Of a stretch of 49,942 bases of DNA, positions 1 to 49,942 are shown piece after piece; the first letter of the stretch is position 1, and each line of letters begins with the position of its first letter. Under the pieces are notes generated by a model. That model ran no database searches. It had not been told where the DNA came from and saw only the letters and a program-made list of their open reading frames with translations. This stretch comes from Patescibacteria group bacterium (GTDB taxonomy: Bacteria; Patescibacteriota; Saccharimonadia; Saccharimonadales; UBA4665). The stretch is taken from the NCBI GenBank assembly GCA_030272735.1, contig JARXKL010000007.1:1-49942 (forward strand). Direction: 5' to 3'. The position numbers and the translations under genes are program-made.

Positions 1-714
1 GCTATGGAATGGTACTGGGCATATGCCGATTGGCGCCAAGGTATGAAATTTATGACAGAACTTTATCGCACAGTAATTCAGAATACTTTTGGAACCTTAC
101 AATTTAAGCTTGGTCAATTTGATATTGACCTGAGCAAGGAATGGGAAGCTTGGGATTATGTGGAAACTATTCAAAGTCGCTATGGTATTAATCCCTTGGA
201 TTGTACGCTTGAGGAAGTCAAGACCGCGCTAAGGGAAAACAAATTGGAAGTCGAGCAGACCGAAAATAAAGCTCGCGGCATCGACAAGCTCTGGAAGCAC
301 ATCCGCAAAGATGTGGCAGGGCCCATTTGGCTGGTTAATACGCCAACGTTTATTAGTCCATTATCAAAAGTTAATGACGAGCGCCCCGACACTGTGCAGC
401 GTTTTCAGCCGGTTATTGCCGGCTCAGAGCTCGGTAATGGCTTTAGTGAGCTCAACGACCCCATTGATCAGCTTAACCGTTTTGTAGAGCAGCAGGGAAT
501 GCGCGATGACGGCGACGACGAAGCAATGATGCTCGATATCGACTATATAGAAATGCTCGAATATGGTTTGCCACCAACCTGTGGCTGGGGCTTTTCAGAG
601 CGCGTATTCTGGGTTTTCGAAGGTGTTACCGCCCGTGAAGGTGTACCATTTCCGCAACTCCGCTCCGAAATCGACGAAGTCACCAAAACAATTTATCCTG
701 ATATTAAACTCTAG
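1..714 (+). CDS. lysS: Lysyl-tRNA synthetase, class II, C-terminal part (5' truncated by window edge)
   Basis: Charges tRNA-Lys with lysine in the cytoplasm. The reading frame is open from base 1, so the N-terminal OB-fold anticodon-binding domain and motif 1 lie outside the window; the first ATG at 4 is internal. Visible are the strand running from RPDTVQRFQPVIAG to ELGNGFSELNDP, typical of the class II Lys active site, then a motif 3 region around residues 190-220 (PPTCGWGFSERV and EGVPFPQLR). The protein ends shortly after the FPQLR motif, as class II LysRS usually does. Stop is TAG at 712-714. The motif 3 segment GWGFSERVFWVFEG departs from the common GxGxGIDRL form, but the surrounding order of motifs supports the call. 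Confidence 0.9.
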   Translation, partial: AMEWYWAYADWRQGMKFMTELYRTVIQNTFGTLQFKLGQFDIDLSKEWEAWDYVETIQSRYGINPLDCTLEEVKTALRENKLEVEQTENKARGIDKLWKHIRKDVAGPIWLVNTPTFISPLSKVNDERPDTVQRFQPVIAGSELGNGFSELNDPIDQLNRFVEQQGMRDDGDDEAMMLDIDYIEMLEYGLPPTCGWGFSERVFWVFEGVTAREGVPFPQLRSEIDEVTKTIYPDIKL

Positions 715-772
715 CACTTTACTTGCTCAAAAAAAGTAGTACAGTAAACAGTTATTGATTAGGATTGTAGTT

Positions 773-1207
773 ATGTCACACGAAAACAGATTGCCATTCA
801 GCGAAAATGAAATTATTCCACGCTTGAGAGCCGTTCAAGAAGTCTTCATGAAAAATGATGATCCTATTAAACAAACAGAAAATACCAAAGTCGCTCTTGC
901 GGCCTTAGACTTAGACCAGTTACTCGGCGAGACGCTACTTATTGACAGTAGTTTAGCATTTGCTCGCCGGCCTGACGAGTCACTGGACACCCGAATGATG
1001 TACCCGAGCGGATTTATGTTTCTCGGACGGTTAATCGGATATGCCCAGCTTGTCGACGAAGATGTACCCGTAAACGCTGTTACTGTTAATTTCTCTAATC
1101 CAGACATAATAACTTTACCTTCAGAAGAAGCAATAGGAATGCGCAGACTCCAGCTAGAGATCCCGGTGCTCGCAATTAATACGGTAGTTAATACATGGGC
1201 TGCCTAG
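773..1207 (+). CDS. Hypothetical protein, 144 aa
   Basis: Not recognised. The protein (beginning MSHENRLPFSENEII) is soluble, acidic and has no signal peptide or membrane segment. The N-terminal half is helical and the C-terminal half looks like alternating strands. Start ATG 773 is preferred over TTG 755: a TAGGAT hexamer (760-765) sits 7 nt before the ATG, matching the leaderless pattern seen at other genes here, and the same bases could also act as a weak AGGA ribosome-binding site. It lies 58 bp after lysS and 32 bp before the zincin gene. Confidence 0.6.
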   Translation: MSHENRLPFSENEIIPRLRAVQEVFMKNDDPIKQTENTKVALAALDLDQLLGETLLIDSSLAFARRPDESLDTRMMYPSGFMFLGRLIGYAQLVDEDVPVNAVTVNFSNPDIITLPSEEAIGMRRLQLEIPVLAINTVVNTWAA

Positions 1208-1239
1208 TATAAATACTCAAACTATCTTAGGATAGGGGA

Positions 1240-1608
1240 ATGTTAGAAATCAGCGATGAACACTTCCAGACACTAATAGATAAAGCTCTGACTGAATTGC
1301 CAGGTGAGCATGTCAAAAACATAAAAAATGTCGCAATTCTTTACGAAATCGACCCAACGCTCCAGCAGCGTGAAGTATCGCACTTGCGAAATGACCAAAC
1401 ACTGCTAGGGTTATACGAAGGTGTACCGCTGACAGAACGTCAAGGAATGTCGCGCGTGCTCCCCGACAAGATTACGCTTTTCAAAAATCCGCTTTTGCAC
1501 ATGGTGCAGACTGAACAGCAACTACTTCAAGAAATTAAGCATACGCTCTGGCACGAGATAGGACATTATTATGGACTCAACCACACCCAAATCCGCGCAC
1601 TCGAATAA
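1240..1608 (+). CDS. Small zincin-like metallopeptidase (DUF1025/PF06262-type)
   Basis: Predicted minimal zinc metallopeptidase of 122 aa. Near the C-terminus it has HEIGHYYGLNH, i.e. HExxHxxGxxH, with two zinc-ligand histidines, a catalytic glutamate and a third histidine ligand. The segment TLFKNPLL before it is a typical strand of this small family. Length matches the family (about 110-140 aa). There is no signal peptide, so a cytoplasmic role is expected; the substrate is unknown. A TAGGAT hexamer (1228-1233) lies 6 nt before the ATG. The 3' end overlaps the next gene by 38 bp. Confidence 0.85.
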   Translation: MLEISDEHFQTLIDKALTELPGEHVKNIKNVAILYEIDPTLQQREVSHLRNDQTLLGLYEGVPLTERQGMSRVLPDKITLFKNPLLHMVQTEQQLLQEIKHTLWHEIGHYYGLNHTQIRALE

Positions 1609-1879
1609 CCGGTCACTTTTTGACAAGACTTTTCGAGATTCGGAAGGCAATATCACCATTATGCAGATGCCAAATGCTCCGCTAATAGCTTGGATAATCT
1701 TGAAAGTTGCTTCGCTCCTAACAGATGGCCCGCTTTCAAAATATATTTCTATTGCCGCTGCCATCGTGCTGGCTATTTGGGCAGTACTCGAGCTAAAAAG
1801 CGGTGTAAATTATTTCCGCCGAATTTTAGGAGCGGTAGTGTTATTATTGACGCTCATAAGCCTAACTAAAATTATATGA
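1571..1879 (+). CDS. Small membrane protein, 102 aa
   Basis: Unknown function. Two hydrophobic segments are visible, roughly residues 54-70 and 84-101, after a polar N-terminus; a third weaker one covers residues 35-50 (PLIAWIILKVASLL). The start overlaps the zincin gene by 38 bp in another frame. This start is supported by AGGA at 1560-1563, 7 nt before ATG 1571, so the two are probably translationally coupled. The long overlap and the membrane nature suggest a functional link with the zincin, but this is inference. Confidence 0.7.
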   Translation: MDSTTPKSAHSNNRSLFDKTFRDSEGNITIMQMPNAPLIAWIILKVASLLTDGPLSKYISIAAAIVLAIWAVLELKSGVNYFRRILGAVVLLLTLISLTKII

Positions 1880-1889
1880 GGAGCTTGAA

Positions 1890-2192
1890 ATGAAAGTACT
1901 ATGGAACGACAAGGTCATCGCTGAAGCCACTAAAGAAGATCTAATTTATATTGAACAAAAGTGGTATTTTCCGCCGAACAGCATCAAGCAAGAATACTTA
2001 CGCAAGAGTGATACGCCGTATCACTGCCCTTGGAAGGGCGATTGCCAATATTTCGATATTTTTGAAGGTGATACAGTCAGTAAAGACGCGGCATTTAGTT
2101 ACCCGAAACCACTGCCGGGCGCGCTAGATATTGTCAAAAAAGACTTCGCCAATTACGTAGCCTTTTGGCAAGACGTACAGGTGCAAGAATAG
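1890..2192 (+). CDS. DUF427 domain protein
   Basis: 100-aa protein with the DUF427 (PF04248) fold signature: MKVLWNDKVIAE at the N-terminus, WYFPP in the middle, then YHCPWKGDCQYFD and an AFSYPKPLP-like segment. The family is a small beta-tent fold of unclear role, often near redox or detoxification genes. A strong ribosome-binding site, GAGGAG (1878-1883), lies 6 nt upstream. Its TAG stop shares one base with the GTG start of msrA, so the two are very likely co-translated, and an oxidative-stress connection is plausible but unproven. Confidence 0.85.
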   Translation: MKVLWNDKVIAEATKEDLIYIEQKWYFPPNSIKQEYLRKSDTPYHCPWKGDCQYFDIFEGDTVSKDAAFSYPKPLPGALDIVKKDFANYVAFWQDVQVQE

Positions 2193-2677
2193 TGGAGCGT
2201 GCAATTTTTGCAGCCGGTTGTTTCTGGGGAGTACAATACTACTTTGACCAAGTTCCGGGAGTGATTTCAAGTAGCGCAGGATACACTGGTGGCCACACGG
2301 ACGAACCTACGTATGAGCAGGTGTGTTCACACACCACCGGCCATGCTGAAGCAGTCGAACTTGAATTCGATTCTTCATTAGTTAGTTATAGGGAACTCTG
2401 TCAGCATTTTTTTCGCATGCATAATCCGACGCAGTTAAACCGCCAAGGGCCAGACTACGGGGATAGTTACCGCACTGGCATCTTTTACGTCAGTGAAATG
2501 CAGAAGAGTACTGCGGAGCAAGCACTCGAAGCGGCCCAGCCAAACTTTGATGAGCCAATCGTAACCGAAATTTCAGCCGCAACTACTTTTTGGCCTGCAG
2601 AAGATTACCATCAGAAATACACCGAGAAAACTGGTCGCGGTATGTGCCACATTCCCTACGAACCGCTCGCAGCCTAA
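2192..2677 (+). CDS. msrA: Peptide-methionine (S)-S-oxide reductase MsrA
   Basis: Reduces methionine-S-sulfoxide in proteins using thioredoxin or a similar donor. The signature AGCFWGVQYYF gives the catalytic Cys at residue 10 (numbered from GTG 2192), followed by the family segments GYTGGHTDEPTYEQVC, TTGHAEAVEL and YHQKY. A CH pair near the C-terminus (GMCHIPYE) may supply the resolving cysteine. Start GTG 2192 is chosen because the family begins a few residues before GCFWG; upstream in-frame codons would lie within the DUF427 gene. Full length for the family (about 160 aa). Confidence 0.95.
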   Translation: MERAIFAAGCFWGVQYYFDQVPGVISSSAGYTGGHTDEPTYEQVCSHTTGHAEAVELEFDSSLVSYRELCQHFFRMHNPTQLNRQGPDYGDSYRTGIFYVSEMQKSTAEQALEAAQPNFDEPIVTEISAATTFWPAEDYHQKYTEKTGRGMCHIPYEPLAA

Positions 2678-2679
2678 AC

Positions 2680-2708
2680 TTGTCTAAAACCCCTGTAGCG
2701 GTTATGCT
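2680..2708 (+). promoter_or_regulatory. Putative sigma70-like promoter upstream of the HtrA-like protease
   Basis: TTGTCT (2680-2685), a 17-nt spacer, and TATGCT (2703-2708). Transcription would start near 2715, giving a leader of about 25 nt before GTG 2740 with a weak AGAGTGGG-type ribosome-binding site. Confidence 0.4.
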
Positions 2709-2739
2709 TAGGGCAGCAATATAGCAAGAGTGGGTAATT

Positions 2740-4851
2740 GTGCAGCAAGCTCAAAAACAGACAATCAAACCGCATCACCATAAACCGTTTCGAAAACGGC
2801 ATCTCTCGGCGTTTGTTATCAGTTTTTTGCTGTTTGTTTTTAGTTTATTGCAGTTCGGTATTTTGCAAGGGATCAACCGTCCACATGCTGCCCCAAGCAG
2901 TGACCAACAAGTTCGTCAAAGTTCCCTAACACGTATCAGTTCTGTGTATGGATTTGGCTTTACCGCCGATACAAATCAGCTGATTGTTGATGCGACTAAA
3001 CTGGATGAAAGGGGAGTCGCTCATGATGTAGCTGCCTCAGAACTTATAGGATCATCTGCAATAACAAGTGCTAAGGTGAAGCCCCGAGCGGGCACGGTTG
3101 AACGCACTGAATCTGCTGCAGAGGCGCGAATTGAAGTACTGCCAGATCCTGCCATTCTGACCGGTGCAATAAACAGCCCAGCTAATAAAGGTTTATCGGC
3201 TACTAAAGTAGCGCGTTCGTTGTTCGCGCCACCTAAAAGCGAAGAATTTACTTCAAAAATTATTTCTGAAGGGTCTAGTAGTATTGGCGGCGCAACTGCT
3301 TATAAAACAGTTTATGAACTAATCCCGAACTTTGCTGGCGGCAAAACCTATGTAGTTGTTTGGAGCGGCGTAACCCGTGACAGCAGAGCTTTTGCAGTTA
3401 CCCTCCAGGGTCTGGTGGGTACACCATCTGTGCCGATGGCATTTACGCAATTCTTCAAAACACTCAGCATTGCTACAGCGCAGCAAGTCAAAGGTGCGAG
3501 CGTCAGTTTTATCCCTCAAAAAGTCGCAGCTGATACCACTAAACTCGATCCTAAATATCTATCTGATGCGGTCTCGCCAGCAGTTGTAAAAATATATCAT
3601 CTTATCTGCGGAGCCCTGACAATCGATGGTAACAAAATAACTGATGATGCGTGCAGCGGCTTCACTGGCAGCGGCTTTTTGGTCACGAGTAACGGGTATA
3701 TTGCTACCAACGGACACGTTGTCGTGTACGGTGCGCAAGATGCTCTGGTCGATATTTTGACTCATAATCCAAATGCACTGACAGCTTTTCTGCGAGGTGT
3801 GGGGCTCACCGGTGAGCAAGTCCAGCAGGTAAATAGTAACCCAGTGACCATGGCATCAATCATTGCTAAAATTTACGATATTCCAGATGAAAAACTGCAC
3901 TTTGAGAACAAAAAAGACGTTGAATTAGTAGCTATTGGATCGACGCCGCCACACTTTGAACAACTGGCTACGAGCACTGATATTTCGCGCTATCAACGCG
4001 ACAGCAATGAACTCAAAACAGCGAAGATTATAGGCTATAATTACGTTGCAAAAGATAAGCTCACGGCCATTGCGGATCCTGCCAAAGGTTTCACTGCCAG
4101 TGATGTGGCGCTCATTAAAATTGATGTTCAAAACGCCCCAACTATTGCTTTGTCTAAAGCCAAAGTGATGCAGAACCAACGTGTTTTCCTTGTAGGTTTC
4201 CCCGGAGACGCCGACAACGAACTAACAGACAATACAACTCTTGGAGTCTCAGTAACAGATGGAGTTATAAGCTCTATTCGCCAAGCAGCGGGCAAGAACG
4301 GACTCCTCTATCAATCAGACGCTGATGCATCTCACGGAAATAGCGGAGGACCGGCAATCGATGAATCCGGCAATGCAATAGGGCTTCTTACGTACCGTGC
4401 ATCAGGGGACGCCAGCGGTAATGCTGCAAAAAGTTATATCCGTGATATTCAAGATTTCAGTGAATTAGCCAACAAGCTAAACGTGGGTATTAACAGTGAT
4501 AGCTCTACACAGCGGGCATGGTTGACCGGCCTCGATCTGTACGCCAAGAACCATTATTCGGCAGCACAGGAACAATTCAAAAAAGTCCAGGAAGCGTATC
4601 CCGCTCAACGTTTGGTAGCGGCATATTTAGTATCCGCGCAAGCTGCAATCGACAGTGGTAAAGACACCAAACAAGTGCCAACATCTTGGCTAGTGACTGC
4701 CGCAGCGCTTGCTTTCTGTGTCGCTGCGTTATCGGCATGGTTGATTGTGCGCCATCACGGTAAGCACCAGGTGTATAAGGCCTTCAAACAGGATCACGAG
4801 GGAAGTTATAAGCAGACAGGCGGACCTGGTCTGCCGCATCATGTACACTAA
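2740..4851 (+). CDS. Membrane-anchored HtrA/trypsin-like serine protease, 703 aa
   Basis: Predicted envelope protease. Domains in order: basic, His-rich N-terminus; membrane segment at about 23-45; an extracytoplasmic domain at about 60-255 that I do not recognise; a trypsin-like domain at about 275-580; a TPR-like helical stretch at about 583-630; a second membrane segment near 643-668 and a short basic His-rich tail. The catalytic triad is visible: His326 in IATNGHVV, Asp455 in SDVALIKID, Ser535 in SHGNSGGPA. No PDZ domain follows the protease domain, unlike classical DegP. An insertion of about 110 residues between His and Asp is longer than usual. Two membrane anchors would place the protease outside with both tails inside. 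Start is GTG 2740. Confidence 0.85.
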   Translation: MQQAQKQTIKPHHHKPFRKRHLSAFVISFLLFVFSLLQFGILQGINRPHAAPSSDQQVRQSSLTRISSVYGFGFTADTNQLIVDATKLDERGVAHDVAASELIGSSAITSAKVKPRAGTVERTESAAEARIEVLPDPAILTGAINSPANKGLSATKVARSLFAPPKSEEFTSKIISEGSSSIGGATAYKTVYELIPNFAGGKTYVVVWSGVTRDSRAFAVTLQGLVGTPSVPMAFTQFFKTLSIATAQQVKGASVSFIPQKVAADTTKLDPKYLSDAVSPAVVKIYHLICGALTIDGNKITDDACSGFTGSGFLVTSNGYIATNGHVVVYGAQDALVDILTHNPNALTAFLRGVGLTGEQVQQVNSNPVTMASIIAKIYDIPDEKLHFENKKDVELVAIGSTPPHFEQLATSTDISRYQRDSNELKTAKIIGYNYVAKDKLTAIADPAKGFTASDVALIKIDVQNAPTIALSKAKVMQNQRVFLVGFPGDADNELTDNTTLGVSVTDGVISSIRQAAGKNGLLYQSDADASHGNSGGPAIDESGNAIGLLTYRASGDASGNAAKSYIRDIQDFSELANKLNVGINSDSSTQRAWLTGLDLYAKNHYSAAQEQFKKVQEAYPAQRLVAAYLVSAQAAIDSGKDTKQVPTSWLVTAAALAFCVAALSAWLIVRHHGKHQVYKAFKQDHEGSYKQTGGPGLPHHVH

Positions 4852-4855
4852 GAGT

Positions 4856-5470
4856 ATGACAATAATCTTCGATTTTGATGGGACCATTGCCGATAGTTTT
4901 GATTATATTTCTGAGTTTTTGCTTGCCGAAGCCAAAATTGGGCCAGTGAACGAATCGAGCAAACAAGTGTTGCGTGGCATGTCTATGCAGGCAATGGCCC
5001 GCGAGCTAGGTTTCCCCTGGTACAAACTGCCAGGTTTATTCATACGAGGCAGACGTGGCATGGCGGGCGGCGTGAAGCATCTTCAGCCTTTCGAGGGCAT
5101 GCCAGAAGTCATTCGCAAATTGCACGCCGAAGGCCACGAACTGTTCCTGCTCAGCAGTAATAATGTTCGCAACATCAGAGCATTTTTGCACGCCCACGAT
5201 CTACACGAATATTTCTTAGAAATTTATGGTGGCGTTGGTGTCTTTGGTAAGGGGCCAGCCATGCGTAAGCTACTCAAGGAAAATAATCTCGAAATTAGTG
5301 ATGCGATATATATTGGCGACGAAGTTCGCGATGCCGAAGCAGGCCAGTCAATTGGCCTCGATGTGCTATCAGTTCTATGGGGTTTTGCCCGATCAAAAGA
5401 CTTAAAAGCAATTAACCCAAAACTATTAGCTGCGACGCCAAAAGACATAATCACGGTCCTCGAACGCTAA
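4856..5470 (+). CDS. HAD-superfamily hydrolase (phosphoglycolate phosphatase-like)
   Basis: Predicted cytoplasmic phosphatase of 204 aa. HAD motifs in order: motif I DFDGTIADS at residues 6-14 (nucleophile and acid/base aspartates), motif II LLSSNN, a lysine in FGKGPAMRKLL, and motif III IYIGDEVRDAEAG. The cap is a helical C1-type insert, as in phosphoglycolate phosphatase or PpaX; the substrate cannot be read from sequence. Start ATG 4856 is chosen because it puts motif I at the usual distance from the N-terminus and begins 4 bp after the protease stop; longer in-frame starts run into the protease gene. Confidence 0.85.
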   Translation: MTIIFDFDGTIADSFDYISEFLLAEAKIGPVNESSKQVLRGMSMQAMARELGFPWYKLPGLFIRGRRGMAGGVKHLQPFEGMPEVIRKLHAEGHELFLLSSNNVRNIRAFLHAHDLHEYFLEIYGGVGVFGKGPAMRKLLKENNLEISDAIYIGDEVRDAEAGQSIGLDVLSVLWGFARSKDLKAINPKLLAATPKDIITVLER

Positions 5471-5472
5471 AC

Positions 5473-5481
5473 TGCTAGAAT
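5473..5481 (+). promoter_or_regulatory. Extended -10 element of the PD-(D/E)XK nuclease gene
   Basis: TGC-TAGAAT fits an extended -10 (TGn plus hexamer). The hexamer ends 6 nt before ATG 5488, so transcription would begin at or next to the start codon: a predicted leaderless mRNA. Confidence 0.5.
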
Positions 5482-5487
5482 AGAGCA

Positions 5488-6267
5488 ATGGCATATCAAC
5501 GGGAGCGCTCAGCGCCGTACCAACCTGGGCAGAAGTATCCGTATAAAATCTCTCGCTCAAAAATTGAGCTCTTCAAGCAGTGCCCACGCTGTTTTTGGCT
5601 CGATGCCCGGCGCAAGATAACTCGCCCAAATGGGCCGCCCTTCAACATCAATAAAACCATTGATGAATTATTCAAAAAAGAATTCGATCGCTACCGCGTG
5701 CTCGGCGAGCCCCATCCACTCATGACTGAATTCAAGGTGAAGGCCATTCCATATGCCCATAAGGATATGGACACCTGGCGTTACAACTTTACTGGCGTCA
5801 CGGCACTGCATAAGCCAACAAATTTCCATGTATTTGGTGCAGTTGATGACATCTGGGTCAACGATGCCGGCGAGCTGATCGTCGTTGATTATAAAGCGAC
5901 ATCCAAAGCCACAGAAGTAGGCATTAGCTCAGACTGGCAGATTAGCTACAAACGGCAGATGGAAGTTTACCAGTGGCTGTTGCGCCAAAACGGATTTGAG
6001 GTCAATGATACCGGCTATTTTGTGTATACCAACGGCCGTACGGACGTTGACGGCTTCAACGATCGCGTCGAATTCCGCACCAAAGTTATTCCGTATACCG
6101 GCTCGGACTCTTGGATTGAAAAAACTTTGCAACAGATGAAAGATTGCATCGAGAATGATAAAATGCCGCCAATTGGCGATGCAGCAATGGGCGGCCCTTG
6201 CGATTTTTGTACCTACGCGCGCCAACGCACCGAGCTTACTCTCGAACACATCCAAAGCAAAGCGTAG
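5488..6267 (+). CDS. PD-(D/E)XK nuclease-family protein with four conserved-type cysteines (Cas4/AddB-like)
   Basis: 259-aa predicted nuclease. The core motif is visible as GAVDD (Asp120/121) followed by VVDYKAT (Asp134, Lys136), and QMEVYQWLL (about 157-165) is the QhxxY helix of RecB/Cas4-like nucleases. Cysteines come as CPRC (32, 35) and CDFC (238, 241), which could hold an Fe-S cluster as in Cas4, AddB and Dna2, though those families usually have a 1+3 spacing rather than 2+2. No cas genes or CRISPR array are nearby, so a role in DNA repair or end processing is more likely than adaptation. The call is by motif; the exact family is uncertain. Confidence 0.8.
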   Translation: MAYQRERSAPYQPGQKYPYKISRSKIELFKQCPRCFWLDARRKITRPNGPPFNINKTIDELFKKEFDRYRVLGEPHPLMTEFKVKAIPYAHKDMDTWRYNFTGVTALHKPTNFHVFGAVDDIWVNDAGELIVVDYKATSKATEVGISSDWQISYKRQMEVYQWLLRQNGFEVNDTGYFVYTNGRTDVDGFNDRVEFRTKVIPYTGSDSWIEKTLQQMKDCIENDKMPPIGDAAMGGPCDFCTYARQRTELTLEHIQSKA

Positions 6268-6287
6268 TAACCGTCACGTATCTTGGG

Positions 6288-6293
6288 TATACT
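6288..6293 (+). promoter_or_regulatory. -10 element of serS
   Basis: TATACT ends 6 nt before ATG 6300, predicting a leaderless serS transcript. I see no good -35. Confidence 0.45.
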
Positions 6294-6299
6294 GTGGGC

Positions 6300-7544
6300 A
6301 TGCTTGATATCCAATTCATCCGCGATAATCCCGAACTTGTTGCGGAAAAATCCAAACAAAAGGGATATCCCGTCGATATTCCTCAGTTATTAGAGCTTGA
6401 TGTCGAGCGCCGAACACGCCTGACTCAGATTGATGAACTTCGCGCCCGCCGCAATACGCTGGCTAGCGAATTGAAGCAGGGCAAGCCATCTGACGAACAA
6501 ATCGCTGCTGGCCGCCATATGAAAGAAGAAGTTGCTACTTTCGAAGCCGACCTCAAGCTCATTGACGAGAAGTATCAAAGACAAATGCAAGGCATACCGA
6601 ATTTAATCCAAGACGATGTACCAATTGGAGGTGAAGAATTAAGCGTTGAAGTTGGTGCTTACGGCGACCAAACAACGGGAGCCGAAGACCACCTCGACTA
6701 TATGGCAAAACGAGACTGGGTAGATTTCGAACGTGGCACCAAGGTTGCTGGAACGAAATTCTACTTCTTAAAAGGTGATCTTGCACTCCTCGAAAATGCC
6801 ATAACACAGTTCGCCCTCAACTTTGTGCTGCAAAAAGGCTTCACCTATATGACAGTTCCAAACATGGTGAACAGCCGCATAGCAACAGGAACTGGTTTTG
6901 CGCCGCGATCGAGCGAACAAAGTGACGAGTATTTTCTGGAAGGCGAAGATTTATCACTGATTGCTACCGCTGAAATGCCATTAACTGGCTATCATGCAGA
7001 TGAAATTATTGAGGAAAAAGACTTACCATTACTCTATGTAGGGTATAGCCCTTGCTATCGCAAAGAGGCAGGAACCTACGGCAAGCATACCCGCGGATTA
7101 TTCCGAGTGCATCAGTTTAACAAACTCGAAATGTATGCGTTCGTAGTACCTGAGGCCAGCAACAAAATGCACGAACGTATTCGAGCTATTGAAGAAGAAT
7201 TGTGGCAGGCGATAGACATCCCGTACCACGTCATAAATATTGCATCTGGTGATCTTGGGGCTCCCGCGGCCAAGAAGTATGACCTCGAATACTGGTCAAA
7301 AGTTGACGGTAATTACCGAGAATTAACGAGCTGTTCAAACTGCACAGATTTTCAAGCGCGGAATTTAAATATTCGCGTCCGTCGTCAAGACGGGACCATA
7401 GAAATACTCCATACACTCAACGGAACTGCAGCTGCCTTAGCCCGTTCCTTAATAGCCATTGTTGAACACAATCAGCAGGAAAACGGCAAACTACGCATTC
7501 CAGAAGTGTTACGCCCCTATATGGGCGACCGTAGCGAAATCTGA
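6300..7544 (+). CDS. serS: Seryl-tRNA synthetase
   Basis: Charges tRNA-Ser (and tRNA-Sec where present). The N-terminal antiparallel coiled-coil arm spans about residues 27-100 (LDVERRTRLTQIDELRARR, then a second helix). The class II catalytic domain follows, with motif 2 around CYRKEAGTYGKHTRGLFRVHQF and motif 3 NGTAAALARSLIAIVE; LTSCSNCTDFQARR-type text (here SCSNCTDFQARNLNIR) is a SerRS hallmark. The 414-aa length is normal. Start ATG 6300 begins the standard MLDIQFIRDNPE N-terminus and sits just after a -10 element; upstream codons overlap the nuclease gene. Confidence 0.97.
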   Translation: MLDIQFIRDNPELVAEKSKQKGYPVDIPQLLELDVERRTRLTQIDELRARRNTLASELKQGKPSDEQIAAGRHMKEEVATFEADLKLIDEKYQRQMQGIPNLIQDDVPIGGEELSVEVGAYGDQTTGAEDHLDYMAKRDWVDFERGTKVAGTKFYFLKGDLALLENAITQFALNFVLQKGFTYMTVPNMVNSRIATGTGFAPRSSEQSDEYFLEGEDLSLIATAEMPLTGYHADEIIEEKDLPLLYVGYSPCYRKEAGTYGKHTRGLFRVHQFNKLEMYAFVVPEASNKMHERIRAIEEELWQAIDIPYHVINIASGDLGAPAAKKYDLEYWSKVDGNYRELTSCSNCTDFQARNLNIRVRRQDGTIEILHTLNGTAAALARSLIAIVEHNQQENGKLRIPEVLRPYMGDRSEI

Positions 7545-7576
7545 AAATCATACAGCCAATCGTTGCATAGCGAGCG

Positions 7577-7582
7577 TATAAT
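7577..7582 (+). promoter_or_regulatory. -10 element of hpf
   Basis: TATAAT in the gap after serS. The expected start near 7589 gives a leader of about 43 nt carrying GGAGG (7621-7625), 6 nt before ATG 7632. This is one of the few leadered, Shine-Dalgarno-type starts in the region. Confidence 0.45.
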
Positions 7583-7631
7583 AAGTTGTAGCTTTTTAAG
7601 CATCGTTCAAACAATAAAACGGAGGAATAGC

Positions 7632-8024
7632 ATGCTACAAAAATTCGAAATTCAAGGTGTTCATACTACTGTTGACGACAAACTCCGTGCCTATGTAAAT
7701 AAAAAACTTGGCGGCCTCGATAAGTATATGCCCAAAGCGGCTAAAGACAGCGCGCATCTAAAAGTTCATTTAAAAGAAGCCAAGAAAAAAAACAATGCAC
7801 ACTGCACCTGCGAAGCAACCTTGCATATGCCGCACCAGGACATCGTTATTAAAGAGAGCGCGCTCAATATGTATGCCGCAGTCGATATTATGGAAACAAA
7901 ACTCAAGCAGCACTTGCAAAAATATAAGGAGTTACACGGCAGCGGCAAGGGCAGGCGCCATCTCTTCGCCCGCTTCAATCGCAAAAAAATCATCGACAAC
8001 ACTGTCCCTGAACTAGACGTTTGA
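7632..8024 (+). CDS. hpf: Ribosome hibernation promoting factor / YfiA family
   Basis: 130-aa protein of the short HPF/YfiA type, which binds the 30S decoding region and silences ribosomes when growth stops. Family features: MLQKFEIQGVHTTVDDKLRAYV start, HLKVHLKEAKKKN and CEATLHMPHQDIVI strands, then SALNMYAAVDIMETKLKQHLQKYK (helix 2). The tail is short and basic and lacks the dimerisation domain of long HPF. Start ATG 7632 is set by the GGAGG ribosome-binding site; the in-frame extension to 7563 would run through the promoter. Confidence 0.92.
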   Translation: MLQKFEIQGVHTTVDDKLRAYVNKKLGGLDKYMPKAAKDSAHLKVHLKEAKKKNNAHCTCEATLHMPHQDIVIKESALNMYAAVDIMETKLKQHLQKYKELHGSGKGRRHLFARFNRKKIIDNTVPELDV

Positions 8025-8026
8025 TA

Positions 8027-8032
8027 TATACT
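8027..8032 (+). promoter_or_regulatory. -10 element, predicted leaderless start
   Basis: TATACT ends 7 nt before ATG 8040. It overlaps and follows the hpf stop codon, so the next gene has its own promoter. Confidence 0.45.
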
Positions 8033-8039
8033 GTTTTGA

Positions 8040-8570
8040 ATGAGCGAACTGAAAACGGAAGGTGCGGTTTTAAGCGGCCACAACCTTGACGCGTATTGGC
8101 ATGATGATTACGAAAAATTCGTACAAATATTGCCGAATTTGCGAAGGGATTACTTTCCAGAGTCAAACGGTTTTCCTTCTAAACTATGGCAGGAAAACAT
8201 CGGTCGCATAGCCTTAGAGGGGGCAGTGCATCAAGCATCGGGGTTAAACAGAGTAGTGAATTGCGACATTATCGGCAGATTTGACGAAGGTATAGCCCTG
8301 ATTATGCGCAACAATTTACCAAAACGATTAGTTGATCCTTCTGTATTCACTGTTTTTGTGAAGCCTGTAGCCGGCGAAGATCCGAAAGGCCCTAAGCGAG
8401 GAATGCAAATATTTTATGGGGTAGGGAATCAGCCAGTTCGTAACTATGACTACAATGCGAGACAATATTTGAAAGGTAGACATGCTTATGGAGGCCTAGA
8501 ATTTGCTCATGATTTAGAACGCACATTAATGCAAAATAGGGCTCGCCATAAGAGAGTAAACAGGCTATAA
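8040..8570 (+). CDS. Hypothetical protein, 176 aa
   Basis: Not recognised. No signal peptide or membrane helix; the C-terminus is strongly basic (RARHKRVNRL). A middle segment (VNCDIIGRFDEGIALIMRNN) looks like strands of an alpha/beta fold. It is preceded by its own TATACT element 7 nt before the ATG and lies between hpf and secA on the same strand. Codon usage looks like its neighbours, so I treat it as a real gene. Confidence 0.6.
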   Translation: MSELKTEGAVLSGHNLDAYWHDDYEKFVQILPNLRRDYFPESNGFPSKLWQENIGRIALEGAVHQASGLNRVVNCDIIGRFDEGIALIMRNNLPKRLVDPSVFTVFVKPVAGEDPKGPKRGMQIFYGVGNQPVRNYDYNARQYLKGRHAYGGLEFAHDLERTLMQNRARHKRVNRL

Positions 8571-8628
8571 TTAGCACAATAATCTTGTAAGAACTGTCTA
8601 AACTGGATGAAAAGGGAGACTAGGGCTG

Positions 8629-11238
8629 ATGAACGTTGTTTTTAAGAAAATTTTAGGTGATCCACAAGCACGGACAGTTAAGCGCTTGCGTAAGCGCGCT
8701 GTAGCGGTGAACGCTCTTGCGGAAAAATATAAAAAAATGACCGACAAGCAGCTGAAAGAGCAGACGGAAGTTTTGCAAAAGCGACTCAAAAAAGAATCTG
8801 TCGATACTATCATGCCCGATGCCTTCGCGGTAGTTCGCGAGGCTGCAACGCGTGTTCTCGGCCAACGACACTTTGATGTCCAGCTCATTGGTGGCATGGT
8901 GCTACACGAAGGTAATGTTGCCGAAATGCGCACCGGAGAAGGTAAGACTCTTGTTGCTACTGCGCCTGTCTACCTCAATGCACTGACAAAAAAAGGCGTT
9001 CACGTCGTGACCGTCAACGACTACCTTGCGCAGCGCGATGCTGGCTGGATGGCTCAAGTCTATTCATTCCTCGGTCTGACGACCGCAGTGATTGTTGGTG
9101 ACCACAGCTACATGTACGATGCTAAATTTGTGAATGAAGAGCATGAAGATAAGCGTTTCCGCCATTTAAAGCCTTGCTCTCGCCGCGAAGCCTACGAAGC
9201 CGATATTACTTACGGTACTAACAATGAATATGGCTTCGATTACCTCCGCGACAACATGGTCCGCGAAGAAGATCAGCTCCGTCAGCGTGATTTACACTAT
9301 GCGATTGTCGACGAAGTTGACTCCATCCTCATTGACGAAGCTCGAACACCACTTATTATAAGTGCCCCGAGTGTCACCAGCGGCACCGCCTACGCGCAGT
9401 TCAGCAAAGTTGTTCGTCAGCTCAAAAAAGACAAGCATTTCGAAACCGATGAAAAGCGAAAAACCGTCATTTTGACCGATGATGGAGTTGAATTAGTGCA
9501 AAAAGTTCTTGGTATCGATAATCTCTATGGATCACAGAACATCCGTACTATTTATCACTTACAGCAAGCATTGCGTGCCCACGCATTATTCACGCGCGAT
9601 AAAGACTATGTCGTTTCACAAGACGGCGAAGTAGTTATTGTCGATGAATTCACCGGCCGTTTGCTCGCCGGCCGCCGCTACAACGAAGGCTTGCACCAAG
9701 CCATCGAAGCTAAAGAAGGCGTTGAAGTTCAGCAAGAATCCATGACATTGGCAACCATTTCATTCCAGAACTATTTCCGTTTATATGAAAAACTATCTGG
9801 TATGACCGGTACAGCATTAACAGAAGCTGAAGAGTTTCACCAAATATATAAATTAGATGTCGTCGATATTCCACCGAACCGCAAAATCTCGCGTTTAGAC
9901 CGCACAGATCGTATTTACCGCACAGAAAAGGGCAAATTCAAAGCTATTGCGCGCGAAGTAAAGGCTCTGCACACTAAAGGTCAACCAGTATTAATTGGTA
10001 CCGTATCCATCGAGAAAAACGAAGCCCTCGGTGCTTTGCTGACCAAGCAGGGAATTCCCCACCAGGTTTTGAACGCCAAGAACAATGAACGCGAAGCCAA
10101 AATTGTTGCGCAAGCCGGTTCCCGTGGCGCTGTAACTCTCGCAACCAACATTGCTGGTCGAGGTACCGACATTACATTAGACGAAGAAACGAAGAAACTA
10201 GGCGGCTTGTTTGTGCTCGGTTCCGAACGTCATGAATCACGCCGAATCGATAACCAGTTACGTGGTCGTTCCGGACGCCAAGGTGACCCTGGTACTACGC
10301 AGTTCTTTGTAAGCACCGAAGATGATCTTATGCGCATATTCGGCGGCGAACGCATAGCTGGCATCATGGAGCGCTTAAATGTGGACGATAATACGCCTAT
10401 TGAGAACCGCTTGATCAGCAAATCCCTTGAGGGTGCGCAGAAAAAGGTTGAAGGATTCCACTTCGATCAACGTAAAAGCGTGGTGCAGTACGACGATGTC
10501 ATGAACCGTCACCGTAAAGCAATTTACGCTATGCGACGCGAAGTATTACGCTCAGAAAACATCAGCAAGCGCATTAAATTACTTATCGATGAAGAAGCCC
10601 ACGCACTGGCAACCTCGAGCTTAGTCACCAGTGATACCTTCGACGAAGTCGTTCGCGAAGTATTTCCATTCGATGAAGCGACACTTGATCGCTTATTCGA
10701 TACCGATGCCACGAAATTCGAAAAAGTCCTCAAAACAGAGGCAGCAGAACTATATGCTGCCCGAGAATTAGCTTTCACCACAGACATCATGCACAAGGTT
10801 GAGCGCGATATTTATCTTCAAATTCTCGACAACCTTTGGATGCAACACCTCGAGAATATGGATCACTTGCGTGAGGGTATTCACTGGATGAGCGTAGGTC
10901 AGCAAGACCCGCTTGTAGAATATCGCCGCCAAGGTCAATTACTGTTTGCAGATATGCAACAAAGCCTGCGCCACGATGTTCTTTTACATCTTTTCCACGC
11001 ACAACCGGTTTCCCAAGAAGACTTAGAGCGCGCAACCGAAACTGATCTAACCCGCGCGGCACAAAGTTCAGTCAGCAATGCGAATCAAATTATTGAAGGT
11101 CAGGCCGAATTCGATGAAGGCGATTTTGTCACGAAAAAAGACGAGGTAGCTACAGTCAAAAAGAAAACTGTTGTCGTCAAGAAAGCACGCAAAACTGAAC
11201 GCAAGCGTAAAACAGCAGCTAAGCGACGGAAAAAGTAG
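8629..11238 (+). CDS. secA: Protein translocase ATPase SecA
   Basis: Motor that drives secretory proteins through SecYEG. Seen in order: Walker A MRTGEGKTL (about 100-108), NDYLAQRDAGWM, the DEAD-type DEVDSILIDEARTPLI (about 216-231), the preprotein-crosslinking region, FQNYFRLYEKLSGMTGTA, NIAGRGTDI, and GSERHESRRIDNQLRGRSGRQGDPG (motif VI). The C-terminal linker ends in a Lys/Arg-rich tail from about residue 835 and lacks the CxCx8CH zinc motif that binds SecB in proteobacteria. AAGGGAG at 8612-8618 is a plausible ribosome-binding site 10 nt from ATG. 869 aa is normal. Confidence 0.98.
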   Translation: MNVVFKKILGDPQARTVKRLRKRAVAVNALAEKYKKMTDKQLKEQTEVLQKRLKKESVDTIMPDAFAVVREAATRVLGQRHFDVQLIGGMVLHEGNVAEMRTGEGKTLVATAPVYLNALTKKGVHVVTVNDYLAQRDAGWMAQVYSFLGLTTAVIVGDHSYMYDAKFVNEEHEDKRFRHLKPCSRREAYEADITYGTNNEYGFDYLRDNMVREEDQLRQRDLHYAIVDEVDSILIDEARTPLIISAPSVTSGTAYAQFSKVVRQLKKDKHFETDEKRKTVILTDDGVELVQKVLGIDNLYGSQNIRTIYHLQQALRAHALFTRDKDYVVSQDGEVVIVDEFTGRLLAGRRYNEGLHQAIEAKEGVEVQQESMTLATISFQNYFRLYEKLSGMTGTALTEAEEFHQIYKLDVVDIPPNRKISRLDRTDRIYRTEKGKFKAIAREVKALHTKGQPVLIGTVSIEKNEALGALLTKQGIPHQVLNAKNNEREAKIVAQAGSRGAVTLATNIAGRGTDITLDEETKKLGGLFVLGSERHESRRIDNQLRGRSGRQGDPGTTQFFVSTEDDLMRIFGGERIAGIMERLNVDDNTPIENRLISKSLEGAQKKVEGFHFDQRKSVVQYDDVMNRHRKAIYAMRREVLRSENISKRIKLLIDEEAHALATSSLVTSDTFDEVVREVFPFDEATLDRLFDTDATKFEKVLKTEAAELYAARELAFTTDIMHKVERDIYLQILDNLWMQHLENMDHLREGIHWMSVGQQDPLVEYRRQGQLLFADMQQSLRHDVLLHLFHAQPVSQEDLERATETDLTRAAQSSVSNANQIIEGQAEFDEGDFVTKKDEVATVKKKTVVVKKARKTERKRKTAAKRRKK

Positions 11239-11240
11239 TT

Positions 11241-12560
11241 TTGAAGCATACAGTTACTGAAATTGTCCTTAAAAACGGTGTCAAAGGTTTGTTTGTACAT
11301 ATTCCCGATGCTTCAGTAATATCATATGACGTTAATTTTAGAGCCGGCGAGTACCTTGTGGAGCCCGAAAAGTGGGAAGTCGCTCATCTCATGGAGCACG
11401 TACTGCTTGGGGCAAACGAGTTAATTCCGCGTGCCCGTGATTTCCAAGCAGAGCTTGAAAAAAATGGTGCTTATAGCAATGCCAGTACCGGTGTGTACGA
11501 CATCACCTATGAATCTGAATGCGCTGACTTTGAATGGGACAGGGTACTGAGCCTGATGTTAACGGCCATAACAAAGCCGCTCTTTTTAGATGAAGAGTTC
11601 GAGGCGGAATTTGGAAATGTCCGCGAGGAAATGGCTGCACGGAGCAATAACCATTTCCGCCGCTTGAGTCTTGAAATGCGCAGTGGTCTTGGCCTGATCG
11701 CGAAAACTGACGCCGAACGACTGCTATTAATGGACAATGTCACACTTGAAGATGTGAAAGAGCACTACAGTAAAACGCACTTCACCAAAAATATGCGCTT
11801 TGTCGTAGCTGGCAATCTAACTCCTGGACGCCGCGAAACCATAATCCATCTGATGGACAATATAGAGCTACCTAACAATGCTAAAAGATTCGAACTGCCG
11901 CACGAGTCGCCGCGCCGCGTCGAGAAAACTATTTTTGTGGCAAACGACACCGTTGAGAACCTGTATTTTTACATTGATACTTTTATGACCCGTCGTATGT
12001 CGGATGCTGAAACTGACGCATTGAATTTGCTCAATACCATGCTAACTGAAACACTCTACTCACGAATACTCGGTACCGCCCGCGAGCGCGGGCTAGTATA
12101 CGGCATGAATTCTGGTGTCAGCTACACCAAAGACGCTAGCAACTGGTGGTTCGGAGCCCAAGTATCAGATAAAAATGCATCGGCATTGTTGCAAATAATA
12201 GTAACTGAGCTCCAAAAAGTCCTAGCTGGGGACATTTCCGAAGATGAAATTGAAGCGACTAAACAGTACTCGCTCGGCCGCTTCCAGCGAAGTGCCCAAA
12301 CGGTTGGAGGAACAGCCGGGGGTTATGCTAGTCGCTATTTCTTTGATGAAGTGATTGAAGATTATTACCGCGTGCCGGAACGCATTAATGCTATCACTAA
12401 AAAGCGCATAATTTTAGTAGCTAATAATATGTTTGCCGAAAATCTGTGGGGCTTTGGCGTATTAGGCAACTGTGGACCGAAGTTTGCAGCAAAACTTAAG
12501 GCGCAGCTTGCGGCACTTTGGGAAGTCCCAGACGCCGACCTTATCACTGATAAAAAATAG
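11241..12560 (+). CDS. M16-family (insulinase/processing-peptidase-like) zinc protease
   Basis: Predicted metallopeptidase. The inverted zinc motif HLMEH (residues 49-53, HxxEH) is present, with the distal glutamate in NVREEM near residue 130, as in active M16 enzymes. The C-terminal half (about 230-439), with ARERGLVYGMNSG, resembles the R/Y substrate-anchoring domain. Both halves together make a single M16 unit of 439 aa. The first codon after the secA stop is TTG 11241; the frame has no better initiator before the conserved N-terminal strand. No signal peptide, so likely cytoplasmic. Close packing (2 bp after secA, 4 bp before prfB) suggests one operon. Confidence 0.85.
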   Translation: MKHTVTEIVLKNGVKGLFVHIPDASVISYDVNFRAGEYLVEPEKWEVAHLMEHVLLGANELIPRARDFQAELEKNGAYSNASTGVYDITYESECADFEWDRVLSLMLTAITKPLFLDEEFEAEFGNVREEMAARSNNHFRRLSLEMRSGLGLIAKTDAERLLLMDNVTLEDVKEHYSKTHFTKNMRFVVAGNLTPGRRETIIHLMDNIELPNNAKRFELPHESPRRVEKTIFVANDTVENLYFYIDTFMTRRMSDAETDALNLLNTMLTETLYSRILGTARERGLVYGMNSGVSYTKDASNWWFGAQVSDKNASALLQIIVTELQKVLAGDISEDEIEATKQYSLGRFQRSAQTVGGTAGGYASRYFFDEVIEDYYRVPERINAITKKRIILVANNMFAENLWGFGVLGNCGPKFAAKLKAQLAALWEVPDADLITDKK

Positions 12561-12564
12561 CGTT

Positions 12565-13647
12565 ATGGAAGAACTCACTCAGCACGGAACAACCTTACAT
12601 GAACAGGTGCACGCTGCAGTGAAACAGCTTAAAATTGCAGACAGCACGCAGGAGCTGATGGACTTGAGAGCCCAGAGTGAACAATCAGATTTTTGGCAAG
12701 ATTCAGATGCGGCGCAAAAAACTATGCGGCATATTGCCAAGCTCGACAGCCGAGTAAGCCCTTGGAATGACCTGGCTCAATCTGTCACAGATGTACTAGA
12801 CTTGCTCAAGCTAAAAGACGATAGTATTCAAGCAGAACTGACGACCCAGTTAGAAAACGCACAAATAACATTTGACGCACTTAAGGAAGACTTAAAATTT
12901 AACGGGCCCTATGACCAAAATGACGCCATACTCAGTATTCACGCGGGAGCAGGCGGCACCGATGCGCAGGATTGGGCACAAATGCTCCTGCGCATGTACA
13001 CGAGGTATTTCGAAAAGTCAGGCTGGACAATCACTTTAGTTGATGAATCTGCCGGCGAAGAAGCCGGTCTCAAAAGCGTTACGCTTGAAGCTTCTGGCAA
13101 AGTTGCATATGGCAAGCTAAAGGGTGAACACGGTGTGCATCGTTTAGTACGACTTAGCCCTTTTAACAGCGATAATTTACGACAAACCAGCTTTGCAAAA
13201 GTCGAAATTATGCCCAAGATCGACAAACCAGAAGACCTTGAGATTGACGAAAAAGAGCTTAAGATTGATGTTTACCGTGCCGGCGGCCACGGCGGCCAGT
13301 CGGTTAATACTACTGATTCAGCAGTACGTATAACGCATATCCCGACGGGCATCATGGTCGCAATCCAAAACGAACGATCGCAACTACAAAATCGCGAAAC
13401 TGCCTTGACAATTATTAGGTCACGCCTGGCGCAGTTGCAACTCGAGCAACACGCAGAAAAGCTCGGCGAACTGAAAGGCCCGAATCAATCAGCTGAGTGG
13501 GGCAGTCAGATACGCAGCTACGTTTTGCATCCTTATAAACAAGTCAAAGATTTGCGTACACGTCATGAAACCAGCGATCCGGACGCTGTACTCGATGGAG
13601 CTCTTGAGCCATTCATCCAAGCCTATCTTGAACACACTATTCATTAA
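12565..13647 (+). CDS. prfB: Peptide chain release factor 2
   Basis: Terminates translation at UGA and UAA. The catalytic GGQ loop reads RAGGHGGQSVNTTDSAVR, and the codon-recognition tripeptide is the RF2-type SPF in RLSPFNSDNLRQTSF. 360 aa, full length. Start ATG 12565 lies 4 bp after the M16 stop. The programmed +1 frameshift (in-frame UGA near codon 25) found in many prfB genes is absent; the frame is open throughout and even upstream. Presence of RF2 fits use of UGA as a stop by other genes in the window. Confidence 0.96.
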   Translation: MEELTQHGTTLHEQVHAAVKQLKIADSTQELMDLRAQSEQSDFWQDSDAAQKTMRHIAKLDSRVSPWNDLAQSVTDVLDLLKLKDDSIQAELTTQLENAQITFDALKEDLKFNGPYDQNDAILSIHAGAGGTDAQDWAQMLLRMYTRYFEKSGWTITLVDESAGEEAGLKSVTLEASGKVAYGKLKGEHGVHRLVRLSPFNSDNLRQTSFAKVEIMPKIDKPEDLEIDEKELKIDVYRAGGHGGQSVNTTDSAVRITHIPTGIMVAIQNERSQLQNRETALTIIRSRLAQLQLEQHAEKLGELKGPNQSAEWGSQIRSYVLHPYKQVKDLRTRHETSDPDAVLDGALEPFIQAYLEHTIH

Positions 13648-13678
13648 CAGCGCGTGTATATAAGGTTTGCTCATTCCT

Positions 13679-13687
13679 TGATATACT
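13679..13687 (+). promoter_or_regulatory. Extended -10 promoter of ftsEX
   Basis: TGA-TATACT is an extended -10 ending 7 nt before ATG 13695, so ftsE is predicted to start on a leaderless mRNA. Confidence 0.5.
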
Positions 13688-13694
13688 AGGGGTA

Positions 13695-14378
13695 ATGATA
13701 TTGTTGGACAGGGTAACAAAAACATACGGCAAGTCGTCGGTCCCATCGCTCGACCGTGTATCCATACATGTTGAGCCCAAAGAATTCGTTATTGTCATTG
13801 GCCAGAGTGGCGCGGGCAAAACGACATTGTTACGCTTATTGACGCGTGAAGAGCGCCCAACAAGTGGTAAAATTATCATCGGCGGTATCGATTACGACAA
13901 GCTTAAAGATAAAGACATACCATTACTTCGCCGCAAAATTGGCGTGGTGTTCCAAGACTTCAAACTACTTCCTAATAAAAACGTCTTCGAGAATGTGGCG
14001 TTTGCACTAGAAATTGTTGGCATAAGCAACCGCGAAATAAAACACACTGTACCTAAAGTTCTGGAAATCGTGAATCTCAAAGGCAAAGAAAAGCGTATGC
14101 CGCGCGAACTTTCCGGAGGCGAGCGCCAGCGAGTCGCTATCGCTCGCGCCATAGTGCGCCAGCCGCGCATATTAATCGCCGATGAGCCGACTGGCAACCT
14201 CGATCCAAAGCATGCCTGGGATGTCATAAAAGTACTCGAGAAAATCAACAGATTTGGTACTACAGTATTACTAACCACCCATAATGAAGAAATTGTTAAC
14301 AAATTAAAACGACGTGTCATTACAGTGCATGGCGGCAAAGTAGTGAGCGACCGAGCAAATGCCAGCTATAAGGATTAA
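13695..14378 (+). CDS. ftsE: Cell division ATP-binding protein FtsE
   Basis: ABC ATPase that, with FtsX, turns on cell-wall hydrolases at the division site. Walker A GQSGAGKTT (36-44), Q-loop GVVFQDFKLLP, signature LSGGERQR (139-146), Walker B ILIADEPTGNLDP (159-171), and H-loop TTHNEE. The DFKLLP stretch and the short 227-aa length are typical of FtsE rather than other ABC ATPases. The gene is directly followed by ftsX, whose start overlaps or abuts its stop. Confidence 0.95.
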   Translation: MILLDRVTKTYGKSSVPSLDRVSIHVEPKEFVIVIGQSGAGKTTLLRLLTREERPTSGKIIIGGIDYDKLKDKDIPLLRRKIGVVFQDFKLLPNKNVFENVAFALEIVGISNREIKHTVPKVLEIVNLKGKEKRMPRELSGGERQRVAIARAIVRQPRILIADEPTGNLDPKHAWDVIKVLEKINRFGTTVLLTTHNEEIVNKLKRRVITVHGGKVVSDRANASYKD

Positions 14379-14379
14379 A

Positions 14380-15324
14380 ATGCAGCGCAAACTCACGACC
14401 CTTTCACGTATTTTTCAGACTGGGGCAATAAACTGCATCCGAAATATTAGCTTAGCGGTGGCAGCTATGGCCGTCATGGTAGTAACCTTGACCATCGTCT
14501 TGTTCTCAGTAATCACCAATGCAGCATTCACTAATACTATCGCTCAAATTACCGACAAAATTAGCGTCTCAGCCTACCTAAAAGACTCTACAACAGATGC
14601 GCAAGCCAACGAGCTTGTTGCAGAGCTCAAAAAACAATCAGCCGTAAACAAAGTAACCTACCTCAATAAAGGCCAAGCGCTACAAGCTTACGTGAAGCAA
14701 AACGAACGCAACCAAACATTAATAACTGCCGCTGCCCAAGCAGGGAATCCTATTCCGGCCACTATTCAAATATATCCCAAAAACCTGAATCAAATTAACG
14801 AAATAAAAAACACACTATCTAAGCTAGAAAACGCTAAATTACAAACTGCCGATTCGCCGTCATATAATGGCGACCGTAAACAGGCGATTGATACCATTAC
14901 CCACGCCACCAATGTGCTGCGCAAAATAGGTATCATCTCAATTATCGTATTTGCAATTATCTGTGCGCTCATTATTTTCAACACAATCCAGATGGCGATA
15001 TTCAATCGCCGCGACGAAATAACCATCATGCGCTTGCTCGGTGCCAAGACAAGTTACATCCGCGGACCTTTTGTTGTCGAAAGCGCAATATACGGATTAT
15101 TATCGGCAATAATCTCGATCGTAATTGTTAATTCCGCCTTTCTGGCCTCTAATAGCGCGTTGCAAGCCAGCAGCCTTGGGTTACTCGATATTGCCTATGC
15201 AAATGAATATTTTAACACTCATTACTTGCAACTTTTGCTTATGCAAATCGTGCTTGGTATACTTATAGGAACGGTTTCCTCAGTTATTGCGACCCGCCGT
15301 TACCTCAAATTCAAAATACGATAA
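14380..15324 (+). CDS. ftsX: Cell division protein FtsX
   Basis: Membrane partner of FtsE. Topology fits FtsX: N-terminal helix at about residues 22-46, a large extracellular domain of about 130 residues (ISVSAYLKDSTT to about 180), then three helices at about 186-209, 235-260 and 283-305. The extracellular domain begins with the SVSAYLKD strand typical of FtsX. Start ATG 14380 is preferred to ATG 14359: AAGG at 14370-14373 is at a suitable distance and 14359 lies inside ftsE. The neighbouring secreted CHAP hydrolase is the likely regulated enzyme. Confidence 0.92.
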   Translation: MQRKLTTLSRIFQTGAINCIRNISLAVAAMAVMVVTLTIVLFSVITNAAFTNTIAQITDKISVSAYLKDSTTDAQANELVAELKKQSAVNKVTYLNKGQALQAYVKQNERNQTLITAAAQAGNPIPATIQIYPKNLNQINEIKNTLSKLENAKLQTADSPSYNGDRKQAIDTITHATNVLRKIGIISIIVFAIICALIIFNTIQMAIFNRRDEITIMRLLGAKTSYIRGPFVVESAIYGLLSAIISIVIVNSAFLASNSALQASSLGLLDIAYANEYFNTHYLQLLLMQIVLGILIGTVSSVIATRRYLKFKIR

Positions 15325-15332
15325 TTAACTTT

Positions 15333-15358
15333 TAAAAGACAGTGGGAATAGTCTTTTA
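15333..15358 (+). terminator. Hairpin between ftsX and the CHAP hydrolase gene
   Basis: 8-bp stem TAAAAGAC / GTCTTTTA (15333-15340 and 15351-15358) with a 10-nt loop. The AT-rich stem is not directly followed by a T run, so termination is uncertain; it may separate ftsEX from the downstream hydrolase. Confidence 0.4.
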
Positions 15359-15465
15359 GGCTCCAAAATTTTTAGCAATGATCGAAGAATGGGACGATAA
15401 GAGAAGGGTATACAAATTTGACTATCCGTGATACTATAAGCACTAGCATAAACAAAACAAAAACT

Positions 15466-16608
15466 ATGCAAAAACAAATAACATTTCGGTCTCCATTTAT
15501 CATTAAGCTGCGGCTCGTCGCTCTCAGCGCAGCTTTGTTATTCCTTATCGTAGGAGCAGCCAGAGTACATGCCGACAAATATGATGAACAAATCAATGCC
15601 TTGAATCAGCAGAACAGTGCATCGCAGAGCGCACTCGGAGGCTTACAAACAGAAGCAGGCAGCTACCAAGAAGCTATAGCTCAGCTGCAGGGCCAAATTG
15701 ATGCAGTTCAGGCCGCACTGACGGTTAACACTAATAAGCAAGCTGAAACACAGGCGGCTATCGTAGCTGCTCAGCAAAAAATAGATCAAGAACGCGCGTA
15801 TCTTAAAGAGAGTATTAAGACTATGTATGTCGACGGTCAGCTTAGCACAGTCGAGCAATTAGCTACCAGCAAAAATCTGAGTGATTATGTCGATAAAGAA
15901 GAGTATCAAAACTCTGTTGAAAATAAGATTGACGCAACCATCAAAGAAATTGCAGTCCAGCAAGAAAATCTAAAGAAGCAAAAAGCAGAATTAGATGTAT
16001 TAATCGCGACTCAAAAACAGCAAAACGAAGCGCTGGCCAATGCTCGTGGTCAACAGCAACAAATGCTTGCCTATAATGAGAGTCAGCAGAACGACTTCAA
16101 TAGTAAAATTGCCGCTAACTCTGGCAAAATCCAGGAATTACGCAAGGCCCAAATTGTAGCAAACGCTCGATTTATCCCGCCAGCTGGTTCGGGCGGTGGA
16201 TATGGTGGCGGTAGTGCATGTGGCGGAGGCTACCCAGGTGTATGGTGTAATGCTGGGCAAGATACAATCTTTGACAGTTGGGGAATGTACAATCGCGAGT
16301 GCGTCAGTTATACCGCGTATCGTGTTGCTGCTTCTGGACGCTACATGCCTGCCTGGGGCTCTATAGGCGCCGGCAACGCAAACCAATGGGATGATAACGC
16401 ACGAGCTGCTGGTATTCCAGTCGATGGCACACCCCAAGCCGGAGACGTTGCAATCAGCAATAATGGCTACTATGGACATGCTATGTACGTCGAAAGTGTA
16501 AACGGCGACGGCACGTTTAACCTCAGCCAGTACAATGCATCTCTCAACGGCACCTTTTCCACGCGCTCGGGCGTCAACCCAGCCGGCTTGTCGTTCATTC
16601 ACTTTTAG
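15466..16608 (+). CDS. Secreted coiled-coil CHAP-domain peptidoglycan hydrolase (PcsB/CwlO-like)
   Basis: Predicted wall hydrolase acted on by FtsEX. From ATG 15466: signal peptide ending near VHA (residue 36), long coiled coil about 38-230 rich in Gln/Ala/Lys, a Gly-rich linker (GSGGGYGGGSACGGG), and a C-terminal CHAP domain about 262-380. CHAP catalytic residues are visible as Cys279 in RECVSYTAYR and His338 in YGHAMYVES. The domain order matches PcsB, whose coiled coil contacts FtsX, and ftsEX is immediately upstream. The leader is A/C-rich (AAACAAAACAAAAACT) with no Shine-Dalgarno. A TTG start at 15418 is possible but would add a polar tail before the signal peptide. Confidence 0.9.
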   Translation: MQKQITFRSPFIIKLRLVALSAALLFLIVGAARVHADKYDEQINALNQQNSASQSALGGLQTEAGSYQEAIAQLQGQIDAVQAALTVNTNKQAETQAAIVAAQQKIDQERAYLKESIKTMYVDGQLSTVEQLATSKNLSDYVDKEEYQNSVENKIDATIKEIAVQQENLKKQKAELDVLIATQKQQNEALANARGQQQQMLAYNESQQNDFNSKIAANSGKIQELRKAQIVANARFIPPAGSGGGYGGGSACGGGYPGVWCNAGQDTIFDSWGMYNRECVSYTAYRVAASGRYMPAWGSIGAGNANQWDDNARAAGIPVDGTPQAGDVAISNNGYYGHAMYVESVNGDGTFNLSQYNASLNGTFSTRSGVNPAGLSFIHF

Positions 16609-16643
16609 TAAATTCTACAAACACACCTCCATGCAAAGTAAGC

Positions 16644-16649
16644 TATACT
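16644..16649 (+). promoter_or_regulatory. -10 element of the S41 protease gene
   Basis: TATACT ends 7 nt before ATG 16657. Three ATGs occur within 11 bp (16653, 16657, 16661); the reading frame selects 16657, which is also at the leaderless position. Confidence 0.45.
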
Positions 16650-16656
16650 GGAATGG

Positions 16657-17880
16657 ATGGATGGCACACAAAAACAGGGAAGGCAGCGCAGAGGCTTAGT
16701 TAGCTCGCTCGGACATTTCTTGGGAATGCTACTTTTGGTGGCCGTTATCTTTACGGTTGGCTATGGTGTAGGAAGCGGGCGTGTTAGCTTGAACAGCAAA
16801 AATGCTGCAGTTGCTACTAACCTGCCAGACAAACTAAATTACAGCTCAATAGATGAAGTGTACAAATCGCTCAAAAATAATTACGACGGTAAATTGAGCG
16901 AGGGCCAGCTGGAGGATGGACTCAAGCACGGGCTCACAACGGCTACCAAAGATCCTTACACAACTTATTTTACCGCTAAAGAAGCTAAAGAATTTAGCGA
17001 TCAGCTCAATAATTCGTTCAGCGGCATTGGGGCCCAGCTCGGCCAAGACGACAAACAAAATTTGGAAGTAATTGCTCCTATTGCTGGGTTGCCTGCAGAC
17101 AAAGCTGGGGTGAAAGCCAAGGACATCATAACCGACATAAACGGGACGAGCACCAGTGGGTTAGGTGTGGACGATGCCGTCAGCAAAATTCGCGGCAAAG
17201 CCGGCACAACCGTCACCCTCAAAGTTATTCGCAATAAAGCCGAGCCACTGATGTTCACGATCACTCGTCAAGACATCAATTTGCCAAGTGTCACAACTAA
17301 AACTCTTGATGGCAACATCGGTTATATCCAAATAAGTACTTTCGCCAATGATACCACTAAACTGACGCAGGCGGCCGCTAAGAAGTTTAAGGCGGATGGC
17401 GTGAAGGCTATAGTACTCGATCTGCGTAATGACCCCGGTGGTTTACTGGATGCTTCAGTGAATGTTTCTAGTCTATGGATACCACAAGGTAGAAATATTC
17501 TGCAGGAAAAAACAGGTACAAAAGTGGTTCAGAGCTACAATGCGCTCGGCGGCAATGTGCTTAACGGCATGCCAACAGTTGTGCTGATTAACAGTGGTAG
17601 CGCGTCGGCTTCTGAGATTACTGCAGGCGCATTACACGACAACAATGCTGCATATTTGATAGGTGAAAAGAGCTATGGAAAAGGTGTGGTCCAGCAACTA
17701 ATTAATTTCCGCGATGGTGCACAGCTGAAAGTAACGGTGGCGAGTTGGTATCGCCCAAATGGACAAAACATCAATCATAAGGGTATCGAGCCCGACAAAA
17801 AAGTTAAAATTAGCGACGCCGATGCAAAAGCTGATGTAGATACCCAATTACAAGAAGCTCAAGCCTATTTGAATAAGTAG
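16657..17880 (+). CDS. ctpA: C-terminal processing peptidase (S41/CtpA family)
   Basis: Membrane-anchored serine protease that trims or degrades envelope proteins. A single N-terminal membrane segment (about 17-39) is followed by a helical region, a PDZ domain (about 110-205, starting near FSGIGAQLG) and the S41 catalytic core. Catalytic Ser317 lies in GSASASE and Lys342 in YGKGVVQ, the Ser/Lys dyad of this family; LDLRNDPGGLL and PNGQNINHKGIEPD are further signatures. 407 aa is normal. It probably acts on secreted or wall-associated proteins; in other bacteria such proteases process wall hydrolases, which fits its position next to the CHAP gene. Confidence 0.94.
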   Translation: MDGTQKQGRQRRGLVSSLGHFLGMLLLVAVIFTVGYGVGSGRVSLNSKNAAVATNLPDKLNYSSIDEVYKSLKNNYDGKLSEGQLEDGLKHGLTTATKDPYTTYFTAKEAKEFSDQLNNSFSGIGAQLGQDDKQNLEVIAPIAGLPADKAGVKAKDIITDINGTSTSGLGVDDAVSKIRGKAGTTVTLKVIRNKAEPLMFTITRQDINLPSVTTKTLDGNIGYIQISTFANDTTKLTQAAAKKFKADGVKAIVLDLRNDPGGLLDASVNVSSLWIPQGRNILQEKTGTKVVQSYNALGGNVLNGMPTVVLINSGSASASEITAGALHDNNAAYLIGEKSYGKGVVQQLINFRDGAQLKVTVASWYRPNGQNINHKGIEPDKKVKISDADAKADVDTQLQEAQAYLNK

Positions 17881-17953
17881 CTAGGGGCTTTTTGCTGGAC
17901 AAAACAGGCTCAATTACTGTAGGATTAGAGCAATAAAGAGAGGTGAGTAGAGC

Positions 17954-19555
17954 GTGGCAAACGCGACGAAGTACATTTTTGTTACTGGCGGTGTGCTTTC
18001 CGGATTAGGGAAGGGTATCACGGCCGCCTCAATTGGAAACCTTCTCAAAGCTCGCGGAATCACCGTTAACCTCCAAAAATGTGATCCCTATCTTAACGTG
18101 GATGCCGGTTTGCTTAATCCGCGTGAGCATGGTGAATGTTTTGTTACCAAGGATGGTGCTGAAACTGATCTCGACCTCGGGCATTACGAACGTTTTATAG
18201 ACGAGGAGCTAACCAGCACCAGTAGCCTCATGAGCGGCAAAGTACTCCTTAAGCTGATTAACGACGAGCGAGCAGGGAAATTCGAAGGTGAAGATGTCCA
18301 GATTATACCGCACCTCACCGGCGCAATTCAGGACTGGATAATTAAAGCAGGTGAAGGTTTTGATGTCCATATCGTTGAAATCGGCGGTACCGTGGGCGAT
18401 TATGAATCGTTATCATTTGTAGAAGCCATCCGCGAACTCGGTGTGTCTGTTGGACTAGAAAATTGTGTCTACGTGCATGTTGTGTACTTGCCTTATCTGA
18501 ACGCCAGCAATGAAACTAAAACAAAGCCAGCTCAAAATTCGGTCCGTGAACTGCGCGGACTTGGCATTGCACCGAATATTCTCGTTGGACGCAGCGAACA
18601 GACCGCAAATGGCGCCGTAAAGAGCAAGCTCAGCCTTTTTAGCGGTGTTCCAGAAGCCTCAATAGCTTTATTGCCGAATGCTGCCAGCATATACCAGGTT
18701 CCGCTAACCCTCGAAGATGCAGGTATAGCTGACGTTATCACAAAGAGCCTTGGCCTTAAAGCACAGGCGCCTCAGTTAGACGATTGGCGAGCTGTGGTTG
18801 AGATGGCAACCACAAAATATGATAAGCACGTGAAAATTGGATTAGTCGCCAAGTATATGGATAACACTGATACTTATATGTCGGTGTTTGAAGCATTGCG
18901 CTCGGCTGCTTGGCACAATAAATGCACAATAGATATATCATGGATCGATGCTTCGCAGTACGATGCTCCTGATGCCGATATGGCTAAGGAATTATCCGCA
19001 TATGCCGGAATTGTGGTACCAGGTGGTTTCGGGCAGCGCGGTATAGAAGGCAAAATAAAAGCTGCACAATACGCCCTCAAAGAAAAAGTACCATACCTAG
19101 GTCTTTGCCTTGGTATGCAGATGGCTGTGGTTGCTGCTGCCCGCAATGCAGGCGTTGCCGGGGCAACGACGTTTGAGCTCGATCCAGAAGCAAAAGATGT
19201 CGTTATCAATACCATGGCAGACCAAAAAGGTTTGCACATGACAGGCGGCACCATGCGCCTGGGCGATTACCAATGCGCATTGAGCGCTGGGAGCCTTGCT
19301 GCAAAAACATACAATGCAACCACCATTACCGAGCGCCACCGCCACCGCGGCGAATGCAATAATGATTATCGCGATAAATTTGAATCTTGGGGCATCAAGG
19401 CCAGCGGCATAAACCCAGACAACGACCTTGTTGAAATTATTGAAGGCATTGACCATCCGTTCCTTATGGCTTCACAATTCCACCCTGAGTTCAAAAGCCG
19501 ACCAAACAGACCCCACCCAATGTTCGATGGTTTCATAAAAGCACTCGTTAGCTAG
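17954..19555 (+). CDS. pyrG: CTP synthase
   Basis: Makes CTP from UTP, ATP and glutamine. N-terminal amidoligase domain (residues 1 to about 265) begins KYIFVTGGVLSGLGKGI, the conserved P-loop, followed by KCDPYLNVDAG and the HIVEIGGTVGDYES segment. The C-terminal glutamine amidotransferase domain carries the nucleophile in LGLCLGMQMAV and the FHPEF histidine/glutamate. 533 aa, full length. Start GTG 17954 is supported by AGAGGTGAG at 17938-17946, 7 nt upstream. It is one of very few metabolic genes in the window. Confidence 0.98.
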   Translation: MANATKYIFVTGGVLSGLGKGITAASIGNLLKARGITVNLQKCDPYLNVDAGLLNPREHGECFVTKDGAETDLDLGHYERFIDEELTSTSSLMSGKVLLKLINDERAGKFEGEDVQIIPHLTGAIQDWIIKAGEGFDVHIVEIGGTVGDYESLSFVEAIRELGVSVGLENCVYVHVVYLPYLNASNETKTKPAQNSVRELRGLGIAPNILVGRSEQTANGAVKSKLSLFSGVPEASIALLPNAASIYQVPLTLEDAGIADVITKSLGLKAQAPQLDDWRAVVEMATTKYDKHVKIGLVAKYMDNTDTYMSVFEALRSAAWHNKCTIDISWIDASQYDAPDADMAKELSAYAGIVVPGGFGQRGIEGKIKAAQYALKEKVPYLGLCLGMQMAVVAAARNAGVAGATTFELDPEAKDVVINTMADQKGLHMTGGTMRLGDYQCALSAGSLAAKTYNATTITERHRHRGECNNDYRDKFESWGIKASGINPDNDLVEIIEGIDHPFLMASQFHPEFKSRPNRPHPMFDGFIKALVS

Positions 19556-19557
19556 AC

Positions 19558-19575
19558 AGTGCCGTGCGTGGCACT
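19558..19575 (+). terminator. Hairpin after pyrG, overlapping the next promoter
   Basis: 6-bp stem AGTGCC / GGCACT (19558-19563, 19570-19575) with a 6-nt loop, 3 bp after the pyrG stop. No T run follows, and its last base is the first base of the TTGCGT -35 box of the next gene. Confidence 0.4.
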
Positions 19576-19603
19576 TGCGTACACCGATGGAGTAAGGTAG
19601 CAT
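19575..19603 (+). promoter_or_regulatory. Promoter of the single-domain response regulator
   Basis: TTGCGT (19575-19580), 17-nt spacer, TAGCAT (19598-19603). The -10 ends 7 nt before ATG 19611, predicting a leaderless mRNA. Confidence 0.5.
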
Positions 19604-19610
19604 AAGCTGT

Positions 19611-20018
19611 ATGCAACCAAACCAAAACTCCTCAGGACCACCAGTCCATTTAAAAAAGATTTTATTAGTTGAAGACGACGACGCGTTAGCGAATGTTTAT
19701 ACAACTCGGTTGCTGGCCGAAGGTTTTGATGCCAAACGAGTATCGAATGGGGAAGAAGCTCTCGCAGCGGCACTTTCTTACAAGCCAAACTTGGTCTTGC
19801 TCGATGTTATGATGCCGAAAGTCAGTGGACTCGATGTGCTCGATATTATGCGTAATACGCCTGAAACAGCGAATCTCAAGATCATCATGCTGACTGCACT
19901 CAGCCAAGATGCTGATAAAGAACGTGCTGAAGCTCTCGGTGCCGACGATTACTTGGTTAAATCCCAAGTCGTTATATCCGATGTGGTAGACAGAATTCGT
20001 TTCCATTTAGGCAACTAA
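19611..20018 (+). CDS. Single-domain response regulator (receiver only)
   Basis: 135-aa CheY-like receiver. Acidic pocket EDDD (21-24), phospho-acceptor Asp65 in LLDVMMPK, Thr in MLTALS and Lys in YLVKSQV are all present, so phosphorylation should be possible. There is no output domain; it probably acts by protein contact. No histidine kinase gene lies next to it, so its partner is elsewhere. It stands alone between its own promoter and a strong terminator. Confidence 0.93.
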   Translation: MQPNQNSSGPPVHLKKILLVEDDDALANVYTTRLLAEGFDAKRVSNGEEALAAALSYKPNLVLLDVMMPKVSGLDVLDIMRNTPETANLKIIMLTALSQDADKERAEALGADDYLVKSQVVISDVVDRIRFHLGN

Positions 20019-20034
20019 AAAGTTTCAACAATAT

Positions 20035-20063
20035 AAAATAACCCGCATGTTGCGGGTTATTTT
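20035..20063. terminator. Bidirectional intrinsic terminator between response regulator and rpmA
   Basis: Perfect 13-bp inverted repeat (20035-20047 and 20051-20063) with GC core ACCCGCA/TGCGGGT, a 3-nt loop and A/T-rich flanks: AAAATA on one side and TATTTTATT on the other. It can end transcription from both converging genes. Confidence 0.9.
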
Positions 20064-20081
20064 ATTGAGGACAACTGTAAA

Positions 20082-20354
20082 CTAAATGACTGAGACTTCA
20101 GTGCGAGCCACTGAGCGGCCACTATAGGTGCGTACGCGTCGGCTCTTGAACTGTACAATGCCATCGCGGTCCGCGTGAATAGTGAAGTTGCGACTCAAGC
20201 GTGTGCCAACACCAGGGCGCTTAGTCATGCCAATTTGACGAACAATAACTTGACCGACCTTAACCTTTTGACCACCAAACAGCTTAACGCCGAGACGTTG
20301 ACCAGGACTATCGTGTACATTTTTGGCTGTACCGCCAGCTTTCACATGTGACAT
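20082..20354 (-). CDS. rpmA: 50S ribosomal protein bL27
   Basis: Component of the large ribosomal subunit near the peptidyl-transferase centre. 90 aa with the family text KAGGTAKN, SPGQRLGVKLFGGQ and the VIVRQIGMTKRPGVG segment. The flexible N-terminal arm begins directly MSHVKAGG, without the cleaved extension found in Firmicutes. The ribosome-binding site AAGGAG lies just upstream on the minus strand (complement of 20357-20362). The gene stands alone, without rplU, which is usually upstream in other bacteria. Confidence 0.95.
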   Translation of the reverse strand: MSHVKAGGTAKNVHDSPGQRLGVKLFGGQKVKVGQVIVRQIGMTKRPGVGTRLSRNFTIHADRDGIVQFKSRRVRTYSGRSVARTEVSVI

Positions 20355-20391
20355 AGTGTCTCCTTATTGCAGCTTTTGTCTAAGTATTAGG

Positions 20392-21627
20392 CTACTGCTT
20401 GGTTAGTACTAAGAGCTGGCGGGCGACTATCTGATCTTCGCGGTGATAGATAAGATCAGCATCCCTAACATGCTCAAAACTCATACGATTGTACCCCAGA
20501 TCGGCTAAGGAGTCAATAAGAGGGAGGTGCTTGAACTGATTATAACCGTTTTGCCAAGCTGGAATGGCGATACATAAGCGCGTGCCCGATTTGATTTGGG
20601 TAGCGATATTTTGTAAAAACTTACGGATGATTAGGTTACATTCGCTTGCTGTTTGATTTATAATTTCCGGGCTTGGACGGCTGGTGAACGGACGGCCTAA
20701 GTACGTTTCGCAGGCCACAAAATCGAAATCATAGGCCCATTTGTAATGGGTAGCGTCACCTTGGATGACGCCTGTCGGGGTTTCGTAAACGTACCACTCT
20801 TTGAGCCAGGCAAGGTTGCCCTCTGTGAAATCTACCATTCGCTGCTCTAAATCGCTGCCATAGGCGCCATAACCCATCAGTAAAGCTTCTTGCAACACCA
20901 CTCCAGTCCCACAGAATGGGTCGAGTACTGACGCTCCAAGTGTGGGCATGGGTATCGGCTCTCCAGCAGGGATTTCACAGATATTTTTGAGAGCAGTTTC
21001 TGGCACTTCACCCGCAGCCAGATTAATAATAATTTGCGCCAGCTTCGGCGGCAACATGCCAACTTTACTGTCGCGCTTTGGTCGTTCGCGGTCGCGGCGA
21101 GTATAGCTTTCTATGTCCTGGACTTTAACGGTTTGAGCGACAACTGTTTTGTTGCCATCACGAATAAACACTAATTCCCAGCCATTTAGGCCGGTAAGTT
21201 TATTATGTATAATCTGCGCGCTATTGAGCTCTAAGGCTTTGTTAGGAACGAGCCGAACTGAACGTCCGGTATTACGAATAGCTTTCTTCATGGTGAGGCC
21301 GGTAGCTTCAATCTGCCTAATATTGGTGTCTAAGCCGATAACACTGAGGCCGAGCAGCATTTTTCCTTCTGGCATAGTCTCGCTATGGCCCGGTGCAACG
21401 CCCACTAAAAATTGTTCAATTTTTCGCCAGTCAGTTGTATCGAGCGTTGTTAAGACCTTGCAAAACTTAACACTACCGCCCAAGCGGTCAAATGCTAACA
21501 AGCAGGGGTCAATGTCTACTATGACTGTCTGATTGCCTACCATCTGTAGCGCGTTTGCACCATAGAGGCTTTCAAGTTCAGCTAGGCCAAGAGCCGGCTG
21601 TCGACCTAAGATTAGAAGACTTTGCAT
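20392..21627 (-). CDS. TRM11-like SAM-dependent RNA/DNA methyltransferase
   Basis: 411-aa predicted methyltransferase. Motif I reads DPFCGTGVVLQEALLMGY (SAM binding), followed by the acidic SDLEQRMV. The catalytic position usually occupied by DPPY is here ETYLGRPF, as I recall for bacterial TRM11-like proteins. The N-terminal 150 residues (ILGRQPALGLAELESLYG) resemble the N-terminal/THUMP-like part of TRM11-type tRNA guanosine-N2 methyltransferases. tRNA modification is the best guess; DNA methylation cannot be excluded. A TATACT element on the minus strand (21639-21634) ends 6 nt before the ATG. Confidence 0.75.
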   Translation of the reverse strand: MQSLLILGRQPALGLAELESLYGANALQMVGNQTVIVDIDPCLLAFDRLGGSVKFCKVLTTLDTTDWRKIEQFLVGVAPGHSETMPEGKMLLGLSVIGLDTNIRQIEATGLTMKKAIRNTGRSVRLVPNKALELNSAQIIHNKLTGLNGWELVFIRDGNKTVVAQTVKVQDIESYTRRDRERPKRDSKVGMLPPKLAQIIINLAAGEVPETALKNICEIPAGEPIPMPTLGASVLDPFCGTGVVLQEALLMGYGAYGSDLEQRMVDFTEGNLAWLKEWYVYETPTGVIQGDATHYKWAYDFDFVACETYLGRPFTSRPSPEIINQTASECNLIIRKFLQNIATQIKSGTRLCIAIPAWQNGYNQFKHLPLIDSLADLGYNRMSFEHVRDADLIYHREDQIVARQLLVLTKQ

Positions 21628-21633
21628 AGTGCT

Positions 21634-21639
21634 AGTATA
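21634..21639 (-). promoter_or_regulatory. -10 element of the TRM11-like gene
   Basis: TATACT on the minus strand, 6 nt before the ATG at 21627: predicted leaderless start. Confidence 0.45.
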
Positions 21640-21692
21640 GCTGCACTAGGACGCATTCCCCAGAGTAATACGGCTTAGGTAGTCAGCTCCGG

Positions 21693-21698
21693 TATAAT
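21693..21698 (+). promoter_or_regulatory. -10 element of the flippase-like gene
   Basis: TATAAT ends 6 nt before ATG 21705: predicted leaderless start. It is divergent from the TRM11-like promoter 55 bp away. Confidence 0.5.
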
Positions 21699-21704
21699 AC
21701 CTCT

Positions 21705-22814
21705 ATGGACCACTCTCAAAATCCGCACCAACCGCTGCATATTCCACCGGATCGCCAGTCACAGCAGTCTTGGCTACGACGAAACTGGAAGCTGCTATTA
21801 AATGCAGTCACGTTCATTGCGCTGGCAATTGTTGTATACGCATTGCGGCATCAGCTGGTATCGACATTTAGCAATATTGCACGGGTCAACGGTTGGTTGC
21901 TTTTACTATTGATACCCGTAGAGGCCTTAAATTATCATGCGCAGGCTAAGCTTTACCAAAACTTATTCCAGATTGTCGGCAATAAGCTTAGTTACAAATC
22001 GCTGTTCAGAACTTCATTGGAACTGAACTTTGTCAATCATGTTTTTCCGAGTGGCGGTGCAGCCGGTATTTCGTATTTCGGACTATCTATGCGCGACGGC
22101 GAAAAACTGACTGCCGCTAAAGCGACGCTCGTGCAGGTCATGAAACTTGGCCTACAGTTTTTGTCATTCGAGGTGCTCATTGTCTTCGGACTACTATCCC
22201 TTTCGATAATGGGACGCGTCAGTAACCTGACTATTCTAGTGACGGCAACCTTGTCGACCCTACTACTCGTCGGTACTATGCTGTTTGTCTATATTGTTGG
22301 AAGTCGTGAACGCATCAATTCGTTTTTTACAATTGTTACACGAGGGCTCAACAAAATAATTCAGCTGGTGCGACCTAGACATCCTGAGACAATTAATATC
22401 GATAATGCCCGCCATGTATTTGATGATTTCCACACTAACTACAATGAAATTCGCGCAAACTACAGGCGTTTGTACGCTCCATTTTGGTGGGCATTCTTAG
22501 CCAATTTTACTGAAGTACTAGCGGTGTACGTAGTTTATTTAGCTTTTGGAAAATACATTAACTTTGGTGCAGTTATTATTGCCTACGCTGTGGCAAATTT
22601 TGCCGGACTGGTGTCTATATTACCAGGTGGAGTCGGCATTTACGAAGGTCTTATGACCGCAGTGATGGCGAGTGCTGGAGTGTCGCCCGGTGTGAGCTTG
22701 CCCGTGACCATAATGTACCGCGTATTGAACACTCTCATTCAGATTCCGCCAGGCTACTATCTGTATCAAAAAACGCTCCGAGCAGGGAGGCGTCTGCCTG
22801 ATGCAACCCGATGA
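21705..22814 (+). CDS. Lysylphosphatidylglycerol synthase TM-region/UPF0104 membrane protein
   Basis: 369-aa polytopic membrane protein with about eight helices, of the LPG_synthase_TM (AglD/MprF flippase-like) family. Family-like text includes the helix around LLLLLIPVEALNYHAQA, the loop FVNHVFPSGGAAGISYF, and near the end ANFAGLVSILPGGVGIYEGLMTA, the most conserved stretch. There is no catalytic aminoacyl-transferase domain, so it probably moves or binds a lipid. The last 14 bp overlap xseA, suggesting coupled translation, although the functions appear unrelated. Confidence 0.88.
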   Translation: MDHSQNPHQPLHIPPDRQSQQSWLRRNWKLLLNAVTFIALAIVVYALRHQLVSTFSNIARVNGWLLLLLIPVEALNYHAQAKLYQNLFQIVGNKLSYKSLFRTSLELNFVNHVFPSGGAAGISYFGLSMRDGEKLTAAKATLVQVMKLGLQFLSFEVLIVFGLLSLSIMGRVSNLTILVTATLSTLLLVGTMLFVYIVGSRERINSFFTIVTRGLNKIIQLVRPRHPETINIDNARHVFDDFHTNYNEIRANYRRLYAPFWWAFLANFTEVLAVYVVYLAFGKYINFGAVIIAYAVANFAGLVSILPGGVGIYEGLMTAVMASAGVSPGVSLPVTIMYRVLNTLIQIPPGYYLYQKTLRAGRRLPDATR

Positions 22815-23928
22815 AACACTTGAACTTGGAGTCACTGAATTTGTAGCGCTCCTAAATCAGACGCTCGATTACGCATATAGCGGAGTGGTAATAACTGGCG
22901 AATTAGCCAATTTGCGCGTGAGCAAAAACCGCTGGGTGTACTTTGACTTAAAAGACGATGACGCTACAGTTAAATTCTTCGGAACCGTCTACCATTTGCC
23001 TGGACCGCTGGAGGACGGCATGATCCTCAAAGTGCGCGGCCAGCCAAAACTTCATAATCTGTATGGTTTTAGTGTGAACGTGCAGTCAATTCAGACGGCC
23101 GGTGAAGGTAGTATTCGACGCGCTGCCGAATTGTTACAGGCTAAGCTCCAAGCAGCCGGTTTATTTGATGCTGATCGTAAACGACAACTGCCGTATCCGC
23201 CTCAGCGGATTGGATTAGTAGCGTCTAAACAGTCCGCAGCCTATGCAGATTTTGTAAAAATTATCGATGCCCGCTGGGGAGGAATTATAATTCAGCATAT
23301 TGATGTACAAGTGCAAGGCGAGGTAGCACCTGCACAAATTGTTGCGGCCATCGAACAATTCAATGCATTGCCAGAACCTCCTAACGTACTGGTTTTGATT
23401 CGCGGCGGCGGCAGCGCTGAAGATTTAGCGGCCTTTAGCACCGATCAAGTTACGCGAGCAGTAGCTGGCAGCCGCGTACCAACGTTGGTTGCTATTGGGC
23501 ACGAGATTGATGTATGCCTAGCAGAATTAGCAGCCGATCAGCGAGCAAGTACACCGAGTAATGCCGCCGAGTTACTCGTGCCAGATAGGCAGCAATCGTT
23601 ACTAGAGCTCGATCGCAAAGCCGGACAGTTAGCCTACGCAAGTGAACGAGTTTTCACGGACGCACGTCTGCAAGTTGAGCAACAAGGCATACGCCTGCAT
23701 GACGCTATTACGTTACTGATCACTGGGCGAACAGAACACATAGCGGCTCAGTCACAGTTACTGCGAGCGCTCAGCCCAGAAGCAATTTTGCGCCGTGGCT
23801 ACGCGATTGTCCGTCACCAAAACAGAACTGTGCGTGAGGCTATGCGACTCAAACAAGATGATATTATTACTGTACAGGTAGCGACCGGAATGTTTGATGC
23901 TGCTGTACTACCAAGGCACAAGGAGTAA
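22801..23928 (+). CDS. xseA: Exodeoxyribonuclease VII large subunit
   Basis: Catalytic subunit of the single-strand-specific exonuclease VII. An N-terminal OB-fold (about 8-105: VTEFVALLNQTLDYAYSGVVITGELANLR, WVYFDLKDDDATVKF) precedes the catalytic domain with RIGLVASKQSAAYADF, LIRGGGSAEDLAAF and AIGHEIDVCLAELAADQRASTPSNAAELL. A shorter coiled coil and the C-terminal LRRGYAI-type strand (ILRRGYAIVRHQN) follow. 375 aa is at the short end of the family (around 400-450), the coiled-coil part being reduced. Confidence 0.96.
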   Translation: MQPDETLELGVTEFVALLNQTLDYAYSGVVITGELANLRVSKNRWVYFDLKDDDATVKFFGTVYHLPGPLEDGMILKVRGQPKLHNLYGFSVNVQSIQTAGEGSIRRAAELLQAKLQAAGLFDADRKRQLPYPPQRIGLVASKQSAAYADFVKIIDARWGGIIIQHIDVQVQGEVAPAQIVAAIEQFNALPEPPNVLVLIRGGGSAEDLAAFSTDQVTRAVAGSRVPTLVAIGHEIDVCLAELAADQRASTPSNAAELLVPDRQQSLLELDRKAGQLAYASERVFTDARLQVEQQGIRLHDAITLLITGRTEHIAAQSQLLRALSPEAILRRGYAIVRHQNRTVREAMRLKQDDIITVQVATGMFDAAVLPRHKE

Positions 23929-23929
23929 C

Positions 23930-24133
23930 ATGGCCAAATCTCAACCAACATACGAACAACTAAATACTGAGCTTGAAAAAATTGTTAGTGAATTGCAGCA
24001 AGACACCGTGGATATAGACACGGCTATTGAACATTACCAGCGAGGGCTGCAGCTTGTGAAAGAATTGGAAGTCTACCTCGAAAACGCTACTAACAACGTT
24101 CAAGAACTTAAAGCCGCGTTCACTGAGAAATAG
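23930..24133 (+). CDS. xseB: Exodeoxyribonuclease VII small subunit
   Basis: 67-aa all-helical subunit that packs on XseA. Family text: YEQLNTELEKIVSEL, an acidic DIDTAIEHYQRGLQL helix, and a C-terminal helix. Start ATG 23930 is 1 bp after the xseA stop and follows AAGGAG (23920-23925); the in-frame extension to 23894 lies within xseA. Confidence 0.95.
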   Translation: MAKSQPTYEQLNTELEKIVSELQQDTVDIDTAIEHYQRGLQLVKELEVYLENATNNVQELKAAFTEK

Positions 24134-24136
24134 TTG

Positions 24137-24625
24137 ATGGTGCTGCTAGTTCTGGCCGCCATCTTCACGCTAGCGTGTTTTGCTGGTGTTTTATTGTATG
24201 GCGCGCCATATTTGCCAACCTTAACGCCACAAGTAAGCGCGGCTATAAAGCTCGCAGAACTAAAGCCTGGAACAACGCTCCTGGAGCTGGGGTGTGGTGA
24301 CGGGAAGGTGTTAATAGCAGCGGCTCAAAAAGGCGCATTCGTAGTTGGCTATGAGCTTAACCCCATCGTTGCTCTTGTTGCATGGTTGCGCACCCGCAAG
24401 TACCGGAAACAGGTGAACATAATATGGGGTAACTTCTGGAAAAAAGAATGGCCAGAAGCAGACGTCATATTTGTGTTTTTATTGCCAAAATATATGGAAA
24501 AGCTGAATAACTATTGTATACAATACAAGCATAAGCCCGTCAAACTAGTTAGTTTTGCTTTCACTATTCCCGGTAAAACTGCACAGAAGACTATAAACGG
24601 TGTTTATCGCTATGATTATAGTTAA
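24137..24625 (+). CDS. Membrane-anchored class I SAM-dependent methyltransferase
   Basis: 162-aa protein with an N-terminal hydrophobic helix (about 1-25) followed by a Rossmann methyltransferase: motif I LLELGCGDGKVLIAA, the acidic residue at the end of strand 2 in GYELNP, and the motif IV-like stretch ADVIFVFLLPKYM. It resembles small SAM methyltransferases of the FAM173/lysine methyltransferase-like type, but the substrate is unknown. ATG 24137 is used rather than TTG 24134, immediately after xseB's stop. The final YDYS may be surface exposed. Confidence 0.8.
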   Translation: MVLLVLAAIFTLACFAGVLLYGAPYLPTLTPQVSAAIKLAELKPGTTLLELGCGDGKVLIAAAQKGAFVVGYELNPIVALVAWLRTRKYRKQVNIIWGNFWKKEWPEADVIFVFLLPKYMEKLNNYCIQYKHKPVKLVSFAFTIPGKTAQKTINGVYRYDYS

Positions 24626-24654
24626 CCAGTTTGCCACAAGCAGCGGTTCTGCAG

Positions 24655-24660
24655 TACTAT
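24655..24660 (+). promoter_or_regulatory. -10 element of the anchored protein gene
   Basis: TACTAT ends 7 nt before ATG 24668. An overlapping TATAAT (24658-24663) covers the first ATG at 24662, so that ATG would be inside the promoter and is unlikely to be used. Confidence 0.4.
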
Positions 24661-24667
24661 AATGCTT

Positions 24668-25345
24668 ATGATACAAAACAATGAGCGTGGAGCCGTCAGT
24701 GGCGTTGCTATTTCTCTTGTCTTGACAGTTTTGCTTCTCGTCGGAGCAATAGGCTTCGCTGCATGGGCGTTTACCAGTCGGCAAGATTATAAATCCAATA
24801 CTGATGAAAAAATTTCTAAAGCAGTGACCATCGCAAAGCAGGAAGAATCATCTGCAAAAGACAAACAGTTCATTGAAGATGAAAAACAGCCACTCCGAGC
24901 CTATAAAGGTCCCGAAGCATATGGCAGCATTGCACTCAGCTATCCCAAGACTTGGAGCGGATACGTTGATGACAGCGGCAAAGCAGCGACAGTTATTGAT
25001 GGATTCTTTTCACCTAATATTGTTCCATCAACAGCTGATCCAGCTAATGTCTTTGCACTGCGCTTACAAGTGGTCGATCAGCCATATAGCCAAGTTGCAA
25101 AAAATCTAGCGCAATCACTCGAATCGAGCAGTGATGGGCCAGCCCCAAACATTACTGCATACTCGCTACCAAAAATGCCGAAAGTAGTCGGTATAAAAAT
25201 AATCGGCACATTACCTAATCAGAAGCAGGGAGTGATGGTAGTTTTGCCACTACGATCGCAAACAATCCAGATCTGGTCGGAGACTGGCCAGTTCACTCCT
25301 GACTTCGAAAACAGCATCTTGCCAAATCTGTCCTATAGCCCGTAA
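24668..25345 (+). CDS. Single-pass membrane-anchored protein, PsbP-like outer domain suspected
   Basis: About 225 aa: N-terminal polar GNERGA-type segment (NNERGAVSG), membrane helix at about 12-35, a charged helical linker to about 75, then an extracellular domain from about 80 with SIALSYPKTWSGYVD and repeated hydrophobic strands. The YPKTW start of the domain recalls PsbP/MOG1-like folds found in bacterial surface proteins, but this is only a suggestion. No lipobox. Start ATG 24668 is preferred over 24662 because of the promoter position. Confidence 0.65.
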   Translation: MIQNNERGAVSGVAISLVLTVLLLVGAIGFAAWAFTSRQDYKSNTDEKISKAVTIAKQEESSAKDKQFIEDEKQPLRAYKGPEAYGSIALSYPKTWSGYVDDSGKAATVIDGFFSPNIVPSTADPANVFALRLQVVDQPYSQVAKNLAQSLESSSDGPAPNITAYSLPKMPKVVGIKIIGTLPNQKQGVMVVLPLRSQTIQIWSETGQFTPDFENSILPNLSYSP

Positions 25346-25423
25346 TGAAAACTAATACGGTTACGCTAAAAACCGTTACACGATTTGTATGCAAAATATG
25401 CAACCAAGTTGTGCTATATAAGC

Positions 25424-25429
25424 TATACT
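25424..25429 (+). promoter_or_regulatory. -10 element of the degenerate two-component pair
   Basis: TATACT; the predicted start near 25436 leaves a leader of about 23 nt carrying GGAGGG (25446-25451). Confidence 0.4.
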
Positions 25430-25458
25430 AATTTTATAGATTCGTGGAGGGTCCAACG

Positions 25459-26175
25459 TTGCAGGCACAAGCGCGCGCTACTGATTCGATATTGTCACAG
25501 CAGTTATTACTGAATGTTGCCGAACAACTCAAAATCCCGCTTATGCAGATTGCGCGGAGTGCTGAACAGGGGCAGCTGACCGGAAAAACTGACCTCACGG
25601 CCATACAGTCAACAGCCGATACGGCTTTGCGTTTACTCGATAGCTACGCTCTTGGCGTCCGTTTGAGCCTCGAACCTCAATTATTACAACTCGAGCCAGT
25701 ATCAGTATCTTCAGTTTTGTACGATACGGGTCAGGCCCTCGATGCCATGGCCAAGAGCTACGGCGTTGCGCTTGAGCTGAGCTTACATGGCCGTTATGGT
25801 CCTGTTATGACACACCGTGAAGGCCTCGAAGCTGCTCTCGTTAGTCTCGGCTCAGCACTCATCGAGGCTTTACCAGCAATGGAAGGCCCACAGCTTACGC
25901 TGCAACTCGCAACCCATCGCAGTCGTTACGGAATTGTTGCCGGGCTCTATGCCGATACCAAACAGTTCACTGCTAAAACATTGCAAAAAGGCCGGTTACT
26001 CCAAGCCACCACACGGCAGCCATTAATCGGGCTAACGCACACCAGTGGCGCCGGTATTTTTGTAGCCGATGCGATACTCACTGCCATGCAACTGAACTTA
26101 ACCGCATCACGCCACAGTAAACTCTATGGGTTCGGCACGGTGTTGCAGCCTAATCCACAAATGCAGCTGGTGTAA
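25459..26175 (+). CDS. Degenerate histidine-kinase-like protein lacking the phospho-His
   Basis: 238 aa, no membrane segment. Residues about 12-75 look like a kinase dimerisation domain: LLLNVAEQLKIPLMQIA aligns by eye with the SHELRTPL box, but the phospho-accepting His position is Glu. The C-terminal half resembles the GHKL ATPase fold (REGLEAALVSLGSALIEAL for the N-box helix, SGAGIFVADAILTAM for the G2 helix), yet the metal-binding Asn of the N-box is missing and no DxGxG box is seen. Start TTG 25459 is chosen because GGAGGG lies 7 nt upstream; GTG 25444 would start before that site. It overlaps the next gene by one base (TAATG). Confidence 0.65.
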   Translation: MQAQARATDSILSQQLLLNVAEQLKIPLMQIARSAEQGQLTGKTDLTAIQSTADTALRLLDSYALGVRLSLEPQLLQLEPVSVSSVLYDTGQALDAMAKSYGVALELSLHGRYGPVMTHREGLEAALVSLGSALIEALPAMEGPQLTLQLATHRSRYGIVAGLYADTKQFTAKTLQKGRLLQATTRQPLIGLTHTSGAGIFVADAILTAMQLNLTASRHSKLYGFGTVLQPNPQMQLV

Positions 26176-26558
26176 TGCACGTTCTCCTTATTGAACCCGA
26201 CCGAATGCTCGCCGAAATTTATCGGAGCAGCTTAGTGCGAGCTGGGCACACCGTTACCCCTTGTTCCAGTGCCCAGGCAGGTGTCTTAGCCGCCGATCAG
26301 CATTGTCCAGATGCGGTTGTTTTAGAGTTACAGCTTATTGAGCATTCGGGTATCGAATTCCTCTACGAATTTCGCTCCTACAAAGAGTGGCAAGACATTC
26401 CCGTAATTGTGCACAGTCAAGTTCCATCACACGAGTTTGCTGGTAACTGGCAAATGCTTATGCAGCAGCTTACCATTACCAAATACCTCTATAAGCCGCA
26501 TGCTTCTTTGCAAAACTTAGTAGCGGCAGTGAACGATTTCGCACCGGCCGTTGCATGA
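26175..26558 (+). CDS. Pseudo-receiver response regulator with Glu in place of the phospho-Asp
   Basis: 127-aa CheY-like fold. Acid residues Glu7 and Asp9 sit in LLIEPDRML, Ser replaces Thr in VIVHSQVP, and Lys is in YLYKPH. The normal phospho-acceptor Asp is Glu51 (AVVLELQLIEHSG), so phosphorylation at the standard site should not occur; Asp-to-Glu often mimics the active state. No output domain. It starts on the last base of the kinase-like gene and overlaps recO by 4 bases, so the three are co-translated. Confidence 0.8.
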   Translation: MHVLLIEPDRMLAEIYRSSLVRAGHTVTPCSSAQAGVLAADQHCPDAVVLELQLIEHSGIEFLYEFRSYKEWQDIPVIVHSQVPSHEFAGNWQMLMQQLTITKYLYKPHASLQNLVAAVNDFAPAVA

Positions 26559-27247
26559 ACCAACTCACGAGCAAAGGGATTGTTTTAACTCGTACCGACT
26601 ATGGCGAAGCCGATCGTATCATCACATTGCTGACTCCGGAAGCCGGTAAATTACGACTAATGGCGCGAGGAGTGCGTAAACAAAAAAGTAAACTGGCAGG
26701 CGGCATCGAATTATTCAGTGTTAGCGATGTGACGTATATACATGGCCGCGGTGCGATACAAACACTTATCTCAGCGAGGTTACTGACTCATTTCGGTAAC
26801 ATCGTCAGCAGTATAGAACGTGTTCAGCTCGGCTATGAACTGCTTAAAATGCTCAACAAAGCCACCGAAGATCAGCCAGAGCCGGAGTATTTTGATCTGT
26901 TGCAGGCCGGTCTCCATGCGCTCGACCAGACGCTTATTGGTACTAAATTGATACAAACTTGGTTCGAAGCACAATTACTCCGCTTAAGTGGGCATTCTCC
27001 AAATTTACATACCGATGTAGTCGGCAACAAATTAGTAGCCGACGCCAAATATAGCTTCGATTTTGAGTCTATGTCGTTCGCTTCGCTTCCTGATGGACTA
27101 TATTCGGCCGCCCACATCAAAACGTTGCGACTGCTTTTTAGCCATCATCAACCTGAAGTGTTGCACCAGGTGCAGGGAATAGAGGCGACCTTGCAAACAA
27201 TAGCGCCTATGGTAAGTGCTATGCGCACCACGTACATCCGAACTTAA
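26555..27247 (+). CDS. recO: DNA repair protein RecO
   Basis: Helps load RecA on SSB-coated DNA in the RecFOR pathway. The N-terminal OB-fold is typical: SKGIVLTRTDYGEADRIITLLTPEAGKLRLMARGVRKQKSKLAGG. The helical C-terminal domain follows but lacks the CxxC...CxxC zinc-binding cysteines present in many RecO proteins. 230 aa is near normal. The start ATGA overlaps the pseudo-receiver stop. Confidence 0.93.
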   Translation: MNQLTSKGIVLTRTDYGEADRIITLLTPEAGKLRLMARGVRKQKSKLAGGIELFSVSDVTYIHGRGAIQTLISARLLTHFGNIVSSIERVQLGYELLKMLNKATEDQPEPEYFDLLQAGLHALDQTLIGTKLIQTWFEAQLLRLSGHSPNLHTDVVGNKLVADAKYSFDFESMSFASLPDGLYSAAHIKTLRLLFSHHQPEVLHQVQGIEATLQTIAPMVSAMRTTYIRT

Positions 27248-27281
27248 TTATCAGGTTTTAGGCATACTCTCGGCGAACAGT

Positions 27282-27287
27282 TATACT
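27282..27287 (+). promoter_or_regulatory. -10 element of glycyl-tRNA synthetase gene
   Basis: TATACT ends 7 nt before ATG 27295: predicted leaderless start, with only a weak TTAGGC-like -35 at 27258-27263. Confidence 0.45.
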
Positions 27288-27294
27288 AATAGTA

Positions 27295-28641
27295 ATGAAT
27301 GATCCCGCCCTGGAAACAATAGTCAGCCTCTGTAAGCGCCGCGGTTTTGTGTTTCAAGCTAGCGAAATATATGGCGGTTTTGCCGGTTTTTATGATTACG
27401 GTCCACTTGGTGTTGAGCTCGTAAATAACATCAAGCAAGAATGGTGGAAGGCCATGGTCCGCGAACACGATAATGTTTTTGGAGTTGATGGTGCCATAAT
27501 TCAGCACCCTAAGCTATGGGAAGCTAGTGGACATGTTGCGGGCTTTACAGATCCCATGGTCGAAGACGTCGTTACTCATAAACGATATCGTGCGGACCAT
27601 CTAGCAAATACTGACTCGACAGATTTAGCCGAACTCAAAGAGCTCCTCAAAGATGTTACATCACCTGACGGCAATGCTTTGAGTGAGCCGCGCTTTTTTA
27701 ATATGATGATGCAGACGTGGGTCGGAGCAGTTCAGGATAGTTCAGCCGTTTCATACCTACGCCCCGAGACAGCCGGTTCAATCTTTACAAATTATGAAAA
27801 TGTTCGCGAGACAATGCGCGCCAAGCTACCATTCGGTGTTGCGCAAATTGGCAAAGCTTTCCGTAACGAAATAAGCCCACGCGACTTTATATTTAGGGTT
27901 CGTGAACTGGAACAGATGGAGATGCAATACTTCATACGACCCGAAACACAAGCCGAAGTATATGAAGATTGGCGTACATTTGCCTGGAATTTCCTTATTG
28001 AACGACTTGGTATTTCTAAAGACAACTTGCAGTGGCATGAACATGATGAAAAAGAACGTGCTCATTACGCTGCAGCTGCACATGATATATATTTCAAATA
28101 TCCACAAGGCTTCAAAGAGCTATGGGGGACGCACAACCGCACAGATTATGATCTTGGAGCGCATCAAAAAGCTAGCGGCAAAGATTTACAATATTTCGAC
28201 GATCAGACCCGTGAGCGGTTTACACCTTATGTCATTGAGTCTTCGGTAGGTGTCGGTCGTATGCTCATGGCAGTACTTGTGGACGCTTACAACGAAGAAG
28301 AGATAAACGGCGAAACAAGAGTTGTCTTGAAATTAAAACCTTCTATTGCCCCGTACCGAGTCGCGGTTTCGCCGCTTCTTAAAAACAAGCCTGAGCTTGT
28401 TGCTAAGGCCAGGGAAGTTTACTCTACACTCAAAAAAGAATTTGGAAATGTTATGTGGGACGACAACGGTAACATCGGTAAGCGCTATCGCCGCCAGGAC
28501 GAAATAGGAACACCGTACTGTGTCGTGATTGATTTCGACAGCTTAGAGGGCGACACAAAAGACACGGTGACCGTTCGCAACCGTGACACGACCGAGCAAG
28601 CCCGCGTAACCATTGACGAACTCATTTCCCACCTTTCGTAA
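27295..28641 (+). CDS. glyS: Glycyl-tRNA synthetase, dimeric (alpha2) type
   Basis: Charges tRNA-Gly. This is the single-chain class II enzyme, not the bacterial alpha/beta tetramer. Characteristic text: KRRGFVFQASEIYGG, FYDYGPLGVELVNNIKQEWW near the N-terminus (motif 1 region), LRPETAGSIFTNY, QIGKAFRNEISPRDFIFRVRE (motif 2), ESSVGVGRM (motif 3), then the anticodon-binding domain from about 345 (APYRVAVSPLLKN). 448 aa fits the group. Confidence 0.97.
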   Translation: MNDPALETIVSLCKRRGFVFQASEIYGGFAGFYDYGPLGVELVNNIKQEWWKAMVREHDNVFGVDGAIIQHPKLWEASGHVAGFTDPMVEDVVTHKRYRADHLANTDSTDLAELKELLKDVTSPDGNALSEPRFFNMMMQTWVGAVQDSSAVSYLRPETAGSIFTNYENVRETMRAKLPFGVAQIGKAFRNEISPRDFIFRVRELEQMEMQYFIRPETQAEVYEDWRTFAWNFLIERLGISKDNLQWHEHDEKERAHYAAAAHDIYFKYPQGFKELWGTHNRTDYDLGAHQKASGKDLQYFDDQTRERFTPYVIESSVGVGRMLMAVLVDAYNEEEINGETRVVLKLKPSIAPYRVAVSPLLKNKPELVAKAREVYSTLKKEFGNVMWDDNGNIGKRYRRQDEIGTPYCVVIDFDSLEGDTKDTVTVRNRDTTEQARVTIDELISHLS

Positions 28642-28660
28642 ATAGGAGTATTGTAGAGGT

Positions 28661-28867
28661 ATGGACCACAAAAAACTTTATCGATCAGTCAAGAATAAGA
28701 AAATTGCCGGCGTATGCGGTGGCATCGCTGAATACTTCAATATCGATCCAACGCTTGTGCGCATCGGCGCCTTCATATTATTGCTTCCTGGCGGTCTTCC
28801 CGGATTCATACCATACGTCATCATGTGGGTTATTGTGCCGACAGCTCCAGAATCAACCGAAGTATAA
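28661..28867 (+). CDS. PspC-domain small membrane protein
   Basis: 68-aa PspC-type protein: the segment KKLYRSVKNKKIAGVCGGIAEYFNIDPTLVRIGAF is almost the whole family signature, followed by a membrane helix (about 36-60, ILLLPGGLPGFIPYVIMWVIV). In other bacteria PspC senses membrane stress and talks to PspA/PspB; no psp partners are seen here. The gene starts 20 bp after glyS. A TATTGT hexamer (28649-28654) ends 6 nt before the ATG; AGGAG (28644-28648) is 12 nt away and less well placed. Confidence 0.92.
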   Translation: MDHKKLYRSVKNKKIAGVCGGIAEYFNIDPTLVRIGAFILLLPGGLPGFIPYVIMWVIVPTAPESTEV

Positions 28868-28920
28868 ACAGTAGAATTGTTTGCGCTTATTTTACAGCAG
28901 TACGATAGCGCATCATTTAG

Positions 28921-28926
28921 TAGAAT
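28921..28926 (+). promoter_or_regulatory. -10 element of the DUF4868-like/RNase HI operon
   Basis: TAGAAT ends 6 nt before ATG 28933: predicted leaderless start. Confidence 0.4.
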
Positions 28927-28932
28927 GGTGAG

Positions 28933-29967
28933 ATGCCAGAAGACATCACCACAACAGACATTCTCGATACCACAGAAGAGCTTAAAGACTACAAAGAGAC
29001 TGATGTGTTTGCTTGGGCGAACAATCTCGTACAGTTCAAAGACGAACTGCACATCGATTTATTTTTGATCAACAAAAACTATGTCGTCTATAAAACAAGT
29101 TTAGGCAAAGAGCTCGATAAGCAGCTCGAGCCGTTATTTATAGACGAGATGCTTGAATATGTATTAGAAGGGGCTGCAGAAGGCTTAGTAGTCCGCAGTT
29201 TTGAGCAAGCCGAAGAGGAAAAGAAAGTGCTGCAACGCACGCTACTGCCCAATGTCGACAAACTTAAAGAAACTCTAAACTGGCTCAAAAATGAACAAGA
29301 GATCGAAGTATTCGTCGAGGACGAACACGACTTACGCCGCGTAAAAGGGCTCATGGCCCGCGTTACACACCCTAAAATAAAGCAACCGTTTTATGTGTTT
29401 AAAGTTTTACCGCAGGCGCACATAATGCGCGGCAAACAGGGATGGATGATGCGCGGAGGACGTTTTGTGGCTTTTGATGCGGATGCAGCGCTGCGCATAC
29501 CGTCAGAGCCTCAACTCTTACTCCTCGACCAGGATTTGTACGTATTTAACCAAACGAAGCTCAAGCAATTGTTTGGTTACGATGCCAAGGAGGCAAGCAT
29601 CGCGGCTACCAAAGTCGCCGAAATCGAGGCGAACTTTAAACTGACCTTCGACGAAGGTGACGACATGCAAACATTGGTCAAAGAAAAGAAGAGCCTTATC
29701 AAAAAACTACAAACTATCAATCCTTATGCCGTAAAACAAGAAGAACTTATGAGTCACGCCGATGAACTTGGGATCGATCTTATGGAAGATGGCTCAGGAC
29801 GTATTATAATAATGGACACAAAGGATCTTACGAAGTTTGTAAACTTGCTGAATGACGATTATCACGAATCAGCACTCACGGGGCAGCGCTATGAGATCGT
29901 TCGCAAAAAATTATTAAAATTAGATGAAGAATCCGAAGAAAAGGCCCTCCTAAAAGAAGTTTTGTAA
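28933..29967 (+). CDS. DUF4868 (KwaB)-like protein, 344 aa
   Basis: Tentative match to the DUF4868 family, which includes KwaB of the Kiwa antiphage system. Features remembered for that family and seen here: an N-terminal half with LINKNYVVYKTSL, a middle strand region QPFYVFKVLPQAHIMRGKQ, the FVAFDADAALRIP segment, VFNQTKLKQLFGYDA, then a helical part ending NLLNDDYHESALTGQRYEI. No signal peptide or membrane helix. KwaB partners with the four-helix membrane protein KwaA, which is absent; the small PspC protein upstream is not a KwaA homologue. Its stop (TAATG) overlaps the RNase HI start by one base, so the two are translationally coupled. The family call is from memory and needs a profile search. 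Confidence 0.5.
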   Translation: MPEDITTTDILDTTEELKDYKETDVFAWANNLVQFKDELHIDLFLINKNYVVYKTSLGKELDKQLEPLFIDEMLEYVLEGAAEGLVVRSFEQAEEEKKVLQRTLLPNVDKLKETLNWLKNEQEIEVFVEDEHDLRRVKGLMARVTHPKIKQPFYVFKVLPQAHIMRGKQGWMMRGGRFVAFDADAALRIPSEPQLLLLDQDLYVFNQTKLKQLFGYDAKEASIAATKVAEIEANFKLTFDEGDDMQTLVKEKKSLIKKLQTINPYAVKQEELMSHADELGIDLMEDGSGRIIIMDTKDLTKFVNLLNDDYHESALTGQRYEIVRKKLLKLDEESEEKALLKEVL

Positions 29968-30392
29968 TGATAATTTACTATACTGATGGCAGCTGCGAAC
30001 CCAACCCCGGCAAGGGTGGCTTTGCAGTTATCAGAGATATGAAGCCGGCAGTTTTGGGCCGAGAACCGAGTGGCGCAGAAACTACCAACATACGCATGGA
30101 GGGCTTGGCAATTATTGCCGCACTCAAAGACGCCAACGGCAAGCCATGCCAAATATATTCTGACAGCGAATTTTGGATCAAAGTTATAACTGTGTGGTCA
30201 TTGCCGTGGGAAGCCAATGGCTGGAAGAAGAAAGGTGGCGCAATAAAGAACCTCGATATTGTCCAGAAAGTTTGCCCGCTGTACCGCGAGAGTAAAGCGG
30301 AGCTTATTTGGGTGCGCGGCCACAACAACGATCCTGGCAACGAACTCGCTGATCATTGGGCTAATGAAGCTCGTAAAGGGACCGTACTGTAA
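29967..30392 (+). CDS. rnhA: Ribonuclease HI
   Basis: Cuts RNA in RNA-DNA hybrids. The four catalytic acids are visible: Asp in YYTDGSCEPNPGKGG, Glu in NIRMEGLAI, Asp in IYSDSEF, Asp in NELADHWAN, plus the histidine in WVRGHNNDPGN. The handle region WSLPWEANGWKKKGG is present. 141 aa, standard single-domain length. Overlaps the DUF4868-like gene by one base, and the helicase follows 32 bp downstream. Confidence 0.95.
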   Translation: MIIYYTDGSCEPNPGKGGFAVIRDMKPAVLGREPSGAETTNIRMEGLAIIAALKDANGKPCQIYSDSEFWIKVITVWSLPWEANGWKKKGGAIKNLDIVQKVCPLYRESKAELIWVRGHNNDPGNELADHWANEARKGTVL

Positions 30393-30424
30393 ATGACTTA
30401 CAACATTTATTCGATCGTTATCTT

Positions 30425-31954
30425 ATGAGGCAAGCACAAGCATTAGCGGTTATGATGAGCGGGGCAAATGTATTCCTGACGGGCGCTCCAGGCGCAGGTA
30501 AAACCTATGTGCTTAATCAGTTTATTAAATGCGCCGAAGCGGCCGGTAAGCGTGTAGCAGTAACTGCTAGCACCGGAATAGCTGCCAGCCATTTGGGCGG
30601 CACTACTATTCATTCATGGTCAGGGCTCGGCATTGTTGACTATTTGTCTCCAGAGGATATAGACCGCCTCGGGCAGGCCGAACGACTCGTAAAACGCTAC
30701 AACAGTGTCGACACGCTCGTTATAGATGAAATATCTATGTTACACGGCAACCGTCTCAATCTTATAAACCAAATGGCCAAAGTGTTGCGCGCGAATGATA
30801 AACCATTTGGCGGCATCCAAGTAATCTTAGTTGGCGACCTTTTTCAGCTGCCACCAATTAGTCATGATCGTACGGTGGACTTCGCGCACATTTCAGAAGC
30901 TTGGGAAGAGCTCGAGCCAAAAATTTGCTACATCACCGAGCAACACCGACAACAGGGGAGCGATAAGTTATTAGAATTTTTGGAAGCGATGCGCCGCGGG
31001 GATCTAACTGAAGACAGCGGCCATGCAATCACCGAGCGCGTTGGTGTCCAGCCTCATGAGGACGAAGTACTTACGAGGCTCTACTCGCATAATATCGACG
31101 TTGAGACTATAAATAATAAACACCTCGACGACATTGATGAGCCTACAAAACTCTACACCATGGTTACCAAGGGTTCCAAAGCAAAAGTAGAACAACTCGT
31201 TAAAGGGCTCTTAGCACCCGAAAAATTGCTCCTCAAAATTGATGCCGAAGTTATGTTTGTTGCAAATAACTTTGCCGAAGGTTTTGTAAACGGCAGCCGC
31301 GGTCGCGTTATTGATTTTGATAAGGGCATGCCAGTGGTTACATTACAAAGCGGTCGAACCGTAACAGTAGAGCAACACAGCTGGAATTTGAGCGAAGATG
31401 GGCGCATCAAGGCCGAAGCGGCACAACTACCGCTCCGTTTAGCGTGGGCAATCACGATTCATAAAAGCCAAGGTATGAGCTTGGACGCAGCCGAAGTTGA
31501 CCTGAGCAGGGCATTCACTCCTGGAATGGGGTACGTCGCGCTTTCACGAGTCCGCAGCATAGACGGATTGTACCTCAAAGGCCTCAATGCTATGGCCATG
31601 CAACTACACCCGATGATTTATGGCTACGACGCCGAACTACGTAGTTTATCAGATGAAGTTGCGGCAATTACCGACGATTATGTAGCGCCAACCGTTGATG
31701 CATCAACAAAAAAGACTGGTGTAATCGACGAATTGCTTTTGAAAAAGCTTAAATATTGGCGGACGCAGCGCGCCTCCGCCGACCGAGTCGCGCCGTTTAT
31801 GATTGCCCACAATAGTACGCTGACTGCGCTCGCGCAGGTTGCTCCAACGAGCTCCCAGCAACTTTTCGGTTTGCCAGGTTTTGGCCCTAAAAAAGTTGAA
31901 CACTATGGACCAGAGCTACTCGAGATCATAGATTTGCATCTGTCCGAACTCTAA
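30425..31954 (+). CDS. Pif1/RecD-like superfamily 1 helicase with C-terminal HRDC-like domain
   Basis: 509-aa DNA helicase. Motifs in order: Walker A GAPGAGKTYVLNQF (about 19-32), motif Ia ASTGIAASHLGGTTIHSWSG, Walker B LVIDEISML, motif III GDLFQLPPI, TEQHRQ, and the C-terminal AWAITIHKSQGMSLDAAEVDL with YVALSRVRSIDGLYL (motifs V/VI). These are Pif1 signatures. Residues from about 440 (RVAPFMIAHNSTLTALAQ to LFGLPGFGPKKVEHYG) form an HRDC-type nucleic-acid-binding domain. Pif1-type enzymes unwind RNA-DNA hybrids and G-quadruplexes, which fits its position right after RNase HI. Confidence 0.92.
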   Translation: MRQAQALAVMMSGANVFLTGAPGAGKTYVLNQFIKCAEAAGKRVAVTASTGIAASHLGGTTIHSWSGLGIVDYLSPEDIDRLGQAERLVKRYNSVDTLVIDEISMLHGNRLNLINQMAKVLRANDKPFGGIQVILVGDLFQLPPISHDRTVDFAHISEAWEELEPKICYITEQHRQQGSDKLLEFLEAMRRGDLTEDSGHAITERVGVQPHEDEVLTRLYSHNIDVETINNKHLDDIDEPTKLYTMVTKGSKAKVEQLVKGLLAPEKLLLKIDAEVMFVANNFAEGFVNGSRGRVIDFDKGMPVVTLQSGRTVTVEQHSWNLSEDGRIKAEAAQLPLRLAWAITIHKSQGMSLDAAEVDLSRAFTPGMGYVALSRVRSIDGLYLKGLNAMAMQLHPMIYGYDAELRSLSDEVAAITDDYVAPTVDASTKKTGVIDELLLKKLKYWRTQRASADRVAPFMIAHNSTLTALAQVAPTSSQQLFGLPGFGPKKVEHYGPELLEIIDLHLSEL

Positions 31955-32032
31955 TTATTAACTTTTTCTTTAATTACTTCATGTCAGCAGGATTTATGTT
32001 GCATCATGGCTTTACTAATAAAGGAGTAAGCA

Positions 32033-32602
32033 ATGAAGCGACAGAATATTAAGCAAGCCCTCGTGCGATCAATCGCAATCGTCGGAGCAGTTATGGCTCT
32101 CGTGAGCGGAGTAACCTATGCGGCATTACAGAGCCAACCTGGTGTGTTTCGCGGTAGTACAATTCATACGGCTATAGCGAGCCTACAGGTCAGTAACAAT
32201 GGTACGACTTTTGGTAGTACCATTGATGGCTTAGGCTTCAATAGCTTAGTGCCAGGCGGCTCACCATCGCCGTCAAGCGGCTATCCAGTCTATGTACGTA
32301 ATGTCGGTACAGCCCCGCTAGCCATTAAATTGAGCGTGCCAACTGGGATTAGCAACCTCGATAATGTCGATTTGAACAAAGTTCACGTACTCGTTACACC
32401 TTTTGGCATAGGAACTGCCCAAAATATAACCTTACAAGATTTGATTACAAGTCCTGTTTCGATAGTTAACGGTGGCAGAATGATTGCCGGCCAAACTTCA
32501 ATATTTACAATGCAGGTATCACTCGATGCTGATGCTGTAACAGGCCCAAGTGGATCAATCACAAACATCGACTTCACATTCGGCGGAGCAGCGGTAAATT
32601 AG
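32033..32602 (+). CDS. Secreted TasA/camelysin-like protein with SipW-type signal peptide
   Basis: 189-aa exported protein. The basic N-terminus and hydrophobic core (about 12-30) end with VTYAALQSQ, typical of signal peptides cleaved by SipW-type peptidases. The mature part is rich in Ser, Thr, Gly and Asn, with short strands (IHTAIASLQVSNNG, YPVYVRNVGTAPLAIKLSV) that suggest a beta-sandwich as in TasA/CalY fibre proteins; overall identity cannot be judged. The next gene is a SipW-type signal peptidase 6 bp downstream, the classic partner. AAAGGAG (32019-32025) gives a good ribosome-binding site. Confidence 0.6.
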   Translation: MKRQNIKQALVRSIAIVGAVMALVSGVTYAALQSQPGVFRGSTIHTAIASLQVSNNGTTFGSTIDGLGFNSLVPGGSPSPSSGYPVYVRNVGTAPLAIKLSVPTGISNLDNVDLNKVHVLVTPFGIGTAQNITLQDLITSPVSIVNGGRMIAGQTSIFTMQVSLDADAVTGPSGSITNIDFTFGGAAVN

Positions 32603-32608
32603 TTACTT

Positions 32609-33118
32609 GTGAAGCACATAATGCTTACAATTGTGCGGCAGCTCGGGCTTATAGCTTGCCTGAGCTGCCTAATGCTCGCAGCCGGTCTCAGTTTACTAGG
32701 CCTGACACACTGGCGATTTGTAGCAGTCCAAACAAATAGTATGGTGCCTACATTTAATGCTGGTGATGCGCTACTCATTACCTCAGATCGTACTGCAACT
32801 ATACAGCAGGGTGACATTATTACGTATCGCAGCCAAAACGATCCGCAAATGACTATTTCTCATCGGGTAGTCTCAGTGCTAGGTGACAGTATTATCACCG
32901 CCGGTGATGCCCAGAAAATTCATGACCCATCTGTTTCGCAGTCGCAAATAGTAGGCCATGCAGTAGCTGTTGCACCCAGACTCGGCATCATTATTACTTG
33001 GCTCCACACTCCATATGGCCTGGCAGCCGCTCTCTATGGCCCCGCCGCTATACTCTGTGGCACTGAGCTTTGGCGGGTGCGAAAACAACTGCAGCTGCCG
33101 GTGTATTCCATAGGGTAG
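32609..33118 (+). CDS. sipW: Signal peptidase I, SipW (ER/archaeal) type
   Basis: 169-aa membrane peptidase. An N-terminal helix (about 8-31) is followed by the catalytic Ser box TNSMVPTFNAGD, then the ISHRVV box, where a His replaces the Lys of ordinary bacterial signal peptidases (the ER/SipW Ser-His type), and a GDAQ segment. A second helix lies near 130-155. The gene directly follows the TasA-like substrate candidate. Start GTG 32609 is 6 bp after the upstream stop; ATG 32621 is an alternative that would shorten the basic N-terminus. Confidence 0.88.
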   Translation: MKHIMLTIVRQLGLIACLSCLMLAAGLSLLGLTHWRFVAVQTNSMVPTFNAGDALLITSDRTATIQQGDIITYRSQNDPQMTISHRVVSVLGDSIITAGDAQKIHDPSVSQSQIVGHAVAVAPRLGIIITWLHTPYGLAAALYGPAAILCGTELWRVRKQLQLPVYSIG

Positions 33119-33151
33119 CAACTGATATGCCCCAAATTGATGCTGGGATGA

Positions 33152-33157
33152 TAGACT
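33152..33157 (+). promoter_or_regulatory. -10 element of the NYN-domain gene
   Basis: TAGACT ends 6 nt before ATG 33164; the spacer GAGGGT is purine-rich but too close to serve as a normal Shine-Dalgarno. Confidence 0.35.
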
Positions 33158-33163
33158 GAGGGT

Positions 33164-33778
33164 ATGAAAAAAGCTGCAAAACAGCAAAATTATGCCTTTA
33201 TTGATAGTCAGAATCTAAACCTTGGCACCCAGCGCATGGGTTGGAAGCTCGACTGGCGTAAATTCCGCCAATACCTAAAGGACAAATATGGCGTTAGCCA
33301 TGCCTACATGTTCATTGGATATATGAGTGAAAACGAAGCCCTCTATGAGTATATGTACGAATTAGGTTATCTAATTGTATTAAAGCCTACCGTCGATACC
33401 AGCGCGCACGAAAAGAAACAAGACAAAATCGCATCTGAGGGCGAAAAAACACCGGCAGTCGTTCTTACAAAAAAAGAAATGCAGCCAACCGATGGTAAAG
33501 AAGTTGAAAAAGAGAAGTCGACAATCAAAGGCAATGTTGATGCCGAGCTCGTCTTATACGCCATGAAGGAGCTACCCAATTATGACAAGGCGATTATCGT
33601 TAGTGGGGACGGTGACTTCTTTAGCCTCGTCGAATATCTCGAAGAGCAGGGAAAGCTCGAACAAGTTCTGACACCAAACTGGCAATATTCCAGCTTACTC
33701 AAACCTTTTGAATCGAAGATCACGCGCTTGGATCAGCAGCGCCGCCAGCTGGCTTATCACGACCGTAAAAAGAAGTAA
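33164..33778 (+). CDS. NYN-domain (LabA/DUF88-like, PIN-fold) putative ribonuclease
   Basis: 204 aa. The PIN-like acid residues expected for NYN nucleases are visible: Asp in YAFIDSQNLNLG, Asp in KGNVDAELVL, and the GDGDF motif in IIVSGDGDFFSLVEYL. The middle (about 80-125) is a charged, low-complexity insertion rich in Lys and Glu. NYN proteins process RNA or regulate in many bacteria; the target is unknown. The basic C-terminus ends HDRKKK. Confidence 0.9.
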   Translation: MKKAAKQQNYAFIDSQNLNLGTQRMGWKLDWRKFRQYLKDKYGVSHAYMFIGYMSENEALYEYMYELGYLIVLKPTVDTSAHEKKQDKIASEGEKTPAVVLTKKEMQPTDGKEVEKEKSTIKGNVDAELVLYAMKELPNYDKAIIVSGDGDFFSLVEYLEEQGKLEQVLTPNWQYSSLLKPFESKITRLDQQRRQLAYHDRKKK

Positions 33779-33845
33779 CCTAACCCACAGACGTTCTGTA
33801 ACCATTTTGTTACGCTTACCTCATTACTAACTGAGGAGTATCCGC

Positions 33846-34574
33846 ATGGCAGACAAGACCTATGACTTTTCCGGTATGAAAGCAATATTTTTTAATGGAA
33901 CTCTAGAAAGATCTCCAGCCCCTAGCCACACCGACCACCTTATTACGAGCAGCGCCGATATCATGGAAAAACATGGCGTCCATACCGAAGTAATACGTGT
34001 AATTGATCACGATATTGCAACCGGTGTGTATCCTGATATGCGCGAGCACGGCTGTACTACTGACGAGTGGCCTGACATTTACCAAAAAGTCTTAGCTGCC
34101 GACATTTTAGTAATAGCAGGCCCAATTTGGCTTGGCGACAACAGCAGCCAGACTAAAAAAGTCATAGAACGCTTGTATGCGTGCAGCAGTTTAGAAAACG
34201 ATAAAGGCCAGTACGCTTATTATGGACGGGCAGGCGGCTGCCTTATAACGGGTAACGAAGATGGCGTCAAACATTGCGCCATGAATATTCTGTATAGCCT
34301 GCAACATCTCGGGTATACTATTCCGCCCCAAGCCGATGCCGGTTGGATAGGCGAAGTCGGTCCCGGTCCAAGCTACGGTGATGAGCGCGATGATGGTACT
34401 AGAGAAGGCTTTGATAATGATTTCACCAATCGCAACCTAACATTCATGACCTGGAATTTATTGCATACAGCCAGCATGCTCAGAGACGCCGGCGGTGTAC
34501 CGGCGCACGGCAATCTGCGCGCCAAATGGGATGCTGGCGATCGATCCGATTATAGTAATCTCGAGCACCGCTAA
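33846..34574 (+). CDS. Flavodoxin-like/NADPH-dependent FMN reductase family protein
   Basis: 242-aa alpha/beta protein. The FMN phosphate-binding loop is seen as FFNGTLERSPAPSHTD and the flavin-contacting segment as VIAGPIWLGDNSSQTKKVIERL, typical of the NAD(P)H:quinone/FMN reductase fold. GRAGGCLITGNEDGVKH follows as in the family. It is probably a cytoplasmic redox enzyme; the electron acceptor is unknown. GAGGAG (33833-33838) lies 7 nt before ATG. The MBL-fold gene follows 12 bp downstream. Confidence 0.88.
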   Translation: MADKTYDFSGMKAIFFNGTLERSPAPSHTDHLITSSADIMEKHGVHTEVIRVIDHDIATGVYPDMREHGCTTDEWPDIYQKVLAADILVIAGPIWLGDNSSQTKKVIERLYACSSLENDKGQYAYYGRAGGCLITGNEDGVKHCAMNILYSLQHLGYTIPPQADAGWIGEVGPGPSYGDERDDGTREGFDNDFTNRNLTFMTWNLLHTASMLRDAGGVPAHGNLRAKWDAGDRSDYSNLEHR

Positions 34575-34586
34575 AGGAGGCCCTTG

Positions 34587-35225
34587 ATGAAAATAACCAA
34601 ATTTGTACATTCGTGTTTACTGGTAGAGATGCCCGCACCTACCAGTCGCACAGTGCTGTTCGACCCAGGAGCCATGAGCGTTGAAGCGCTTCCCATCGAG
34701 ACCTTAGAGTTTCTAGACGACATAATCATTACCCATGAGCACGGCGACCATATCCACGTGCCAACCGTAAAAGCACTCGTAAAAAAATTCCCAAATGTTC
34801 GCATAACTTCTACTAAAGCCGTAGTGGACCAGCTCAAAGCTGAGAATATAGCAGCAAATACAGCTGCGCCTGATGGTGTAACCTTTTTCGATGCACCCCA
34901 TGAGCACGTCGAGCCGCTCTTTCCGCTCCCCGAGCAAAAAGCAGTGCATTATCTCGATCTGCTAACCAATCCTGGCGATAGCCACAGTTTTGCCGAAACG
35001 AAGAAAGTGCTAGCGTTACCAATTACCGGTCCCTGGGGAAGTACCATCAAAGCGGTGAATTTAGCTCTCGAACTCAAACCACAATACATCATACCCATCC
35101 ACGACTGGCACTGGCGCGAAGAAGCGCGTCAGCAATTCTATAACAATTTAGAAGTTCTATTTAACAAATCAGATATTACGTTCCTGAAGATGCAGGCAGG
35201 TGAGCCGATTATGATTGAAATATAA
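34587..35225 (+). CDS. Metallo-beta-lactamase-fold hydrolase (UPF0173-like)
   Basis: 212 aa. The metal-binding motif reads THEHGDHIH (HxHxDH), with further histidines in DAPHEHVE, GDSHSF and PIHDWH. The compact start MKITKFVHSCLLVEM and short length resemble the UPF0173/UlaG-like branch, which acts on small metabolites. The likely lactone or phosphate-ester substrate is unknown. AAAGGAGG (34573-34580) lies 6 nt before ATG 34587, so the adjoining TTG 34584 is not needed as a start. Confidence 0.88.
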   Translation: MKITKFVHSCLLVEMPAPTSRTVLFDPGAMSVEALPIETLEFLDDIIITHEHGDHIHVPTVKALVKKFPNVRITSTKAVVDQLKAENIAANTAAPDGVTFFDAPHEHVEPLFPLPEQKAVHYLDLLTNPGDSHSFAETKKVLALPITGPWGSTIKAVNLALELKPQYIIPIHDWHWREEARQQFYNNLEVLFNKSDITFLKMQAGEPIMIEI

Positions 35226-35258
35226 ACGTAGCATAAGTCAATAATAAGCATAACAATA

Positions 35259-35287
35259 TTGACAAAACACACAATATTTGCTATACT
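35259..35287 (+). promoter_or_regulatory. Near-consensus promoter of small membrane protein gene
   Basis: TTGACA (35259-35264), 17-nt spacer, TATACT (35282-35287). The expected start near 35294 gives a 25-nt A-rich leader ending AAACAAAAAAACA before ATG 35319, without a Shine-Dalgarno. Confidence 0.8.
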
Positions 35288-35318
35288 CTTTATTAGGTTC
35301 AAATAAAACAAAAAAACA

Positions 35319-35597
35319 ATGCAAACACTAACTGAAGCCCTCAGCCAAAACCCTATGCAAAATATTGCAATGAACGCCGGTATAGTCTTAATGACTGTAG
35401 CAGCAACTATTGGTTTAGTTGAGATTCCTGAGCACCGAGAAACAAAAATAGCGGTAAGTACTCAGCCAGCATTTGTATTTGCAACCGAAATAGGGGGTGC
35501 AGATAGCGCCCAACGCCGCGAGCGTGACGATATCCACCCCCACCATATTAGCTATAGCGCGTTCCAACGCACCCCTGGAAGGACAGGGCACTTATAA
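35319..35597 (+). CDS. Small single-pass membrane protein, 92 aa
   Basis: Unknown. One hydrophobic helix at about 16-35 (IAMNAGIVLMTVAATIGLVEI), followed by a polar, His-rich tail (DDIHPHHISYSAFQR). No family recognised. It has the best promoter on the plus strand of the window and an A-rich leader, suggesting strong expression. The next small membrane protein also has its own consensus promoter only 10 bp after this stop. Confidence 0.55.
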   Translation: MQTLTEALSQNPMQNIAMNAGIVLMTVAATIGLVEIPEHRETKIAVSTQPAFVFATEIGGADSAQRRERDDIHPHHISYSAFQRTPGRTGHL

Positions 35598-35606
35598 GTA
35601 GTTTGC

Positions 35607-35635
35607 TTGACAAACATAAGCTTTTAAGATACAAT
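35607..35635 (+). promoter_or_regulatory. Near-consensus promoter of second small membrane protein gene
   Basis: TTGACA (35607-35612), 17-nt spacer, TACAAT (35630-35635). The -10 ends 6 nt before ATG 35642, so the start codon is at the expected +1: a predicted leaderless mRNA from a strong promoter. Confidence 0.8.
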
Positions 35636-35641
35636 ACAGTT

Positions 35642-35950
35642 ATGAGTAAATATAATCATTTTGAGGACCTTAACGACCTGACACCTCGCTCTGAGCTAAA
35701 TGCTCGTCGACAGGAAGCAAGTCAGCGCAAAGGGCGCAATAAAGTTATCCGTGGCATTGCAGTAACTGCAGTTACCGGTTTAGTTGCATTCGGTGCTCTT
35801 GATAAGATAACTGAACAAGAACAGAACAGAGAACAGACTACCGTTGAAATGAGTGCACCAGTTGTACGAGGTATTGAGCAGAATATAGCAGAGCATTATG
35901 CCGGCGAAGCTCGTGTGAAAGCTTTAGAGCAGCAGCACCAAGATAAGTAA
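35642..35950 (+). CDS. Small single-pass membrane protein, 102 aa
   Basis: Unknown. A polar N-terminus (MSKYNHFEDLNDLTPRSEL) and a basic patch precede one helix at about 37-54 (GIAVTAVTGLVAFGALDKI), then a charged helical tail rich in Glu and Gln. Start ATG 35642 is chosen over the upstream in-frame TTG 35603, which would lie before the promoter. A good terminator follows, so this is a monocistronic unit just upstream of the dcw cluster. Confidence 0.6.
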   Translation: MSKYNHFEDLNDLTPRSELNARRQEASQRKGRNKVIRGIAVTAVTGLVAFGALDKITEQEQNREQTTVEMSAPVVRGIEQNIAEHYAGEARVKALEQQHQDK

Positions 35951-35959
35951 AAACTGTTC

Positions 35960-36005
35960 AATAGTGCTATGTACGGTAAAGTAACCGCTATATAGCACTA
36001 TTTTT
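35960..36005 (+). terminator. Intrinsic terminator before mraZ
   Basis: 11-bp stem AATAGTGCTAT / ATAGCACTATT (35960-35970, 35992-36002) with an inner CGGT/ACCG stem, followed by a T tract to 36005. It separates the small membrane protein gene from the dcw cluster. Confidence 0.85.
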
Positions 36006-36023
36006 ATGCCAAAAAATAGAGTG

Positions 36024-36032
36024 TGTGGATAA
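36024..36032 (+). promoter_or_regulatory. DnaA-box-like 9-mer upstream of mraZ
   Basis: TGTGGATAA, the exact complement of the consensus TTATCCACA. An identical copy lies at 44925-44933, after the last dcw gene; the two share TGTGGATAAGT. Confidence 0.45.
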
Positions 36033-36075
36033 GTGGTGTCAGAAATACCACTAATTATCTGTATTGTGTATTGCA

Positions 36076-36118
36076 GGGGGTGATGGTGGGTAGTACACTC
36101 ATGAGCAGTGGGTATTAT
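36076..36118 (+). promoter_or_regulatory. Putative MraZ operator and mraZ promoter
   Basis: Three G-rich direct repeats: GGGGGT (36076-36081), GTGGGT (36086-36091) and GTGGGT (36108-36113), spaced 10 and 22 bp, about whole helical turns. MraZ is known in E. coli to bind TGGG-type direct repeats with 10-bp periodicity upstream of its own gene. The third repeat touches a TATTAT -10-like hexamer (36113-36118), so binding would block the promoter. Confidence 0.5.
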
Positions 36119-36184
36119 TGGTACGGACAAACAAGCGTACTATCACAAAACAAAAACCACTAAGTAGTAAAAACAAGGGTATCG

Positions 36185-36550
36185 ATGGCCACGGTAGACT
36201 ACTTCGAACGAAAACTAGACGATAAGCGGCGGTTAACCATACCACCGGAACTTCGTGATACGTTTGCGAGCGGAGCAGTAATCACTAGAGGCTTCGGCAA
36301 ATATCTGCACCTTTATCCAAAAGATGTGTGGAATAATTTAGTCGAACCAAGGCTGGAAGGCGATATCCTCGACGAGCGCATAGCAGATCTCAACGTCCAG
36401 TTTAGGATGGGAAAGATCGAAGATCGCCCGGATGGCAAACAAGGACGGATCACCGTAGAGCAACATTTGCTCGACTATGCTGGCATCAGCAGGGACGTGA
36501 TCGCAGTCGGCGTTGGCCGCTACTGGCGACTTATGGCCCCTGAAGCCTAA
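36185..36550 (+). CDS. mraZ: Transcriptional regulator / division cluster protein MraZ
   Basis: 121-aa AbrB-like double-domain protein. Two copies of the swapped-hairpin fold are visible: first FERKLDDKRRLTIPPELRD (about 8-26), then DGKQGRITVEQHLLDYAGI (about 82-100). MraZ represses the dcw operon in E. coli by binding repeats upstream of mraZ. Length is a little under the usual 140-150 aa. AAGGG (36175-36179) lies 5 nt before ATG. It is the first gene of a dcw cluster that continues to 44724. Confidence 0.93.
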   Translation: MATVDYFERKLDDKRRLTIPPELRDTFASGAVITRGFGKYLHLYPKDVWNNLVEPRLEGDILDERIADLNVQFRMGKIEDRPDGKQGRITVEQHLLDYAGISRDVIAVGVGRYWRLMAPEA

Positions 36551-36883
36551 AGCTATAGTCCTAACGTTCATTAACAATTCAAAACAAACACAAAGCCCGA
36601 ATAGTATAAACAAAACGAGTTTACCTATTCGGCAATCAACAAGTGGAAAATTATAGAAAACCACTCAAAAAAATCTCGCACCTTTTCTAAAACACCTCCC
36701 AAAACTCCACCTCACACATAAGTCTCTCAAACGTTCATTGGCAAACTGTATTCTTACAAGAACTGATGAACAAACAAAAACAAAAACGGTAACGAAACAA
36801 AAACAAAACGTTGATTGCTGATTAGGTGACCTTGCAAAACAAAAACAAATACAAAAACAAAAAAGCTTCATTTCCAAACGGGA
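36551..36883. other. mraZ-rsmH intergenic leader rich in CAAAAAC motifs
   Basis: 333 bp without a supported gene. It holds several A/C-rich runs of the CAAAAAC type (about 36580-36615, 36770-36808 and 36835-36865) and a 10-bp direct repeat AACGTTCATT (36563-36572, 36730-36739). A short ORF of 8 codons (ATG 36766, MNKQKQKR) is encoded by one run. TTGGCA at 36738-36743 lacks a matching -10. I see no tRNA or stable hairpin. Confidence 0.6.
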
Positions 36884-37804
36884 ATGAAATACAGGACCGC
36901 AAGTCGCATGCACCAAAACAAAAACCAAAATATATATAAACAGCACGTGCCAGTGTTGCTGAACGAAGTGCTGCAGTACTTTGACCCGAAGCCAGGAGAG
37001 TCTTATCTCGATCTGACGGCCGGTTACGCAGGACACGCGGAAGCAATAACGGAACGGACTGGAAGCCTCACTTCTACAACATTAGTTGATCGCGATAGTA
37101 ATGCGATAGCTGTGCTGAAAGAAACCTACGGTGACACAGGGCCTACTCTGTTGCACACCGATTTTCTGCACGCCAGCGAACAATTACTCAGCGAGGGTAA
37201 ACGCTTTGATATGATATTGGCCGATTTGGGCGTATCGTCACCGCACTTAAACGAGGATACCCGTGGTTTCTCGCTACAAGGACAGGGTCCACTCGATATG
37301 CGTATGGATCAGGAGCAGTCAATAACCGCTGCAACTATTCTCAATACGTATAAAGAACAAGACCTAGCCGACCTACTGAAAAGGTATGGGGAAGAGCCCA
37401 AAGCTCGTCAGATCGCCGCTGGCATAGTCCAAGCGCGGCCACTGACTAACGCTTCCGAGCTTGCCACCATTGCCTCATCAGCCTGGCCCGGCCATAGTCG
37501 AGTCCACCCGGCAACAAGAACATTTCAAGCTATCCGCATCGCCGTGAACGACGAATTAGGATTGTTAGAAAAATCTTTGCCACTCTGGATGAAACTACTG
37601 AATCCTGGCGGGCGTCTCGCAGTCATTAGTTTCCATAGTCTGGAAGACCGTATCGTAAAACGGGCTTTTAAGGAAGCATGTGGCAGCGGATATGACGCTG
37701 AGCTTGTCGAGCTCACAAAACGACCCGTTACGGCGTCCTCAAACGAAATAGTCACTAATCCGCGAGCCCGAAGCGCAAAGCTAAGGGTAAGCCAGCGAAA
37801 ATAA
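36884..37804 (+). CDS. rsmH: 16S rRNA (cytosine-1402-N4)-methyltransferase RsmH
   Basis: Methylates C1402 of 16S rRNA. Family text: HVPVLLNEVLQYFDP, SAM motif YLDLTAGYAGHAEAI, FDMILADLGVSSPHLNEDTRGFS, GPLDMRMD, HPATRTFQAIRIAVNDELG and the end region RLAVISFHSLEDRIVKRAF. 306 aa is normal. The start is uncertain: ATG 36884 gives MKYRTASR, while ATG 36908 gives MHQNKNQNIYKQHVPVLL, closer to the usual distance before HVPVLL. The first codons themselves come from a CAAAAAC-type stretch. Confidence 0.95.
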   Translation: MKYRTASRMHQNKNQNIYKQHVPVLLNEVLQYFDPKPGESYLDLTAGYAGHAEAITERTGSLTSTTLVDRDSNAIAVLKETYGDTGPTLLHTDFLHASEQLLSEGKRFDMILADLGVSSPHLNEDTRGFSLQGQGPLDMRMDQEQSITAATILNTYKEQDLADLLKRYGEEPKARQIAAGIVQARPLTNASELATIASSAWPGHSRVHPATRTFQAIRIAVNDELGLLEKSLPLWMKLLNPGGRLAVISFHSLEDRIVKRAFKEACGSGYDAELVELTKRPVTASSNEIVTNPRARSAKLRVSQRK

Positions 37805-37824
37805 AAATATAGAAAGGGAACTGC

Positions 37825-37884
37825 ATGCCAATCCAGGTCAAAAGCAACTCCCGCGCTTACAAGATTCACGTCAAAGTAGTCTAG
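37825..37884 (+). CDS. 19-codon small ORF between rsmH and ftsL
   Basis: Reads MPIQVKSNSRAYKIHVKVV, a basic peptide with alternating residues. AAGGGA at 37814-37819 lies 5 nt before the ATG, one of the better Shine-Dalgarno sequences in the cluster. It is followed at once by two hairpins and then the ftsL leader. It could be a leader peptide or a real micro-protein; I do not recognise it. Confidence 0.45.
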   Translation: MPIQVKSNSRAYKIHVKVV

Positions 37885-37893
37885 TAACGCAGT

Positions 37894-37921
37894 GGCCCGG
37901 TAAGGGAAACCAAACCGGGCC
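37894..37921 (+). promoter_or_regulatory. GC-rich hairpin after the small ORF
   Basis: Perfect 8-bp stem GGCCCGGT / ACCGGGCC (37894-37901, 37914-37921) with a 12-nt purine-rich loop. No T run follows, so it is not a standard terminator; an attenuator or RNA-stabilising role is possible. Confidence 0.6.
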
Positions 37922-37927
37922 TACCAA

Positions 37928-37944
37928 GCACTTTTTAAAGGTGC
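37928..37944 (+). promoter_or_regulatory. Second hairpin upstream of ftsL
   Basis: 7-bp stem GCACTTT / AAGGTGC-type (37928-37934 with 37938-37944, one G-U pair), 3-nt loop, followed by an A run rather than T. Confidence 0.45.
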
Positions 37945-37983
37945 AAAAAAATCCTCACAAACATAAAAACAAAAAGATAACGC

Positions 37984-38331
37984 ATGACATACTCTAGTAG
38001 TTTAAGCATGAACCGAACCCGTTACGGCGGCCGAAATCAGAACTCGGTCAGTTTCCGCACGCAAGCTCGCGTGTTGGGTCCGGTCAGCAACACAATTATC
38101 CTTATCGTACTCGCATGTCTGCTTGGCTTAATCTACCTCACGCAAGTTACTAAGACCAATGCATACGGCTACCAGATCAACGGCTTGCAGCAGCAACAAT
38201 CAAAGCTGCAAACAGAGCATGATGATCTCGAAGTCGCATCTGCACGATTGCAATCACTCGCACGGTCTCAGAATTCATCTGTTGCCAAGGGCATGGTTTC
38301 TGTCGCTCCATCTGCTACGGTTCAGAACTAA
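37984..38331 (+). CDS. ftsL: FtsL/DivIC-like division protein
   Basis: 115-aa bitopic protein: cytoplasmic N-terminus about 1-32 rich in Arg and Ser, one membrane helix about 33-56 (VSNTIILIVLACLLGLIYLT), then a coiled coil (YQINGLQQQQSKLQTEHDDLEVASARLQSLAR). The architecture and the place between rsmH and the class B PBP gene identify it as FtsL or a related initiator of septation; sequence identity in this family is low. The leader is A-rich (ACATAAAAACAAAAAGATAACGC) without a Shine-Dalgarno. Confidence 0.8.
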   Translation: MTYSSSLSMNRTRYGGRNQNSVSFRTQARVLGPVSNTIILIVLACLLGLIYLTQVTKTNAYGYQINGLQQQQSKLQTEHDDLEVASARLQSLARSQNSSVAKGMVSVAPSATVQN

Positions 38332-38469
38332 ACACAAACTACCTACTGTATTTGAAACAGGGGAACGTGCTCGCCATGTCTTCGCACTGTTCAGCCTTAA
38401 GACGTTTCAGCAGGTAACACATGGGTTGACTGAAGTAGTGGCTGAATGGGCTGTAGCTGTACTTTGTAG

Positions 38470-38475
38470 TATAAT
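38470..38475 (+). promoter_or_regulatory. -10 element of the class B PBP gene
   Basis: TATAAT; the expected start near 38482 would give a leader of about 7 nt before ATG 38489. Confidence 0.4.
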
Positions 38476-38488
38476 AAGCGTTAGAAAC

Positions 38489-40261
38489 ATGCAAAACACA
38501 AACATCGTAAACAGTACTGCGCAAGCGGTTAAGCGGGTCCGGCTATGGTACGGATTATTGCTTGTGGTTGTGGCAATATTTGGCGTACGTTTGTTTTATG
38601 TGCAGATTATTCGATATGACCACTACAAAGTTGCAGCACTCAGCGATCAACTGAAGCAGTACGAAATCCCTGCGAGCAGGGGTAATATTCAGGCACACAA
38701 CGGCGCGAGCACGCTGCCAATTGTACTCAACCAGCAGCTTTTTACACTCTATGGCGATCCGGTGTATATCAAAAAGCCACAAGAAGTAGCCGACAAAATT
38801 GTGCCAATCATAGGAGGGAATGCCGCGCAGTACCTGAAGCAGCTCAAACAGAAAGACACGCGCTACGTGATTCTCGGCAAAAAGCTCACTAATGAGCAGC
38901 AGAAAAAGATAGCCGCGTTAAAAGTTCCGGGGCTCGGCACACAGGCTCAAAACTATCGAACTTATCCGCAAAACAGTTTGGCAGCGCAAGTCCTTGGTTT
39001 TGTGAATGATGAAGGTGCTGGCAAATACGGCATTGAGCAAGCACTGAATGCGGAGCTGAAAGGGAAGCCTGGTTTGCTAAAGGCAATCACAGACGTAAAT
39101 GGTGTGCCGTTGGCGGCTAGTAAAGATAATATTCAACAAGCACCAGTCGAGGGGAAGGACGTTTTACTTACTCTTGATTTGGCTATGCAGCAGCAAACAG
39201 AAAGCGTCCTGGCTGATGCAGTTAAGAGCACCCGTGCGTCTGGTGCAAGTGCAGTAATACTCGATCCGCGTGACGGTTCTATTAAAGCAATGGCCAATGT
39301 GCCCACGTATGATCCGTCCAAATATTTCAATGTTGAAGATGGCAAGTTATTTGGTAATGCAGCCGTTTCGGAACCGATAGAAATTGGCTCGATCATGAAA
39401 CCTTTAACAACTGCAGCAGCGATTGATCAAGGAGTTATCGCGCCTTCTACAAGCTATTACGATCCCGCATCGTGGCTCGTTGACGGCTTTAGAATCACCA
39501 ATATCGAAGAAGACGGCGGCGCGGGCACACGCAATATTGCTGATGTCCTTAACTTATCTTTAAACACCGGTGCAACTTGGGAACTTATGCAAATGGGCAG
39601 CGGAAAAATAAATGCAAAAGCCCGCGAAGCGTGGCACAGCTACATGGTCGATCATTATTATTTTGGGAGAACTACGGGCGTTGAGCAGGGATTCGAAGCG
39701 GAGGGCTATGTTCCGCCGCCAGCCGATAATGACGCGGGAATTAATCTTACTTATGCAAATACTACATTTGGTCAGGCTATGACGGCCACACCCGTTCAAG
39801 TTGCAGCGGCCTACGCTTCTATGGTAAACGGCGGGACAATGTACAAGCCGCATATTTTAGAAGGAACAATTGACGGCGCTGGCAAAAAAATAGTAAACAA
39901 ACCAAAAGTGCTTAAACAGGGAGTAGTGTCTCCGAAAACGTCAGCTGCGATGCTACCGCTAATGCAGAATGTGGTTGCCAAGCACCATTTTAATCCGGAT
40001 TTTGACTACACTGCATACACAGTTGGCGGCAAGACTGGCACCGCACAAATCGCGAAACCTGGCGGCGGCTATTATGCCGATAAGTTCAACGGTACTTATG
40101 CCGGTTTCGTCGGTGGCGACGAAGCACAGTACGTGATAGTCGTGTTTGTCGATAAACCAACCAATGGTGGCTACGCTGGGACTGCCGCCGCTCAGCCAGT
40201 ATTTGGCAAGCTAGCCCACATGTTAATAAACGATTCGTATGTGATGCCAAAGAAACAGTAA
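38489..40261 (+). CDS. ftsI: Class B penicillin-binding protein (FtsI/PBP2-like transpeptidase)
   Basis: Crosslinks septal peptidoglycan with FtsW. From ATG 38489 (590 aa): one membrane helix about 19-41, pedestal domain with the ASRGNI segment (62-67), and the transpeptidase domain. Active-site motifs: SIMK (301-304), SLN (357-359), and KTGT (515-518). The position beside ftsL, mraY and ftsW indicates FtsI rather than an elongation PBP2. No PASTA domains. The in-frame region upstream of 38489 overlaps ftsL and is not used. Confidence 0.93.
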   Translation: MQNTNIVNSTAQAVKRVRLWYGLLLVVVAIFGVRLFYVQIIRYDHYKVAALSDQLKQYEIPASRGNIQAHNGASTLPIVLNQQLFTLYGDPVYIKKPQEVADKIVPIIGGNAAQYLKQLKQKDTRYVILGKKLTNEQQKKIAALKVPGLGTQAQNYRTYPQNSLAAQVLGFVNDEGAGKYGIEQALNAELKGKPGLLKAITDVNGVPLAASKDNIQQAPVEGKDVLLTLDLAMQQQTESVLADAVKSTRASGASAVILDPRDGSIKAMANVPTYDPSKYFNVEDGKLFGNAAVSEPIEIGSIMKPLTTAAAIDQGVIAPSTSYYDPASWLVDGFRITNIEEDGGAGTRNIADVLNLSLNTGATWELMQMGSGKINAKAREAWHSYMVDHYYFGRTTGVEQGFEAEGYVPPPADNDAGINLTYANTTFGQAMTATPVQVAAAYASMVNGGTMYKPHILEGTIDGAGKKIVNKPKVLKQGVVSPKTSAAMLPLMQNVVAKHHFNPDFDYTAYTVGGKTGTAQIAKPGGGYYADKFNGTYAGFVGGDEAQYVIVVFVDKPTNGGYAGTAAAQPVFGKLAHMLINDSYVMPKKQ

Positions 40262-40277
40262 ACACTAATAATAATGC

Positions 40278-40283
40278 TATAAT
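40278..40283 (+). promoter_or_regulatory. -10 element of mraY
   Basis: TATAAT in the 39-bp gap between ftsI and mraY; the leader would be about 11 nt. Confidence 0.4.
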
Positions 40284-40300
40284 TAACGAAAATATATACT

Positions 40301-41335
40301 ATGAACACACTGTACATTGCCATAACTACCGATAAGCTGATCCAGATGCTCGCACTGGGATTTTTGAGCTTTATTCTGAGCATGTTACTGACCCCAATTT
40401 ATACAAATGTTGCTTACAAACAAGAGTGGTGGAAGCGCCAACGTACCGATGCGTGGTCTGGTGGTAAGGCTACCGTCTACGCGCAACTTCATGCTGCCAA
40501 GCACAAACGCAACATTCCAACTATGGCCGGACTCATCTTTATTACCTCTATCGCGACTGTCACGTTATTCAATTTGCATCGCAGCGAAACCTGGTTGCCG
40601 CTTGCCGGCCTGCTAGCCGCAGGAGTGATTGGTCTTGTTGATGATGCTATGAATGTCCGCAGTACCGGCGGAGTAGCGGGGATGACCGCTCGCGTAAAGT
40701 TTAGCCTGTATAGCTTTATATTACTGCTCGGTGGCTGGTGGTTTTACGCGAAACTCGGGGTTAATTCAATTTTTATTCCTGGTGTTGGCCACTGGCATAT
40801 TGGCATACTCACGATTCTTGTTTTTTGGCTCGTCGTTACGGCAACTGCAAACTCGGTCAATATTACGGACGGGCTTGACGGGTTAGCGGGCGGCCTCCTA
40901 ACATCGTCCTTTACAGCGTACGCAGTTATTTGCGTCGTAGAAGGCAAATTTGCATTGGCCGGTTTCTGCTTAACGGTCATTGGCGCGCTGCTTAGTTATA
41001 CGTGGTTTAACATTTATCCGGCACGTTTCTTGATGGGGGACGTCGGCTCATTTGCATTAGGTACGGCGCTGGGTATTATAGCCCTCCAAACAGACACCAT
41101 TTATGTGCTGCCGATTATTGGCGCAGTATACGTTATGGAAACGGGCTCAGTTATTATCAACCGATTATCGCGCAAGCTTCGTAACGGTAAAAAGGTATTT
41201 ATGTCATCACCAATACACCATCACTTTGAAGCAATCGGTTGGCCCGAAACGAAAGTCACTATGCGTTTTTGGATTCTTGGACAAGTGTCTGGCGTCTTTG
41301 GACTCTTAGTTTTTCTTTTAGGAAGGCAAAGCTAA
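40301..41335 (+). CDS. mraY: Phospho-N-acetylmuramoyl-pentapeptide-transferase MraY
   Basis: Makes lipid I from UDP-MurNAc-pentapeptide and undecaprenyl phosphate at the inner membrane. About ten helices. Conserved polar loops: TMAGLIFI, GLVDDAMNV (Asp pair), NSVNITDGLDGLAGG, RFLMGDVGSFALG and SPIHHHFEAIGWPE (His loop). 344 aa is normal. It lies between ftsI and ftsW as in many dcw clusters, but murE, murF and murD are not present here. Confidence 0.97.
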   Translation: MNTLYIAITTDKLIQMLALGFLSFILSMLLTPIYTNVAYKQEWWKRQRTDAWSGGKATVYAQLHAAKHKRNIPTMAGLIFITSIATVTLFNLHRSETWLPLAGLLAAGVIGLVDDAMNVRSTGGVAGMTARVKFSLYSFILLLGGWWFYAKLGVNSIFIPGVGHWHIGILTILVFWLVVTATANSVNITDGLDGLAGGLLTSSFTAYAVICVVEGKFALAGFCLTVIGALLSYTWFNIYPARFLMGDVGSFALGTALGIIALQTDTIYVLPIIGAVYVMETGSVIINRLSRKLRNGKKVFMSSPIHHHFEAIGWPETKVTMRFWILGQVSGVFGLLVFLLGRQS

Positions 41336-41367
41336 CTGGCGTACTCGCCGGGTAGTGGGCAAAAAGT

Positions 41368-42609
41368 ATGATGCGAACCGAAATGCGATCGACACATAGA
41401 ACCCAGTCACGTGTCGCTGTAAGTAGCGCATTAACTCTGGGGCGTAAACACCGATCAGATTACTGGTTGCTAATCCTTTGTGCAATATTGCTATCGACGG
41501 GGTTAATATTAGTCTATGCAATTGGCCCGGCATTGAGCGCAGCGCATCATGTTTCCAGCGGCTTTTATCTTCACAAGCAGCTTATTGCTATAGCCTTGAG
41601 CTTAGTCGCGTTCCTCATAACTTCGCAGGTGCCACTCCAGTGGTGGAAGCAAGCGTATAAACCGCTGTTAATTGCTGCCGGCTTGGCAACCTTATTGGCG
41701 CTCGTGTTACCAGTTAACCCAGATTATCCTGCGCACCGTTGGGTGCGCCTTGGTAGTTTTTCTTTTCAGTCTGTTGAAGTTTTGAAATTTGCAGTGATGG
41801 TCTGGCTCGCTGGATTTTTGTCACAGCGAATCAAGGAGAGCAGTATTACCGATACCAATCAAACTCTAAAGCCAATCCTCATAGCGCTTGGGGCAATTGG
41901 ATTTGTAGTAGCTGGCATTCAAAGTGACCTTGGTTCAACAGGGGTGATGGTGGCTATGATGACGACAATGGCATTTGTAGCAGGGCTGCCGATGAAACGA
42001 ATTCTGCTTATAACGGCTATTATCGGTGCAGGATTAGTACTCGCAATTTCGGCAACGCCGTACCGCCGCGCTCGTTTACAGACCTATTTACACCCAGAAG
42101 CTAATTGCCAAACAACGGGTTATCAGGCCTGCCAAGCGCTTATTGCTGTTGGAACGGGTGGAATTGTCGGTTTAGGGCTTGGAAGCAGTGTACAAGCTTA
42201 TGGTTACCTCCCAGAGGCTGCTAACGACTCAATCTTTGCCATTTATGCTGAAAAATTCGGCTTTATAGGCAGTATTCTTTTGTTAGCAGTTTTTGTGGCA
42301 TTCTTTGCCCGCATGAAATCAATAGCCGAACGATTACCAGATGACTTCAGTCGATTACTAGTGATAGGGGTTTTGTCGTGGCTGAGTGTGCAGTCACTGA
42401 TCAATATTGGTGCTATGATCGGGCTTTTGCCGCTAAAGGGCATAACGCTACCATTTATTAGTTATGGAGGCACTAGTGTCGTATTCGTTGCAGCAGCTAT
42501 TGGACTCGTATTTCAATGCTCACAATATGCAGCCTACTCAGTTCCACGCATAGCCGAAGGTCGAAACTTCCGTGACAATACGCTGCGGAGCAGGGCAGAG
42601 CGAGCATGA
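41368..42609 (+). CDS. ftsW: SEDS glycosyltransferase FtsW
   Basis: Polymerises septal peptidoglycan from lipid II. A polar N-terminal tail of about 28 residues precedes around ten helices; family text includes HRWVRLGSFSFQSVEVLKFAVMVWLAGFLS, DLGSTGVMVAM and PFISYGGTSVVF near the end. Its pairing with a class B PBP two genes upstream and with murG directly downstream supports FtsW rather than RodA. Its TGA stop overlaps murG's ATG (ATGA). Confidence 0.93.
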   Translation: MMRTEMRSTHRTQSRVAVSSALTLGRKHRSDYWLLILCAILLSTGLILVYAIGPALSAAHHVSSGFYLHKQLIAIALSLVAFLITSQVPLQWWKQAYKPLLIAAGLATLLALVLPVNPDYPAHRWVRLGSFSFQSVEVLKFAVMVWLAGFLSQRIKESSITDTNQTLKPILIALGAIGFVVAGIQSDLGSTGVMVAMMTTMAFVAGLPMKRILLITAIIGAGLVLAISATPYRRARLQTYLHPEANCQTTGYQACQALIAVGTGGIVGLGLGSSVQAYGYLPEAANDSIFAIYAEKFGFIGSILLLAVFVAFFARMKSIAERLPDDFSRLLVIGVLSWLSVQSLINIGAMIGLLPLKGITLPFISYGGTSVVFVAAAIGLVFQCSQYAAYSVPRIAEGRNFRDNTLRSRAERA

Positions 42610-43781
42610 ATCCTACAATTGTCGTTACCGGTGGTGGCTCAGGCGGCCATATAACGCCTATTATGGCCGTTGCTGCTGAGCTGAAACGGCAGCAGCCAGA
42701 AGCACGCATAATTTATATCGGGCAGGTAGGTGACGGCCTCGCGGATATTCCTGAACAAGACCCAAATATCGACGAAGTCTTTTATGTGCGGGCAGGCAAA
42801 TTTAGGCGATACCACGGTGAAGGCTTCAAGCAATTACTCGATCTTAAAACAGTATTCTTAAATATTCGCGACCTTTTTTACATTGCTATAGGCTTGGTGC
42901 AAAGCTTTAGATTACTCAGAAAACTCCGCCCCGGCGTGATTTTTACACGAGGCGGCTATGTAAGTGTCCCGGTCGCACTGGGCGGTAAACTTCAGGGCAT
43001 ACCATATATCACTCATGACTCGGATAGCACGCCCAGTTTAGCGAACAGACTTATAGCTAGATGGGCATCTCTGCACGCCGTTGCTTTACCGGAGGAGCTC
43101 TATCCTTATCCGCCCAAAAAAACAGTCATGGTCGGAGTGCCTGTCAGCAGTTTATATCAAGTTGTGACACCTACAGCCCAGCACCGCTTTAAGCATGAAT
43201 TAGGACTCGATCAAGCAAAGCAAATACTGCTGGTAACTGGAGGTGGTAATGGAGCTAGACAGCTTAACAACGCAGTTATCAACAATGCCCAGTATTTACT
43301 CAGGCGCTATCCGCATTTGTTTATCGTGCATATTGCTGGCCGTAGCTTAGAAAATGAAGTGAATGAGGGATACGAACGAGCTGTAGAAGAATCATACCGC
43401 GAACGCATCAGTATCGAAGGATTCATATCAAATTTGCATGCTTTTAGTGGTGCAGCAGATGTCGTAATTGCCAGAGGTGGAGCCACTAATTTGGCCGAGT
43501 TCGCCATTCAAGGCAAAGCCTGTGTTATTGTACCGTCTAAACAGCTCATATGGAACGTTAAGAACACGGAAGCATTGGTAGAGCGACATGCGGTCGTGCA
43601 GTTAACCGAAGACCAAGCAGAGCAAGAGCGACGGCTCGCGAGTGTTTTAAGCGATCTATTTGATAACGAATCTAAACGACTCCATTTGGCGCAACAGTTG
43701 TCGGATTTGGCTCGTCCCGACGCCGCCAAGCACCTTGCTATGCTATTATTAGAACAGCTTCCAAGAACAAAAAAAGACTAA
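42606..43781 (+). CDS. murG: UDP-GlcNAc transferase MurG
   Basis: Adds GlcNAc to lipid I to make lipid II on the inner face of the membrane. GT-B fold: N-terminal TGGGSGGHITPIMAVA, a YIGQVGDG segment where many have GxxxGxE, TRGGYVSVPVALGG, then the C-terminal domain with LVTGGGNGARQLNN and ARGGATNLAEFAIQGKACVIVPS. 391 aa, slightly longer than typical. Overlaps the ftsW stop. Confidence 0.95.
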   Translation: MNPTIVVTGGGSGGHITPIMAVAAELKRQQPEARIIYIGQVGDGLADIPEQDPNIDEVFYVRAGKFRRYHGEGFKQLLDLKTVFLNIRDLFYIAIGLVQSFRLLRKLRPGVIFTRGGYVSVPVALGGKLQGIPYITHDSDSTPSLANRLIARWASLHAVALPEELYPYPPKKTVMVGVPVSSLYQVVTPTAQHRFKHELGLDQAKQILLVTGGGNGARQLNNAVINNAQYLLRRYPHLFIVHIAGRSLENEVNEGYERAVEESYRERISIEGFISNLHAFSGAADVVIARGGATNLAEFAIQGKACVIVPSKQLIWNVKNTEALVERHAVVQLTEDQAEQERRLASVLSDLFDNESKRLHLAQQLSDLARPDAAKHLAMLLLEQLPRTKKD

Positions 43782-43794
43782 AACACTCACAAAA

Positions 43795-44724
43795 ATGAAA
43801 CTTCCGTTTAAAAAATCTACCCCTGTTAGTAATCGCCGTACAGCTATACGGCGTGATACTAGTCCTAGCCCGACATCGTTTTCGTATCATGCCCGCCGAT
43901 CAGAGCAGGAGTTGAACACGGGTCGTCATACCCAACGCGCGCCCATCGTACCTGGTGTGGTCGCAAAAGTTAAAGGTTTTTGGTTACACGGTTTTGGTCT
44001 TTCGATCCTTATGATTGCACTCGTTGCGTCGACGCTCAATATCATCAGCCTCTCAACTAATCCTAGAGTAGTACCTCTGACTGAAGATGCCTCGTTGCTG
44101 CGCCCATTACCTGAGTATCAGACATACGCCGAAGAGTTACTGAACGGATCGCTTTCTAACAGATCTAAAATCACGATAAATACGTCTGCTATCACGGCTG
44201 ACTTCAAAAGACATTTTCCCGAACTCGGTTCTGCATCAGTGACTGTTCCGCTTATAGCGCACCGGCCATTAGTATATGTAGCAGCAGCCCGCCCGGCGCT
44301 TGTTATGTCTGCAAGTACCGGTTCATTTGTAATCAGTGACACCGGTCGTGTAATGTCTGCGAGCACTCAAATCAATTCGTCCCTCAAAAATTCGCTCCCC
44401 TCCGTTACTGATCAGAGCGGTCTAGCGCTCAGCTTGAACGTACAGGCTCTCCCGTCAACTACGGTAAACTTTATAGAGATCGTCGCTGAGCAATTAGCGG
44501 CAAAAAACTATACAGTTTCTAATATGACACTTCCTCAGTCCGCTGATGAGCTCAGTGTACAGTTAGCAGGGCAGGCGTATGCGGTGAAGTATAATATTCA
44601 GGCTAATACTCCAAAAGAGCAGTCAGGAACCTTTTTTGCTACAGTTGCTCAGTTGCAAAAGCAGCATACTGTACCAAGCAAATATGTGGACGTTAGGGTT
44701 GATGGCAGGGCATACTACCAATAA
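43795..44724 (+). CDS. ftsQ: FtsQ/DivIB-like division protein
   Basis: 309-aa bitopic protein: a basic cytoplasmic tail of about 65 residues, one membrane helix (about 66-86), a POTRA-like region (about 105-160, SKITINTSAITADFKRHFPEL then VTVPLIAHRPLVYVAA) and a beta domain (SFVISDTGRVM and following). The segment order is that of FtsQ/DivIB; sequence similarity is weak as usual. Position at the end of the dcw cluster after murG agrees. The leader ACACTCACAAAAATG is A/C-rich. No ftsA or ftsZ follows. Confidence 0.75.
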   Translation: MKLPFKKSTPVSNRRTAIRRDTSPSPTSFSYHARRSEQELNTGRHTQRAPIVPGVVAKVKGFWLHGFGLSILMIALVASTLNIISLSTNPRVVPLTEDASLLRPLPEYQTYAEELLNGSLSNRSKITINTSAITADFKRHFPELGSASVTVPLIAHRPLVYVAAARPALVMSASTGSFVISDTGRVMSASTQINSSLKNSLPSVTDQSGLALSLNVQALPSTTVNFIEIVAEQLAAKNYTVSNMTLPQSADELSVQLAGQAYAVKYNIQANTPKEQSGTFFATVAQLQKQHTVPSKYVDVRVDGRAYYQ

Positions 44725-45370
44725 AGAGCATGGCGATCCCCCCACTGATGCTGCCCCGTTGTTCGTTAAATGTTCATACCGGATGAATAACGATGATATT
44801 CAAAAAAACATATAAACAAACGAAGCAGGGTAAAAAGCAAGTAATACATAATAGTCTGTGAAAAGTAGGGGACTGACTAAAAAAATTTCATAGTACGAAA
44901 AAACATATAGTTTCACACAAAAACTGTGGATAAGTCAAATAGTGTCCTAGATCACACCCGGACACCATAGACTATACGAGGGTGTATATAGTAGGTTGAC
45001 ATGGTTATTTAACAGATGACAAAACTGCACATGATAACTATTTACGAGCAGCTAAGTTATTAGACATAGTAAACAAAGTCCCCTGCAACAGGGGTACCTG
45101 TAATCAACTATATGATCAGTATAAGAGTCGCAAAATATACATTGTGCGACGTCATGTCATTCTGTCTTTCCGCTGCTCTGCTCAGCTAAATTTATTTAGA
45201 GAATGTTGGTTGTCGCCTTGTATTTGTAAAAAAATATTTAAACGTATAGCCTGCCTCTTATTGCCCTCATGCTATTTGGCTATAATGCTTGTACTAATCA
45301 CATCCCTAGCTATTATGTATAGTGCCTGTTCGTATTATGTATAGTTAATTTTTGGTTATTGTATGTGAGT
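44725..45370. other. 646-bp gap between convergent ftsQ-like and sigma-factor genes
   Basis: Unusually long for this compact genome. AT-rich. Contains one DnaA-box-like TGTGGATAA (44925-44933), an inverted repeat GTGTCC/GGACAC (44942-44947, 44960-44965), ACTATA/TATAGT (44971-44976, 44987-44992), a TTGACA (44996-45001) without a good -10, and a 6-bp hairpin CCCCTG-CAA-CAGGGG (45080-45094). A 66-codon frame (45144-45344) is Cys-rich and hydrophobic and not convincing. I do not recognise tmRNA, RNase P, SRP RNA or tRNA. Confidence 0.6.
44925..44933 (+). promoter_or_regulatory. DnaA-box-like 9-mer after the dcw cluster
   Basis: TGTGGATAA, same orientation and same following GT as the copy at 36024. 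A single box, with no cluster typical of an origin. Confidence 0.4.
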
Positions 45371-46381
45371 TCAAACTTCTCCATTGTTATAGGGAATTTT
45401 GGAGCTGTAAACAGGCTCTATAATATACATTTCGATAATCTCTCTTATATTGTCAACCGCGCGCAACTTCGTGAGGGCTATATTTTCAATCTGCCTAATT
45501 CGTTCTTTCGTGAGATCTAAGGTCAAACCCACACTTTCAAGCGTGGCTGGTATTTCGCCGTCAAGACCTAATCTGGCAGACAGTACGTAAGCCTCTCGTT
45601 TACTAAGCAATGATAACGCTGTACTTACACCGTTATTCGGTAATGAGGCCTCGAAAACTGAATGAGGATCAGTAGGCTCATCGGCTGTTAAATCATGGGG
45701 TGTTTTATCATTGAAAACTCGGTCGAATGGAATATGTGTAGTTGCATGAGCTTTGTACTCTTCAACCGCACTGTTTTCAAAGTCCAAATTACTGAACTGT
45801 AAAAGCTCTTCAGGCTCCATTGGACGTCCGAATTTAAATGATAGAGCTTCCAGCATATCTCTTACTTTATAAAAGTTGGTCCTATGCAGCGGTATCCGTA
45901 TCATTTCGCCTTGATTGATTCCAGACTCAGCGCCACGTTCAACGCGTTGAGCATTTCTAATAAGAAATTTATTATGAAAACTTATAAAACTTGCTCCAGT
46001 GCTGTGATCGTACTTTTTTGCCGCTTTTATGAGTACAAGATTACAATTCTGTACGCGGTCCATAATCTGTAGTCTGTGATTAGGCCTCCCAATATCTTTC
46101 ACAATCCGGTATCTAACGTATCTGAGAGAACTAGTTATAAGGGCATGTTCATCTACGCTTTCATTACCGTTTGCTGCGGGATCTATGGTAGGTTCTTTTA
46201 TGCCATGAGAGTAATCGCTCAGTCCATCGTAGAAAGAATCCATTTGGATGTCGGAAGCATCTATCGCATCAGGCATCGCACTCTTCATAATCGCTGGTTT
46301 AGGATCTTCAATCTCGAGTTCAGCCCTCATAGTATTTTGGCACGATCTGAAATGGTCCCTATCAGCGTATTCTTGTTTCAT
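45371..46381 (-). CDS. Divergent sigma-70 family RNA polymerase sigma factor
   Basis: 336 aa. The N-terminal 90 residues are acidic and unrecognised. A sigma region 2-like part runs about 105-147 (VQNCNLVLIKAAKKYDHSTG, then ASFISFHNKFLIRNAQR), a region 3-like part follows, and region 4 lies at about 262-315 (KREAYVLSARLGL, TKERIRQIENIALTKLR). Region 2 departs from the primary sigma consensus (ISFHNKFLIRNAQ in place of the usual YASWWIRQAI), so it is an alternative or strongly diverged sigma. It follows the sigma4-HARE gene by 17 bp and is presumably co-transcribed. No obvious Shine-Dalgarno; the first ATG is used. Confidence 0.75.
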   Translation of the reverse strand: MKQEYADRDHFRSCQNTMRAELEIEDPKPAIMKSAMPDAIDASDIQMDSFYDGLSDYSHGIKEPTIDPAANGNESVDEHALITSSLRYVRYRIVKDIGRPNHRLQIMDRVQNCNLVLIKAAKKYDHSTGASFISFHNKFLIRNAQRVERGAESGINQGEMIRIPLHRTNFYKVRDMLEALSFKFGRPMEPEELLQFSNLDFENSAVEEYKAHATTHIPFDRVFNDKTPHDLTADEPTDPHSVFEASLPNNGVSTALSLLSKREAYVLSARLGLDGEIPATLESVGLTLDLTKERIRQIENIALTKLRAVDNIREIIEMYIIEPVYSSKIPYNNGEV

Positions 46382-46398
46382 GTGAGGTGCTCTTTGTA

Positions 46399-47439
46399 TT
46401 ACTCGGCTAGAGCGTAGGTTGCTTTGGCGACGCGCTTAAACTGTGGCTTGCCTTGGAGGTTCAGTAGAATGGTGGTTTCCTTCACAAAACGGCTCTTGAG
46501 GACTCGCTTGACGATCTCATCGCGGTGTAAGGGTTCACCAGCGGTCTTAAGAACATCAGTGATGATGTCTGCGACGGTACCTTTTTCGTAGCCCCATTCT
46601 TTGAGGGCGTAAATGCCGCGGCCAATGAGCACAAAGCGCTTGTCTTTGATAAGTTCGTTATGAATAGCTTGAGTCGTTACGTCTTTGCGCTTGAATTCGC
46701 TGTCTTTGATAGATCCGGCAATCTCGTTAAAGTGCATGTGTTTGCCGTTTTCTTTGAGGATGACGTATATTTTATCTCGAATATTTTTCGGGTTCACCAT
46801 AGGCCACTTCATGAGGCCCCAGCGTCCGTTAAGTGTAGCTAATAACTTGGAAGTGCTGGCTAAAGCTGCGGTCTGTGCAATATTTTCGGTGCCGGCTGCC
46901 TTAGCAATATCGTCGATAGGGAGAGGTTCACCAAGTGCTTTGATAGTAGCAATGAGATCTTCTACGCTCTTTTTAAGGCCCTTTTCATCATAGGCTTGCC
47001 CGACGGCAACACTTGCGAAGAAGTTATCATCTTCAGTAATGGTTGTCAGGTCTGGGCATAACTGGCTCAGAAATGCGACACGAGCCTGCTCTTCCCGACT
47101 AGTGCTCTTGCTTATCTTGTTAGCTAGCTCAAAAACACGAGCAACGCCACCGGTTGCTGCAAGATGTTCTAGGGAAGTTGTCTGAAATTCGCTGATGTGG
47201 GGTACGCTTCCCTGCTCAGCATTAGTCCGTAATCGAGTAATGACTGATTTTTCGAGCTGACGAACACGCTCACGTGTAATGCCAAGCATTTCGCCAATTT
47301 GCTCCAAGGTTTCTTTACGGTCAAATAAGCCAAAACGACGTGCAACAATCTCTCGTTCTCGTTCTCGGTCTATGGTCGCTAATATGTCTGTAACTAGTTG
47401 TTCGGTCGTAAGCTCAATGGTGGCCAAAGATTCGGTCAT
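46399..47439 (-). CDS. Sigma region 4-like HTH plus HARE-HTH domain protein
   Basis: 346 aa. The N-terminal part (about 24-71) reads like sigma-70 region 4: REREREIVARRFGLF, LEQIGEMLGITRERVRQLEKS. No region 2 is present, so it cannot replace a sigma factor. A helical linker leads to a winged-helix-like segment (about 155-205) and two HARE-HTH-like units: about 216-285 (IRDKIYVILKENGKHMHFNEIAG) and 290-344 (TVADIITDVLKTAGEPLHRDEIVKRV). HARE-HTH is also the N-terminal domain of the RNA polymerase delta subunit, so this may bind RNA polymerase or DNA as an accessory factor. The ribosome-binding site AGGGAAG lies just upstream of its ATG. Confidence 0.8.
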   Translation of the reverse strand: MTESLATIELTTEQLVTDILATIDREREREIVARRFGLFDRKETLEQIGEMLGITRERVRQLEKSVITRLRTNAEQGSVPHISEFQTTSLEHLAATGGVARVFELANKISKSTSREEQARVAFLSQLCPDLTTITEDDNFFASVAVGQAYDEKGLKKSVEDLIATIKALGEPLPIDDIAKAAGTENIAQTAALASTSKLLATLNGRWGLMKWPMVNPKNIRDKIYVILKENGKHMHFNEIAGSIKDSEFKRKDVTTQAIHNELIKDKRFVLIGRGIYALKEWGYEKGTVADIITDVLKTAGEPLHRDEIVKRVLKSRFVKETTILLNLQGKPQFKRVAKATYALAE

Positions 47440-47474
47440 GTATGTCTTCCCTGTTAATATAAAGATTAATATGT

Positions 47475-47503
47475 ATTATAAAACTAAAAATTTTATAAGT
47501 CAA
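47475..47503 (-). promoter_or_regulatory. Near-consensus promoter of the sigma4-HARE/sigma operon
   Basis: On the minus strand TTGACT (47503-47498), 17-nt spacer, TATAAT (47480-47475). The expected start near 47468 gives a leader of about 29 nt with AGGGAAG. Confidence 0.75.
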
Positions 47504-47615
47504 CACCCTACGCTCTGTTACTTATTGTAGCATATTCATGACAGCACTGCATACTCTATGTTCTGGGGATATTACCTGGCCACGTGATGTGCATTTGCGC
47601 AATTATGTGGGCGTT

Positions 47616-49919
47616 TTACTTCTTAACTGTTGCTTTTTTGCCCTTGCGGAAGCCACCGCGCTTTTTGATGGGTGCTGCTGCTAGTAGTTTCTTTGCTTCT
47701 TTTTCGGTGATTGTCGTCGGATCGACGTCTTTAGCAATGCGAGCGTTCTTTTTACCATCGGTAATATACGGGCCATACGGGCCATTTAACACCTTGAGAC
47801 CGTTCGCGAACTCAGAAATGTTCTTAGCAGCATCTTTGGTGAGCTTTTCCTCATACTTCTCGACAGCTTCTTCGAGTGTAATCGTATGTGGGTCGAGTGG
47901 CTTAATAGATACGAACAGCTTGTCTACCTGCACATACGGGCCAAAGCGACCGATGTTGGCCTTTATGTCTTTGCCGTCTTTTGTGGTGCCCACGAGCCGT
48001 GGCAGTTTAAACATTTCTAATGCCTGCTCAAGGGTGACCGTGTCGATGGTTGTTTCCTTCGGCATCGGCGCGAACAGTGGCTTCTTGTCTTCATCTTCGG
48101 TGCGTCCCATCTGTAACATGGGGCCGTAGCGGCCAAATCGAGCAAATATAGGCTCACTCGATTTTGGATCCAGCCCCAGTTCCCTGGCCTGAGATACTTC
48201 TTGGCGAGAAATATCTGCTGAACTCTCGACTAAGGGGTGAAAATCTTTATAAAAAGTGGCGATCATCTTTGCCCACTGCTCTTTTCCTTCAGCAATATTG
48301 TCGAAGTTAGCCTCAACTTTAGCGGTAAAATCAAAATCTACGACTGCTGGGAAGTACTTAACTAAAAAGTCAGTTACCACGTCTGCGATGCCGGTAGGGA
48401 CAAGTTTACCCCTGTCGGCGCCGTATATAGTAAGAGTTGTCACTTCTTCAAGTTTCCCACCGGAGAGAATAAGCTCAGTTACTAAGCGCTCTTTACCCTC
48501 TAAGTCTGTCTTTTCTACGTAGCCGCGAGTTTGTATGGTAGAAATTGTAGGCGCATAGGTGCTCGGGCGGCCAATGCCGAGTTCTTCGAGTTTTCTTACC
48601 AGTGCGGCTTCGCTGTAACGGGCTGGTGCACGGCTAAAGCTTTCAGTCGCGGTAACTGTTTGGGCAATGAGCGACTGTCCTAGGGTTAGCTCAGGCAAAA
48701 TAATATCGTCTTTGCCACCGCCGTAGACTTTCATAAAGCCATCGAATTTCAGCACTTCACCTTTGGCGATGAACTTTTCTTTATGGGTACTGACGTCTAT
48801 GCTAACTTCAGTCCGCTCTAGTTTAGCCTCAGCCATTTGGCTGGCGAGGGCGCGCTGCCAGATTAATTTGTATAAACGAGCTTGAGAATCGTCGGCGCCT
48901 GCGCTAAGGGCCTTAAAGTCAGTCGGTCGAATAGCTTCATGGGCTTCCTGTGCACTGGAATTCTTAGTTTTATATTGACGAGTTTTATGATAATTCGCGC
49001 CGTAATTTTTAGTTATATAGTCTTTTGCAGCACCAATAGCGAGACCAGAAAGCGTGGTACTATCTGTTCGCATGTAAGTAATGGCACCAGTTTCGTAGAG
49101 TCGTTGCGCCAGTGTCATGGTCTGGCGAACACTGTACCCGAGGCGACGACTGGCTTCCTGCTGCAGCGTACTAGTGGTGAATGGAGCGCCAGGGTTGCGG
49201 GTGCTTGGCTTCTTTTCTGTATCGCCAACAGTATAATCTGCACTAATTGCACCTTCCAGCCACTCTCGAGCAGCATCAACGGTAGGCAGTTTTGTCTGTA
49301 GTTCTGCTGGTATCTCTTTGCCATCGGCTGTAAATATTGCCGTAACTTTATAGCTGCTGGCAGATTCAAAGTCGCGGATCTCGCGTTCGCGCTCAACAAT
49401 AATGCGGACTGCAACAGATTGCACGCGACCTGCACTCAGGCCAGTTCGGACCTTTTTCCAGAGAACGGGTGATAATTCGTAGCCTACAAGGCGGTCCAAT
49501 ATACGGCGGGCTTGCTGTGCGTTAACGAGCTGTTCGTTTACCACGCGTGGGTTCTTTATGGCTTCATCGATGGCTGTCTTGGTAATTTCGTGGAAAACTA
49601 TGCGCTTAGTCTTGGCTGGATCGAGTTTGAGCGCGTGCGCTAAGTGCCAAGCTATCGCTTCTCCTTCGCGGTCTTCATCTGATGCGAGCCATACTTCGGC
49701 GCCTTTGGCAGCCTTACGCAATTCGGCTACGACCTTCTTTTTATCAAGGCTAATTTCATAATGCGGCTCGAAATTGTTGGCAATATCGATGTTGAGTCCT
49801 TTTTTGGGGAGATCACGAATATGCCCGAAGCTGCTCTTAACGACATAGTCTTTGCCCAAGAACTTTTCGATGGTTTTGGCCTTTGCAGGGCTCTCAACAA
49901 TAACTAGGTTTTTTGCCAT
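47616..49919 (-). CDS. topA: DNA topoisomerase I (type IA)
   Basis: Relaxes negative supercoils. Toprim domain: NLVIVESPAKAKTIEKFLG at the start and SDEDREGEAIAWHL (Asp81, Asp83). Catalytic Tyr282 lies in ITYMRTDSTTLS. LDRLVGYELSPVLWKKV and GLSAGRVQSVAVR are family hallmarks. The C-terminal part (from about 590) has topoisomerase C-terminal repeats with FGRYGPMLQ, IGRFGPYVQ and GPYGPYITDG and a Lys-rich tail, but no four-cysteine zinc ribbons. 767 aa. A TATTAT on the minus strand ends 8 nt before the ATG. Confidence 0.97.
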   Translation of the reverse strand: MAKNLVIVESPAKAKTIEKFLGKDYVVKSSFGHIRDLPKKGLNIDIANNFEPHYEISLDKKKVVAELRKAAKGAEVWLASDEDREGEAIAWHLAHALKLDPAKTKRIVFHEITKTAIDEAIKNPRVVNEQLVNAQQARRILDRLVGYELSPVLWKKVRTGLSAGRVQSVAVRIIVEREREIRDFESASSYKVTAIFTADGKEIPAELQTKLPTVDAAREWLEGAISADYTVGDTEKKPSTRNPGAPFTTSTLQQEASRRLGYSVRQTMTLAQRLYETGAITYMRTDSTTLSGLAIGAAKDYITKNYGANYHKTRQYKTKNSSAQEAHEAIRPTDFKALSAGADDSQARLYKLIWQRALASQMAEAKLERTEVSIDVSTHKEKFIAKGEVLKFDGFMKVYGGGKDDIILPELTLGQSLIAQTVTATESFSRAPARYSEAALVRKLEELGIGRPSTYAPTISTIQTRGYVEKTDLEGKERLVTELILSGGKLEEVTTLTIYGADRGKLVPTGIADVVTDFLVKYFPAVVDFDFTAKVEANFDNIAEGKEQWAKMIATFYKDFHPLVESSADISRQEVSQARELGLDPKSSEPIFARFGRYGPMLQMGRTEDEDKKPLFAPMPKETTIDTVTLEQALEMFKLPRLVGTTKDGKDIKANIGRFGPYVQVDKLFVSIKPLDPHTITLEEAVEKYEEKLTKDAAKNISEFANGLKVLNGPYGPYITDGKKNARIAKDVDPTTITEKEAKKLLAAAPIKKRGGFRKGKKATVKK

Positions 49920-49927
49920 GAGTTTCT

Positions 49928-49933
49928 ATAATA
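49928..49933 (-). promoter_or_regulatory. -10 element of topA
   Basis: TATTAT on the minus strand (overlapping TATAGA just downstream), 8 nt before the ATG at 49919; predicted leaderless or near-leaderless. The -35 region is beyond or at the window edge. Confidence 0.35.
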
Positions 49934-49942
49934 AGCGGGTCG

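What the first reader, a model, noticed from the sequence alone, without database searches (positions are those of the whole stretch)
28933..31954. DUF4868 (KwaB)-like protein coupled to RNase HI and followed by a Pif1-type helicase
The 344-aa protein resembles DUF4868, known from the Kiwa antiphage system as KwaB. Its stop overlaps the RNase HI start by one base, and a Pif1/HRDC helicase starts 32 bp later. RNase HI and Pif1 helicases both act on RNA-DNA hybrids, so the set looks like an R-loop or replication-intermediate module with a DNA-binding-type partner. KwaA is absent, so it would not be canonical Kiwa. The combination could be a housekeeping repair unit or an undescribed defence-like module.
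Basis: partly seen in the sequence, partly recalled or inferred. Interest (0 to 1): 0.6.

Follow-up and report, generated by a model that had tools for sequence, protein, structure and literature searches.

The report
Sensor-less Kiwa KwaB with RNase HI, helicase
In the tiny parasitic Saccharibacteria (TM7), a relative of the phage-defence protein KwaB lives without its usual membrane partner as an old, vertically inherited chromosomal gene, and it tends to sit beside, and be lost together with, two enzymes that process RNA-DNA hybrids and DNA forks, which suggests a built-in DNA-maintenance (or built-in defence) role rather than an ordinary Kiwa defence system.

Summary
The 344-aa protein is a divergent member of the KwaB family: PF16162 E 8e-14, and an AlphaFold model whose only significant PDB matches are KwaB structures. 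It overlaps rnhA by one base, and a PIF1-HRDC helicase follows 32 bp later. No KwaA was found.

It is not a Kiwa system. The 80 best of 299 relatives in species genomes all come from Saccharibacteria or generic CPR/unnamed MAGs; no IMG/VR contig or plasmid had one. KwaB usually lies in one chromosomal interval (RecO-GlyRS ... MraZ-RsmH). Its tree tracks RecO and RsmH. It is near-universal in one large family and lost in patches elsewhere.

The contiguous trio is rare (window plus 4 of 80 loci), but the association is real. Within the interval KwaB touches RNH (10 of 17; 3.9 expected) and PIF1 (11 of 22; 4.3 expected) more often than chance. On an 81-genome SecA tree, gain and loss of KwaB depends on RNH (LR 23.1) and PIF1 (LR 24.9; 0 of 80 simulations reach either), more strongly than on two neighbouring control genes.

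Best reading: a chromosomal KwaB acting with RNase HI and PIF1 on R-loops or replication intermediates. Constitutive defence remains possible. No function was tested.

The parts
28933..29967 (+). KwaB-family (DUF4868, PF16162) protein, 344 aa, acidic (pI 4.9), no transmembrane segment
   Evidence: Pfam 8e-14; PADLOC KwaB; NCBIfam KwaB 58 bits, below its 200-bit cut-off; AlphaFold model matches only KwaB structures 9mtn/9mrx/9nyu, E 1.7e-12 to 3.6e-11; pI and hydropathy
29967..30392 (+). RNase HI, 141 aa; candidate catalytic carboxylates D7, E45, D69, D131 by alignment with E. coli RNase HI
   Evidence: PF00075 6e-30; alignment to solved RNase HI structures; start overlaps the kwaB stop by one base
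30425..31954 (+). PIF1-type SF1B helicase with C-terminal HRDC domain, 509 aa; Walker A GAPGAGKT, Walker B DEIS
   Evidence: PF05970 1.1e-31, PF00570 1.2e-19; best solved relative is the ATP-dependent DNA helicase PIF1, E 4.8e-69
26555..28641 (+). RecO and glycyl-tRNA synthetase: left frame of the conserved interval that holds KwaB
   Evidence: TIGR00613 and NF003211; conserved upstream of KwaB in most loci
36185..37804 (+). MraZ and RsmH: right frame of the interval (start of the division and cell-wall cluster; names by sequence recognition)
   Evidence: Conserved downstream of KwaB in most loci; FtsI/FtsW/MraY-like genes follow

Best explanation
A chromosomal KwaB-family protein of Saccharibacteria that works without the KwaA membrane sensor, as a DNA-binding partner of RNase HI and a PIF1-HRDC helicase. 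Proposed mechanism: the KwaB dimer binds DNA at stalled replication forks or R-loops; RNase HI removes the RNA strand; PIF1 unwinds the remaining structure and its HRDC domain helps hold DNA. The set would protect the cell's own replication. Shown: KwaB fold membership, absence of a detectable KwaA in the searched relatives, vertical inheritance, conserved address, preferred adjacency to RNH and PIF1, correlated loss. Taken from literature on canonical Kiwa: KwaB dimers bind DNA, block replication and late transcription, and do not cut. Inferred: the same DNA-binding in this clade, the substrate, and the joint action.
For: KwaB fold. KwaB tree tracks the core genes RecO (r 0.83) and RsmH (r 0.83), against 0.82 for RecO-RsmH and 0.08-0.09 for the transferred GlyRS. 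It sits in the RecO-GlyRS/MraZ-RsmH interval in most loci. Adjacency above shuffled order: RNH 10 of 17 vs 3.9 expected, PIF1 11 of 22 vs 4.3, controls (NYN, MBL, YvcK, BGL) not enriched. Correlated evolution on the SecA tree: KwaB-RNH LR 23.1, KwaB-PIF1 LR 24.9, 0 of 80 simulations each; controls KwaB-MBL 10.6, KwaB-NYN 1.3. Present in 161 of 245 genomes of the class, RNH in 167, both in 147. No relative in IMG/VR or plasmids. Canonical KwaB binds DNA without cleaving it (PMC12904381).
Against: No biochemistry. KwaB is lost in many lineages, so it is not essential everywhere. RNH and PIF1 persist without it (G033). Genus g82 keeps KwaB and RNH without a PIF1 hit. KwaB presence also correlates with genome size (LR 15.5), so part of the co-loss may be general reduction. 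Adjacency counts are not corrected for shared ancestry.
Confidence: 0.45

Rival explanations
1. Constitutive anti-phage or anti-plasmid effector: KwaB binds incoming DNA in the cytoplasm and blocks its replication without a membrane sensor, with RNase HI and PIF1 attacking primers or R-loops of the invader.
For: Family is known for defence. A paper cites a preprint saying KwaB alone gives some protection without KwaA (PMC11514479). CPR genomes rarely carry CRISPR (PMC6509639 abstract). Patchy losses in family f1.
Against: Vertical inheritance, fixed address among housekeeping genes, near-universality in family f35, no spread to plasmids or IMG/VR contigs: unlike typical mobile defence genes. 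No KwaA.
Confidence: 0.27
2. No joint function: three ordinary genes that share an accessory-gene interval; co-loss reflects overall genome reduction and adjacency reflects shared ancestry.
For: Contiguous trio only in the window and 4 of 80 loci. KwaB correlates with genome size. RNH-PIF1 neighbourhood survives loss of KwaB.
Against: Two neighbouring control genes show weaker dependence on KwaB (LR 10.6 and 1.3 vs 23-25). RNH itself is not size-dependent (LR 5.6, p 0.23). Gene order flips while adjacency is kept. In G038 KwaB has moved elsewhere but RNH and PIF1 are still present.
Confidence: 0.23
3. A degenerate or two-locus Kiwa whose KwaA is highly divergent or encoded elsewhere.
For: A PspC-like small membrane protein (28661-28867) lies just upstream in the window; divergent membrane proteins are easily missed by profiles (inference).
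Against: No KwaA match in 30 relatives. PspC-like gene present in only 6 distinct other loci, never adjacent to KwaB there. No membrane protein family is a consistent neighbour.
Confidence: 0.05

Closest known systems
Kiwa (KwaA-KwaB) anti-phage system
   Same: KwaB fold over nearly the full length (Foldseek E 1.7e-12, about 14% identity), acidic pI 4.9 in both, C-terminal LLNDDYxxSxLTxxxY motif shared.
   Different: No KwaA, no kwaA-kwaB overlap (seen in the Emticicia plasmid control), vertically inherited chromosomal site, RNase HI and PIF1 neighbours, score far below the NCBIfam KwaB equivalog cut-off (58 vs 200 bits).
DUF4868 gene of Lactobacillus phage JNU_P5 (QHJ74811.1)
   Same: PF16162 hit of similar strength (50.6 bits).
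   Different: Phage-borne, different neighbours (primase, methyltransferase, HNH), about 20% identical.
Cellular RNase HI and bacterial Pif1 helicases
   Same: Catalytic motifs and closest solved relatives.
   Different: Genomic partnership with a KwaB-family protein; I know of no description of it, and a text search for DUF4868 returned one unrelated paper.

Membership tests
KwaB / DUF4868 protein family (PF16162) | Profile score above the curated Pfam cut-off | tested here: met
   52.5 vs 26.3 bits; 32 of 32 homologues in relatives above the cut-off
KwaB / DUF4868 protein family (PF16162) | KwaB tertiary fold | tested here: met
   Six KwaB chains are the only PDB matches with E <= 0.001; model pLDDT 77.8; TM 0.43-0.50 at high rmsd, so the match is in fold and topology and not a close superposition
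Kiwa system | KwaB equivalog level (NCBIfam NF041623 cut-off 200 bits) | tested here: not met
   58.4 bits
Kiwa system | KwaA transmembrane sensor encoded with KwaB | tested here: not met
   NF041622: 0 of 30 relatives; neighbourhood clusters show no conserved membrane protein; control plasmid has overlapping kwaA-kwaB
Kiwa system | Horizontally mobile, patchy distribution or defence-island context | tested here: not met
   Congruent trees, fixed interval, near-universal in one family; none in plasmids or IMG/VR
Kiwa system | DNA binding by KwaB, block of replication and late transcription, phage protection | not testable with these tools
   Needs biochemistry and phage challenge
RNase HI | RNase H fold with the DEDD carboxylates | tested here: met
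   D7, E45, D69, D131 align with the E. coli catalytic positions
PIF1 helicase | SF1B helicase motifs and 2B region | tested here: met
   C-terminal HRDC domain in addition

The most novel reading that the evidence does not exclude
KwaB-family proteins have a chromosomal, non-defence (or innate, sensor-free) role as a DNA- or R-loop-binding partner of RNase HI and PIF1 in Saccharibacteria, and either Kiwa arose by adding KwaA to such a factor or Saccharibacteria domesticated a Kiwa effector into core genome maintenance.
Probability: 0.4. Interest if true: 0.78.

Novelty: new variant of a known kind. Interest (0 to 1): 0.6.

Why it matters
Defence effectors are usually seen as mobile and paired with a sensor. 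Here the effector family of Kiwa is a core-like, vertically inherited gene in a group of host-dependent bacteria that rarely carry CRISPR, evolutionarily tied to RNase HI and PIF1. It gives a testable hint to what KwaB recognises on DNA, to where Kiwa came from, and to a possible core function in Saccharibacteria, for which gene deletion and Tn-seq already exist (PMC10633639).

Tried and rejected
PspC-like gene 28661-28867 as a KwaA substitute: not conserved next to KwaB. Search for KwaB on viral contigs: no relative. Direct phmmer of KwaB against PDB: nothing; profile search only E 1.2 to KwaB; solved by fold search. Outside the order, only three sub-threshold PF16162 hits in 380 Patescibacteria. 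GlyRS as species-tree marker rejected, its tree does not match RecO; SecA used instead. A first parametric bootstrap timed out and was rerun. The Kiwa Cell paper was not held; its content is taken from other papers that describe it. Promoter and terminator scans were at chance level.

Full report
What is there. The window lies in an 840-kb, 24-contig genome. Its relatives by KwaB in the species-genome collection are Candidatus Saccharibacteria (TM7), apart from some records titled only 'Patescibacteria group bacterium' or 'bacterium'. Pfam, PADLOC and NCBIfam agree on the families. The RNase HI aligns with E. coli RNase HI at the catalytic carboxylates and the helicase with solved bacterial Pif1.

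Is it really KwaB? Yes, but distant. PF16162 gives 52.5 bits against 138 bits for a genuine plasmid KwaB used as control, and the NCBIfam equivalog score (58) is far below its cut-off (200). An AlphaFold model from 31 homologues (pLDDT 77.8) finds six KwaB chains (crystal structures and the KwaA-KwaB complex) at E 1.7e-12 to 3.6e-11 over nearly the whole length, and nothing else below 0.9. The C-terminal LLNDDYxxSxLTxxxY motif is shared. Within Saccharibacteria about 40 columns are invariant among 31 sequences of 39-80% identity to the window, so the protein is under strong constraint.

Distribution. 299 relatives were detected in one-per-species genomes; the best 80 were kept. None in IMG/VR or plasmids; in phages only one chance-level DUF4868 hit. 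In 245 genomes of the class 161 carry KwaB, none listed outside the order. It is near-universal in one large family (f35: by my count of the tables 137 carriers, and about ten non-carriers visible), including genus g82 with 600-1100 kb genomes, and patchy in the window's own family (24 of 59; 32 of 99 relatives overall). In 380 genomes of the phylum, all 24 matches above the cut-off are in the same order.

Inheritance. In most loci KwaB lies between RecO-GlyRS and MraZ-RsmH. Of 46 loci with long flanks 37 meet a strict two-sided test, and most of the rest show one of the two sides. KwaB patristic distances track RecO (r 0.83) and RsmH (r 0.83) as well as these track each other (0.82), whereas GlyRS does not (0.08-0.09), so the test can fail. 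Relatives without KwaB keep the interval: G033 has RecO-GlyRS-RNH-PIF1-SipL-NYN-MraZ-RsmH with 107 bp between RNH and PIF1. KwaB is therefore best read as an old gene that has been lost repeatedly. The SecA tree needs 13 changes against 22.6 in shuffles.

Is the trio a unit? Not a fixed operon: KwaB touches RNH in 19 of 80 loci and PIF1 in 21 of 80; both flank it in 3, and L092 has KwaB-RNH-PIF1 like the window. The RNH-KwaB order is usually the reverse of the window's. But within the 27 complete intervals KwaB is adjacent to RNH in 10 of 17 (3.9 expected by shuffling) and to PIF1 in 11 of 22 (4.3 expected), while NYN, MBL, YvcK and BGL are not enriched next to KwaB; only BGL-YvcK forms another such pair. 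These shuffles ignore shared ancestry.

Correlated evolution. On an 81-genome SecA tree KwaB and RNH co-occur 20/7/8/46 (Fisher 2e-7) and KwaB and PIF1 27/0/34/20 (8e-5). A dependent two-gene model beats independence by LR 23.1 and 24.9; 80 simulations under independence gave at most 8.5 and 9.5. Controls: KwaB-MBL 10.6, KwaB-NYN 1.3, RNH-PIF1 12.6, RNH-MBL 4.1, RNH-NYN 0.4; genome size-KwaB 15.5, size-RNH 5.6. In the fitted model KwaB is lost almost only where RNH is already absent. Across the class 147 genomes have both, 14 KwaB only, 20 RNH only, 64 neither (same tables, not phylogenetically corrected). The PIF1 link is not universal: much of genus g82 has no PIF1 hit but keeps KwaB and RNH. 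Tests of this type can be inflated by few deep events and by incomplete genomes, and genome reduction explains part of the signal.

Kiwa or not. Kiwa needs KwaA, a membrane tetramer that recruits KwaB dimers; KwaB binds DNA and blocks replication and late transcription without cutting (PMC12904381). A second paper cites a preprint in which KwaB acts without KwaA and KwaA is needed for control (PMC11514479). KwaA was not found, no membrane protein is a steady neighbour, and the control plasmid shows what a true kwaA-kwaB overlap looks like. The gene is a KwaB-family protein but not a Kiwa system.

Mechanism. The best-supported inference is a DNA-binding KwaB that works on RNA-DNA hybrid or fork structures with RNase HI and PIF1. 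The linkage is shown; the biochemistry is inference. A constitutive defence role is the main rival; independent neighbours with shared loss is the null. The published Tn-seq of a Saccharibacterium (PMC10633639) could decide between core and accessory at once, but its tables were not readable here.

Noticed in passing
window 27295-28641: Glycyl-tRNA synthetase tree does not match RecO or KwaB trees (r 0.08-0.09) although gene position is conserved; two sequence types (about 80% and about 53% identical to the window) occur at the same site, suggesting in-place replacement by transfer.
   Followed up: partly
window 28661-28867: Unlisted small ORF (68 aa) with a PspC-like membrane domain between GlyRS and KwaB; occurs in 6 distinct other loci of the same region.
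   Followed up: yes
window 32033-33118: A secreted-protein-like gene without a Pfam hit followed by a signal-peptidase S26 gene (SipW/TasA-like pair), conserved downstream of PIF1 in several genera.
   Followed up: no
BFVD entry A0A8S5QWK1 (Siphoviridae sp. ctQNW6): A 217-aa viral fragment is 35% identical to the window KwaB with TM 0.89: either a Saccharibacteria phage carrying this KwaB or a mislabelled bacterial contig.
   Followed up: no
L318:3641-4633: Lactobacillus phage JNU_P5 carries a DUF4868/KwaB-like gene near a methyltransferase and an HNH gene.
   Followed up: partly
genomes G176 and G265: Two KwaB-family matches each in an otherwise single-copy family.
   Followed up: no
genus g82 loci L172, L174, L175, L188, L189, L191: In the compact genus KwaB has left the usual interval but stays about 2 kb from RsmH in divergent orientation.
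   Followed up: partly
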